Shown one piece after another: positions 1 to 39,019 of a stretch of DNA of 39,019 nucleotides. Each line of letters starts with the position of its first letter. Within the stretch, counting starts at the first letter, position 1. Under the pieces are notes generated by a model. The model did no database searches. It was not told the origin of the DNA and worked only from the letters and a program-made list of their open reading frames with translations. The DNA is from Solirubrobacterales bacterium (GTDB taxonomy: Bacteria > Actinomycetota > Thermoleophilia > Solirubrobacterales > Solirubrobacteraceae). Both the position numbers and the translations under genes were made by a program. The DNA lies in assembly GCA_027315255.1 (NCBI GenBank), contig DAHUYL010000223.1, positions 1-39,019 of the forward strand, in the 5' to 3' direction.

Positions 1-137
1 CGCCGCTCAGGGACCCGGCCAGGTTCGCAAACGTGACCGTGCTCGACGGAACCCTGTACTGGCCGGCGGACGAGCTGGACTGGGCGCCGGAGCCGCTCTA
101 TGAGGCAGCACGCGCCCACGCGCTGACGGCCGCCTGA
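1..137 (+). CDS. DUF2442 domain protein, C-terminal part (cut by window edge)
   Basis: The first complete codon is at base 3 and 44 residues are readable before the TGA at 135-137. They begin PLRDPARFANVTV and continue to GTLYWPADELDWAPEPLYE. The order 'PLRD...F..V.V..GTL.WP...D..PE.LY' is the usual C-terminal half of small DUF2442 proteins, which are about 80 residues long and often found beside toxin-antitoxin partners. No biochemical role is established. The start and any partner gene lie outside the window. Confidence 0.75.
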   Translation, partial: PLRDPARFANVTVLDGTLYWPADELDWAPEPLYEAARAHALTAA

Positions 138-268
138 GCACGTACCTTCGGGCGAGTAGAACTGAAATCGCGTCGCGTCATAGCGCTCGCGCAGCTTCTC
201 CACGTCCGCGATCGCCGGGACATATTCGGGACACGCTTCGACTTCCGAGGCTTGTCCGAGAAAGCCGA

Positions 269-290
269 AAGCCCCGCATTTACGGGGCTT
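269..290 (-). terminator. Intrinsic terminator-like hairpin after tRNA-Gly
   Basis: A perfect 8-base stem (AAGCCCCG / CGGGGCTT) with a 6-base loop lies 6 bases beyond the 3' end of the tRNA on the minus strand. It is followed on that strand by a modest T-containing tract (TCGGCTTTC). The position and symmetry fit a terminator for the single tRNA gene. Confidence 0.6.
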
Positions 291-296
291 CTGGAA

Positions 297-369
297 AGCG
301 GACGACGGGGGTCGAACCCGCGACCTTCGGCTTGGGAAGCCGACGCTCTACCAACTGAGCTACGTCCGC
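297..369 (-). tRNA. tRNA-Gly (anticodon CCC)
   Basis: The minus strand folds into a complete 73-base cloverleaf. The acceptor stem is GCGGACG/CGTCCGC with discriminator T. The D arm is GCTC/GAGC, and the anticodon stem is TCGGC/GCCGA enclosing the loop TTCCCAA, giving anticodon CCC. The T arm has loop TTCGACC. CCA is not encoded. This tRNA reads the glycine codon GGG, which is used often in high-GC genomes. A terminator hairpin follows directly, so it looks like a single-gene transcription unit. Confidence 0.95.
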
Positions 370-379
370 GCGACACGTG

Positions 380-385
380 ATTCTA
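380..385 (-). promoter_or_regulatory. -10 element for tRNA-Gly
   Basis: TAGAAT on the minus strand ends 10 bases before the first base of the mature tRNA, which would place the transcription start just upstream of it. No convincing -35 hexamer is visible at 16-18 bases upstream. Confidence 0.45.
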
Positions 386-490
386 GGCGGCGCGAAAGGG
401 GGGATGGGCGTGACGTCGCGCTGTGGGCCGGCGATCATGCCGCCGTGGCCGGCGCCGGCGCCGACCGTCGTTCGCCAAGGGCTTCCGGAG

Positions 491-496
491 TAGCCT
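491..496 (+). promoter_or_regulatory. -10 element TAGCCT, leaderless promoter of the LysE-type gene
   Basis: TAGCCT is followed by exactly 7 bases and then the GTG at 504. The same hexamer and spacing recur before the GTG at 1805 (ccmG). TANNNT about 7 bases before a start codon is the known layout of leaderless actinobacterial transcripts, so this both predicts a promoter and fixes the start codon. Confidence 0.5.
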
Positions 497-503
497 GTGC
501 GTC

Positions 504-1163
504 GTGCTGTGGACGTTCGTGCCGATCGCGGCAGTGCTGACCGTGACGCCGGGGGCGGCCACCGCGATCGTCGTGCGCAGCGCGATCGCAGGGGGCTGGA
601 GGTCGGGGATCCGCGTGATCGCCGGTAATGAGGTCGGCGTAGCCGCGTGGGCGTTGCTGTCGGTCGTCGGAGTGTCGGCACTGGTCGCCGCATCGGAGGC
701 GGCGTTCGTCGCCTTGAAGGTGATCGGTGCCTGCGTGCTCGTGTGGCTCGGCGTGCAGTCGATCCGGGCCAGTCGCGCTCACGGCCGGGAGGACGCCGCC
801 GGCGCCACCGGGGTGAGCCCGGCCGCCGAGCCGTCCGGTGCGCTGCGTGACGCCACGACCCCACGACGGCGGCGCGACTTCCGTGACGGCGTCGTGACAT
901 CGCTGGCCAACCCGAAGCTGGCCGTGTTCTTCGTCGTGTTGTTCCCGCAGTTCGTCTCCCACCGTGCCGCCGTGCTCCCGACGACACTGCTGATGGCAGC
1001 GCTCGTGATCGCTTTCGACTGGTGCTGGTACACGGTTCTGGCGGTGCTGACCGGTCGCGCGAAGGGCGCGTTCGACCAGACCCGGCTCGCTCGGTGGCTC
1101 GAGCGGATCACCGGCACGGTTCTCGTGGGACTGGGGATCCGCTTGGCGTTCGAGCAGCGCTGA
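504..1163 (+). CDS. LysE/RhtB family amino-acid exporter
   Basis: This is a membrane protein of 219 residues. The N terminus reads MLWTFVPIAAVLTVTPGAATAIVVRS, with the Pro-Gly turn typical of the first helix of LysE/RhtB proteins. The second half contains DGVVTSLANPKLAVFFVVLFPQF, the family's conserved 'NPK...FF..FPQF' segment. Five to six hydrophobic helices are evident, interrupted near the middle by an Arg/Ala-rich cytoplasmic loop, as is usual. The family exports amino acids or related metabolites; the substrate cannot be predicted. The reading frame is open further upstream, but the GTG at 504 is preferred because it lies 7 bases after a -10-like TAGCCT and starts the first helix. Confidence 0.85.
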   Translation: MLWTFVPIAAVLTVTPGAATAIVVRSAIAGGWRSGIRVIAGNEVGVAAWALLSVVGVSALVAASEAAFVALKVIGACVLVWLGVQSIRASRAHGREDAAGATGVSPAAEPSGALRDATTPRRRRDFRDGVVTSLANPKLAVFFVVLFPQFVSHRAAVLPTTLLMAALVIAFDWCWYTVLAVLTGRAKGAFDQTRLARWLERITGTVLVGLGIRLAFEQR

Positions 1164-1169
1164 GGGATC

Positions 1170-1304
1170 GTGCTGCACGCGTTCGAGCGACGGCATCCGT
1201 TCGACGAGGCGACCGTCGCCGTGATCGAGCCGCTGAAGGCCGTGTACGGGCTCGAGCTCGGGGCTGAGCACAGCCACCACCTGCTCGAGGGCTCCGAAGG
1301 TTGA
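1170..1304 (+). CDS. Small ORF of unknown function (44 residues), possibly a remnant
   Basis: A GTG-initiated ORF begins 6 bases after the exporter's stop. It encodes a 44-residue, mostly helical, acidic peptide starting MLHAFERRHPFDEATVAVIE and ending in a His-rich tail (EHSHHLLEGSEG). I do not recognise it. It lies immediately upstream of a frameshifted SRPBCC gene, so it may be part of the same decaying segment or a small protein of its own. No ribosome-binding site is evident. Confidence 0.3.
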   Translation: MLHAFERRHPFDEATVAVIEPLKAVYGLELGAEHSHHLLEGSEG

Positions 1305-1318
1305 CCGCGAGCGGGCAC

Positions 1319-1745
1319 ATGGGCCGGTTCGTCGAACTCGCCGGCACGGTCCGGGTGGCGCTGGCTCCGGCTGAGGCGTTCGAGCTGTTCACCCCGGCGG
1401 CGAGCGGCGCTGGGCAGCGGGCTGGGATCCATCGTTCCCGGCTGCGCCCGCGGATGAGACAGCGTCCGGAACCGTGTTCCGGACCGGCCACGATCGCGTG
1501 ACCACATGGGTGGTCGTCGCCTGCGACCGGCCGTGCTCGGTCACTACGCCAACGTGTGCGAGGGCGACCGAGCCGGCATCGTCCGGGTCTGGTGCGAGCC
1601 CGCACCGGATGGGACCACGATCGCCGCCGTCACGTGCGCGATGACGGCGCCGAGCGACGAGGGCGCCGCCCGGCTCGACCGGTTCGCCGCTGACTACCCG
1701 CAGCTCCTCGCCCACTGGGAGTGGGCGATCGCGATTTCCGCGTGA
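1319..1745 (+). pseudogene. SRPBCC (START-like) family gene broken by two frameshifts
   Basis: Three reading frames together make one SRPBCC-type protein of about 142 residues. Frame one from the ATG at 1319 gives MGRFVELAGTVRVALAPAEAFELFTP. After a shift near 1397-1400 the next frame gives ERRWAAGWDPSFPA and then TASGTVFRTGHDRVTTWVVV. After a second shift near 1541-1544 a third frame gives YANVCEGDRAGIVRVWCEP and runs to the stop. The pieces follow the family order (VxVxAPxxxxFxLFTPxGER, GWDP.FP, TVVxC). Each shift is repaired by adding one base, so this is either a real pseudogene or two sequencing errors. SRPBCC proteins bind hydrophobic ligands; the ligand here is unknown. Confidence 0.7.
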
Positions 1746-1791
1746 CTGCCGCGCCGGCAGGTCGGCTGCGACGGCGGCGCCGGCCCCCAGG

Positions 1792-1797
1792 TAGCCT
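1792..1797 (+). promoter_or_regulatory. -10 element TAGCCT, leaderless promoter of ccmG
   Basis: TAGCCT is followed by exactly 7 bases and the GTG at 1805. A GTG at 1799, in the same frame, lies only 1 base after the hexamer and would be upstream of the expected transcription start, so 1805 is the better start. Confidence 0.5.
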
Positions 1798-1804
1798 TGT
1801 GCCG

Positions 1805-2359
1805 GTGCGCAGGTTCGCGGTGCCCGGGGTGATCACGCTGGTCGCGGTCGGGCTGCTGGCGGTGCTCGCCTACGGCGTGTCGAGCCAGGGCGCGAGCGGC
1901 TCGATCAAGGGGCTCGTGGCCCGCGGCGACTTTCCGCGCGCGCCCAACTACGGCATGCGGCTCCCGCTGCTCGGCGCACACGAGCGCGAGAGCCTCTCGC
2001 AGCTGCGCGGCAAGGTGGTGTTGCTGAACGTGTTCGCCTCCTGGTGCCCGCCGTGTCAGGCGGAGGCACCGGTACTGGAGCAGGCCCAGCGGCTGCTGGC
2101 CAGCCGCGGAGGCACGGTCGTCGGCGTGACCTACCTCGACAACGCCAGCGACGATCGCGCGTTCGTGCGCCAGTATCACCTCACCTTCCCGGTGCTGCGC
2201 GATGTCAGCGGCGACTTCATCGCGCCGTACGGCATCAGCGGCGTGCCGGATACGTTCGTGATCGATCGACGCGGGCGGATCGAGGCTTTCCGCTACTACC
2301 AGCTGACGAAGCAGTGGGTCGACCGGACGCTCCCGCGGATCCTCAGCCAGGCGGCATGA
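1805..2359 (+). CDS. ccmG: CcmG/DsbE-like membrane-anchored thiol-disulfide oxidoreductase (TlpA family)
   Basis: The protein is about 184 residues. An N-terminal membrane anchor (VPGVITLVAVGLLAVLAYGV) is followed by an extracytoplasmic thioredoxin-fold domain. The active site is NVFASWCPPCQAEAP, with the WCPPC motif of CcmG/ResA/TlpA. The conserved cis-proline region is GISGVPDTFVIDRRGRI, the usual 'GVPxTFxID'. In cytochrome c maturation this protein keeps apocytochrome heme-binding cysteines reduced before heme attachment. The ATGA overlap with ccmH at 2356 supports this role over a generic TlpA. The remaining maturation genes ccmE and ccmF lie 11 kb downstream. Confidence 0.9.
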   Translation: MRRFAVPGVITLVAVGLLAVLAYGVSSQGASGSIKGLVARGDFPRAPNYGMRLPLLGAHERESLSQLRGKVVLLNVFASWCPPCQAEAPVLEQAQRLLASRGGTVVGVTYLDNASDDRAFVRQYHLTFPVLRDVSGDFIAPYGISGVPDTFVIDRRGRIEAFRYYQLTKQWVDRTLPRILSQAA

Positions 2360-2901
2360 CCCGGCCGCCACGAGCACTGCCGATCGCACCGGGGCGCTGG
2401 ACGATGCCGGTCGCAGTTGCGCTGATCGCGATCGCAGCGACCGTCGCCGGTACGACCGGGACCGCCGCGGCCGCCCCGGCGCGGGCCGCCCACGCGCGGC
2501 CCATCCACGCCCGGCCGTCGCTGCTCAGCCTCGAGGCACAGTTCATGTGCGTGTCGTGTCACGAGCCGCTGGAGCTCGTGTCCTCGCCGCAGGCGCAGGC
2601 CGAGAAGGGGTACATCGCAGGGCTGATCGCGGCCGGCGACACCGCGTCGCAGATCCGCGCCAACATGGTCGTGCAATACGGGGATGCCGTGCTTGGCCGG
2701 CCACCTGCCAGCGGCTTCAACCTGCTGATCTACGTGCTGCCGCCGGCGCTGCTGCTGCTCGGAGCGGCCGGCCTGATCTACACGCTGCCGAAGTGGCGGG
2801 CACGCTCCCGGCGCGCGGCCGCGACCCCGCTGACGGGCGCGCCGCCACTCGAGGCCGGCGAAGCCAGACGCCTCGAAGACGAGCTCGCCCGGTTCGTCTG
2901 A
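2356..2901 (+). CDS. ccmH: CcmH-like cytochrome c biogenesis protein
   Basis: The protein has 181 residues. An N-terminal signal-type hydrophobic segment (PVAVALIAIAATVAGTTGTAAAA) is followed by the CcmH domain. The redox motif is FMCVSCHEPL, where most CcmH proteins have RCxxCQ. After it comes the family pattern 'KGYIAGLIAAGDTASQIRANMVVQYGDAVL', split here by no gap. A C-terminal transmembrane helix (LLIYVLPPALLLLGAAGLIY) is followed by a basic cytoplasmic tail. CcmH cooperates with CcmG in reducing apocytochrome c outside the membrane. It starts inside the ccmG stop codon (ATGA) and ends 4 bases from the convergent argS stop. Confidence 0.88.
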   Translation: MTRPPRALPIAPGRWTMPVAVALIAIAATVAGTTGTAAAAPARAAHARPIHARPSLLSLEAQFMCVSCHEPLELVSSPQAQAEKGYIAGLIAAGDTASQIRANMVVQYGDAVLGRPPASGFNLLIYVLPPALLLLGAAGLIYTLPKWRARSRRAAATPLTGAPPLEAGEARRLEDELARFV

Positions 2902-2905
2902 GCCC

Positions 2906-4582
2906 TCACATCGAGTCGGGGGCGCTGACCCCGAGCAGCCCGAGCACGAGCACGAGCACGCCCTTCGTGGCGACGCACAGGCCGAGCCGGAAGGACTCGA
3001 CAGCTTCGGGCGCGGCCCCGATCACCTTGCAGTCCCGGTAGAACGCCGTGAACTCCTGTGCGAGCTCCAGCGCGTATGCCGCGATCCGGTGGGGCCCCCG
3101 CCGCTCGACCGCCTCCGCGACCTCCTCGGGCAGCGCCAGCAGCTTCCGGATCAGCCCGCGCTCGGCCGGCTCGAGCGCCACCGCCGGCCCGCCCCAGTCC
3201 GACTCCGCCGCGCAAGCGGTTGCGACGCGCAGATCGCCCGCATGCCGCAACACCGATGCGATCCGGGCGTGCGCGTACTGGATGTAGTAGACGGGGTTCT
3301 CGCTCGACTGCGATCTCGCCAGGTCGAGGTTGAGGTCGATCGTGCGGTCGTGCGAGCTCTGCAACATGAAGTAGCGCGTGGCATCGACGCCGATCTCGTC
3401 GAGCAGCTCGTCGAGCGTGACGAACTCGCCGCGACGCTTGGACATCGCCGCCCGCTCGGATCCCTCGACCAGATGCACGAACTGGAGGATCAGCACCTCG
3501 AGCCGGTCGGGGTCGTGACCCAGCCCCGCAAACGCCGCCTTCAGCCGCGCGATGTAGCCATGGTGGTCGGCGCCGACCGGCAGCAGCTGGCGCTCCCATC
3601 CACGCTCGAACTTGTTCTGCATGTACGCGACGTCGGCCGCGAGATACGTCGGCTCGCCACCGGACCGGTAGAGGACCCTGTCCTTCTCGTCGCCGAAGGC
3701 CGTCGTCCGCAGCCAGACGGCGTTCTCGGCGGTGTAGACGTGGCCTGCCTGCTCGAGCGCGCTCACCGCCCGTGTCACCTCGCTGGGCGAACCGGCGTGG
3801 AGCTCCTGCTCGCTGAAGTACCTGTCGAATCTCACGCCGTAGCGTTCCAGCGTCGACTTGATCCGCTGCAGCAGGATCTCGACGGCGCGGGCAGCGACGA
3901 CGTCGATCTCGACGCGCTCGTCCGCCGCCTCGGGGATCGCCGCGGCGATCGACGCGACGTACTCGCCCTGGTAGCCATCCTCGGGGACGGGCAGGCCGAG
4001 CGCTCGGGCGCGCACCGACTCGCCGAACCGCCGCACCTGGGAGCCGGCGTCGTTGAAGTAGTACTCGCGCCCGACCGTGTGGCCGTGGTGCTCGAGGATG
4101 CGTGCGAGCGAGTCGCCGAACGCGGCGTGACGACCTGAGGCGGCGACGAGCTCGGCGGTCGGGTTCGCCGAGACGAACTCGAGCAGGATCCGCTCGGGCG
4201 CCGGCGCGAGGCCCCCGCCGAAGCGCGACCCCGCGGCCAGCACCGCCCGGACGCCGTGGCGATGCCAGCCGTCCGACAGCACCAGGTTGACGAACCCGGG
4301 GCCGGCGACCTCCCACGACGCGAGCGCGTCGCCGAGCGTCGCGGCCAGGAGCTGTCCGAGCTCGCCCGCAAGCTCGCGCGGCGGTCTTCCGACCGCAGGG
4401 CCGAGCAGCAGCGCCGCGTTCGTGGCGTAGTCACCCTGGCCCGCGCGCTTCGGCTGGTCGAGCGATGGACGGGCAGGCGGCCGGCGACCCGCGCCGGCCG
4501 CCGCTTCCGCGAGGACCGCCGCCGCTGCGAGGACCGCCTCGCGCAGCTCGGTGACCGGGTCTCGGGCCGCCACCGCGCTCAT
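2906..4582 (-). CDS. argS: Arginyl-tRNA synthetase with a non-canonical HIGH region
   Basis: This is a class I synthetase of 558 residues that charges tRNA-Arg. Residues about 5-100 form the N-terminal arginine-specific domain (DYATNAALLLGPAVGRPPREL). The catalytic domain contains EFVSANPT at about 135-142, then YYFNDAGSQVRRFGES and VGADHHGYIARLKAA. AMSKRRGEFVTLDELLDEIG is the KMSK-type loop, and the DALR anticodon-binding domain is at the C terminus. The HIGH motif, normally HVGH directly after SANPTGPL, reads VAAS at residues 146-149, while the following GRHAAFGDSLARIL is conserved. The ATG at 4582 overlaps the stop of the upstream channel gene (ATGA), so the two are translationally coupled. 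Confidence 0.92.
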   Translation of the reverse strand: MSAVAARDPVTELREAVLAAAAVLAEAAAGAGRRPPARPSLDQPKRAGQGDYATNAALLLGPAVGRPPRELAGELGQLLAATLGDALASWEVAGPGFVNLVLSDGWHRHGVRAVLAAGSRFGGGLAPAPERILLEFVSANPTAELVAASGRHAAFGDSLARILEHHGHTVGREYYFNDAGSQVRRFGESVRARALGLPVPEDGYQGEYVASIAAAIPEAADERVEIDVVAARAVEILLQRIKSTLERYGVRFDRYFSEQELHAGSPSEVTRAVSALEQAGHVYTAENAVWLRTTAFGDEKDRVLYRSGGEPTYLAADVAYMQNKFERGWERQLLPVGADHHGYIARLKAAFAGLGHDPDRLEVLILQFVHLVEGSERAAMSKRRGEFVTLDELLDEIGVDATRYFMLQSSHDRTIDLNLDLARSQSSENPVYYIQYAHARIASVLRHAGDLRVATACAAESDWGGPAVALEPAERGLIRKLLALPEEVAEAVERRGPHRIAAYALELAQEFTAFYRDCKVIGAAPEAVESFRLGLCVATKGVLVLVLGLLGVSAPDSM

Positions 4583-5595
4583 GCGCCGCTCGGCACCACC
4601 GGCGCCTGGAACAGGTTCTCGAGCCGGTCGAGCTCCGCCGGCGTGCCCAGCGCGATCAGCGTGTCGCCCGCCGCGATCACCGTCTGCGGAGACGGCTGTG
4701 GGTCGAGCCGGCCGTCTCGCCGCAGCGCGACGATCACGGTGCCGCCACGCGCCTCGCCGACCGACCGGCCGACGCCGGCGGACGCGGGCGGTACGGCGAT
4801 CTGCTCGACCCGGTAGTCGGCCATCTCGACCGCGCCCCCGACCTGCGGGTGCAGCGCGATCCGCGCCATCTCCGAGCCGGTCGTCTTGTACGGCGAGATC
4901 ACGCGGTTTGCGCCGGCGCGAACCAGCTTCTTCTCGGCGTCCTCGGCGGAGGCGCGTGCCACGATCAGGATGTCGCGGCGCAGCTCGCGCGCGCTCAAGG
5001 TGATGAAGATGTTCTCTGCGTCGGAGTCGGCGCAGGCGAGGATCCCGGATGCGCGCTCGATCCCCGCCCGTAGAAGCACCTCGTCCTCTGACGCGTAACC
5101 CTCGATGAACGGGATCTCGGCGGCCTGCGCCAGATCGCGGTTGACGGCGTTCGAGTCGATCACGACCGTTGCCGCCGACCGCGCCCGCAGGTCGCGTGCC
5201 AGCTGGCGGCCGACGCGGCCGTAGCCGCAGACGATGTAGTGGTCGCTGAGGGCATCGATCATCTTCTGGTTGCGGCGGTGCTCGAGGACCCCGCTGAGCT
5301 GGCCTGAGACGAAGAACTCGGACAGCGTCGCCAGGCCGTAGGCAAGCGTACCGATGCCCAGCAGCTCGAGCGCGACGGCGACGATCCGGCCGCCCGTGTT
5401 CCCGGGCGCGGGGATCGAACCCAGCGTGGTGATCGTGTCGAGCGTGCGCACGAAGCCGAACGCGAGCGAAGTCCCCTGCGTGGCGGCGAACGCGATGCTG
5501 CCAACCGCGACGAGCACCACGAGCGCCGCGACGAGCACGCCGAACCGCCGGGCCGCCTGGCGCAGCTCACGTTCGCCCGGGCTGTCGGTCGCCAT
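4579..5595 (-). CDS. Two-helix ion-channel protein with cytoplasmic RCK (TrkA-N/TrkA-C) domains
   Basis: The protein has 338 residues. Helix 1 is at about 18-38 and helix 2 at about 69-98. They flank a pore-loop position that reads DTITTLGSIPAPGNTGGR. An RCK nucleotide-binding domain follows (HYIVCGYGRVGRQLARDL, GxGxxG at about 124-129). A TrkA-C-type regulatory domain ends the protein. The architecture is that of MthK/Kch potassium channels, but the selectivity filter is TTLGSI instead of TVGYGD, so K+ selectivity is doubtful. The N terminus lies 3 bases from the rlmH stop and the C terminus overlaps the argS start, giving an rlmH-channel-argS run. Confidence 0.85.
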   Translation of the reverse strand: MATDSPGERELRQAARRFGVLVAALVVLVAVGSIAFAATQGTSLAFGFVRTLDTITTLGSIPAPGNTGGRIVAVALELLGIGTLAYGLATLSEFFVSGQLSGVLEHRRNQKMIDALSDHYIVCGYGRVGRQLARDLRARSAATVVIDSNAVNRDLAQAAEIPFIEGYASEDEVLLRAGIERASGILACADSDAENIFITLSARELRRDILIVARASAEDAEKKLVRAGANRVISPYKTTGSEMARIALHPQVGGAVEMADYRVEQIAVPPASAGVGRSVGEARGGTVIVALRRDGRLDPQPSPQTVIAAGDTLIALGTPAELDRLENLFQAPVVPSGA

Positions 5596-5598
5596 CCC

Positions 5599-6012
5599 TC
5601 AGTAGTGGTAGGGCTCGCCCGCGAGGATCTTGTGGCCCCGGTAGAGCTGCTCGAGCAGCACCACGCGTGCGAGCTGATGGGGTAGGGTCAACCGGCCGAG
5701 CGACAACCGGTGGTCGAGGTGCGCTGGTTGTGACTCGAGTCCGAACGGGCCGCCGATCAGGAAGCAGAGATCGCGCCCGCTCGACCGTCGTTCCTCCAGG
5801 AAGCGGCTGAATCCGACCGAGTCGATCGCGTCGCCGTCGAGCGCTAGCAGCGACGCGAACGCTCGCTCCGGCACACGCCGGGCGAGCTGTGCGTCGTCAC
5901 CGACCTCGACCAGCTCGAGCCGCGCGTACCTGCTCAGGAGCTTCTCGTAGTGAGCGACGTCGTCCACGAACGGCGGCCGCAGCCGGCCGACGGCGACGAC
6001 GATGATCCTCAC
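5599..6012 (-). CDS. rlmH: 23S rRNA (pseudouridine1915-N3)-methyltransferase RlmH
   Basis: The protein is 137 residues from the GTG at 6012, close to the usual 155 of this SPOUT-fold enzyme. Its N terminus is MRIIVVAVGRLRPPF. The SAM-binding trefoil knot carries LCFLIGGPFGLES. The C-terminal signature is LTLPHQLARVVLLEQLYRGHKILAGEPYHY, nearly identical to the family consensus. RlmH methylates pseudouridine 1915 in helix 69 of 23S rRNA on the assembled ribosome. The frame is open upstream, but the GTG at 6012 lies 8 bases after a TAGTAT hexamer on the minus strand and gives the canonical N terminus. It is divergent from the DUF3467 gene with only 22 bases between starts. Confidence 0.9.
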   Translation of the reverse strand: MRIIVVAVGRLRPPFVDDVAHYEKLLSRYARLELVEVGDDAQLARRVPERAFASLLALDGDAIDSVGFSRFLEERRSSGRDLCFLIGGPFGLESQPAHLDHRLSLGRLTLPHQLARVVLLEQLYRGHKILAGEPYHY

Positions 6013-6019
6013 GGTCGGG

Positions 6020-6026
6020 GATACTA
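6020..6026. promoter_or_regulatory. Overlapping divergent -10 elements for rlmH and the DUF3467 gene
   Basis: The 7 bases GATACTA serve both strands. The plus strand reads GATACT 9 bases before the ATG at 6035. The minus strand reads TAGTAT 8 bases before the GTG at 6012. Both transcripts would therefore have almost no leader. This is inferred from sequence only; no -35 hexamers are evident. Confidence 0.4.
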
Positions 6027-6034
6027 GGGCGACC

Positions 6035-6364
6035 ATGGACTCAAACAACCCCGAGCGACACATCAACATCCACTTCTCGCCGGAGGTGATGGCGGGCCAT
6101 TACGCGAACTTCGCCAACGTCAGCCATTCCGACTACGAGTTCACGATCACGTTCGCCCGTGTCGACCACGAGATCGAGGACGACGAGATCCCTGGTGTCG
6201 TCGTGTCACGGGTGAACCTGTCAGCGAAGTTCATGCGCGAGCTGATCGACGCCATGCAGGACAACTACTCGAAATGGCAGACGCGCGAGAACATCAAGAG
6301 CCTGCCTGAGTTCCGGCGTGCCGAGCCGGGCGACGACACGGACGTGATCGGCGACGAGGGCTGA
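6035..6364 (+). CDS. DUF3467 family protein
   Basis: This small soluble protein of 109 residues has the DUF3467 signature: NIHFSPEVMAGHYANFANVSHSDYEFTITF near the N terminus, then VVVSRVNLSAKFMRELIDAMQDNYSKW. The family is widespread in bacteria and its function is unknown; the pattern 'P....G.Y.N.....S..EF...F' is diagnostic. The C-terminal tail is acidic (EPGDDTDVIGDEG). It stands alone between divergent rlmH and the convergent M48 protease, and its start is fixed by the nearby -10 element. Confidence 0.88.
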   Translation: MDSNNPERHINIHFSPEVMAGHYANFANVSHSDYEFTITFARVDHEIEDDEIPGVVVSRVNLSAKFMRELIDAMQDNYSKWQTRENIKSLPEFRRAEPGDDTDVIGDEG

Positions 6365-6385
6365 GGCCGGCCCCGGGCCAGACCC

Positions 6386-7648
6386 TCAGCGTGCCGGCGC
6401 GGGGCGGGCTCGGCGCTCGAATGCGAGCGCCATCCCGATCCGCTCGCCGGTCGGCGGGTGCGACGCCACCATCCGGGCGAGCCGGGGAGGGTCGACGTCG
6501 GCGACATTCTGAACCGCGACCGCTCGCTCGAACTGGGCGAACGCCTGCGCTGCGCCGGTCAGCTCGAGCGACAGCGCGTCCGCGCGCAGCTCGACCCGCC
6601 GCGAGAGGCGGGCGCCCAGCAGTCCGACCGGCAGCGAGACGATCGCCAGCGACAGCGCGACTGCGGGCAGCGCCCCGGCGCTGCCGCGCTCCTCGGTCAG
6701 CGTCCAGCCGAGCTGCTGGACGGCGAGCGCCGCTGCCGGTGCGCTCAGGGCGGCGAACGCGACGCTGCGCAGCACGTCCCGGTGGCGGACGTGCGCCAGC
6801 TCGTGGGCGACGACTACCCGGACCTGATCCCTGTCGTAGCGGTCGAGCAGCGTGTCGAACAGGACGACCCGCTTGGTCGGGCCGAGGCCGGTCACGTAGG
6901 CGTTCGCCGCGGTCGTGCGACGGCTCGCGTCGACGGCGTAGACCTCGCCGACACGGACGCCGGCTGCGGCGGCGAGCGCCAGCACGTCGTCGCGGGTCTG
7001 GCCTTCCGGCAGTGGCGTGAAGTCGCTGAACACCGGGTCGAGCACGACCGGCGCGAGCGTCGCGAGCGCTGCGCCGAACGCGACCGACCCACCCGCCGCC
7101 GCCAGCCACCAGCCGCGCGGCCAGCGTCGCATCGCGTACACGACTGCGGCGCCGCCCGCGCCTGCGAGCACGCCCTGGATCGCGGTCGCCTTGGCCAGGT
7201 CGGCGCCCCAGCCGCGCCAAGATTGGGTGACGAGGCCGACCGCGAGCGCGCGCCGCCGCGCCAGCGCCGCGAGCGGCAGCCCCGGAAGCGACAGCGTCAC
7301 TGCCAGCCCCGAGCCCGTCAGTGCGCCGGCCAGCGTCGCGCGGGCGACGGTGCTCGCGCCCGCGACGGGGCGCGACCGCCGCCGGGCGACGAGCGTCGCC
7401 AGCGCGGCGAGATCGAGCGCTCCCCGCGCGAGCCCGAGCGCGATCTGAGGACGCGCGAAGCGGGCTCCACGCCGCATCTCATCGGCCGTGAAGTGGTCCA
7501 GAAGTCGCACCTGCTCGAGCTCGGGCAGGGGAGTGCGCGGGGACAGCAACCGCACGGCCAGCTCGCTGCTCGCGACCAGGAGCGACAGCGACCCGACCGC
7601 TCGCGTGGCGCCGGCACCGCGTGGCGAGACTGCCTGCGACCGCCGCAC
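6386..7648 (-). CDS. M48 family membrane zinc metalloprotease (Ste24/CAAX protease-like)
   Basis: The protein has 420 residues from a GTG. An N-terminal region with several hydrophobic helices includes HFTADEMRRGARFARPQIALG, which resembles the M48 N-terminal domain of Ste24 proteases. Then FSDFTPLPEGQTRDDVLALA and TAANAYVTGLGPTKRVVLFDTLL lead to the zinc site VVAHELAHVRHRDV (HExxH at about 282-286). The downstream glutamate ligand lies in VELRADALSLELTG. The family degrades misfolded membrane proteins or processes CAAX peptides. In bacteria without prenylated CAAX proteins, membrane quality control is the more likely role. It is divergent from the phosphoesterase with 17 bases between starts. 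Confidence 0.88.
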   Translation of the reverse strand: MRRSQAVSPRGAGATRAVGSLSLLVASSELAVRLLSPRTPLPELEQVRLLDHFTADEMRRGARFARPQIALGLARGALDLAALATLVARRRSRPVAGASTVARATLAGALTGSGLAVTLSLPGLPLAALARRRALAVGLVTQSWRGWGADLAKATAIQGVLAGAGGAAVVYAMRRWPRGWWLAAAGGSVAFGAALATLAPVVLDPVFSDFTPLPEGQTRDDVLALAAAAGVRVGEVYAVDASRRTTAANAYVTGLGPTKRVVLFDTLLDRYDRDQVRVVVAHELAHVRHRDVLRSVAFAALSAPAAALAVQQLGWTLTEERGSAGALPAVALSLAIVSLPVGLLGARLSRRVELRADALSLELTGAAQAFAQFERAVAVQNVADVDPPRLARMVASHPPTGERIGMALAFERRARPAPAR

Positions 7649-7665
7649 AAGGGAGACTGTACGGC

Positions 7666-8397
7666 GTGCGGGTCGCGGTCGTCTCCGACATACACGGCAA
7701 CCGGCACGCGTTCGAGGCCGTGCTCGAGGCGGTCACGGCGGCCGAATGCGAGGAGCTCTGGTGTCTCGGCGACCTCGTCGGCTACGGTGCGGAGCCAGAT
7801 GAGTGCGTGGACCTGGCGCGGGAGCACTGCGCGGTCTGCCTGGCCGGCAACCACGACCTCGGCGTCACCGGCGAGCTCCCGCTCGAGGACTTCTCGCCCG
7901 GCGCCAGGCTCGCCGCCGAGTGGACCGCCGAGGCGATCGCTCCGGAGACGCTCGAGTTCCTCAAGACGCTGCGGCCGATGTGCGAGCAGGAGCCGGCCGG
8001 CCTCTACCACGCGAGTCCGCGCGACCCGATCTGGGAATACGTGCTCTCACCGTTGCAGGCCGACCTCTGCCTCGACGTTCAGGCCCGGCGCGTCTGCCTG
8101 GTCGGCCATTCGCACATCGCGCTCTCGTTCTGCCGGCACGAGGGCAGCACGGCGACGGGCCAGACACGCTCCGCCGACGAGCTGCTCGACGTGTCGGACG
8201 GCGAATGGTTGCTGAACCCGGGCAGCGTCGGGCAACCGCGCGATGGGGACCGGCGTGCGGCCTGGCTCGAGCTGGACCTCGAAAGATGGTCGGCGGCCTA
8301 TCGGCGGACCGAGTACGACGTCGCCGGTGCCGCGGCGGCGATCCGCGCGGCCCGGCTGCCCGACTCGCTGGCCGAAAGGCTCAAGTACGGGCAGTGA
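7666..8397 (+). CDS. Metallophosphoesterase (YfcE/MJ0936-like calcineurin fold)
   Basis: The protein has 243 residues. The metal-binding motifs appear in the canonical order: VVSDIHGNRHAFEAVL (DxH), CLGDLVGYGAEPDECVD (GDxxxYG), LAGNHDLGVTG (GNHD), and later CLVGHSHIALSF (GHxH) with LLNPGSVGQPRD. This is the small MJ0936/YfcE-type group, which hydrolyses phosphodiesters; the substrate is unknown. The GTG at 7666 is chosen because it places DIHGN at the usual distance from the N terminus and follows a GGGAG ribosome-binding site; the frame remains open to 7621. A weak hairpin (CACCGG/CCGGTG, 8406-8429) lies downstream. Confidence 0.88.
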   Translation: MRVAVVSDIHGNRHAFEAVLEAVTAAECEELWCLGDLVGYGAEPDECVDLAREHCAVCLAGNHDLGVTGELPLEDFSPGARLAAEWTAEAIAPETLEFLKTLRPMCEQEPAGLYHASPRDPIWEYVLSPLQADLCLDVQARRVCLVGHSHIALSFCRHEGSTATGQTRSADELLDVSDGEWLLNPGSVGQPRDGDRRAAWLELDLERWSAAYRRTEYDVAGAAAAIRAARLPDSLAERLKYGQ

Positions 8398-8494
8398 ATT
8401 GCGCTCACCGGACGCGCACGCGGCCGGTGCCGTAGCTGCAAGTGCTGTCCCCAGCCCGCCGCCTGCCGGCCCAGTCTCTAAAGTCAAGGAGCCG

Positions 8495-9184
8495 ATGCGG
8501 CTTGCAAACACGGCATTCGTGGCCGGCGGAGCCGGCTTCGCCGTCGCGGCTCTGGTCGGCTGCGGCAGCGGCGGCACGCTGCTCTCCGCCAATCAGGCGA
8601 GCATGCTGAACGCCAAGCTGGCCCTGGCGTCACAGGCGCTGAACGCCGGTCAGTGCCAGGCTGCGACGAGCGCTCTGCAGAGCTTCCAGGCGTCGGTCAA
8701 CAGCCTCGGTTCGGTCGATGGCAGGCTCGTCTCGAACCTCAACCAGGGCGCCAGCACGGTCGCGCAGCTCGCCGCCACGGCGTGCGGAGCCAGTTCCACC
8801 GAGACGGCAACCACGCCGGCGACGACCACGCCACGCCGCAAGACGAGGACGTCGACGGTGACGACGCCGACGACCACCACGGCGACCGTGACCACGACCA
8901 CGACCACCCCGACGACGACCACGCCGACCACGCCGACGGAGACGTCGACGACGGGCGGCACCGGCTTGCCGGGCACCGGCACCGACACTTCCACCCTGAC
9001 GACGCCGACCACGACGACCTCGACCACGGGAACCACGGGAACCACGGGAACGACGACCACCGCCACCACTCCGACCACGCCGACGACGACGACTTCGGGG
9101 GGGAGTGGCCTGCCCGGCGAGACGACGACGACGTCGACTAGCAGCGGCGGGCTTCCGACCGGCGGCGGAGGCATCGGCGGGTGA
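8495..9184 (+). CDS. Thr-rich lipoprotein of unknown function
   Basis: The protein has 229 residues. A lipoprotein signal peptide ends in the lipobox LVGC (ALVGCGSGG). A helical domain of about 75 residues follows, with two cysteines (NAGQCQAAT and AATACGASS) that could form a disulfide. The last 120 residues are an extended low-complexity Thr/Pro/Gly tract, probably a cell-wall-spanning stalk that may be glycosylated. A strong AAGGAG site precedes the ATG. The last four bases (GTGA) are shared with the start of the PknB-like kinase, so the two are co-translated; a role as the extracytoplasmic partner of the kinase is an inference. Confidence 0.75.
   Translation: MRLANTAFVAGGAGFAVAALVGCGSGGTLLSANQASMLNAKLALASQALNAGQCQAATSALQSFQASVNSLGSVDGRLVSNLNQGASTVAQLAATACGASSTETATTPATTTPRRKTRTSTVTTPTTTTATVTTTTTTPTTTTPTTPTETSTTGGTGLPGTGTDTSTLTTPTTTTSTTGTTGTTGTTTTATTPTTPTTTTSGGSGLPGETTTTSTSSGGLPTGGGGIGG
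9023..9049 (+). repeat. Three perfect 9-bp tandem copies (ACCACGGGA) inside the lipoprotein gene
   Basis: The unit encodes Thr-Thr-Gly and preserves the frame, so slippage would lengthen or shorten the Thr-rich stalk by three residues per unit without breaking the gene. Confidence 0.85.
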
Positions 9185-10491
9185 CGGCAGCGTCGATGAT
9201 CGCGGGGCGCTACCGGATCGAGGGCCGCCTCGGCGTCGGCGGGATGTCGACCGTGCTGCTCGCGTTCGACGAGCGGCTCGAGCGCCACGTCGCGGTCAAG
9301 CTGCTCGCCGAGCACCTCGCCGACGACCCGGCGTTCGTCGCCCGGTTCCGCCGCGAGGCGCAGGCCGCCGCGCGCCTCGTGCATCCGAACATCGTCCAGG
9401 TGTTCGATTTCGGCTTCGACGACCGCGCCCACCAGCACTTCATCGTGATGGAGCACGTCGCGGGCCACTCGTGTGCCGAGCTGCTTCGCGATCGCGGCCA
9501 CCTCGACGTCGAGCAGGCGGTCGACATCGTCCGCCAGGCGTGCCGCGGCCTCGACTACGCCCATCGCAACCGCGTGGTGCACCGCGACGTCAAGCCGGGG
9601 AACCTGCTCGTGTCCGATACCGACGTGGTCAAGCTGGCCGACTTCGGGATCGCCCGCGCGACCGACCAGTCGAGCATCACCCAGGTCGGCTCGGTGCTCG
9701 GCACCGCCGCCTATCTTGCGCCCGAGCAGGCGCGCGGGGAGGAGGCCGGACCGCGCGCCGACCTGTACTCGCTCGGGGTCGTCGCCTACCAGCTGCTGTC
9801 CGGCAGGCTTCCCTACGAGGCAAGCTCCCTGTCGGAGCTCGCCCTCAAGCAGCAGCGAGGCTCGCCGCCGCCACTGCAGCGGCTGAACCCGATGGTTCCC
9901 GCGGGCGTTGCCGAGTCGATCGCGTCGGCGCTCGCGATCGAGCCCGAGGACCGACCCGCGACCGCGCTCGAGCTGGCCGATGCGATCCATGCCGGCGAGG
10001 AGGGGATCTCGCCTCGCCGGACCTCTCCGACGCGACGACTGGCCGACACCGACGCTACGCGCGCGCTGGCACCGCGTGAGCCCCGGACGGCTGCAACCCG
10101 GGCGCTGCGCCCGCGCGATCCGGTCCGGACGGCGGCCGCGCGCAGGGCCGACCAGCCGGACTCGCGCGCCGCCGCTCCGCGCAACGCCTCACGCCAGCAG
10201 GCCGCGCTCGCGCCGGCTTCGCGGGCGACTCCCGCTCGACGGTCGAGCGCGCCGGCGGCGCCCGGTTCACGCGGGCCCGGCTCGGGCTCCGCGCGGCGCG
10301 GCCGGCGGATCGTCCGACGGCTCGTCGCGCTGCTGATGCTCGCACTCGTGTTCATCGCCGCCGTGGTCGTCGCGGTCGTGATCGCCACCAGCACCTCGAA
10401 CTCCGTCGTGCACCTGCGCAAGGTCGTCGCCCACGACGCGCAGAGCGCGATCCGATCGCTCGAGAGCCTGATCGGGGCCAATACCAAGTAG
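9181..10491 (+). CDS. PknB-like transmembrane Ser/Thr protein kinase
   Basis: The protein has 436 residues. The kinase domain spans about 8-270. It has the glycine loop LGVGGMSTV (17-25), the ATP lysine in HVAVKLL (Lys40), the catalytic loop HRDVKPGN (134-141), DFG at 154-156 and the activation segment SVLGTAAYLAPEQ. A 100-residue basic Ala/Arg/Pro linker contains the repeated motif ATRAL (DATRAL, AATRAL), reminiscent of Thr sites bound by FHA domains. One transmembrane helix at about 380-402 is followed by a short external tail of about 34 residues that lacks PASTA repeats. It is translationally coupled to the Thr-rich lipoprotein. The external signal is unknown. Confidence 0.92.
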   Translation: MTAASMIAGRYRIEGRLGVGGMSTVLLAFDERLERHVAVKLLAEHLADDPAFVARFRREAQAAARLVHPNIVQVFDFGFDDRAHQHFIVMEHVAGHSCAELLRDRGHLDVEQAVDIVRQACRGLDYAHRNRVVHRDVKPGNLLVSDTDVVKLADFGIARATDQSSITQVGSVLGTAAYLAPEQARGEEAGPRADLYSLGVVAYQLLSGRLPYEASSLSELALKQQRGSPPPLQRLNPMVPAGVAESIASALAIEPEDRPATALELADAIHAGEEGISPRRTSPTRRLADTDATRALAPREPRTAATRALRPRDPVRTAAARRADQPDSRAAAPRNASRQQAALAPASRATPARRSSAPAAPGSRGPGSGSARRGRRIVRRLVALLMLALVFIAAVVVAVVIATSTSNSVVHLRKVVAHDAQSAIRSLESLIGANTK

Positions 10492-10509
10492 CGAGGGTGC
10501 GATGCACGC

Positions 10510-10539
10510 GGGAGGGCGGGCTGGTGTGCCCGCCCTCCC
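10510..10539. terminator. Bidirectional terminator between the kinase and hsp20
   Basis: A perfect 12-base stem (GGGAGGGCGGGC / GCCCGCCCTCCC) with the 6-base loop TGGTGT lies 18 bases after the kinase stop and 31 bases beyond the convergent hsp20 stop. No long T tract follows, as is common in actinobacteria. Confidence 0.7.
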
Positions 10540-10570
10540 GATCTTGCGGCAGCTCGAAGCGGGTCAGCCG

Positions 10571-11083
10571 CTAGGCGACGCCCGCGACCTGCTCGGCGCC
10601 GGCCCCCACCGCCGGCGTGTCCGCGTCGACGGTGCCACCGACGTTGATTGCGATCCGCTGTGGCTTGCGGGCCGCCGGCTTCGGGACGTGGATCTCGAGC
10701 ACGCTGCGGTCGAAGCTCGCGCGGACCTCCTGGGCGTCGACGCCCTCGGGCAGCGTCAGCGAGCGCGAGAACGCGCCGAATGCCCGCTCGATCCGGTGGT
10801 AGCCCTCGCGGCGCTCCTCGTGCTCGGTCTTGCGCTCACCGGAGATCGTCAGCACGCGGTCCTCGACCTCGATCTTGACGTCTTCCTCCTTGATTCCGGG
10901 AAGGTCGGCGCGCAGGACGAACTCCGACTCGCCCTCCACTAGGTCCATCGCGGGGACCCAGCGCGGTGCAACCGTGCCGCGGAAGGTCGCGGTCGGCGTG
11001 TCGAGCAGCGTGTTGAACAGGCGATTGATCTCGCTCTGGACGGACTGGAGCTCGCGCGCGGGCTCCCAGCGAATTAGTGCCAT
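10571..11083 (-). CDS. Small heat shock protein, Hsp20 family (copy 1)
   Basis: The protein has 170 residues. The N-terminal arm MALIRWEPARELQSVQSEIN is followed by an alpha-crystallin domain (WVPAMDLVEGESEFVLRADLPG to the VLEIHVPKP strand). It holds ADLPGIKEEDVKIEVEDRVL and ISGERKTEHEERREGYHRIERAFGAFSRSLTLPEGVD, the family's conserved core. It acts as an ATP-independent holdase for unfolding proteins. The ATG at 11083 has a perfect AGGAGG site 8 bases upstream; an in-frame ATG 27 bases further upstream has no such site. A consensus sigma-70-type promoter and a HAIR-like element lie directly upstream. The C-terminal tail is longer than usual and Ala/Gly-rich. A second hsp20 is at 32404. Confidence 0.93.
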   Translation of the reverse strand: MALIRWEPARELQSVQSEINRLFNTLLDTPTATFRGTVAPRWVPAMDLVEGESEFVLRADLPGIKEEDVKIEVEDRVLTISGERKTEHEERREGYHRIERAFGAFSRSLTLPEGVDAQEVRASFDRSVLEIHVPKPAARKPQRIAINVGGTVDADTPAVGAGAEQVAGVA

Positions 11084-11122
11084 CTTGGTACCTCCTGAAT
11101 CAAACTTCACGTTGCGGGACGG

Positions 11123-11151
11123 ACTATAAAATCTAAGTCCGTACTTGTCAA
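11123..11151 (-). promoter_or_regulatory. Sigma-70-type promoter of hsp20 copy 1
   Basis: On the minus strand TTGACA (11151-11146) and TATAGT (11128-11123) are separated by 17 bases, a near-perfect consensus. This is unusual in such a GC-rich region. The -35 is 7 bases from the tgt stop codon. A 6-base inverted repeat (CGGACT/AGTCCG, 11120-11141) brackets the -10. Confidence 0.75.
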
Positions 11152-11152
11152 G
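11132..11152 (-). promoter_or_regulatory. HAIR-like operator at hsp20 copy 1
   Basis: On the minus strand CTTGACA, 7 bases, then ACTTAGA. The spacing equals that of the HspR operator HAIR (CTTGAGT-N7-ACTCAAG), and the left half overlaps the -35. The same half-site and spacing occur before lon (24594) and hsp20 copy 2 (32336). Confidence 0.5.
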
Positions 11153-11158
11153 TTTAGC

Positions 11159-12367
11159 TCAGGACGCGGCGATTGCCACCCCGGGGGCGGCGCCGGACCG
11201 CAGCGCCGCTGCGACCTCGCCCAGCCGGCCGGCGTCGATCGCGGCCCGCAGGTCGGACATCAGCCGCGCCAGGAATGCGAGGTTGTGCAGCGTCAGCAGG
11301 CGGGCGCCGGTGAGCTCGCGGGCGCGATGGGCGTAGTGCAGGTACCCCCGCGTGAAGCCGGCCGTGCAGCAAGGGCAGGGGCAGCCGTCGAGCACCGGCT
11401 CGCGTGAGCCCCGCCACTGCGCCTTGGCGAGATCGACGCGCCAGCGCCCGGCCGGATCCGGCACGAGCGCCACGCCGTGCCGCGCGAGTCGGGTCGGGAC
11501 GGCGCAGTCGAACGTGTCGATCCCGAGCTCGACGCCGGCGATCAGGTCGTCGACTTCGCCGATCCCCAGCAGGTGGCGGGGGCGGTCGGGGCAGACGCGC
11601 TCGAGCGCGGCCGTGGCCCAACCCACGACCTCGTGCATCTGGGGCTTGTCGCGCCCGAGCGTGCCGCCGATCGCGACTCCGGGGCAGCCCGAGGCGGCGA
11701 CCGCCTCGGCCGAGGCGGCCCGCAGGTCCTGCTCGATCCCGCCCTGGACGATCCCGTACACGCGCTGGCCGGCCGGGCCGTGCCGCGCATGCCATGTCAG
11801 GCAGCGCTCGAGCCAGCGGTGCGTGCGCTCGGTCGAGCGGGCCGTGTACTCGCGGGTGACGTGGAACGGCGTGCATTCGTCGAGCACGAGCGCGATGTCG
11901 GAGCGCAGCGCCGCCTGGACCGCCATCGAGGTCTCGGGCGACAGGAAGCGGACGCCGCCGTCGAGATAGGAGCGAAAGCGGACGCCCTCCTCGCCGATCC
12001 CGAGGATCGAGCCCGACGTCTGGCCGCTGCGGCGCCGGCCCTTGATCTCGTCGGCGACGCCGCCGTGGCCCAGGGAGAACACCTGGAATCCGCCGGAGTC
12101 CGTGATGATCGGCGCCGGCCAGCGCATGAACTCGTGCAGCCCGCCGTAGGCGTCGACGAGCTCGGGTCCGGGCGCGAGCAGCAGGTGGAAGGTGTTGCCG
12201 AGGATCATCTCGTAGCCGAGCGCGGCGACGTCGCGCGGCTCGAGCGTCTTCACCGCCCCTCGCGTCGCGAGCGGGACGAAGGCGGGCGTCCGCACGTCGC
12301 CGTGGGCCAGCCGCAGCGTGCCGCTGCGCGCCCGCGAGCCGCGGTCGCGGCTGTGGATCTCGAACAT
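11159..12367 (-). CDS. tgt: tRNA-guanine transglycosylase
   Basis: The protein has 402 residues. It exchanges guanine-34 of tRNAs with GUN anticodons for the queuosine precursor. The fold motifs are all present: TPAFVPLATRGAVKTL, GNTFHL, the catalytic-base region ITDSGGFQVFSLG, the insertion loop FRSYLDGG, GIVQGGIEQDLR, GIGEVDDLIAGVELGIDTFDCAVPTR with the nucleophilic Asp, and the zinc site CPCPCC with His downstream. The start at 12367 gives the standard N terminus MFEIHSRDRGSRARSG; the frame is open a little further upstream. It reads toward hsp20 with 75 bases between, but hsp20 has its own strong promoter. Confidence 0.93.
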   Translation of the reverse strand: MFEIHSRDRGSRARSGTLRLAHGDVRTPAFVPLATRGAVKTLEPRDVAALGYEMILGNTFHLLLAPGPELVDAYGGLHEFMRWPAPIITDSGGFQVFSLGHGGVADEIKGRRRSGQTSGSILGIGEEGVRFRSYLDGGVRFLSPETSMAVQAALRSDIALVLDECTPFHVTREYTARSTERTHRWLERCLTWHARHGPAGQRVYGIVQGGIEQDLRAASAEAVAASGCPGVAIGGTLGRDKPQMHEVVGWATAALERVCPDRPRHLLGIGEVDDLIAGVELGIDTFDCAVPTRLARHGVALVPDPAGRWRVDLAKAQWRGSREPVLDGCPCPCCTAGFTRGYLHYAHRARELTGARLLTLHNLAFLARLMSDLRAAIDAGRLGEVAAALRSGAAPGVAIAAS

Positions 12368-12461
12368 GCGCGGCACCCTACTGTGGCCCCGGCCGGCGCT
12401 CGCCCCGTCGCGGGTCCGATGGCCCGCCGGCACGAGCCGGTGTAGCTACGCTCGCACGCCG

Positions 12462-13070
12462 ATGGCTCGATCGACCGGGTTCCGCGCAGGGCTCGCCACC
12501 GGGGCGCTGCTGGCCGCCCTGCCGCTGCTCGCCGCCGGATGTGGCACGACGCCCGGCGCTCAGCGGGCCAGGTCGGGGCGGGCCTTCGCGATCCCGCGGG
12601 GGATCGGACACCTGCGCCGGCGCGCGCCACAGTGGCTGCTGCCCCACGGTCCGCCGGTCGGAACGACCCAGCACACCAGGTCCGAGGGCAGCGCGCTGGC
12701 GGTGACCGTGCAGCGGTTGATCGACCCGTTGAGCGGGTCGGGGGCGGCGCTCCTGCCCGGCTTTCGCGCGGTCGCGATCCTCGTCGAGCTCGCCAACGCG
12801 GGACCGGCGCTGTACGACAGCTCGGCCACCGGCGACTTCAGCGTCCTCGCCTCGCGGGGGCCCGTGATCCCGGTGTTCGTGCCCAGCGGGATCTGCCAGA
12901 CGCCGGTGGAGGACTTCGACAGGTACATGGCCGCCGGTGCTGTCGTGCAGGGGTGCGTCGCGTTCTCGGTTCCCGCCCGTGCCCGGATCATCGCGATCCG
13001 CTTCTCGCCCCACGCGCGCGCCGCCGGCCGGCTGCTCTGGTCGCCGCCAACCGCTCGGCGCGGTCCGTGA
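12462..13070 (+). CDS. Lipoprotein of unknown function with a DUF4352-like domain
   Basis: The protein has 202 residues. A short signal peptide ends in LLAAGC, a lipobox. The exported part contains ALAVTVQRLIDPL, then AILVELANAGPALYDSSATGDFSVLAS and a C-terminal CVAFSVPARARIIAIRFSPH. The sequence 'V.V.L.N.G...Y......F.V' followed by 'G.V.F.VP' resembles the Ig-like DUF4352 domain. Two cysteines (ICQTP, QGCVAF) could pair. No function is known. A possible -10 (TACGCT) lies 9 bases before the ATG; the gene is divergent from tgt with 94 bases between. Confidence 0.8.
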   Translation: MARSTGFRAGLATGALLAALPLLAAGCGTTPGAQRARSGRAFAIPRGIGHLRRRAPQWLLPHGPPVGTTQHTRSEGSALAVTVQRLIDPLSGSGAALLPGFRAVAILVELANAGPALYDSSATGDFSVLASRGPVIPVFVPSGICQTPVEDFDRYMAAGAVVQGCVAFSVPARARIIAIRFSPHARAAGRLLWSPPTARRGP

Positions 13071-13107
13071 ACGCGTCCCGCCCGGCGCAGCGCCGGTTGG
13101 CGGACGC

Positions 13108-13374
13108 CTACCAGGCCTGCTGGCTGGCGCAGTGCGGGCAGGTCACCGCAGTCGAGACAGCGGCCTCGAACACGTACCCGCAGCTGCACTGATAGAAGGC
13201 GACGTCGAGCGGCGGGTCGGCGCGCGCGTGCGGGCCGACGCCGCGGGCGTCGACGGCGGCGACGACCTCTGGACTCGCCGCGGCGATCCCGCGGCCGGGT
13301 CGCCGCCACGGGATCGCGCCACTGCGCGCCCTGGTCCTCTCCAACAGCTTCGTTCCCCTCGACGTTCCGACCAT
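13108..13374 (-). CDS. Small zinc-ribbon protein
   Basis: This is an 88-residue reading frame. Its last 30 residues (FYQCSCGYVFEAAVSTAVTC, then PHCASQQAW) form a rubredoxin/zinc-ribbon knuckle pair, CxCG-N14-CPHC. The first 55 residues are basic and of low complexity. The end QQAW is exposed and may be functional. The convincing part is the C terminus; the true start is uncertain because no clear ribosome-binding site is seen. It converges on the lipoprotein gene with 37 bases between. Confidence 0.65.
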   Translation of the reverse strand: MVGTSRGTKLLERTRARSGAIPWRRPGRGIAAASPEVVAAVDARGVGPHARADPPLDVAFYQCSCGYVFEAAVSTAVTCPHCASQQAW

Positions 13375-13437
13375 CGTGTCCCTGAATCAACGGCAGGTGC
13401 GCGAAATGGTTTCGCCGCAAGCCCTCTTATGGGCCCC

Positions 13438-13455
13438 TGCTAACCCAATGCTAAC
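13438..13455. repeat. Direct repeat TGCTAAC x2 at 11-bp spacing between divergent genes
   Basis: TGCTAAC occurs at 13438-13444 and 13449-13455, one helical turn apart, in the 193-base gap between the zinc-ribbon gene (minus) and ccmE (plus). This phasing is typical of an activator or repressor site, but no regulator can be named. The rest of the gap shows nothing else clear. Confidence 0.35.
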
Positions 13456-13567
13456 AGTGGCTCTCCCGGATGCAGCTGTCCGTGGTTCGCCGCAGCGCGC
13501 CTGCGGCCTTTCCACAACCGCCGACTGGGGAGATGGCGGGCCCGCCTGTGGGAGAATCGGACCGGTC

Positions 13568-13975
13568 ATGGACCCGAGTCGCAAGCGGGCGATCCGCCTG
13601 AGTGTCGCCCTCACGGCAGCGCTGCTGCTGGCGACCTCGCTCATCTACGTGAGCTTCAACGCAGGTCGGGACGAGTTCACCGCGTCGCAGCTGCTGAAGC
13701 GCGCGCAGCCGGGCGGTCAGTACATCCTGGCCGGCACGGTGCTCGATGGCTCGGTCCGCTACGTCGGGGCGAAGCTGTACTTCAGCATCCGCGACCCCAA
13801 GCAGCACGTGGCCGTCCCGGTCAGGTACTCGGGGATCGTGCCCGACCCGTTCGCGGCCGGCCGTGCGGTCCTCGTCAACGTCACGGACGAGCACGGGACG
13901 TTCGTCGGGGAGCCGAACTCGCTGACGACGAAGTGTCCGTCGAAGTACCAGGCCGCGTCGGGCGCCTACAGCTGA
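13568..13975 (+). CDS. ccmE: Cytochrome c heme chaperone CcmE, CxxxY variant
   Basis: The protein has 135 residues. An N-terminal anchor (LSVALTAALLLATSLIYVSF) is followed by the OB-fold heme-chaperone domain: GGQYILAGTVLDGSVRYVG, LYFSIRDPKQHVAVPVRYSGIVPDPFAAGRAVLV. CcmE carries heme covalently from CcmABCD to CcmF. The usual heme-binding HxxxY is replaced by CPSKY near residue 125 (TTKCPSKYQ), the CxxxY form known from Desulfovibrio and some other lineages. Its TGA overlaps the ATG of ccmF by one base, so the two are coupled. Confidence 0.9.
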   Translation: MDPSRKRAIRLSVALTAALLLATSLIYVSFNAGRDEFTASQLLKRAQPGGQYILAGTVLDGSVRYVGAKLYFSIRDPKQHVAVPVRYSGIVPDPFAAGRAVLVNVTDEHGTFVGEPNSLTTKCPSKYQAASGAYS

Positions 13976-16182
13976 TGGGTCAACTCGGTCGCGCCCTGCT
14001 GCTCCTCGGACTCGGCGTCGCCGCGTACGGCGCCGGCGCCTCGCTGTACGGCGTGCGCGCCGGTCGTCGCGACTGGGTCGACTCCGGCAGGCGAGCCGTG
14101 TACGCACTGGCGGGTCTGATGGTGCTCGCGTTCGTCGTGCTCGAGATCGCGTTCCTGCGCAACGACTTCTCGTTCACGGTCGTCGCGCAGACATCGTCGA
14201 CGACGACCCCGACGTTCTACAAGCTGACCGCGCCATGGTCATCGCAGCAGGGCTCGCTGCTGCTGTGGGTGACCCTGTCGTCGCTGTGGTCGAGCCTCGT
14301 CCTGTTCCTCACCCGCAGGCGGCTGCGCGAGATCGCGCCGTATGCGACGGCGGTCCTGCTCGGTTTCTCCGGCTTCTTCCTGGCGCTCGCCGCGTTCGCC
14401 GCCAACCCGTTCCACACGGTCGCGAACCCGCCGGCCGATGGCGCCGGGCTCGACCCGCTGCTCCAGCACCCGAGCATGATGTTCCACCCGCCGATGCTCT
14501 ATTCGGGCTACACGCTGATGGCGATCCCGTTCGCGTTCGGGGTCGGCGCGCTGATCAGCGGCAAGCTCGGCTCGGAGTGGATTCGCGACACGCGCCGGTT
14601 CGCGCTCGCGGGCTGGCTGTTCCTCGGCACCGGCATCATCCTCGGCGCGCGCTGGTCCTACACCGAGCTCGGGTGGGGCGGCTACTGGGGCTGGGACGCC
14701 GTCGAGAACGCTGCGCTGATGCCGTGGCTGTGCATCACCGCGTTCATCCACTCGATCCAGATCCAGGAGAAGCGGGGCATGCTGAAGGTCTGGAACATGT
14801 CCTTGATCATGCTCGCCGGCACGCTCGCCGTGTTCGGCACGTTCCTGGTGCGCTCGGGTGTGCTCGACTCGATTCACGCGTTCGGCGCCTCGACGCTCGG
14901 TGTGCCGTTCGTCGCGCTGCTGGCGGTGATGATCGCGAGCTCGATCGGGCTGATCGTCTGGCGGCGCGAGCGGCTGCGCTCGGAGCACGAGCTCGACTCG
15001 CTGCTGTCACGCGAGGCGATGTTCGTGTTTCAGAACCTGGTGCTCGTCGCGATCGTGTTCGTGATCTTCTGGATCACGCTGTTCCCGCTGATCTCGCAGG
15101 CGCTGACGGGGACGAAGGTGTCGGTCGGGCCGCCGGCGTTCACGCCGTTCGTCGTGCCGCTCGCGCTGATCCTGATGCTGCTGACGGGGATCGGGCCGAT
15201 GATCTCGTGGCGCCGCGCGACGGTCGCCAATCTCAAGCGCAACTTCAGCTTCCCCGTCGCCGCCGGGCTGATCACCCTGGTGGCCGTGCTGGGGCTCACC
15301 GACGCCGGGCGAAAGCCGTTCGCCGTGGCGGCATTCGCGCTCGGCGCGTTCGTCGCCGCCGGCGTCTTCCAGGAGCTCTACCGCGGCGCCGGTGCCAGAC
15401 GCGCGAGCACCCACGATGCCTGGCCGGTCGCGGTGTTCGCGCTCGTGCGGCGCAACCGCCGGCGGTACGGCGGCTACACCGTCCACCTGGGGTTGGCCGT
15501 CCTGCTGGTCGGGGTGGCCGCGTCGTCGTCGTTCCAGCACTCCAGCGATGTGTGGCTGAAGCCCGGGCAGAGCGCCCACCTCGACGGATACACGTTCCGC
15601 TACGTCCGTCCGACGGCGTCGGCGTCGCCGACGAAGCTCGAGTTCGGCGCGGTGCTCGACGTGATGCGCGGCCGCCGTCACGTGGTCACGCTGAACCCGA
15701 CGCGTGGCTACTACCCGTCCGTCAACGCCAGCGACGGCCCGATCGGTCGCTTCTTCGACAACACCAACGCCGACACCACGGTCGGGCTCGACGCCGGCCC
15801 GCTGCGCGACATCTGGACCGTCGCCAACCCGAACCTGCAGCCGCTGGCAGGTGAGATCGACCGCGGCAACCAGGTGTTCACGGCGGAGATCGACAAGGTC
15901 ATCCAGCAGACTTCCAACCTGAGCCTCGCCCGCCAGAGCGCCGCACTGGCCCCGATCTGGATCCTGCGGGACGAAGCGGTGGCCGGGCTCGTCCGTGATT
16001 ACGCGCGGCACGGCTGGCCGGTCGAGTTCCAGGTGCTCGTGATGCCGCTCGTCACCTGGCTGTGGGTCGGGGCGACGATCATCGGCTTCGGTGGCCTGCT
16101 CGCGCTGTGGCCGCTGCCGGCGCTGGCGCGGCGCCGGAGGCTCGCCCCGTACCGCGCGCGGCTCGCGCGCGAGCTGGTCTAG
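13975..16182 (+). CDS. ccmF: Cytochrome c heme lyase subunit CcmF
   Basis: This polytopic membrane protein of 735 residues has many hydrophobic helices. The tryptophan-rich WWD heme-handling motif is present as LGWGGYWGWDAVENAALMPW. Before it lies HPPMLYSGYTLMAIPFAFG and the TAPWSSQQGSLLLWV segment, both conserved in CcmF. The late periplasmic domain begins after a helix (HLGLAVLLVGVAASSSF) and contains LKPGQSAHLDGYTFRY. CcmF transfers heme from CcmE to apocytochrome c. It starts inside the ccmE stop and is followed 52 bases later by the ccmI-like gene. Confidence 0.95.
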   Translation: MGQLGRALLLLGLGVAAYGAGASLYGVRAGRRDWVDSGRRAVYALAGLMVLAFVVLEIAFLRNDFSFTVVAQTSSTTTPTFYKLTAPWSSQQGSLLLWVTLSSLWSSLVLFLTRRRLREIAPYATAVLLGFSGFFLALAAFAANPFHTVANPPADGAGLDPLLQHPSMMFHPPMLYSGYTLMAIPFAFGVGALISGKLGSEWIRDTRRFALAGWLFLGTGIILGARWSYTELGWGGYWGWDAVENAALMPWLCITAFIHSIQIQEKRGMLKVWNMSLIMLAGTLAVFGTFLVRSGVLDSIHAFGASTLGVPFVALLAVMIASSIGLIVWRRERLRSEHELDSLLSREAMFVFQNLVLVAIVFVIFWITLFPLISQALTGTKVSVGPPAFTPFVVPLALILMLLTGIGPMISWRRATVANLKRNFSFPVAAGLITLVAVLGLTDAGRKPFAVAAFALGAFVAAGVFQELYRGAGARRASTHDAWPVAVFALVRRNRRRYGGYTVHLGLAVLLVGVAASSSFQHSSDVWLKPGQSAHLDGYTFRYVRPTASASPTKLEFGAVLDVMRGRRHVVTLNPTRGYYPSVNASDGPIGRFFDNTNADTTVGLDAGPLRDIWTVANPNLQPLAGEIDRGNQVFTAEIDKVIQQTSNLSLARQSAALAPIWILRDEAVAGLVRDYARHGWPVEFQVLVMPLVTWLWVGATIIGFGGLLALWPLPALARRRRLAPYRARLARELV

Positions 16183-16234
16183 CTGGTGGGTCGCTCAGCG
16201 CCAGCGGGCCACTCAGCGCAGCTCGGCCGCTGAG

Positions 16235-16555
16235 ATGGCCTACGTGATCGTGGCGGTGGTGCTGGTGCTGGTCGTGTTCGTCGTCAGCGAGCCGCTCCGG
16301 CGCCGGCGCCAAGCCGGCGAGCGCGAGGCGCCGGGGCACGTCTACGAGCCGGCGGGCGGCGCAGGGCCGCCGCCGGAGCTGACCGAGCTCGAGGCCGCGC
16401 GGGACGCGAAGTACAGGGAGATCCGCGATGCCGAGCTCGACCACCAGACGGGCAAGCTGTCGGACGAGGACTGGCGGGCGATCGACTCGACGCTGCGCGA
16501 GCAGGCGATCGAGATCCTGCGCGAGCTCGACCGCGTCGCTGGCAACTCCGGCTAG
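16235..16555 (+). CDS. Short CcmI/CycH-like protein
   Basis: The protein has 106 residues. One N-terminal transmembrane helix (YVIVAVVLVLVVFVV) is followed by a helical segment, KYREIRDAELDHQTGKLSDE, which continues DWRAIDSTLREQAIEILREL. The pattern '(Y)REIRD.E.D...GKLS..D' is the conserved N-terminal part of CcmI, which presents apocytochrome c to the heme lyase. The large TPR domain of proteobacterial CcmI is absent, so this is a minimal form. Its position right after ccmF supports the call. The 52-base gap before it carries a small CTCAGCG/CGCTGAG stem of unclear meaning. Confidence 0.75.
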   Translation: MAYVIVAVVLVLVVFVVSEPLRRRRQAGEREAPGHVYEPAGGAGPPPELTELEAARDAKYREIRDAELDHQTGKLSDEDWRAIDSTLREQAIEILRELDRVAGNSG

Positions 16556-16580
16556 CGCGCGCCGCTACCATCCTCGCGAG

Positions 16581-16808
16581 ATGACGGCGATCCTCGACGC
16601 AGTCCAGGTGTTCATCTGCGTGATCCTCGTGTTCCTGGTGCTGATGCACTCGGGCAAGGACTCCGGGCTGTCCGGGGCGTTCGGCGTCGGCAGCGGCGCG
16701 GGGCCGTTCGGCGGCGGCTCGCTCGTCGAGCGCAACCTGAACCGCTGGACGGTCCTGTTCGCGGTCCTGTTCGCGGTGAACACCGTCGTCCTGCTGAAGA
16801 TCTCCTGA
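16581..16808 (+). CDS. secG: Preprotein translocase subunit SecG
   Basis: The protein has 75 residues. It has two transmembrane helices (about 3-23 and 52-73) joined by a Gly/Ser-rich cytoplasmic loop, GKDSGLSGAFGVGSGAGPFG. The pattern VFLVLMHSGKDSGLSGAFG matches the SecG consensus 'LVLLQxGKGxGL...FG', with MH in place of LQ. SecG assists SecYE in protein export. It lies 25 bases after the ccmI-like gene. A TACCAT hexamer 9 bases before its ATG may give it a separate promoter. Confidence 0.85.
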   Translation: MTAILDAVQVFICVILVFLVLMHSGKDSGLSGAFGVGSGAGPFGGGSLVERNLNRWTVLFAVLFAVNTVVLLKIS

Positions 16809-16821
16809 CCCGGGCCGGAGC

Positions 16822-18297
16822 GTGGATCCGGCCCGTCGATCGAGCCTGACGCGCGCCGCGACCGCGTTGGTCGCCGGCCTCGCGCTGGTCGGCGCGGCGA
16901 GCGCCGCCGTCGCGAGCACCGGGTCCCCGGCCGTCCCGGGCGGCGACTGGCCGACGTTCGACTTCGACGCGCAGCGCAGCGGCGTCGGCCCGCTCGACAC
17001 GGGGATCGTGGCAGCGAATCTCGGCCGGCTGCGGGCGCGGATCGTGACGACGCCGGGAACGGTCGACTCCGCCGCCGTCGAGCTGCACGCGATCGAGGTC
17101 CGCGGCCACGTCCGCGACGTGGCGATCATGACGACCACATACGGGATCACGTTCGCGATCGATCCCGGCACCGGACAGCGGCTGTGGCAGTTCACCCCGC
17201 CCAGCAGCGCCCGCCTCGCCGGCAGCTCGCAGGTCACGACCGCCACGCCGGTGCTCGACCCGGACCGTTCGTACGTGTACGCGACCAGTGCCGACGGCTA
17301 CGTGCGGAAGCTGTCCGTCGCGACCGGCCGCCAGGTGTGGGCGACGCGGGTGACGCTGCTACCCAGCCACGAGAAGCTGCCGTCTTCGCTCAACATCAGC
17401 GCCGGCTCGCTGATCGTCACCACCGACGGCTACTACGGGGATGCGCCGCCGTACCAGGGCCACGTCGTCGAGATCGACCTCGTCAGCGGCCGGATCACGC
17501 ACGTCTTCAACTCGCTGTGCTCGGACCGCACGACATTGCTCCAGCCGAGCAGCTGCCCGGCGAGCGACTCCGGGATCTGGGGCCGGTCCGGGACGGTCGT
17601 CGAGCCCGACGGCAAGATCCTCGTCGCCACCGGCAACGGGCCGTTCAACGGCTCGACCGACTGGGGCGACAGCGTGCTCGAGCTGTCGCCGACGCTACGG
17701 CTGCTGCACAACTGGACGCCCGCCAACCAGAAGCAGCTCAACGGCTCCGACCAGGACATCGGTAGCACCGAGCCGGCGTTACTGACGGGCGCCGGGGGAA
17801 CTCCACTGGCACTGCAGGGAGGCAAGGACGGGCTCCTGCGGTTGCTCGATCTCGACCATCTCGATGGCACCGGCGGCCCGGCCGGCCCGCGCACCGGCGG
17901 TCAGCTCCAGCAGCTCGACGACCCGGGCACCACCGAGCTCTACACGACCCCGGCGGTCTGGACCCACGGCGGGCGAACGTACGCGTTCGTCGCCGACGGC
18001 AGCGCCACCGCCGCGTACGTGCTCGGCGCCGGCAACCGCCTGTCGGTCGCCTGGCAGGACGGCACGGCGGGAACGAGCCCCGTGCTCGCGGGCGGCCTGC
18101 TCTACGTGTACGACCCGGGCGGGACGCTCGTGATCCGCAACCCGCTGAGCGGCCGGGTGCTGGCGAAGCTGCCGGCGGCGTCCGGCCACTGGAACAGCCC
18201 GATCGTCGTCGGCGGACGGATCATCCTCCCGGTCGGCAGCTACTTCGCCCACCACACGGCCGGCACGATCTACGTCTGGCATCTGCCGGGCCGCTGA
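16822..18297 (+). CDS. Exported PQQ-type beta-propeller repeat protein
   Basis: The protein has 491 residues, starting at a GTG 13 bases after secG. A signal peptide (ALVAGLALVGAASAAVAS) is followed by GGDWPTFDFDAQRSGVGP, the usual opening blade of PQQ-like propellers. Repeated blade motifs follow: FAIDPGTGQRLWQFTPP, YVYATSADGYVRKLSVATGRQVW, VLAGGLLYVYDPGGTL and IYVWHLPG. It resembles the large and loosely defined group that includes quinoprotein dehydrogenases and BamB-like scaffolds. No catalytic or PQQ-ligand set could be confirmed by eye, so an enzymatic role is not claimed. Confidence 0.8.
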   Translation: MDPARRSSLTRAATALVAGLALVGAASAAVASTGSPAVPGGDWPTFDFDAQRSGVGPLDTGIVAANLGRLRARIVTTPGTVDSAAVELHAIEVRGHVRDVAIMTTTYGITFAIDPGTGQRLWQFTPPSSARLAGSSQVTTATPVLDPDRSYVYATSADGYVRKLSVATGRQVWATRVTLLPSHEKLPSSLNISAGSLIVTTDGYYGDAPPYQGHVVEIDLVSGRITHVFNSLCSDRTTLLQPSSCPASDSGIWGRSGTVVEPDGKILVATGNGPFNGSTDWGDSVLELSPTLRLLHNWTPANQKQLNGSDQDIGSTEPALLTGAGGTPLALQGGKDGLLRLLDLDHLDGTGGPAGPRTGGQLQQLDDPGTTELYTTPAVWTHGGRTYAFVADGSATAAYVLGAGNRLSVAWQDGTAGTSPVLAGGLLYVYDPGGTLVIRNPLSGRVLAKLPAASGHWNSPIVVGGRIILPVGSYFAHHTAGTIYVWHLPGR

Positions 18298-18306
18298 TCG
18301 ATCGCT

Positions 18307-18341
18307 CTCCCGGTGCTGCCACCCCCGGGCAGCACCGGGAG
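18307..18341. terminator. Strong bidirectional terminator hairpin
   Basis: A perfect 14-base stem (CTCCCGGTGCTGCC / GGCAGCACCGGGAG) with a 7-base loop lies 9 bases after the beta-propeller stop. It also lies 9 bases beyond the convergent aldehyde dehydrogenase stop. Confidence 0.8.
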
Positions 18342-18350
18342 CAGCACGCG

Positions 18351-19822
18351 TCAGTCGGTGTTGATCGCGACGTACTTGGTGCTGAGGTACTCGTCGATCC
18401 CCTCGGGGCCGCCCTCGCGACCGAAGCCCGATGCCTTGACGCCGCCGAACGGCGCGGCCGGGTTCGAGACGATTCCCTGGTTGAGGCCGATCATCCCGGT
18501 GTCGAGGCGCTCGGCGATGCGCAGCGCGCGCTTCAGGTCGCTGGTGAACACGTAGGCGACGAGCCCGTACTCGGTGTCGTTGGCGGCCGCGACCGCCTGG
18601 TCCTCCTCGGTGAAGCTGACGACCGGGGCGACCGGACCGAAGATCTCCTCGCGGAGCAGCTGCGCGTCGGCGGGCACGCCGCTGAGGACCGTCGGCTCGT
18701 AGAAGTAGCCAGGCCCGTCGCACGGCCCGGCGCCGACCAGCGCACGCGCGCCGCGGGTGGTCGCGTCGGCCACGAGCTCAGCGACCTTCGCCCGCTGGCG
18801 CGCGTCGATCAGCGGCCCGACCTCGACGCCATCCTCGGTCCCGCGGCCGACCTTCATCGCCTGCAGGCGCTCTGCCAGCCGCCGCGCGAACTCCTGCGCG
18901 ACGGGGCGGCGACGTGGAAGCGGTTCGCGGCCGTGCACGCCTCGCCCATGTTGCGCATCTTCGCGATCACCGCGCCGTCGACCGCCGCGTCGAGATCGGC
19001 GTCCTCGAAGACGAGGAACGGAGCGTTGCCGCCGAGCTCCATCGAGAGCCGCAGCAGCCCGTCGGCCGCCTGTGCCATCAGCACGCGACCGACCTCGGTC
19101 GAGCCCGTGAACGAAAGCTTGCGCAGCCGGCGGTCGGCGATCAACGGACCTGCGGTGGCGCTCGCGGACGAGGACGTGATCACGTTCAGCACCCCGTCCG
19201 GCAGCCCCGCCTGCTCGAAGATCTCGGCGAGCGCGAGCATCGACAGCGGCGTCTGCTGGGCGGGCTTGACGACCATCGTGCAGCCGGCCGCGACCGCGGG
19301 GCCGATCTTGCGCGTGCCCATCGCGAGCGGGAAGTTCCACGGGGTGATCAGCAGGCACGGCCCGACCGGCTGGCGCATCGTCCACAGCCGCCCGCGGCCG
19401 TTCGGCGCGACCCCGAAGCGCCCGTCGATCCGGACCGCCTCCTCGGAGAACCAGCGCAGGAACTCGGCCGCGTAGATGACCTCCGCGCGCGACTCGACAA
19501 CCGGCTTGCCCATCTCCAAGGTCATCAGCAGCGCCAGCTCATCGGCCCGCGCGACGATCGCCTCGAACGCCCGGCGCAGGATCTCGCCCCGTTCGCGCGG
19601 CGGGTGTGCCGCCCACGTGGCGGCCGCCGCCACGGCGGCATCGAGCGCCGCGCGCGCATCCTCGGGCGACGCGTCGGCCACGTCCGTCAGGGGCTCACCG
19701 GTGGACGGATCCTCCACCGTCAACGTTCCCGACTGTCCCTCGCGCCATTCCCCGCCGATAAGTAGGCCACGGGGAACCGCTTCCACCACCTGCTGCTCGC
19801 TTGCTGCGCTGATCGTGCTCAT
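18351..19822 (-). pseudogene. NAD(P)-dependent aldehyde dehydrogenase, succinate-semialdehyde type, with one frameshift
   Basis: Two frames form one ALDH of about 490 residues. The N-terminal frame from the ATG at 19822 carries GLLIGGEWREGQSGTLTVED, PWNFPLAMGTRKIGPAVAAG, KLSFTGSTEVGRVLM, the glutamate motif LSMELGGNAPFLVFEDADLD and the catalytic-cysteine region RNMGEACTAANRF. The C-terminal frame carries VGPLIDARQRAKV, EEIFGPVAPVVSFTEEDQAV and PFGGVKASGFGREGG. They join near 18899-18906, where one extra base restores AAPVAQEFARRLAERL. Everything else is intact, so either the break is recent or it is a sequencing error. The closest groups are succinate-semialdehyde dehydrogenases. A -10 hexamer (TAGCTT) lies exactly 7 bases before the start. 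Confidence 0.88.
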
Positions 19823-20894
19823 GGACCACAAGCTACCTGTCTCGACAATCCGGCTGCCGCACGGCGTCACCGCTGCCGCATGCTGCGTCGCCGTGGCGGC
19901 GGCGCTGGCCGGCTGCGGCTCGAGCTCTCCGCCGCCTGCAACCCCCGGGGGGTCGAGCGCGCCACAAGGCTCGACCACGGCGCCGCTGGCATCCAACTGG
20001 CCGGGCGGCAGGCATCCAGGCGCGAGTGGGAGCGGTAGCGGCGCCTCCGCTCCGACGGTCGCCGCCAGTGCGACGCCCGCTCCGGTGACCTCGGCCGCGC
20101 TGCCGGGGGTCGGGAGCTCCGCGGTCGCCGGCGTATCGCACGGCGGGGTCGCCGCGGTCAGCGCGCAGGGCGGCATCGGGGCGGTCGCGCAGACGAGCCT
20201 CGGCACCGTCGGGCAAGCTTCGAGTGCGGTGGCGCCGCCGCCGGCCGCGACGACGCCGCCGACGAGCCCGACGCCGCCTGCGACCCACACTTCGACGACT
20301 CCCGCGACGAGCGCCCATCCGGCGCCGCCGCCGACGACCCACACCGTCTCGAGCGCCCCGACCGGCGCGCACCCGTCGCATCCGGCGCCTTCCGGGTCGA
20401 GCACGACCGGCCAGGCCAAGCCCAAGGTGATCGTGAAGGTCAAGGTCGAGACGCGGGTGCTCACCAAGGTCGTGACCAAGACCGACACGGTCGTCAAGAC
20501 GGTGGCGCCGAACATCCCCGCGGGCGCCTACCTGCCATCGACGCAGCCGCCGCTCACGCTCGCGAGCTTCGTCGCCCCGGGGGCGAACATCGGCTGCAGC
20601 CTCGCTGGCGGGGTCGCGCGCTGCGACATCCAGAACCGCGTTTGGACGCCGCCGGCCCAGCCCGAGAGCTGCAAGCTCGACTGGGCCCAGGGACTCGAGG
20701 TCGGCGGATCAGGGCCGGGGAGCTTCGTCTGCGCCGGCAACACCGTGCTCGACGGTCGCACGCTCGTCGCCGACGGTCGAGACGATACGTTCGGCCCGTT
20801 TCGCTGCGAGATCCGGCAGTTCGGCGTCGCCTGCTACGACACCGCCGACAAGCACGGCTTCTCGATCAGCCGCACCGGCTACACCACCTTCTGA
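19821..20894 (+). CDS. Lipoprotein with a C-terminal DUF6636-like domain
   Basis: The protein has 357 residues from the ATG at 19821. The signal peptide ends in LAGC (ALAGCGSSS). About 200 residues of Pro/Ala/Thr/Ser-rich spacer follow, probably spanning the cell wall. The C-terminal 105 residues form a compact domain, FVAPGANIGCSLAGGVARCD, then WTPPAQPESCKLDWAQGLEV, ending FGPFRCEIRQFGVACYDTADKHGFSISRTGY. This has six regularly placed cysteines and matches DUF6636-type domains of actinobacteria, whose function is unknown. Its ATG and that of the divergent aldehyde dehydrogenase share the same CATG, so the real start may lie slightly downstream. Confidence 0.8.
   Translation: MDHKLPVSTIRLPHGVTAAACCVAVAAALAGCGSSSPPPATPGGSSAPQGSTTAPLASNWPGGRHPGASGSGSGASAPTVAASATPAPVTSAALPGVGSSAVAGVSHGGVAAVSAQGGIGAVAQTSLGTVGQASSAVAPPPAATTPPTSPTPPATHTSTTPATSAHPAPPPTTHTVSSAPTGAHPSHPAPSGSSTTGQAKPKVIVKVKVETRVLTKVVTKTDTVVKTVAPNIPAGAYLPSTQPPLTLASFVAPGANIGCSLAGGVARCDIQNRVWTPPAQPESCKLDWAQGLEVGGSGPGSFVCAGNTVLDGRTLVADGRDDTFGPFRCEIRQFGVACYDTADKHGFSISRTGYTTF
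19830..19835 (-). promoter_or_regulatory. -10 element TAGCTT, leaderless promoter of the aldehyde dehydrogenase
   Basis: On the minus strand TAGCTT is followed by exactly 7 bases and the ATG at 19822. The layout is the same as at 491 and 1792. The hexamer lies inside the first codons of the divergent lipoprotein gene. Confidence 0.45.
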
Positions 20895-20908
20895 GATCGA
20901 CGCGCGTG

Positions 20909-21582
20909 TCAGCGGGGCGTGCGGGCGACCTCCTCCAGCTGCCGGTCGAGCTGATCGAGCTGACGTTCGAGCCCGTCGAGATGGGTGAGCATCTCCGAGA
21001 GCGCCTGGTGCGCGAGCGCGTCGTCGAGCTGCTGACGCGCGACCCAGGCCCGGTGCATCTTCGTCCATGGCGAGCTGCCCTCACGGTAGACCCGGCCGTG
21101 GCGGAGCAGCTCCTTGCTGACCCGGTGCCGGGCCGCGGTCCGCGCGCAGCGCAGATCATCGCGGCAGCGCATCGATCACGCAAGGCCTCGATCTCGGGCG
21201 AGGGTGGCTGGACGTAGGAGAGCTGCCCGCCGCGGTAGAGCCGCACCGGCTTCTTCGCGTCGCGCCGGTCGGTCTTGATCCGGTCGCCGGCGCGGACCGG
21301 GATCAACGACGGCGCGATCACATCGCACGCGACCCCGAACTCGGTCAACGGCCGCGACAGATCGAACCCGCCCGGCCCGGCCTCGTGGCAGACCGCCAGC
21401 CCGACCGGCCCGCCGAGCCGGTCGATCAACCGGCGGACCGCCGTTCGCGTGGTCTCGATCTGCATGAGCTCCGGCTCACCGCCAGTCGGCGGCAGCGTCG
21501 CGGCAACGATCGACAGCTTGTGCACATCCAACGCGACCCACGGACGCACATCCGTGGGCGCGACCGAGCTGACGTCCGGCAT
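20909..21582 (-). pseudogene. IS110-family transposase (DEDD recombinase), frameshifted and truncated
   Basis: From the ATG at 21582 the N-terminal RuvC-like domain is clear: WVALDVHKLSIVAATLPPTG with the first Asp, VCHEAGPGGFDLSRPL with Glu, and IKTDRRDAKKPVRLYRGGQL with the DxxD pair. Near 21172-21176 the frame shifts, and the next frame gives RCRDDLRCARTAARHRVSKE, then WTKMHRAWVARQQLDDALAHQ and LDRQLEEVARTPR before a stop. One added base would join the two. The C-terminal Transposase_20 domain with the catalytic serine is missing, so the protein cannot be active whatever the status of the frameshift. Confidence 0.85.
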
Positions 21583-21760
21583 CGGCGCTCTCCTCGTAGA
21601 TTGTGGACCCCGTGCAGGCCGTGAACATCAGCGCGAAGACTCGCCCCGCAAGCCTGCGCGGGGGAGTGCCGACCAGTTCGCCATCCGAGCCGCCGGTTCT
21701 CCCGGCGTCCATACTGACGAGTGCTGCTTTGTCGGGTTGATCGCGAGCGGCCTGCGGTCT
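21583..21760 (-). ncRNA. Possible remnant of an IS110 bridge RNA region
   Basis: In IS110-group elements the non-coding end upstream of the recombinase gene encodes a structured bridge RNA. Here the upstream minus-strand DNA has two hairpins, CCCCGC/GCGCGGGG near 21644-21663 and CGCCGG/CCGGCG near 21692-21708, separated by single-stranded stretches. This fits the position but the target and donor loops cannot be assigned by eye. Confidence 0.25.
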
Positions 21761-22183
21761 GCGACGCGACGGCAAGCGCGCAGTCGCACTCGCGGGGGTC
21801 GCGGTTGAGTGCGCGTGATCAGGGCACAGCTGGGCGCGGCGTCGGGCACCGCCCCACGGTGCAGGTTCTGGTCGGTTGTGGATGCCGGAGGACCGTGCGG
21901 GTCAGCCTTCCGGGCCGTGTTCCGCGTTCGGGTGGCGCGGAAACCGCATAACGTCGACAGCACCGAGGTTTGCGGTTGGGGTGGTGCAGATCCGCTGCGT
22001 ATGGCGGTGTGGCTGCGCACGGTGTGGTCGCGGGGCCGGTGCTGGCGCGGTTGTGCCGGTCGGCGGCCGGCGTCGGCGTTCGCCGCGGCAGGTTCGATAC
22101 GAGGTGTCATGTGGGCTAAGGCTGGGCGGGGCTAAGGGCCCGCAGAACTACTGACCTAGAGCAGACCTAAAGCGGTGGAGCGC
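21761..22183. other. Gene-poor stretch between the IS110 remnant and lon
   Basis: About 420 bases without a credible gene. The frames open here have arginine- and proline-rich translations with no motif or ribosome-binding site. The region may be further decayed mobile DNA; I see no repeat or att-like site in it. Confidence 0.5.
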
Positions 22184-22213
22184 GCCCGAGCCGGCTGGTG
22201 TGCCGGCTCGGGC
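22184..22213 (-). terminator. Terminator hairpin after lon
   Basis: A perfect 12-base stem (GCCCGAGCCGGC / GCCGGCTCGGGC) with the loop TGGTGT lies 11 bases beyond the lon stop on the minus strand. The loop sequence is identical to that of the hairpin at 10510-10539. Confidence 0.7.
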
Positions 22214-22224
22214 GGGAACGCCAT

Positions 22225-24519
<2,295 letters not shown>

Positions 24520-24593
24520 CTAGCTTCTCTTTCTGCAGGGACTTATGCGATGTAAGCGAAAGGATACCAGCGTAGCTCGGACGGCGCGGATGA

Positions 24594-24614
24594 TCTAAGT
24601 CTAGGAGACTCAGA
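24594..24614. promoter_or_regulatory. HAIR-like inverted repeat between lon and the divergent small gene
   Basis: TCTAAGT, 7 bases, ACTCAGA: the half-sites are inverted copies with one mismatch, and with flanking bases the repeat is ATCTAAGTCT/AGACTCAGAT (9 of 10). The N7 spacing and ACTCA core match the HspR operator HAIR. It lies between lon (minus) and the gene at 24622 (plus), so it could act on both. Confidence 0.55.
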
Positions 24615-24621
24615 TTGGCGC

Positions 24622-25002
24622 ATGCCGGCGGATCTCGCGCGCGTCTGCAAACATCTCGGACCGATGGAAGACGTCGACCAGCCACGCGGGGAGCAGCCGC
24701 ACGACATCCTCGCCGCCGAGGCGTTCGCCCTCGGTGCCGGCGATCCTGGGCTGCACCGGGAAGCGGCCCACGACGTGCTCGCCGCCGACGAGTTCCCCGT
24801 GCCCGCCGCCGATCCGCACGCCGTTCCGCCCGAATGGTCGGAGGTGCCGCGGGCGGAGCCGGCGACCTCGCCGGTCGCGACCCGGGGCCGCGATGCGCGC
24901 AGGTGGGTGGCGGTTGCGTTGGCGGCCGCCGCCGGGATGGGCCGCGTGATCGTGGCGCGGCGGCGGCGACGTGCCTGCCGCGGTCGCCACGGCGAGGGCT
25001 GA
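24622..25002 (+). CDS. Small protein with a duplicated acidic motif and a C-terminal membrane helix
   Basis: The frame codes for 126 residues; an in-frame ATG at 24664 (MEDVDQPRGEQP) may be the true start and no ribosome-binding site settles it. The soluble part has two similar segments, HDILAAEAFALGAGDPGLH and HDVLAADEFPVPAADPHAV. One hydrophobic helix near the end (WVAVALAAAAGMGRVIV) is followed by an Arg-rich tail. This looks like a single-pass membrane protein with a cytoplasmic acidic head. I do not recognise a named family. It is divergent from lon across the HAIR-like repeat and may belong to the same response. Confidence 0.6.
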   Translation: MPADLARVCKHLGPMEDVDQPRGEQPHDILAAEAFALGAGDPGLHREAAHDVLAADEFPVPAADPHAVPPEWSEVPRAEPATSPVATRGRDARRWVAVALAAAAGMGRVIVARRRRRACRGRHGEG

Positions 25003-25071
25003 GCGCGCACGTAGCTGGTCCGGTGGTGCTTTCGCCGCCGGCGTTGCCGGTCTTCTCGGTCTTGGCGCCTG

Positions 25072-25086
25072 GCCCCGCTTCGGGGC
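25072..25086 (+). terminator. Possible short terminator hairpin
   Basis: A 6-base stem (GCCCCG/CGGGGC) with a 3-base loop lies 70 bases after the small membrane gene. There is no T tract, so it is weak evidence. Confidence 0.25.
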
Positions 25087-25127
25087 GTGCGGCTCGCTGC
25101 TACGGCGCCGCCGCTAGACGGACGCGC

Positions 25128-25153
25128 TATTCTTGTCTCATGTCTGTACAAGA
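25128..25153 (+). promoter_or_regulatory. -10 element and overlapping inverted repeat before the lipid operon
   Basis: TATTCT (25128-25133) lies 6 bases before the ATG at 25140, as expected for a leaderless transcript. The inverted repeat TCTTGT-N11-ACAAGA (25131-25153) overlaps both the hexamer and the first codons, where a bound repressor would block transcription. No regulator gene is adjacent. Confidence 0.45.
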
Positions 25154-25226
25154 TCTGTCGAAGGAAGCCCGGCTGAAGCGGGTCTGGCCGCTCGCCACCA
25201 CGCAAGCCGCGGCAGATCGGCGATGA
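25140..25226 (+). CDS. 28-residue leader ORF of the lipid operon
   Basis: The ATG at 25140 opens a 28-codon frame (MSVQDLSKEARLKRVWPLAT, then eight more residues) that stops inside the start codon of the FAD oxidoreductase (ATGA at 25223-25226). The peptide is basic and probably helical. No family is recognised. The exact ATGA coupling and the -10 hexamer 6 bases upstream suggest it is translated, possibly only to deliver ribosomes to the next gene. Confidence 0.4.
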   Translation: MSVQDLSKEARLKRVWPLATTQAAADRR

Positions 25227-26467
25227 GGATCGCGGTCGTCGGCGCCGGGGTCTCAGGGTTGGTGGTGGCCCACCTGCTGCACCCGGCGCACGAGGTCACG
25301 GTGTTCGAGGCCTGCGGCTATGCCGGCGGTCACACGAACACGATCCGGGTCGACACGCCGAACGAGACGCATCAGGTCGACACGGGGTTCATCGTGTTCA
25401 ACGATCGCAACTATCCGAGCTTCGAGCTCCTGCTGCGCCGGCTGGGCGTCGCGTGGCAGCCGTCGACGATGAGCTTCAGCGTCAGCGACGGCATCGGGGA
25501 CTTCGAGTACAGCAGCACGTCGCCGAACGGGCTGTTCGCGAAGCGGGCGCATCTCCTGACGCCGTGGTTTCTCCGCATGGTCGCCGACCTGGCGCGGTTC
25601 AATCGCGCCGCCCGCGAGCTGCTCGACGATCGTGCGCCCGACGTCTCGCTGCGCGAGTGGCTGGAGCAGCATCGGTTCTCGCCCGCGTTCGTCGAGCGGC
25701 TGATCGTGCCCCAGGCGTCGGCGGTGTGGTCTGCGGCGCCGCGGCAGATGTGGAGCTTCCCGGCGCGGTTCCTGGTCGAGTTCTTCGACAACCACGGGAT
25801 GCTGGCGTTCCGCGGCCGGCCGCGCTGGCGCACGGTTCGTGGGGGTTCGGCCCGGTACGTCGAGGCGTTGACGGCTCCGTTCTCGCACCGGCTGCGGCTG
25901 GGGACCCCCGTGCAGGCGGTGACCCGCCACCACGATCACGTGCTGGTGAAGCCGCGGGACGGCGAGGCGGAGCGGTTCGATCAGGTGGTGCTTGCGACCC
26001 ATTCCGATCAGGCGCTGGCGCTGCTGGCCGATGCCAGCGACCGCGAGCACGAGATCCTCGGCGCGATCCCGTATCAGCGCAACGAGGCCGTGCTGCACAC
26101 GGATGCGCGGATGCTACCCCGCCGCCGGCGCGCCTGGGCGAGCTGGAACTACCACCTGCTGGCCGAGCCGAAGCCGCTGACGACGGTCACCTACCACATG
26201 AACCGACTGCAATCGCTCCGGGCGGAGCAGGAACTCTGTGTGACGCTCAACCACAGCGACACGATCGACCCGGCCCGGGTGATCCACCGGATCTCGTACG
26301 CCCATCCGGTCTACACACAGGCCGGGGTGGCGGCGCAGGCGCGGGTGGGGGAGATCGACGGGCGTAATCGCACGCATTTCTGCGGCGCGTACTGGGGCTG
26401 GGGCTTTCACGAGGACGGCGTGGTCAGTGCGCTGCGCGTCGGCGAGCGGTTCGGACTGGGGCTGTGA
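25223..26467 (+). CDS. FAD-dependent oxidoreductase (COG2907-like, amine-oxidase fold)
   Basis: The protein has 414 residues. The N-terminal FAD site is RIAVVGAGVSGLVVAHLL, with the acidic residue in VTVFEACGYAGGHTNTI. Then come VDTGFIVFNDRNYPSFELLL, VPQASAVWSAAPRQMWSFPA and RWRTVRGGSARYVEALTAPF. The C-terminal cofactor motif is HFCGAYWGWGFHEDGVVSAL. This is the oxidoreductase regularly found with DUF1365 and a CFA-synthase-like methyltransferase in bacteria. It is expected to act on a fatty-acyl substrate, but the reaction is not proven. Its GTGA end is shared with the DUF1365 gene, and its start with a 28-codon leader ORF. Confidence 0.9.
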   Translation: MRIAVVGAGVSGLVVAHLLHPAHEVTVFEACGYAGGHTNTIRVDTPNETHQVDTGFIVFNDRNYPSFELLLRRLGVAWQPSTMSFSVSDGIGDFEYSSTSPNGLFAKRAHLLTPWFLRMVADLARFNRAARELLDDRAPDVSLREWLEQHRFSPAFVERLIVPQASAVWSAAPRQMWSFPARFLVEFFDNHGMLAFRGRPRWRTVRGGSARYVEALTAPFSHRLRLGTPVQAVTRHHDHVLVKPRDGEAERFDQVVLATHSDQALALLADASDREHEILGAIPYQRNEAVLHTDARMLPRRRRAWASWNYHLLAEPKPLTTVTYHMNRLQSLRAEQELCVTLNHSDTIDPARVIHRISYAHPVYTQAGVAAQARVGEIDGRNRTHFCGAYWGWGFHEDGVVSALRVGERFGLGL

Positions 26468-27210
26468 GTTCGAGCTGCATCTACGAGGGCGTGATCCGCC
26501 ACCGGCGCGTGGAGCCGCGGCGGCAGTTCAGCCATCGGCTGGCGCTGGTCTATCTCGACCTCGCGGAAGTGCCGCGGCTGCTGGGCGGGCGGCTGGTATC
26601 CACGCGTCCGGGTCTGGTGCGCTTTCGCCGACGCGACTACCTTGGCGATCCCGCGGTGGCGCTCGACCGCGCGGTGCGCGAGCTGGTCGGCGAGCGCACG
26701 GGCGGGCAACCGGAGGGTCCGATCCGCCTGCTCACGCAGCTTCGCTCGTTCGGGCACTGCTTCAACCCGGTCAGCTTCTACTACTGCTTCGAGCCGGACG
26801 GCGAGCGCGTGCAGGCGGTCGTCGCGGAGGTGACGAACACGCCGTGGGGGGAGCGGCACGCGTATGTCCTCGAGGCCGGCCAGGCGAGCGGCGGTGTGCT
26901 GAGGGCGCAGTTCGAGAAGGCGATGCACGTCTCGCCGTTCATGGGCATGGATCACCGCTACGACGTTCGTGCGAGCACTCCCGGTGCCAAGCTGTCGGTC
27001 CACATCGGCTCGATCCGCGCTGGGGACACCGTGTTCGACGCGACGCTGTCGCTGCGACGCCGGCGGCTGACTCGGGCGGCGCTGGTCTCGACGACCGCCC
27101 GCTACCCGTTCGCAACGGTTCGCGTGCTGACGCTGATCTATGCCCACGCACTGGGGGCGGCGCTCGCGGGCGCGCCGCTGCACCCCCACCCAGGGGCGGC
27201 CCGGAGATGA
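26464..27210 (+). CDS. DUF1365 family protein
   Basis: The protein has 248 residues from a GTG. DUF1365 signatures are clear: IYEGVIRHRRVEPRRQFSHR at the N terminus, LLTQLRSFGHCFNPVSFYYC in the centre, followed by VVAEVTNTPWGERHAYVL, then KAMHVSPFMGMDHRYDV. The family has no established activity. Its constant association with the flanking FAD oxidoreductase and CFA-like methyltransferase points to the same lipid modification. Both ends overlap the neighbouring genes (GTGA at the start, ATGA at the end), so the three proteins are made together. Confidence 0.92.
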   Translation: MSSSCIYEGVIRHRRVEPRRQFSHRLALVYLDLAEVPRLLGGRLVSTRPGLVRFRRRDYLGDPAVALDRAVRELVGERTGGQPEGPIRLLTQLRSFGHCFNPVSFYYCFEPDGERVQAVVAEVTNTPWGERHAYVLEAGQASGGVLRAQFEKAMHVSPFMGMDHRYDVRASTPGAKLSVHIGSIRAGDTVFDATLSLRRRRLTRAALVSTTARYPFATVRVLTLIYAHALGAALAGAPLHPHPGAARR

Positions 27211-28454
27211 TCGAGCGGCTTTCCCGGTGGATCGTCTCGATCCTGCTGCGACGCGTCAGTGTCGGCAGCCTGATCGTCGTCGAGCGCGGCGAGCGCCACA
27301 TCTACGGTTCCGGCGCCCCGCTCGCAACGGTTCGCCTGCACTCCTCCCGAGTCTGGCCGATGCTGCTTCGAGGCAGTCGCGGGCTGGCGGAAGCGTTCGC
27401 CCAGGGCCTCTGGGATTCGCCCGATCTGGTGGCGCTGATCAGGCTCGCGGCCCGCAACGCCGCTGGGCTCGACCGGCTGCGCGCGCGGCTGACGCCGATG
27501 CGCTGGCCGCTGCAGCGCGCCGCCGCACTGCTGCGCCCTGCCACCAGGCGCCGGGCGCGACGCGACATCGCCGCCCACTACGACCTCGGGAACGAACTGT
27601 TCGCGTCCATGCTCGACCCGACGCTCAGCTACTCGTGCGCGATCTTCGACCGTGACGGGATGACGCTCGAGCAGGCTCAGGTGGCCAAGCTCGAGCGGAT
27701 CTGCGAGAAGCTCGAGCTGGGTCCGCGGGATCGCGTGCTGGAGATCGGGAGTGGCTGGGGGGCGTTCGCGATTCACGCGGCGAGGACGCGGGGGTGTCAT
27801 GTCACCACGACGACGATCTCGCGCGAGCAGCACGACTACGCGCTCGAGCAGGTGCGGCGAGCGGGGCTCGACGACAAGGTCACCGTGCTGATGGCCGACT
27901 ACCGGGAGCTGCGCGGTCGCTACGACAAGCTGGTCTCGATCGAGATGATCGAGGCGGTCGGCTGGCGCCGGTTCGGCAGCTTCCTCGGCAAGTGCTCGCA
28001 GCTGCTATGCGCCGACGGGGCGATGCTGCTGCAGGCGATCACGATCGACGATCGCGCCTACGAGGTCGAGAAGGCGTCGAGGTCGTTCATGAACAGCTAC
28101 ATCTTTCCCGGTGCGTGCCTGCCGTCGCTCGCAGTGATCTCGCGCGAGCTCGCGAGGCGAACCGACCTGCGACTCGCCGGCCTCGAGGATCTCACCGGCC
28201 ACTATGTCGAGACGCTCGGTCGCTGGCGGGCGAATTTCACCACCAACACGCCGGCCCTGGCAGAACTCGGCTACGACGAACGGTTTCAGCGGATCTGGAC
28301 GCTCTACCTCGCCTACTGCGAGGCGGGATTTGCCGAGCGGCGGATCTGCGACATCCAGCTGCTCCTGACGAAACCCCGCGCCCGGCTCGCCTGCGGCGAG
28401 CGCCCGCCGAGCCGGGGCGGGATCCAGCCGCACGAGTTCGCCAAGAGCGCATGA
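27207..28454 (+). CDS. Cyclopropane-fatty-acyl-phospholipid synthase family methyltransferase
   Basis: The protein has 415 residues. An N-terminal lipid-binding part (RHIYGSGAPLATVRLHSSRV) is followed by the methyltransferase domain. Key segments are IAAHYDLGNELFASMLDPTL, SYSCAIFDRDGMTLEQAQVA, the SAM motif VLEIGSGWGAFAIHAART, TVLMADYRELRGRYDKLVSI with the EMIEAVG segment, and YIFPGACLPSLAVI. These enzymes add a carbon from SAM to a double bond of membrane lipids, giving cyclopropane or methyl-branched chains. In Rhodobacter relatives of this gene set take part in furan fatty acid formation. The product here is unknown. Confidence 0.93.
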   Translation: MIERLSRWIVSILLRRVSVGSLIVVERGERHIYGSGAPLATVRLHSSRVWPMLLRGSRGLAEAFAQGLWDSPDLVALIRLAARNAAGLDRLRARLTPMRWPLQRAAALLRPATRRRARRDIAAHYDLGNELFASMLDPTLSYSCAIFDRDGMTLEQAQVAKLERICEKLELGPRDRVLEIGSGWGAFAIHAARTRGCHVTTTTISREQHDYALEQVRRAGLDDKVTVLMADYRELRGRYDKLVSIEMIEAVGWRRFGSFLGKCSQLLCADGAMLLQAITIDDRAYEVEKASRSFMNSYIFPGACLPSLAVISRELARRTDLRLAGLEDLTGHYVETLGRWRANFTTNTPALAELGYDERFQRIWTLYLAYCEAGFAERRICDIQLLLTKPRARLACGERPPSRGGIQPHEFAKSA

Positions 28455-29461
28455 CCCGGTCGCTGCTCGACACCGTCCTCGACCGCAGCGTGATCGGCGG
28501 CTACACGAACGTGGGCTACGGGATCCGCAGCCGCGGCTGGAGCGCGCAGCGGATGCCGTCACTGGCCGGCAGGGTCGTGATGGTCACGGGTGCCACCTCG
28601 GGGCTTGGGCTCGCCGCCGCGAACGGCTTCGCGCGGCTCGGCGCGTCGGTGTGGCTGGTGGTCCGAAGCGAAGCGCGCGGTCGACGGGCGCGGCTCGAGA
28701 TCGCCGAGCGGCCCGCCGGCCACGATGTCCACGTCGGCCTGTGCGATCTGAGCGATCTCGGCTCGGTCAGGGAGTTCGCCGGACGGTTCGCGGCGGAGGC
28801 CGGACGCCTCGATGTTCTCGTGAACAACGCAGGCGTTCTCACCAGAGAGCGACGGATCTCGAGCGACGGGATCGAGCTGACGTTCGCGACCAACGTGCTG
28901 GGCCCGTTCCTGCTCACGCGCCTCCTGCTGGCGCTGCTTCAGCGAAGCGCCCCATCACGGGTCATCAACGTGTCCTCGGGAGGCATGTACACGCAGCGGA
29001 TCAGGGTCGACGATCTGCAGAGCGAGCGCGGCGGGTTCGACGGCCCGACCGCGTACGCGCAGACAAAGCGCGCGCAGGTGATCCTCACCGAGATCCTGGC
29101 GCAACGGCTCGAGGGTCGCGGCGTGGTCGTGCACGCGATGCATCCCGGGTGGGCGGACACCCCGGGCGTCAGGAGCTCCCTGCCGCGCTTCTACCGCCTG
29201 ACGCGACCGTTGCTGCGCACGCCCGAGCAGGGGGCCGACACGATCGTCTGGCTCGGCGCCGCCGACGAGCCCGGCCGCAGCACCGGTCTGTTCTGGCACG
29301 ACCGCCGGCCACGCCCGACGCATGTGCTGCCGTGGACGCGAGAGACCCGGCAGGAACGCGAGCGGCTCTGGAGGCAGTGCGTCGAGCTCAGCGGCTCCGA
29401 GCAGGACCCCACCACCTCAGCGAAGGAGAAACCCGATGGCCCGCTATCGAGCTGCACTTGA
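28451..29461 (+). CDS. Short-chain dehydrogenase/reductase
   Basis: The protein has 336 residues, longer than the 250 of classical SDRs because of an N-terminal extension of about 40 residues that includes VLDRSVIGGYTNVGYGIRSR. The Rossmann motif is VVMVTGATSGLGLAAANGFA, followed by DVLVNNAGVLTRE and the catalytic INVSSGGMY plus TAYAQTKRAQV (YxxxK). This extended type resembles the dehydrogenase/reductase SDR members (DHRS12/retinol-dehydrogenase-like). It starts inside the CFA-like stop (ATGA) and overlaps the next gene by 26 bases. It is probably part of the same lipid pathway. Confidence 0.92.
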   Translation: MTRSLLDTVLDRSVIGGYTNVGYGIRSRGWSAQRMPSLAGRVVMVTGATSGLGLAAANGFARLGASVWLVVRSEARGRRARLEIAERPAGHDVHVGLCDLSDLGSVREFAGRFAAEAGRLDVLVNNAGVLTRERRISSDGIELTFATNVLGPFLLTRLLLALLQRSAPSRVINVSSGGMYTQRIRVDDLQSERGGFDGPTAYAQTKRAQVILTEILAQRLEGRGVVVHAMHPGWADTPGVRSSLPRFYRLTRPLLRTPEQGADTIVWLGAADEPGRSTGLFWHDRRPRPTHVLPWTRETRQERERLWRQCVELSGSEQDPTTSAKEKPDGPLSSCT

Positions 29462-30413
29462 CGCCACGCGCGAGCGCGATCATGTGTTCGCGTACCTCAG
29501 CGACTTCTCGACCACGCAGGAATGGGACCCTGGCGTCGTCGAGGCCGAGCGGCTGAGCGGCGCCGCGATCGGGGAGGGGTCCGAGTTCCGGCTGGTGGCG
29601 GAGTTCCTCGGTCGCAGGACGGCGCTCGTCTACCGGATCGTCGAGTACGACCCGCCGCGGGCGGTGACCTTCCGCGGCGAGAACGCGACCGTGACCTCGA
29701 CCGACAGGATCACGTTCGACACCGTCGAGCGGGGAACGCGCATCACCTACGACGCGGAGCTGGTGCTGAAAGGACCGCTGCGCATCGCCGACCCGCTGCT
29801 CGGGCTCGCGTTCAACCGGGTCGGCGACCGCGCGCTGGCCGGCCTTGGCAACAAGCTCGCGCCGGTGCAGACGGGTCAGTTCGGTCCTCTGAGCGGGCGC
29901 TCGCTCGATGGGCGCGCCTACGAGCTGCCGGGCGATCTCGCCAAGCCATACAACCTGCTCGTGGTTGCGTTCCGTCGCGACCAGCAGGCGCTCGTCGACC
30001 GGTGGCTGCCGTGGCTGACCCGGCTCGAGCAGCTGCGCGCGGACGTTGCGGTGTACGAGCTGCCCGTGCTCCCGTCGAGCTACGGCCCCGCACGATGGTT
30101 CATCGACGGGGGCATGACCCGAGGCATTCCGGATCGCGCCGCCCGCGCACGCACGGTCACCGTGTACACCGATGTCCAGAAGGTCGTCGACAAGCTCGGA
30201 CTCGAAGGCACCGGCACGATCGCCGTCGCCGTCGTGGAACGCTCCGGCCGCATCCTCGCCCGCGAGGTCGGCGACTTCGACCAGCTGAAGGCCGGACGCC
30301 TCGCGACGGCACTCGTGCCCGAGTCAGCGGCGACCGCGGCGGTCGCATCACGCGGCCCGTACCCGTCACTGGCGCGACTCGGGCGATCGCAATCGATCGC
30401 CGACACGGGATGA
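29436..30413 (+). CDS. Fusion of an SRPBCC lipid-binding domain and a thioredoxin-fold domain
   Basis: The protein has 325 residues and an AAGGAG site. Residues about 1-140 are SRPBCC: MARYRAALDATRERDHVFAY, FSTTQEWDPGVVEAERLSG, then TYDAELVLKGPLRIADPLLG. Residues about 160-310 have a thioredoxin-like fold without CxxC: YNLLVVAFRRDQQALVDRWL, then ADVAVYELPVLPSSYGP and GTIAVAVVERSGRILAREVG. This second half resembles ATP10-like thioredoxin-fold proteins. The fusion suggests a protein that binds a hydrophobic ligand and works with the upstream enzymes. It is the last gene of the operon. Confidence 0.8.
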   Translation: MARYRAALDATRERDHVFAYLSDFSTTQEWDPGVVEAERLSGAAIGEGSEFRLVAEFLGRRTALVYRIVEYDPPRAVTFRGENATVTSTDRITFDTVERGTRITYDAELVLKGPLRIADPLLGLAFNRVGDRALAGLGNKLAPVQTGQFGPLSGRSLDGRAYELPGDLAKPYNLLVVAFRRDQQALVDRWLPWLTRLEQLRADVAVYELPVLPSSYGPARWFIDGGMTRGIPDRAARARTVTVYTDVQKVVDKLGLEGTGTIAVAVVERSGRILAREVGDFDQLKAGRLATALVPESAATAAVASRGPYPSLARLGRSQSIADTG

Positions 30414-30687
30414 CCAGGCAGACTTGGACTGATTCTTGACACTGTGGCGCGCCGACGGATCGCTTGCCATGGGGGGTTGACAGTCGTGGCCAGCGACCTA
30501 TTGGACGGACCAGAGAGGATTGACATAGAACAAGCGGCTGATCCGATGGGTGGAGGCCTCGGGGCCCACGTTGCGAGGCTTGCCTGAGGTCTGGGGCACC
30601 TACCGCCTTTGCTCGAGGCTCTGTCGGCGGTCCCGGCCTCCACCAGCACTTCTGCTTCTCTGAGCCGCGCTACACACGTTGGACGAG
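30414..30687 (+). other. Intergenic region upstream of the sigma factor
   Basis: 274 bases without a gene. It holds three TTGACA hexamers at 30436, 30477 and 30520, spaced 41 and 43 bases (about four helical turns). Only the middle one has a good -10 partner. The stretch from 30545 to the start codon shows no clear structure and would be a long leader. Confidence 0.6.
30477..30504 (+). promoter_or_regulatory. TTGACA-N16-TATTGG promoter of the sigma factor gene
   Basis: TTGACA (30477-30482), 16 bases, TATTGG (30499-30504). The same spacing and TATT -10 recur at 31645 and 32337, the other two promoters of this stress module, which suggests autoregulation by the sigma factor itself. Confidence 0.55.
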
Positions 30688-31626
30688 ATGGCGACGGAAT
30701 CCGAGCCGATCACACGTGATGAGAGCGAGCTGCTGCAGGCCGAATCGCAGACCGCCCGCACGCTCGATCAGCAGCTCGCGGACCGCTTGCGTCACCGCCA
30801 GCCAGGGGGCGAGACGAGCTCCGCCAGCTACCTGTCCGACCTCGGCGAGCGCCCGCGGCTCCCGGCCGCGGTCGAGCGACGCCTGATCGACGCGGCGCAG
30901 GCCGGCGACCGCCGCGCCCGCGAAGAGCTGGTCGAGGCGTTCCTGCCCGTGATCGCGCGCGTCGCGCGCGTCTACCGCGGCTCGCGGACGATCACTCGGC
31001 TCGAGCTGATGCAGGAGGGTGTCGTGGGGCTGCTCCGCGCGCTCGAGCGCTATGACGCGAGCCTCGGGGTGCCATTCTGGGGCTACGCGGCATGGTGGGT
31101 CCGCCAGGCGATGCAACAGCTGATCGCCGAGCTCACCCGGCCGCTGGTGCTGTCCGACCGCGCCCTCCGGCAGCTCTCACAGCTCAAGCGCGCGCACGGT
31201 GACCATCTCGCCGAGCACGGGCGCGAACCGAGTGGCATGGAGCTTGCGGCCCGCACCGGCCTCACGCCCGCGCAGGTCGGCGAGATGCTAGCGCTCGAGC
31301 GCGTGCCGCAGTCGATGGACGAACCCGTCCAGGGCGCCGAAGGGGAGCTTGGCGCGTTCGGGGAGCTGCTCGCCGACCCGCTCTCCGGCGACGCCTACGA
31401 GCAGCTGCTCGATCACTCGGAGATCGAGCAGATCCGGGCGCTGCTCGGAAGCCTAAACGAGCGCGAGCGGATGATCCTCCGCGCGCGCTACGGTCTCGAC
31501 GGCGCCGAGCAGTCGCTGCGCGACGTCGGCCAGCGGATCGGGCTCAGCGGTGAGCGGGTGCGACAGATCGAGCAGCGCGCACTCGGCAAGCTCCGCGTGG
31601 CCGCGAACCGCAGCGAGCGCAACTGA
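30688..31626 (+). CDS. RNA polymerase sigma factor, sigma-70 family (group 2-like)
   Basis: The protein has 312 residues from the ATG at 30688 (a TTG at 30679 is also possible). Region 1.2 is SASYLSDLGERPRLPAAVER. Region 2 includes LMQEGVVGLLRALERYDASL and the -10-recognition helix VPFWGYAAWWVRQAMQQLIA. Region 3 follows, and region 4 ends with the helix-turn-helix SLRDVGQRIGLSGERVRQIE. Region 1.1 is absent, and the residues match the RpoD/HrdB/SigB-like class rather than ECF factors. It sits next to a J-domain gene and hsp20, and its promoter type is shared with theirs, so it is a good candidate for a stress sigma factor. Confidence 0.92.
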   Translation: MATESEPITRDESELLQAESQTARTLDQQLADRLRHRQPGGETSSASYLSDLGERPRLPAAVERRLIDAAQAGDRRAREELVEAFLPVIARVARVYRGSRTITRLELMQEGVVGLLRALERYDASLGVPFWGYAAWWVRQAMQQLIAELTRPLVLSDRALRQLSQLKRAHGDHLAEHGREPSGMELAARTGLTPAQVGEMLALERVPQSMDEPVQGAEGELGAFGELLADPLSGDAYEQLLDHSEIEQIRALLGSLNERERMILRARYGLDGAEQSLRDVGQRIGLSGERVRQIEQRALGKLRVAANRSERN

Positions 31627-31644
31627 CCGGCGAGCGGCGCCCGG

Positions 31645-31672
31645 TTGACGACCGGCCGCCCGGACCTATTGA
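31645..31672 (+). promoter_or_regulatory. TTGACG-N16-TATTGA promoter before the small ORF and J-domain gene
   Basis: TTGACG (31645-31650), 16 bases, TATTGA (31667-31672), 37 bases before the ATG of a 47-codon ORF that has a GGAGG site. It matches the promoters at 30477 and 32337 in spacing and -10. Confidence 0.55.
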
Positions 31673-31709
31673 TCGAAGTGAGAACGACACCAGGCCGGAG
31701 GTGAACGGC

Positions 31710-31853
31710 ATGCACGCAATCAACCGTCCCGATCTTCCCCGCGCGGTCACGGTCACGCTCGCCGCCGCCTCCCCGGCCGTCCTCCCGAGCCTCGCGCTCG
31801 CCAGAGGGGCCGCCGATCTCGCCCCACCCGCGTGGGCGACGACACAGCGATAG
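31710..31853 (+). CDS. 47-residue ORF of unknown function in the stress module
   Basis: ATG at 31710 with GGAGG 7 bases upstream and a promoter before it. The peptide begins MHAINRPDLPRAVTVTLAAA and continues SPAVLPSLALARGAADLAPP, ending in WATTQR; the middle is mildly hydrophobic. It stops at TAG 31851-31853, 34 bases before the J-domain gene. It resembles no family I know. Good initiation signals make translation likely. Confidence 0.45.
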   Translation: MHAINRPDLPRAVTVTLAAASPAVLPSLALARGAADLAPPAWATTQR

Positions 31854-31887
31854 CCGGCGGCCGGGATCGCGATCGTGCCGGTGGGCG

Positions 31888-32340
31888 ATGGGCGGCATCG
31901 ATCACTACGCGCTGCTCGGTGTTCGCAGCGACGCGTCCGCGCGCGAGATCCGCCGCGCCTTCCGGCGCCTCGCGCGCCAGCACCACCCCGACCTGAACCC
32001 GCGCCCGGACGGGTCCGCCCGGTTCGCCGAGCTTGCCGACGCCTACGCAGTCCTGAACGACCCCGACCAGCGCGCCCGCTACGACGAGAAGCTGCACCCG
32101 CGCGTCGCCTCCCCGCCCGCGCGGCCGCGGATCACCGACCGTGAGCGCGCGGGCCAGCGTGGGATCCTCGAGCTCTCAGAGACCGAGGCCCGCCACCTCG
32201 CACAGCATCCGCTGCCGCTCACCGACGGCATCGGCCGGACGATCGTGCTCCCCGCCGGCGCCCGGCACGGGGACGAGGTGACCGTGCTCTACGACGGCCG
32301 CCCGGTCACCCTGACGATCCGCATCCCGCGAATAACTTGA
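31888..32340 (+). CDS. J-domain (DnaJ-like) co-chaperone, short form
   Basis: The protein has 150 residues. The J domain occupies about 3-70: IDHYALLGVRSDASAREIRR, AFRRLARQHHPDLNPRPDGS with the HPD tripeptide, and FAELADAYAVLNDPDQRARYD. The C-terminal part (GILELSETEARHLAQHPLPL, then TIVLPAGARHGDEVTVLYDG) resembles one beta domain of DnaJ/CbpA substrate-binding regions. No zinc-finger or G/F region is present. It would stimulate DnaK ATPase activity. Its stop codon lies within the -35 of the next gene, hsp20 copy 2. A GTG nine bases upstream is an alternative start. Confidence 0.9.
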   Translation: MGGIDHYALLGVRSDASAREIRRAFRRLARQHHPDLNPRPDGSARFAELADAYAVLNDPDQRARYDEKLHPRVASPPARPRITDRERAGQRGILELSETEARHLAQHPLPLTDGIGRTIVLPAGARHGDEVTVLYDGRPVTLTIRIPRIT

Positions 32341-32356
32341 CAGCAACCGACTGAGA
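32336..32356 (+). promoter_or_regulatory. HAIR-like operator at hsp20 copy 2
   Basis: CTTGACA, 7 bases, ACTGAGA. The spacing and half-sites match those at hsp20 copy 1 (11132) and lon (24594), and the left half again covers the -35. Confidence 0.5.
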
Positions 32357-32364
32357 TCTATTAA
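32337..32364 (+). promoter_or_regulatory. TTGACA-N16-TATTAA promoter of hsp20 copy 2
   Basis: TTGACA (32337-32342), 16 bases, TATTAA (32359-32364), 39 bases before the ATG. The -35 overlaps the stop codon of the J-domain gene. Confidence 0.7.
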
Positions 32365-32403
32365 CCACAGGCGAACACTATCCGTCTCTCAAGGGAGGTT
32401 CGC

Positions 32404-32943
32404 ATGGCACTGATTCGCTGGGAGCCGGTCGCCGAGCTGGGCACCATCCAGAACGAGATGAACCGGCTCTTCAACACCTTCTTCGATCAGCCTGCTCCCG
32501 CCGGCCGCGGCGGCCCCAGCAGAAGGTGGATCCCCGCGATGGACCTCGTCGAGACCGGCGAGCAGTACGTTCTCCGCGCCGACCTGCCCGGCCTCTCAGA
32601 CGAGGACATCAACATCCAGCTCGAGGACAACGTGCTGACGATCTCCGGCGAGCGCAAGACCCGGCAGGAACAGCAGGAGGAGGGTTACCACCGGCTCGAG
32701 CGCGCCTACGGCAGCTTCGCCCGCTCCCTCACCCTCCCTGAGGGCGTCGACCCCGACGCCGTGCAGGCCCACTTCGATCGCGGCGTGCTCGAGATCAGGA
32801 TCCCCAAGCCCGAGCTGAAGAAGCCCAGGCAGGTCCAGATCACCCTCGGGAGCCACCCAGCCGACGACACCAAGACGGTCGAGAGCAGCGGCGCCGCCGA
32901 CCCGCATACGAACAGCCGCGATCCGGTCCCGACACCCGCCTGA
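32404..32943 (+). CDS. Small heat shock protein, Hsp20 family (copy 2)
   Basis: The protein has 179 residues and opens with MALIRWEPVAELGTIQNEMN, as copy 1 does. The alpha-crystallin domain contains WIPAMDLVETGEQYVLRADL, SDEDINIQLEDNVLTISGER, EGYHRLERAYGSFARSLTLP and VLEIRIPKPELKKPRQV. It works as a holdase for unfolding proteins, here next to a J-domain co-chaperone and a sigma factor. An AAGGGAGG site lies 4 bases before the ATG, and an AT-rich promoter with a HAIR-like element is further upstream. The gene converges on lpd with 18 bases between and no clear terminator. Confidence 0.94.
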   Translation: MALIRWEPVAELGTIQNEMNRLFNTFFDQPAPAGRGGPSRRWIPAMDLVETGEQYVLRADLPGLSDEDINIQLEDNVLTISGERKTRQEQQEEGYHRLERAYGSFARSLTLPEGVDPDAVQAHFDRGVLEIRIPKPELKKPRQVQITLGSHPADDTKTVESSGAADPHTNSRDPVPTPA

Positions 32944-32961
32944 CACCCACCTGCCCGGGCG

Positions 32962-34674
32962 CTAACGCCGCCGGCGCGGTGGCATCACGTCGGTGACGGT
33001 GCCGGCCGCCATCTCGGCGGCGAACCCGATCGTCTCGGTCAGCGTCGGGTGGGGGTGGATCGTCAGCCCGATGTCCTGCGCATCGGCGCCCAGCTCGAGC
33101 GCGAGCACGGTCTCGGCGATCAGCTCACCGGCGCCGACGCCGACGATGCCCGCGCCGAGCAGGCGCCGGGAGCCGGCCTCGAACAGGAGCTTGGTGAGGC
33201 CGTCCGGCCGGGCGAGGCCGAGCGCCCGGCCCGACGCCGTCCACGGGAACGTCTGCTTCTCGTATTCGATCCCGTCGGCGCGCGCGGCCGTCTCGGTCAG
33301 TCCCATCCAGGCGACCTCCGGGTCGGTGTAGGCGACCGACGGGATCGCGCGCGCGTCGAACTCGACCGTGCTGGCGCCCGCGATCACCTCGGCGGCGGTC
33401 TTGCCCTCGTGGGTCGCCTTGTGGGCGAGCATCGGCCCGCCGACGACGTCCCCGATCGCGTGGATCCCGGGCACGTTGGTGCGAAGCTGCCGGTCGACGG
33501 GGATGAACCCCCGCTCGTCGACGTGTACGCCGGCCGCCTCGGCGCCGACGCTGCGGCCGTTCGGCACCCGGCCGACCGCGACCAGGATCCGGTCGAACAG
33601 CTGCGCCTTGCCGCCGCTCGAGAGCTCGACTCGCAGACCGGCCCGCTGGGGCTTGACCGCGGTCACCTGGGTGCCGACCATGATCGCCTCGCAGCGGTCC
33701 TCGAGCCGGCGATGCAGCGGCTTGACGAGATCGGCGTCGCAGCCCGGGATCAGCTGGTCCAGCATCTCGACGACCGTCACGCGAGACCCCAGCGCCTCGT
33801 ACACGGTCGCCATCTCGAGGCCGATGATCCCGCCCCCGATCACGAGCATCCGCTTCGGGACGTCGGGAGGTGAGAGGGCCCCTGTCGAGTCGATCACGCG
33901 CGGGTCCTCGGGAATGAACGGGAGCCTCACCGCCTCGGAGCCCGCAGCGATGATGCAGTGATCGAACGTCAGCTCGCGGTCGCCGGCGCGGATCGAATGC
34001 GGCCCGGTGAGCTGCGCCTCGGCATGCACCACCTCGACCTTGCGCTGGCGCGCGAGCCCGGCGAGGCCGCCCGTCATCCGGTCGACCACGCTCTGCTTCC
34101 ACTGCAGCAGCGCCTCGAGATCGATCGCGGGCTTGCCGAAGCGGACCCCGTGCTCGGCCATCTCACGCGCCTCGGCGATCACGCGCGCCGCGTGCAGCAG
34201 CGCCTTGGACGGAATGCAGCCGACGTTCAGGCAGACGCCGCCGAGCTTCTCGTCGCGCTCGATCAGGACCGTCCGCAGGCCGAGGTCGGCGGCGCGGAAC
34301 GCGGCCGTGTAGCCACCCGGACCGCCGCCGAGCACGACGAGCTGAGCATCCCGGTCGCCGCTTGGCGGGGGAGGGGGAGGCGGCTCGGACACCACCGCGA
34401 TGGCGGGGGCGGCGGGCGGCGGGGCGGCCGAGCCGCCGGCGGGCTCGAGCGTGAGCAGCACCGTGCCCTCCGATACGCGGTCTCCGACGGCCACGCGCAG
34501 CTCACCGATCTTCCCCGCGACCGGCGCGGGAACGTCCATCGTCGCCTTGTCGGACTCGAGCGTGACCAGGGGATCCTCGACCGCGACGGTCGCGCCGGAC
34601 GCGACCAGGATCTCGATCACCGGCACGTCGGCGAAGTCGCCGATGTCCGGCACGCGCACCTCGAGGGTGCTCAA
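32962..34674 (-). CDS. lpd: Dihydrolipoamide dehydrogenase (E3) with an N-terminal lipoyl domain
   Basis: The protein has 570 residues starting at a TTG. Residues about 1-80 are a lipoyl domain with the lysine in LVTLESDKATMDVPAP. The flavoprotein part follows an Ala/Pro linker: LVVLGGGPGGYTAAFRAADL, the redox disulfide GGVCLNVGCIPSKALLHAAR, the NAD site MLVIGGGIIGLEMATVYEAL, GIHAIGDVVGGPMLAHKATH and the catalytic HPHPTLTET. It reoxidises the lipoyl groups of the E2 subunit. It is coupled to aceF by a TTGA overlap, which supports the TTG start, as does the position of the lipoyl domain. Confidence 0.95.
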   Translation of the reverse strand: MSTLEVRVPDIGDFADVPVIEILVASGATVAVEDPLVTLESDKATMDVPAPVAGKIGELRVAVGDRVSEGTVLLTLEPAGGSAAPPPAAPAIAVVSEPPPPPPPSGDRDAQLVVLGGGPGGYTAAFRAADLGLRTVLIERDEKLGGVCLNVGCIPSKALLHAARVIAEAREMAEHGVRFGKPAIDLEALLQWKQSVVDRMTGGLAGLARQRKVEVVHAEAQLTGPHSIRAGDRELTFDHCIIAAGSEAVRLPFIPEDPRVIDSTGALSPPDVPKRMLVIGGGIIGLEMATVYEALGSRVTVVEMLDQLIPGCDADLVKPLHRRLEDRCEAIMVGTQVTAVKPQRAGLRVELSSGGKAQLFDRILVAVGRVPNGRSVGAEAAGVHVDERGFIPVDRQLRTNVPGIHAIGDVVGGPMLAHKATHEGKTAAEVIAGASTVEFDARAIPSVAYTDPEVAWMGLTETAARADGIEYEKQTFPWTASGRALGLARPDGLTKLLFEAGSRRLLGAGIVGVGAGELIAETVLALELGADAQDIGLTIHPHPTLTETIGFAAEMAAGTVTDVMPPRRRR

Positions 34675-35936
34675 AGCAGCGCCCTGCGCAGGTCCGAGAG
34701 GACGGCAGCGAGCGCCACGACGAACCGCGCGGCGCTCGCCCCGTCGATCACGCGGTGGTCGTAGGACAGCGACAGCGGCAGCATCAACCGCGGCGCGAAG
34801 TCCGCCGCCTCGGCATCCCACACCGGCCGCATCGCGGCACGACTGACCCCGAGGATCGCAACCTCGGGTGCGTTGATGATCGGCGTGAACGCGGTCCCGC
34901 CGATCCCGCCGAGCGAGGAGATCGTGAACGTGCCACCGGCGATGTCACCCGGCGTCAGCTTGCCCGCGCGGGCCTTGTCGGACAACGCAGACAGCTCGCG
35001 GGCGAGCTCGCGCAGTCCCTTGCGGTCGGCGTCGTGGATCACCGGCACGACGAGGCCGGCAGGGGTGTCGGCCGCGAATCCGATGTTGTAGTAGCGGCGC
35101 AGCACGAGCTGCTCCCCGTCAAGCGATGCGTTGAAGGTCGGGAACCGCTTCAGCGTCGCCACGCACGCGGCGATCAGGAACGTCACCATCGTCACCTTGA
35201 CGCCGTCGGCCGCGTGCTCGGCGTTCAGCTGCTTGCGCCACGTTTCGAGCTCGGTGATGTCGGCCTCGTCGTGCTGGGTGACGTGCGGGATCATCGCCCA
35301 GTTGCGCGCGAGCGCCGGCGCCGAGATCCGCTGGATCCGCGACAGCTCGACCCGTTCGACCGGTCCGAACTTCTCGAAGTCGACCACCGGCCACGGGGCG
35401 AGCGACAGGCCGACGCCGCCCGCGGCGGCCGCCGCCCGACGAGCGGCCGCGCCCGATCCGAACCCCCGGACGTCCTCGACCGTGATCCGGCCCTTGCGAC
35501 CCGAGCCCGTGACGCTGCCGAGGTCGACCCCGAGCTCGCGCGCGAGCCGCCGGACCGACGGGCTCGCGTAGACCGCGTGCGCGCCGCCGTTGGACCGCGC
35601 CGCCGCAGCCGGCGGTGTCTCCGCAGCCGGCGGCGTCTCCGGGGGCGCCTCAGGCGCGGCCGCGACGGCGGCGCCGGCGGATCCTCCTGCCGGCTCCAGC
35701 ACGAGGATCGGCGAGCCCTCAGCCACACGATCGCCGACCGCGACCCGCAGCTCGCGCACGGTCCCGGCCGCGGGCGCCGGGACGTCCATCGTCGCCTTGT
35801 CGGACTCGAGCGTGACGAGCGGATCCTCGGCCGCGACGGCATCGCCGACCCCGACCAGGATCTCGATCACCGGGACGTCGTCGAAATCCCCGATGTCCGG
35901 GACCGTCACCTCGAACGCGCCGGTGAGCGCAGTCAT
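34671..35936 (-). CDS. aceF: Pyruvate dehydrogenase E2, dihydrolipoamide acetyltransferase
   Basis: The protein has 421 residues. One lipoyl domain (about 8-88, lysine in TLESDKATMDVPAPAAG) is followed by an Ala/Pro linker. The peripheral subunit-binding domain is YASPSVRRLARELGVDLGSV, then GRKGRITVEDVRGFG. The catalytic domain has ISAPALARNWAMIPHVTQHD, GGTFTISSLGGIGGTAFTPI and the active-site SYDHRVIDGASAARFVVAL. It transfers the acetyl group to CoA. Its ATG overlaps the aceE stop (ATGA), and its stop overlaps the lpd start (TTGA), giving a three-gene operon. Confidence 0.95.
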   Translation of the reverse strand: MTALTGAFEVTVPDIGDFDDVPVIEILVGVGDAVAAEDPLVTLESDKATMDVPAPAAGTVRELRVAVGDRVAEGSPILVLEPAGGSAGAAVAAAPEAPPETPPAAETPPAAAARSNGGAHAVYASPSVRRLARELGVDLGSVTGSGRKGRITVEDVRGFGSGAAARRAAAAAGGVGLSLAPWPVVDFEKFGPVERVELSRIQRISAPALARNWAMIPHVTQHDEADITELETWRKQLNAEHAADGVKVTMVTFLIAACVATLKRFPTFNASLDGEQLVLRRYYNIGFAADTPAGLVVPVIHDADRKGLRELARELSALSDKARAGKLTPGDIAGGTFTISSLGGIGGTAFTPIINAPEVAILGVSRAAMRPVWDAEAADFAPRLMLPLSLSYDHRVIDGASAARFVVALAAVLSDLRRALL

Positions 35937-38695
35937 ACGGTCGTCGGCAGCGGCGCCGACGGATCGATCTCGTAGCGGTCGATCGCCTCGGCGACCCGCT
36001 CGGGCGCGAGCGCGCCGTCGTCGGCGAGCGCCTTCAGCGCCGCGACCGTGACGTGATGGCGGTCGACCTCGAAGAACCGCCGCAGCGCCCGCCGGTAGTC
36101 GCTGCGACCGAAGCCGTCGGTGCCGAGCACCCGGTAGCTGCGGTCCCGCGGAACCCAGGCTCGGATCTGGTCGGCGAACGTGCGGATGTAGTCGGTCGAC
36201 GCGACGATCGGACCGGGGCGCGCCTCGAGGCAGGCGGTGACGAACGGCTTGCGTGGCGGCTCGAGCGGGTGCAGCGTGCTCCAGCGCTCGGCGTCGATCC
36301 CGTCGCGCCGCAGCTCGGTGAACGAGGTGACACTCCAGACGTCGGCGCGCACGCCCCAGTCGCTCTCGAGCAGCTCTGCCGCCGCGAGCACCTCGCGCAG
36401 GATCGCGCCGGACCCGAGCAGCTGGACAGCGGGCTGCTTGGCCTTGGTCGCGCGGCGGGGCTGCGTGGCCTCGCGCAGCAGGTACATGCCGCGCAGGATC
36501 CCGTCCCGGGCGCCGTCCGGCATCGCCGGGTGGTGGTAGTTCTCGTTCATCAACGTCAGGTAGTAGAAGACGTCCTCCTGCTCGGCGACCATCCGTCGGA
36601 GCCCCTCCTGCATGATCACCGCGAGCTCGTACCCGAATGCGGGGTCGTACGCGCGGCAGTTGGGCACCACCGAGAACAGCACGTGCGAGTGGCCGTCCTC
36701 GTGCTGGAGGCCCTCGCCGTTGAGGGTCGTGCGGCCGGACGTGCCGCCCAGCAGGAAGCCGCGCGTGCGCGAGTCGGCGGCCGCCCAGACGAGGTCGCCG
36801 ACCCGCTGGTAGCCGAACATCGAGTAGTAGATGAAGAACGGCACCATCGACAGGTCGTGGTTCGAGTACGAGGTGCCGGCCGCGATGAACGACGAGATCG
36901 AGCCCGCCTCGGTGATCCCCTCCTGGAGGATCTGGCCGTGCTCGGCCTCGCGGTAGAACATCAGCTGCTCGCGGTCCTGCGGCTGGTAGCGCTGGCCGTG
37001 CGGCGAGTAGATGCCGATCTGGCGGAACATCCCCTCCATCCCGAACGTGCGCGACTCGTCGGCTACGATCGGGACGATCCGCGGGCCGAGCTGCTTGTCG
37101 CGCAACAGCGCCGCCAGCACCCGTACGAACGCCATCGTCGTCGAGATCTCGCGCTCGCCCGACCCCTCGAGCTGGGGTCCGAACGCATCGAGCGCGGGAA
37201 CCGAAGGCTGCTGCGAAGCTCGCCTCCGGCGCGCCGGGAGCGAGCCGCCGAGGGCTTCGCGGCGAGCGCGCAGGTACTCCATCTCGGGCGAGTCGGCGGC
37301 CGGCCTCCAGTACTCCGCCCGGCGCACCTGCTCATCGGTCAGCGGCAGCTCGAAGCGGTCGCGGAACGCGAGCAGCGCGGCCTCGGCCATCTTCTTGGCC
37401 TGGTGGGTGATCATCTGGCCCTCGCCCGAGACACCCATGCCGTAGCCCTTGATCGTCTTGGCGAGGATCACGGTCGGCTGGCCGTTGTGGGCAGCGGCCT
37501 CGTGGTAGGCGGCGTACACCTTCTGCTGGTCGAGCCCGCCGCGGTTGAGCAGCCAGATCTCCTCGTCCGACATCCCCGAGACACGGTCCAGCAGCACCGG
37601 GTCCCGGCCGAAGAAGTGCTCGCGCACGTAGGCGCCGTCACGCGACTTGAACGTCTGGTACTCGCCGTCGACGCAGTCGTTCATCACCCGCACGAGCCGC
37701 CCGTCGACGTCCTGCTCGAGCAGCGGATCCCAGCGCGAGCCCCAGATCACCTTGATCACGTTCCAGCCGGCGCCGCGAAAATCGGACTCGAGCTCCTGGA
37801 TGATCTTGCCGTTGCCGCGAACCGGCCCGTCGAGCCGCTGGAGGTTGCAGTTGACGACCCAGATCAGGTTGTCGAGCTGCTCACGGCCGGCGAGGCCGAT
37901 CGCTCCCATCGTCTCCGGCTCGTCCATCTCGCCGTCGCCAAGGAACGCCCACACCTTGCGAGCGCCCGAGTCGATCAGCTCGCGGGCGCCGAGATACTTC
38001 ATGAACCGGGCCTGGTAGATCGAGGTGATCGCGCCGATCCCGAGCGACACCGTCGGGAACTGCCAGAACTCGGGCATCAGCCACGGGTGCGGGTAGGACG
38101 ACAGGCCGCCGCCGCCGACCTCCTGGCGGAAGCGGTCGAGCTGGGCCTCGCTGAGGCGGCCCTCCAGGTACGCGCGGGCGTAGTTGCCCGGCGAGGAGTG
38201 GCCCTGGAAGTAGATGAGATCGCCCCCGTGCCCGTCCGACGGCGCGTGCCAGAAGTGGTTGAAGCCGACCTCGTACAGCACCGCCAGCGATTGGTAGGAG
38301 GCGATGTGGCCGCCGAGCTCGGACGACGTCTTGTTCGCGCGCACGACCATCGCCATCGCGTTCCAGCGGACGATCGAGCGCAGCCGGCGCTCGATCTCGG
38401 CCCCGGCCGTCCCGCCCGGAAACGGTGCCTCGAGGGATGCCGGAATCGTGTTCACGTACGGCGTCGTGAGCGCCGCGATCGGGCCCGTGCCGGCGTGCTG
38501 GGCCCGCTCGACCACGCGGTTCAGGAGCTGCTTGGCGCGACCCGGCCCGTCGTGCTCGAGCACGCCGTCGATCGCCTCGAGCCACTCGCTGGTCTCGACT
38601 ACGTCGATGTCGCCGTCGGAGCCGTCGACGCCGTCGGCGCCGCCTGCGCCGGCGGTCGTGCCGGTGTGGTCGGTTGTCGCTGCCTCGATGCTCAT
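35933..38695 (-). CDS. aceE: Pyruvate dehydrogenase E1, homodimeric type (AceE)
   Basis: The protein has 920 residues, close to the usual 890. The acidic N terminus precedes NTIPASLEAPFPGGTAGAEI. The thiamine-diphosphate site is KVWAFLGDGEMDEPETMGAI with VNCNLQRLDGPVRGNGKI. Other conserved parts are FQGHSSPGNYARAYLEGRLS, AKTIKGYGMGVSGEGQMITH, QEGITEAGSISSFIAAGTSY and FFIYYSMFGYQRVGDLVWAA. It decarboxylates pyruvate and passes the acetyl unit to the E2 lipoyl group. The homodimeric type is normal for actinobacteria; combined with aceF and lpd it forms a complete complex. A -10-like TATATT lies 21 bases upstream of the start. Confidence 0.97.
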   Translation of the reverse strand: MSIEAATTDHTGTTAGAGGADGVDGSDGDIDVVETSEWLEAIDGVLEHDGPGRAKQLLNRVVERAQHAGTGPIAALTTPYVNTIPASLEAPFPGGTAGAEIERRLRSIVRWNAMAMVVRANKTSSELGGHIASYQSLAVLYEVGFNHFWHAPSDGHGGDLIYFQGHSSPGNYARAYLEGRLSEAQLDRFRQEVGGGGLSSYPHPWLMPEFWQFPTVSLGIGAITSIYQARFMKYLGARELIDSGARKVWAFLGDGEMDEPETMGAIGLAGREQLDNLIWVVNCNLQRLDGPVRGNGKIIQELESDFRGAGWNVIKVIWGSRWDPLLEQDVDGRLVRVMNDCVDGEYQTFKSRDGAYVREHFFGRDPVLLDRVSGMSDEEIWLLNRGGLDQQKVYAAYHEAAAHNGQPTVILAKTIKGYGMGVSGEGQMITHQAKKMAEAALLAFRDRFELPLTDEQVRRAEYWRPAADSPEMEYLRARREALGGSLPARRRRASQQPSVPALDAFGPQLEGSGEREISTTMAFVRVLAALLRDKQLGPRIVPIVADESRTFGMEGMFRQIGIYSPHGQRYQPQDREQLMFYREAEHGQILQEGITEAGSISSFIAAGTSYSNHDLSMVPFFIYYSMFGYQRVGDLVWAAADSRTRGFLLGGTSGRTTLNGEGLQHEDGHSHVLFSVVPNCRAYDPAFGYELAVIMQEGLRRMVAEQEDVFYYLTLMNENYHHPAMPDGARDGILRGMYLLREATQPRRATKAKQPAVQLLGSGAILREVLAAAELLESDWGVRADVWSVTSFTELRRDGIDAERWSTLHPLEPPRKPFVTACLEARPGPIVASTDYIRTFADQIRAWVPRDRSYRVLGTDGFGRSDYRRALRRFFEVDRHHVTVAALKALADDGALAPERVAEAIDRYEIDPSAPLPTTV

Positions 38696-38716
38696 GCGCT
38701 GGATCTCGTCGAACGC

Positions 38717-38722
38717 AATATA
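38717..38722 (-). promoter_or_regulatory. -10-like element of the aceE operon
   Basis: TATATT on the minus strand, within an AT-rich island (CTATATATTG), 21 bases before the aceE ATG. No good -35 is visible. It sits in the 76-base gap to the divergent esterase. Confidence 0.4.
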
Positions 38723-38758
38723 TAGCCGTCGCGTGCGGCCCCAGCCAGGCCGATCGGC

Positions 38759-38764
38759 TACGGT
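38759..38764 (+). promoter_or_regulatory. -10 element TACGGT, leaderless promoter of the esterase gene
   Basis: TACGGT is followed by exactly 7 bases and the GTG at 38772. An in-frame GTG at 38763 overlaps the hexamer and is therefore unlikely to be the start. Confidence 0.45.
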
Positions 38765-38771
38765 GGCGGAC

Positions 38772-39019
38772 GTGGCCCTGCGAGTCAGCGACGAGCCGCT
38801 GGGCGCCCCCTGGCAGCGGCCGCTGAGCGGATCGCTCGACCGGCTCGTGGTCGAGTCGGACGTGCTGGCCGGGAATCCGCTCGGTGATCCGGCGCGACGG
38901 CCGCTCTATGTCTACAGCTCACCCGGACTCCGAGGCGTCTCGCGCGGCGACGCGGCGCCGGCCGTCTACGACGTGCCCGCGATCTACGTGCTCCAGGGGT
39001 TCACCGGCCAGCTCGACCG
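38772..39019 (+). CDS. Esterase of the alpha/beta-hydrolase fold (enterochelin esterase-like), N-terminal part
   Basis: About 82 residues are visible before the window ends. They begin MALRVSDEPLGAPWQRPLSG and include RLVVESDVLAGNPLGDPARR, PLYVYSSPGLRG and PAIYVLQGFTGQL. The sequence 'RPLYVY.PPG......PAIYVLQGFTGQ' is the usual opening of putative esterases of the Esterase D/enterochelin esterase type. The catalytic serine would lie beyond the edge, so activity cannot be judged. The gene diverges from aceE. Confidence 0.75.
   Translation, partial: MALRVSDEPLGAPWQRPLSGSLDRLVVESDVLAGNPLGDPARRPLYVYSSPGLRGVSRGDAAPAVYDVPAIYVLQGFTGQLD

What the first reader, a model, noticed from the sequence alone, without database searches (positions are those of the whole stretch)
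25128..30413. Coupled lipid-modification operon with an unusual SRPBCC/thioredoxin-fold partner
Six frames in a row overlap, four by an ATGA/GTGA stop-start and the last by 26 bases: 28-codon leader, FAD oxidoreductase, DUF1365, CFA-synthase-like methyltransferase, SDR, SRPBCC-thioredoxin fusion. The FAD/DUF1365/CFA triad is known as a conserved group, and relatives in Rhodobacter take part in furan fatty acid formation. The added SDR and the two-domain last protein are not part of the usual triad as I know it. The set could make a new modified fatty acid (methylated, oxidised, then reduced) with the fusion protein as carrier or chaperone.
Basis: partly seen in the sequence, partly recalled or inferred. 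Interest (0 to 1): 0.7.

Follow-up and report, generated by a model that had tools for sequence, protein, structure and literature searches.

The report
Light-linked membrane-lipid operon with fused partner
A bacterium related to Solirubrobacterales carries a tightly packed set of genes that probably remodels its membrane fats under light stress and ends in a rare fused protein of unknown role; the core is a known kind, the fusion and the apparent light switch are a new variation.

Summary
The six overlapping frames are real. FAD oxidoreductase, DUF1365 and CFA-type methyltransferase form a near-fixed triad (FAD in 66, CFA in 63 of 67 DUF1365 loci), homologous to photolyase-SDR-triad operons of Gammaproteobacteria. 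An SDR beside the triad is therefore not new, though this one is of another subfamily. SDR plus SRPBCC is a separate pair: 24 loci, 6 with DUF1365. The SRPBCC–thioredoxin-fold fusion is genuine but rare: 6 found, 3 in a triad operon. Its C-terminal domain lacks conserved cysteine and belongs to a family some of whose members score as ATP10, the mitochondrial ATP-synthase assembly factor. The '28-codon leader' overlaps three 11-bp repeats of the kind bound by the B12 photoreceptor CarH; like repeats precede this genome's CarH-like gene and some relatives' SDR genes. Best reading: a light- or photo-oxidative-stress-inducible phospholipid-modifying operon, repressed by a CarH-like protein encoded elsewhere. 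A furan or methyl-branched product is inferred, not shown. New variant of a known kind.

The parts
25128..25133 (+). candidate -10 element TATTCT, six bases before the leader ATG; TATGAT at the same place in the second copy of this genome
   Evidence: sequence by eye; inference
25132..25164 (+). three tandem 11-bp direct repeats (CTTGTCTCATG, TCTGTACAAGA, TCTGTCGAAGG), CarH-type operator candidate
   Evidence: published repeat nnnnTnnACAn (PMC9304148)
25140..25226 (+). 28-codon leader ORF overlapping the repeats; coding status doubtful (possible leaderless-start coupling ORF)
25223..26467 (+). FAD-dependent amine-oxidase-like oxidoreductase, UfaD-like (414 aa)
26464..27210 (+). DUF1365 protein, UfaO-like (248 aa, GTG start)
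27207..28454 (+). SAM-dependent CMAS/CFA-type fatty-acyl methyltransferase, UfaM-like (415 aa)
28451..29461 (+). SDR oxidoreductase, 336 aa, with about 40 residues before the Rossmann domain match
29436..30413 (+). fusion protein, 325 aa: SRPBCC/START-like domain (residues about 1-142) plus ATP10-related thioredoxin-fold domain without conserved cysteine (residues about 148-303)

Best explanation
A light- or photo-oxidative-stress-inducible operon that remodels phospholipid acyl chains. In the dark a CarH-like AdoB12-type repressor, encoded in trans on contig C54, is proposed to sit on the 11-bp repeats across the promoter; light (or loss of B12) releases it. The CFA-type enzyme then methylates unsaturated acyl chains on phospholipid, the FAD enzyme desaturates the methylated chain and the DUF1365 protein inserts O2-derived oxygen, giving a methyl-furan or related protective chain. 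SDR and SRPBCC-ATP10-related fusion are a second module of the same regulon: the SDR probably reduces a carbonyl of an oxidised lipophilic product, and the START-like half probably binds that lipid. Shown by computation: gene content, coupling, homology, repeats, recurrent neighbourhoods. Inferred: repressor binding, light response, product, and the roles of SDR and fusion.
For: Triad homologous to the proteobacterial operon: FAD 47%, DUF1365 39%, CFA 43% identity to Salinivibrio proteins encoded with MerR, phrB, a SnoaL-like protein and an SDR. Three-step furan chemistry shown for UfaM, UfaD and UfaO (PMC7380195, passages). Tandem repeats of the strict half-site at spacing 11 and no other (8-15): FAD 2 of 67, SDR 5 of 32, CarH-like 5 of 14 upstreams, against 0 of 183 upstreams of EPI, SRPBCC, DUF1365 and CFA genes. 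In the own genome the repeats also lie before the second operon copy and before the carH-like gene itself. CarH-like protein: MerR and B12-binding_2 above cut-off; best solved relatives include CarH (5c8d) at E 1.7e-39; Wx9EH in 10 of 12 family members. CarH-like gene in 9 of 24 SDR-SRPBCC pair stretches, 4 of 10 other SRPBCC stretches, 0 of 73 with neither. In the same genus the triad shares a stretch with a MerR-DICT regulator in 7 and with photolyase in 6 of the 8 stretches L121-L128; elsewhere in the set MerR-DICT is in 2 and photolyase in 1 of 46 stretches without DUF1365. A bin titled Gemmatimonadetes combines CarH-like, an SRPBCC of another type, ATP10-related, desaturase and triad genes.
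Against: No lipid, expression or light data. Only one of the three window repeats fits TnnACA fully. The pattern is not enriched genome-wide (17 matches against 22 for the reversed control). With other half-site definitions other spacings and controls also hit: SDR 3 of 32 at spacing 9 with the second definition; DUF1365 4 of 66 and CFA 1 of 63 at spacing 11 with the loosest. With the strict half-site both positive FAD upstreams come from this one genome, and most SDR (27 of 32) and CarH-like (9 of 14) upstreams have no match. None before the FAD gene of G370, the closest operon. The MerR-DICT/photolyase context is absent from three further same-genus stretches (window, L038, L071). The C-terminal B12 domain of the CarH-like protein is below Pfam's cut-off (27.4 against 32.1), its E-x-H motif lacks the following G/P, and one full-length relative (L044) lacks Wx9EH. 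The Rhodobacter SDR was dispensable for furan fatty acid; window and proteobacterial SDRs share only 24-25% identity. The CFA-type enzyme could as well make a cyclopropane or a simple methyl branch.
Confidence: 0.55

Rival explanations
1. The triad makes a cyclopropane, methyl-branched or methylene chain, not a furan; DUF1365 and FAD proteins are partners in that chemistry, and the operon answers general stress.
For: The methyltransferase aligns well with solved cyclopropane synthases (5z9o, 6bqc). An Arabidopsis protein similar to both UfaM and UfaD and a DUF1365 protein were placed in this pathway by similarity and lie on lipid droplets; the passages read show no product (PMC10940516). A CFA synthase gene is induced by blue light in Vibrio cholerae (PMC5241685, passages).
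Against: The E. coli-type CFA model scored 250 against its cut-off of 400; the His of E. coli LLHTIG is Gln here (alignment; its role in the active site is recalled, and Gln may not exclude ring formation). UfaD- and UfaO-like genes are present together, as in the furan pathway.
Confidence: 0.3
2. SDR and the SRPBCC fusion have nothing to do with the triad's chemistry; the window joins two unrelated modules that only share a regulator, or just landed together.
For: Only 6 of 24 pairs have DUF1365 in the stretch; the linkage label needs 7 changes on the FAD tree, 6 of them forced by well-supported branches; ATP10-related genes have the triad nearby in 2 of 73 loci.
Against: Same operon in three genomes (window, G370, G002); linkage on the tree is more clustered than in any of 500 shuffles; recurrent company of the triad with SDR and SRPBCC-type genes in several arrangements and phyla.
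Confidence: 0.3
3. The 28-codon leader is a translated regulatory or coupling peptide, not only operator DNA.
For: Open and in frame with the same ATGA overlap in both copies of this genome (28 and 48 codons, by eye), with a -10-like hexamer six bases before the ATG, as in leaderless starts; the FAD start lacks a clear ribosome site (by eye).
Against: The two leaders agree only in their first nine codons, which are the repeats; the ATGA overlap follows from the FAD N-terminus in most relatives (14 of 17).
Confidence: 0.2

Closest known systems
Rhodobacter sphaeroides RSP1087-1091 plus ufaM (RpoE/ChrR regulon, furan fatty acid pathway)
   Same: FAD (UfaD), DUF1365 (UfaO), CFA-type methyltransferase (UfaM), an SDR in the operon, photo-oxidative stress setting (passages)
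   Different: Regulator is RpoE/ChrR; ufaM lies apart; other operon members are a symporter and a hypothetical protein, no SRPBCC-ATP10 fusion named; SDR dispensable there
Class II LitR light operon of Pseudomonas mendocina (PME6650-6610) and the Salinivibrio and Pseudoalteromonas operons
   Same: SDR, FAD and UfaM/CFA-type genes (DUF1365 annotated in the latter two), stress- or light-type regulator, close or overlapping genes
   Different: Photolyase in the operon and, in the latter two, an NTF2/SnoaL-like protein; Pseudomonas sites are TGTACA-N12-TGTACA; SDR of another subfamily (tested for the latter two); no SRPBCC fusion
CarH/LitR AdoB12 photoreceptor regulons (Thermus, Bacillus, myxobacteria)
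   Same: Tandem 11-bp repeats at the promoter; regulator with RxWERRY and Wx9EH
   Different: Best-known targets are carotenoid genes (recalled); here a lipid-modifying operon with the regulator in trans; B12 motif incomplete
ATP10 (PF05176), mitochondrial ATP-synthase assembly factor (role recalled)
   Same: Relatives L222, L234 and L265 score above Pfam's cut-off over the whole domain
   Different: The window domain itself has no match; bacterial, here fused to SRPBCC; function unknown

Membership tests
UfaM/UfaD/UfaO furan fatty acid pathway | FAD, DUF1365 and CMAS proteins together | tested here: met
UfaM/UfaD/UfaO furan fatty acid pathway | orthology to the experimentally proven enzymes | tested here: inconclusive
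   35-47% identity to operon homologues of Salinivibrio and Pseudoalteromonas; the Rhodobacter sequences were not compared
UfaM/UfaD/UfaO furan fatty acid pathway | methyl-diene and furan acyl chains made | not testable with these tools
   needs lipid analysis
CarH/LitR regulon | tandem 11-bp direct repeats at the promoter | tested here: met
   three tandem units; spacing 11 only for the strict half-site; full TnnACA in one of three units
CarH/LitR regulon | regulator with RxWERRY, Wx9EH and B12-binding motif | tested here: inconclusive
   RAWERRY and Wx9EH met for the C54 protein; E-x-H met without following G/P; B12-binding domain below cut-off
CarH/LitR regulon | B12- and light-dependent repression | not testable with these tools
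   needs binding and expression assays
ATP10 (PF05176) | score above the curated cut-off | tested here: not met
   no match for the window domain; three relatives pass. Called ATP10-related only
Redox-active thioredoxin | CxxC or a conserved Cys | tested here: not met
   no invariant or nearly invariant Cys in 51 sequences
SRPBCC/START-like (Polyketide_cyc2) | score above cut-off and fold | tested here: met
   57.4 against 27.4 bits; fold matches
Rv0910-family toxin (NF047960) | score above cut-off | tested here: not met
   42.9 against 100
E. coli-type CFA synthase (NF008686) | score above cut-off | tested here: not met
   250.3 against 400

The most novel reading that the evidence does not exclude
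The SRPBCC-ATP10-related fusion is a lipid-sensing membrane-protein chaperone: under light, when the operon rewrites or repairs acyl chains, the START-like half binds modified or oxidised lipid delivered by the SDR, and the ATP10-related half protects or reassembles a membrane complex such as ATP synthase Fo. This would directly link photo-oxidative lipid remodelling to membrane-complex assembly and give a role to bacterial ATP10 relatives, for which search 78 listed no described function.
Probability: 0.1. Interest if true: 0.75.

Novelty: new variant of a known kind. Interest (0 to 1): 0.48.

Why it matters
If right, the light-induced furan-type lipid pathway known from Proteobacteria also operates in Solirubrobacterales, wired to a CarH-type B12 photoreceptor instead of RpoE/ChrR or class II LitR. 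That would extend CarH targets to membrane lipids. The recurrent SDR-SRPBCC-CarH neighbourhood gives two poorly understood proteins a testable setting, and the fusion makes a guess about bacterial ATP10 relatives testable.

Tried and rejected
Thiol-redox role of the thioredoxin-fold domain: rejected, no conserved Cys in 51 sequences. Toxin label for the SRPBCC half: rejected, far below cut-off. Leader as an ordinary conserved peptide gene: not supported. Sigma factor 30679-31626 as part of the operon: no sign, since the fusion is followed by an NmrA-like (EPI) match in L181, L182 and L218. ATP10-related genes as a general light marker: not supported; triad nearby in 2 of 73 loci and CarH-like gene in 2 of 73. 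Sequence search of solved structures with the domain profile: nothing convincing (best E 0.61). First fold search with the whole fusion listed only SRPBCC-type structures in the rows shown, hence the separate domain model. Papers: the listings of searches showed no title or abstract start describing an SRPBCC-ATP10 fusion or a CarH-controlled DUF1365 operon; the library lacks most subscription journals; PMC2579311 was not held; PMC11796333 was searched for six terms without a passage.
Full report
1. Observation. The window is 71% G+C and is a whole contig, C150, of a 4.31-Mb genome in 231 contigs, 92% complete. Close relatives in the named collection include bins titled Solirubrobacteraceae and Solirubrobacterales (L215, L216). 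The six frames lie as described, with ATGA, GTGA, ATGA and ATGA overlaps and a final 26-base overlap. Pfam gives Amino_oxidase, DUF1365, CMAS, adh_short and Polyketide_cyc2, each above cut-off. DUF1365 has one match in the genome.

2. The triad. I compared 113 stretches: 40 around SRPBCC or ATP10-related hits, 60 around DUF1365 from 60 of the 103 DUF1365-positive genomes, 12 around ATP10-related hits, and the window. The set is thus chosen by these genes, not random. Of 67 stretches with DUF1365, 66 have the FAD gene, 63 the CFA-type gene, 12 the SDR (at least 48% identity) and 9 the SRPBCC (at least 40%); contig ends explain some misses. The triad is the fixed unit; DUF1365 occurs in 103 of 299 genomes sampled from the class. 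Window proteins are 47%, 39% and 43% identical to the FAD, DUF1365 and CFA proteins of a Salinivibrio operon that reads MerR, phrB, NTF2/SnoaL-like, SDR, FAD, DUF1365, CFA. Pseudoalteromonas has the same with a sigma factor and ChrR upstream, Azospirillum a related cluster. In Rhodobacter and Rhodopseudomonas, UfaM, UfaD and UfaO make the furan acyl chain on phospholipids with oxygen from O2 (PMC7380195, passages read).

3. The SDR is not foreign to this company. RSP1087 is an SDR (PMC7074977, passages), dispensable for the furan acid. The Pseudomonas mendocina light operon has SDR, FAD and UfaM (PMC9758184, passages). But the window SDR has 336 residues and is only 24-25% identical to the SDRs of Salinivibrio, Pseudoalteromonas and Azospirillum (238-248 residues), so it is an analogous partner rather than the same gene.

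4. SDR-SRPBCC pair. SDR and SRPBCC lie within 300 bases of each other in 24 of 113 stretches; 6 of these have DUF1365 (L038, L071, L135, L175, L181, window), 13 an NmrA-like gene (EPI). On a tree of 67 FAD proteins, 13 rows that I labelled as linked to SDR or SRPBCC (L038 and L071 dropped out for coverage) need 7 changes of label, 6 forced by well-supported branches; 0 of 500 shuffles were as low. Linkage is thus clustered but arose or was lost repeatedly. The window FAD is sister to that of G370, a genome of another genus, with support 100/100.

5. The fusion. In-frame fusions: window, G013 (L032/L218) and G002 (L033/L215, cut by a contig end) of the same genus, G370 (L181/L216) and G277 (L182/L219) of the same family, and L217, a bin titled Chloroflexi whose neighbouring genes match at 57-71% identity. 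G377 (L189/L285) has a fragment at a contig edge that may be a seventh. Triad in the same operon: window, G370, and G002, whose contigs C220 (DUF1365-CFA-SDR-SRPBCC start) and C538 (SRPBCC end-ATP10-related-EPI) share an exact 99-base end: 3 of 6. Elsewhere the two halves are separate genes. The C-terminal domain was found in 19 of 201 genomes of the order, fusions included, and in 73 of 108 candidate loci from bins titled Actinomycetota, Chloroflexi, Phycisphaerales and others. Pfam finds PF05176 (ATP10) in 10 of 51 members of alignment A3 at E up to 1, best 1.6e-7; L222, L234 and L265 pass the cut-off of 22.3 bits over the whole domain (31.3, 29.1, 28.6), the other members scanned singly do not, and the window has no match. 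The domain model (pLDDT 95.7) matches Sco-, TlpA/ResA- and peroxiredoxin-type structures with TM-scores of about 0.4-0.7. No Cys is conserved; the family motif is A-F-x4-Q-x2-V-D-x-W, E-x-P, I-D-G-G-M, R-T-x-T-x-Y-x-D (invariant or nearly so). The N-terminal domain matches START/Bet v 1-like structures.

6. The switch. At 25132-25164 lie three tandem 11-base units. Two overlapping matches to YTGTM-N6-YTGTM occur in the window where 0.27 are expected; 1 of 100 shuffles had two. Genome-wide the pattern has 17 matches, the reversed control 22, so the motif alone proves nothing; but 4 of the 17 fall at three telling places: the window operon (2), the second operon copy on C54, and 25 bases before the match of a CarH-like gene on C54. 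Across the 113 stretches the strict tandem occurs at spacing 11 and at no other spacing from 8 to 15, before FAD (2 of 67, both from this genome), SDR (5 of 32) and CarH-like genes (5 of 14), and in 0 of 183 upstreams of EPI, SRPBCC, DUF1365 and CFA genes; shuffles average at most 0.05 (start codons estimated from tblastn). A second half-site definition brings in L175 and L037, and also gives SDR 3 of 32 at spacing 9; the loosest gives control hits (DUF1365 4 of 66, CFA 1 of 63 at spacing 11). Published CarH operators are tandem 11-base repeats nnnnTnnACAn, three in Thermus and four in Bacillus, overlapping -35 or -10 (PMC9304148, passages). The C54 protein matches the solved CarH 5c8d at E 1.7e-39, has RAWERRY and Wx9EH, B12-binding_2 above and B12-binding below Pfam's cut-off. 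CarH-like genes stand in 9 of 24 pair stretches, 4 of 10 other SRPBCC stretches and 0 of 73 stretches with neither SDR nor SRPBCC; of the remaining stretches L137, with SDR but no such SRPBCC, also has one.

7. Setting in the genus. Of the 8 same-genus DUF1365 stretches L121-L128, 7 hold a MerR-DICT regulator and 6 a photolyase; three further same-genus stretches (window, L038, L071) hold neither. In this genome photolyase, a DUF1731 epimerase and MerR-DICT are on C51 without triad genes in the 9 kb read. The window may thus be a triad that moved from a photolyase/MerR-DICT cluster to a CarH-type promoter together with SDR and fusion (inference). L227, a bin titled Gemmatimonadetes, has CarH-like and SRPBCC (another type) genes on one strand and fasciclin, ATP10-related, fatty acid desaturase, FAD, DUF1365, CFA and DUF1295 genes on the other: every kind of part except the SDR.

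8. Mechanism. Shown and inferred steps are in Best explanation. The SDR step (carbonyl reduction on oxidised furan chains) is chemistry inferred from family and setting; no substrate is known.

9. Verdict. Known core, new wiring, and a rare fusion with an ATP10-related domain: a new variant of a known kind, interest 0.48. Main limits: no lipid or light data, draft genomes with many contig ends, and a locus set chosen by the genes in question.

Noticed in passing
L034 6460-7264 (own genome, contig C54): Second copy of the operon start: same leader repeats and about 51 codons of the FAD gene run straight into an unfused SRPBCC gene (about 73% identical to the window's), with the region between missing; NmrA-like and CarH-like genes follow.
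   Followed up: partly
L294 161-3505 (own genome, contig C51): The single photolyase match of this genome lies with a DUF1731 epimerase and a divergent MerR-DICT regulator; in seven same-genus stretches such a MerR-DICT gene shares the stretch with the FAD-DUF1365-CFA triad.
   Followed up: partly
L227 5781-14131: Cluster in a bin titled Gemmatimonadetes with CarH-like, SRPBCC, fasciclin, ATP10-related, desaturase, FAD, DUF1365, CFA and DUF1295 genes.
   Followed up: partly
L288 6914-7435: Pseudoalteromonas homologue of the ATP10-related domain begins like a lipoprotein signal (by eye), so some members may be exported.
   Followed up: no
L038 10-3953, L071 and L033 (genome G002): G002 carries two operon copies, one ending in an unfused SRPBCC followed by EPI (L038), one with the fusion across a contig break (L071/L033).
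   Followed up: partly
window 30679-31626: Sigma-70 factor with regions 2-4 downstream on the same strand, followed by DnaJ-domain and Hsp20 genes; other fusions looked at are followed by an NmrA-like gene instead.
   Followed up: partly
window 20866-21582: IS110-type transposase remnant (Pfam score below cut-off) near lon.
   Followed up: no
L036 7328-7792 and relatives: A DUF427 protein is in the stretch of 8 of the 24 SDR-SRPBCC pairs; role unknown.
   Followed up: no
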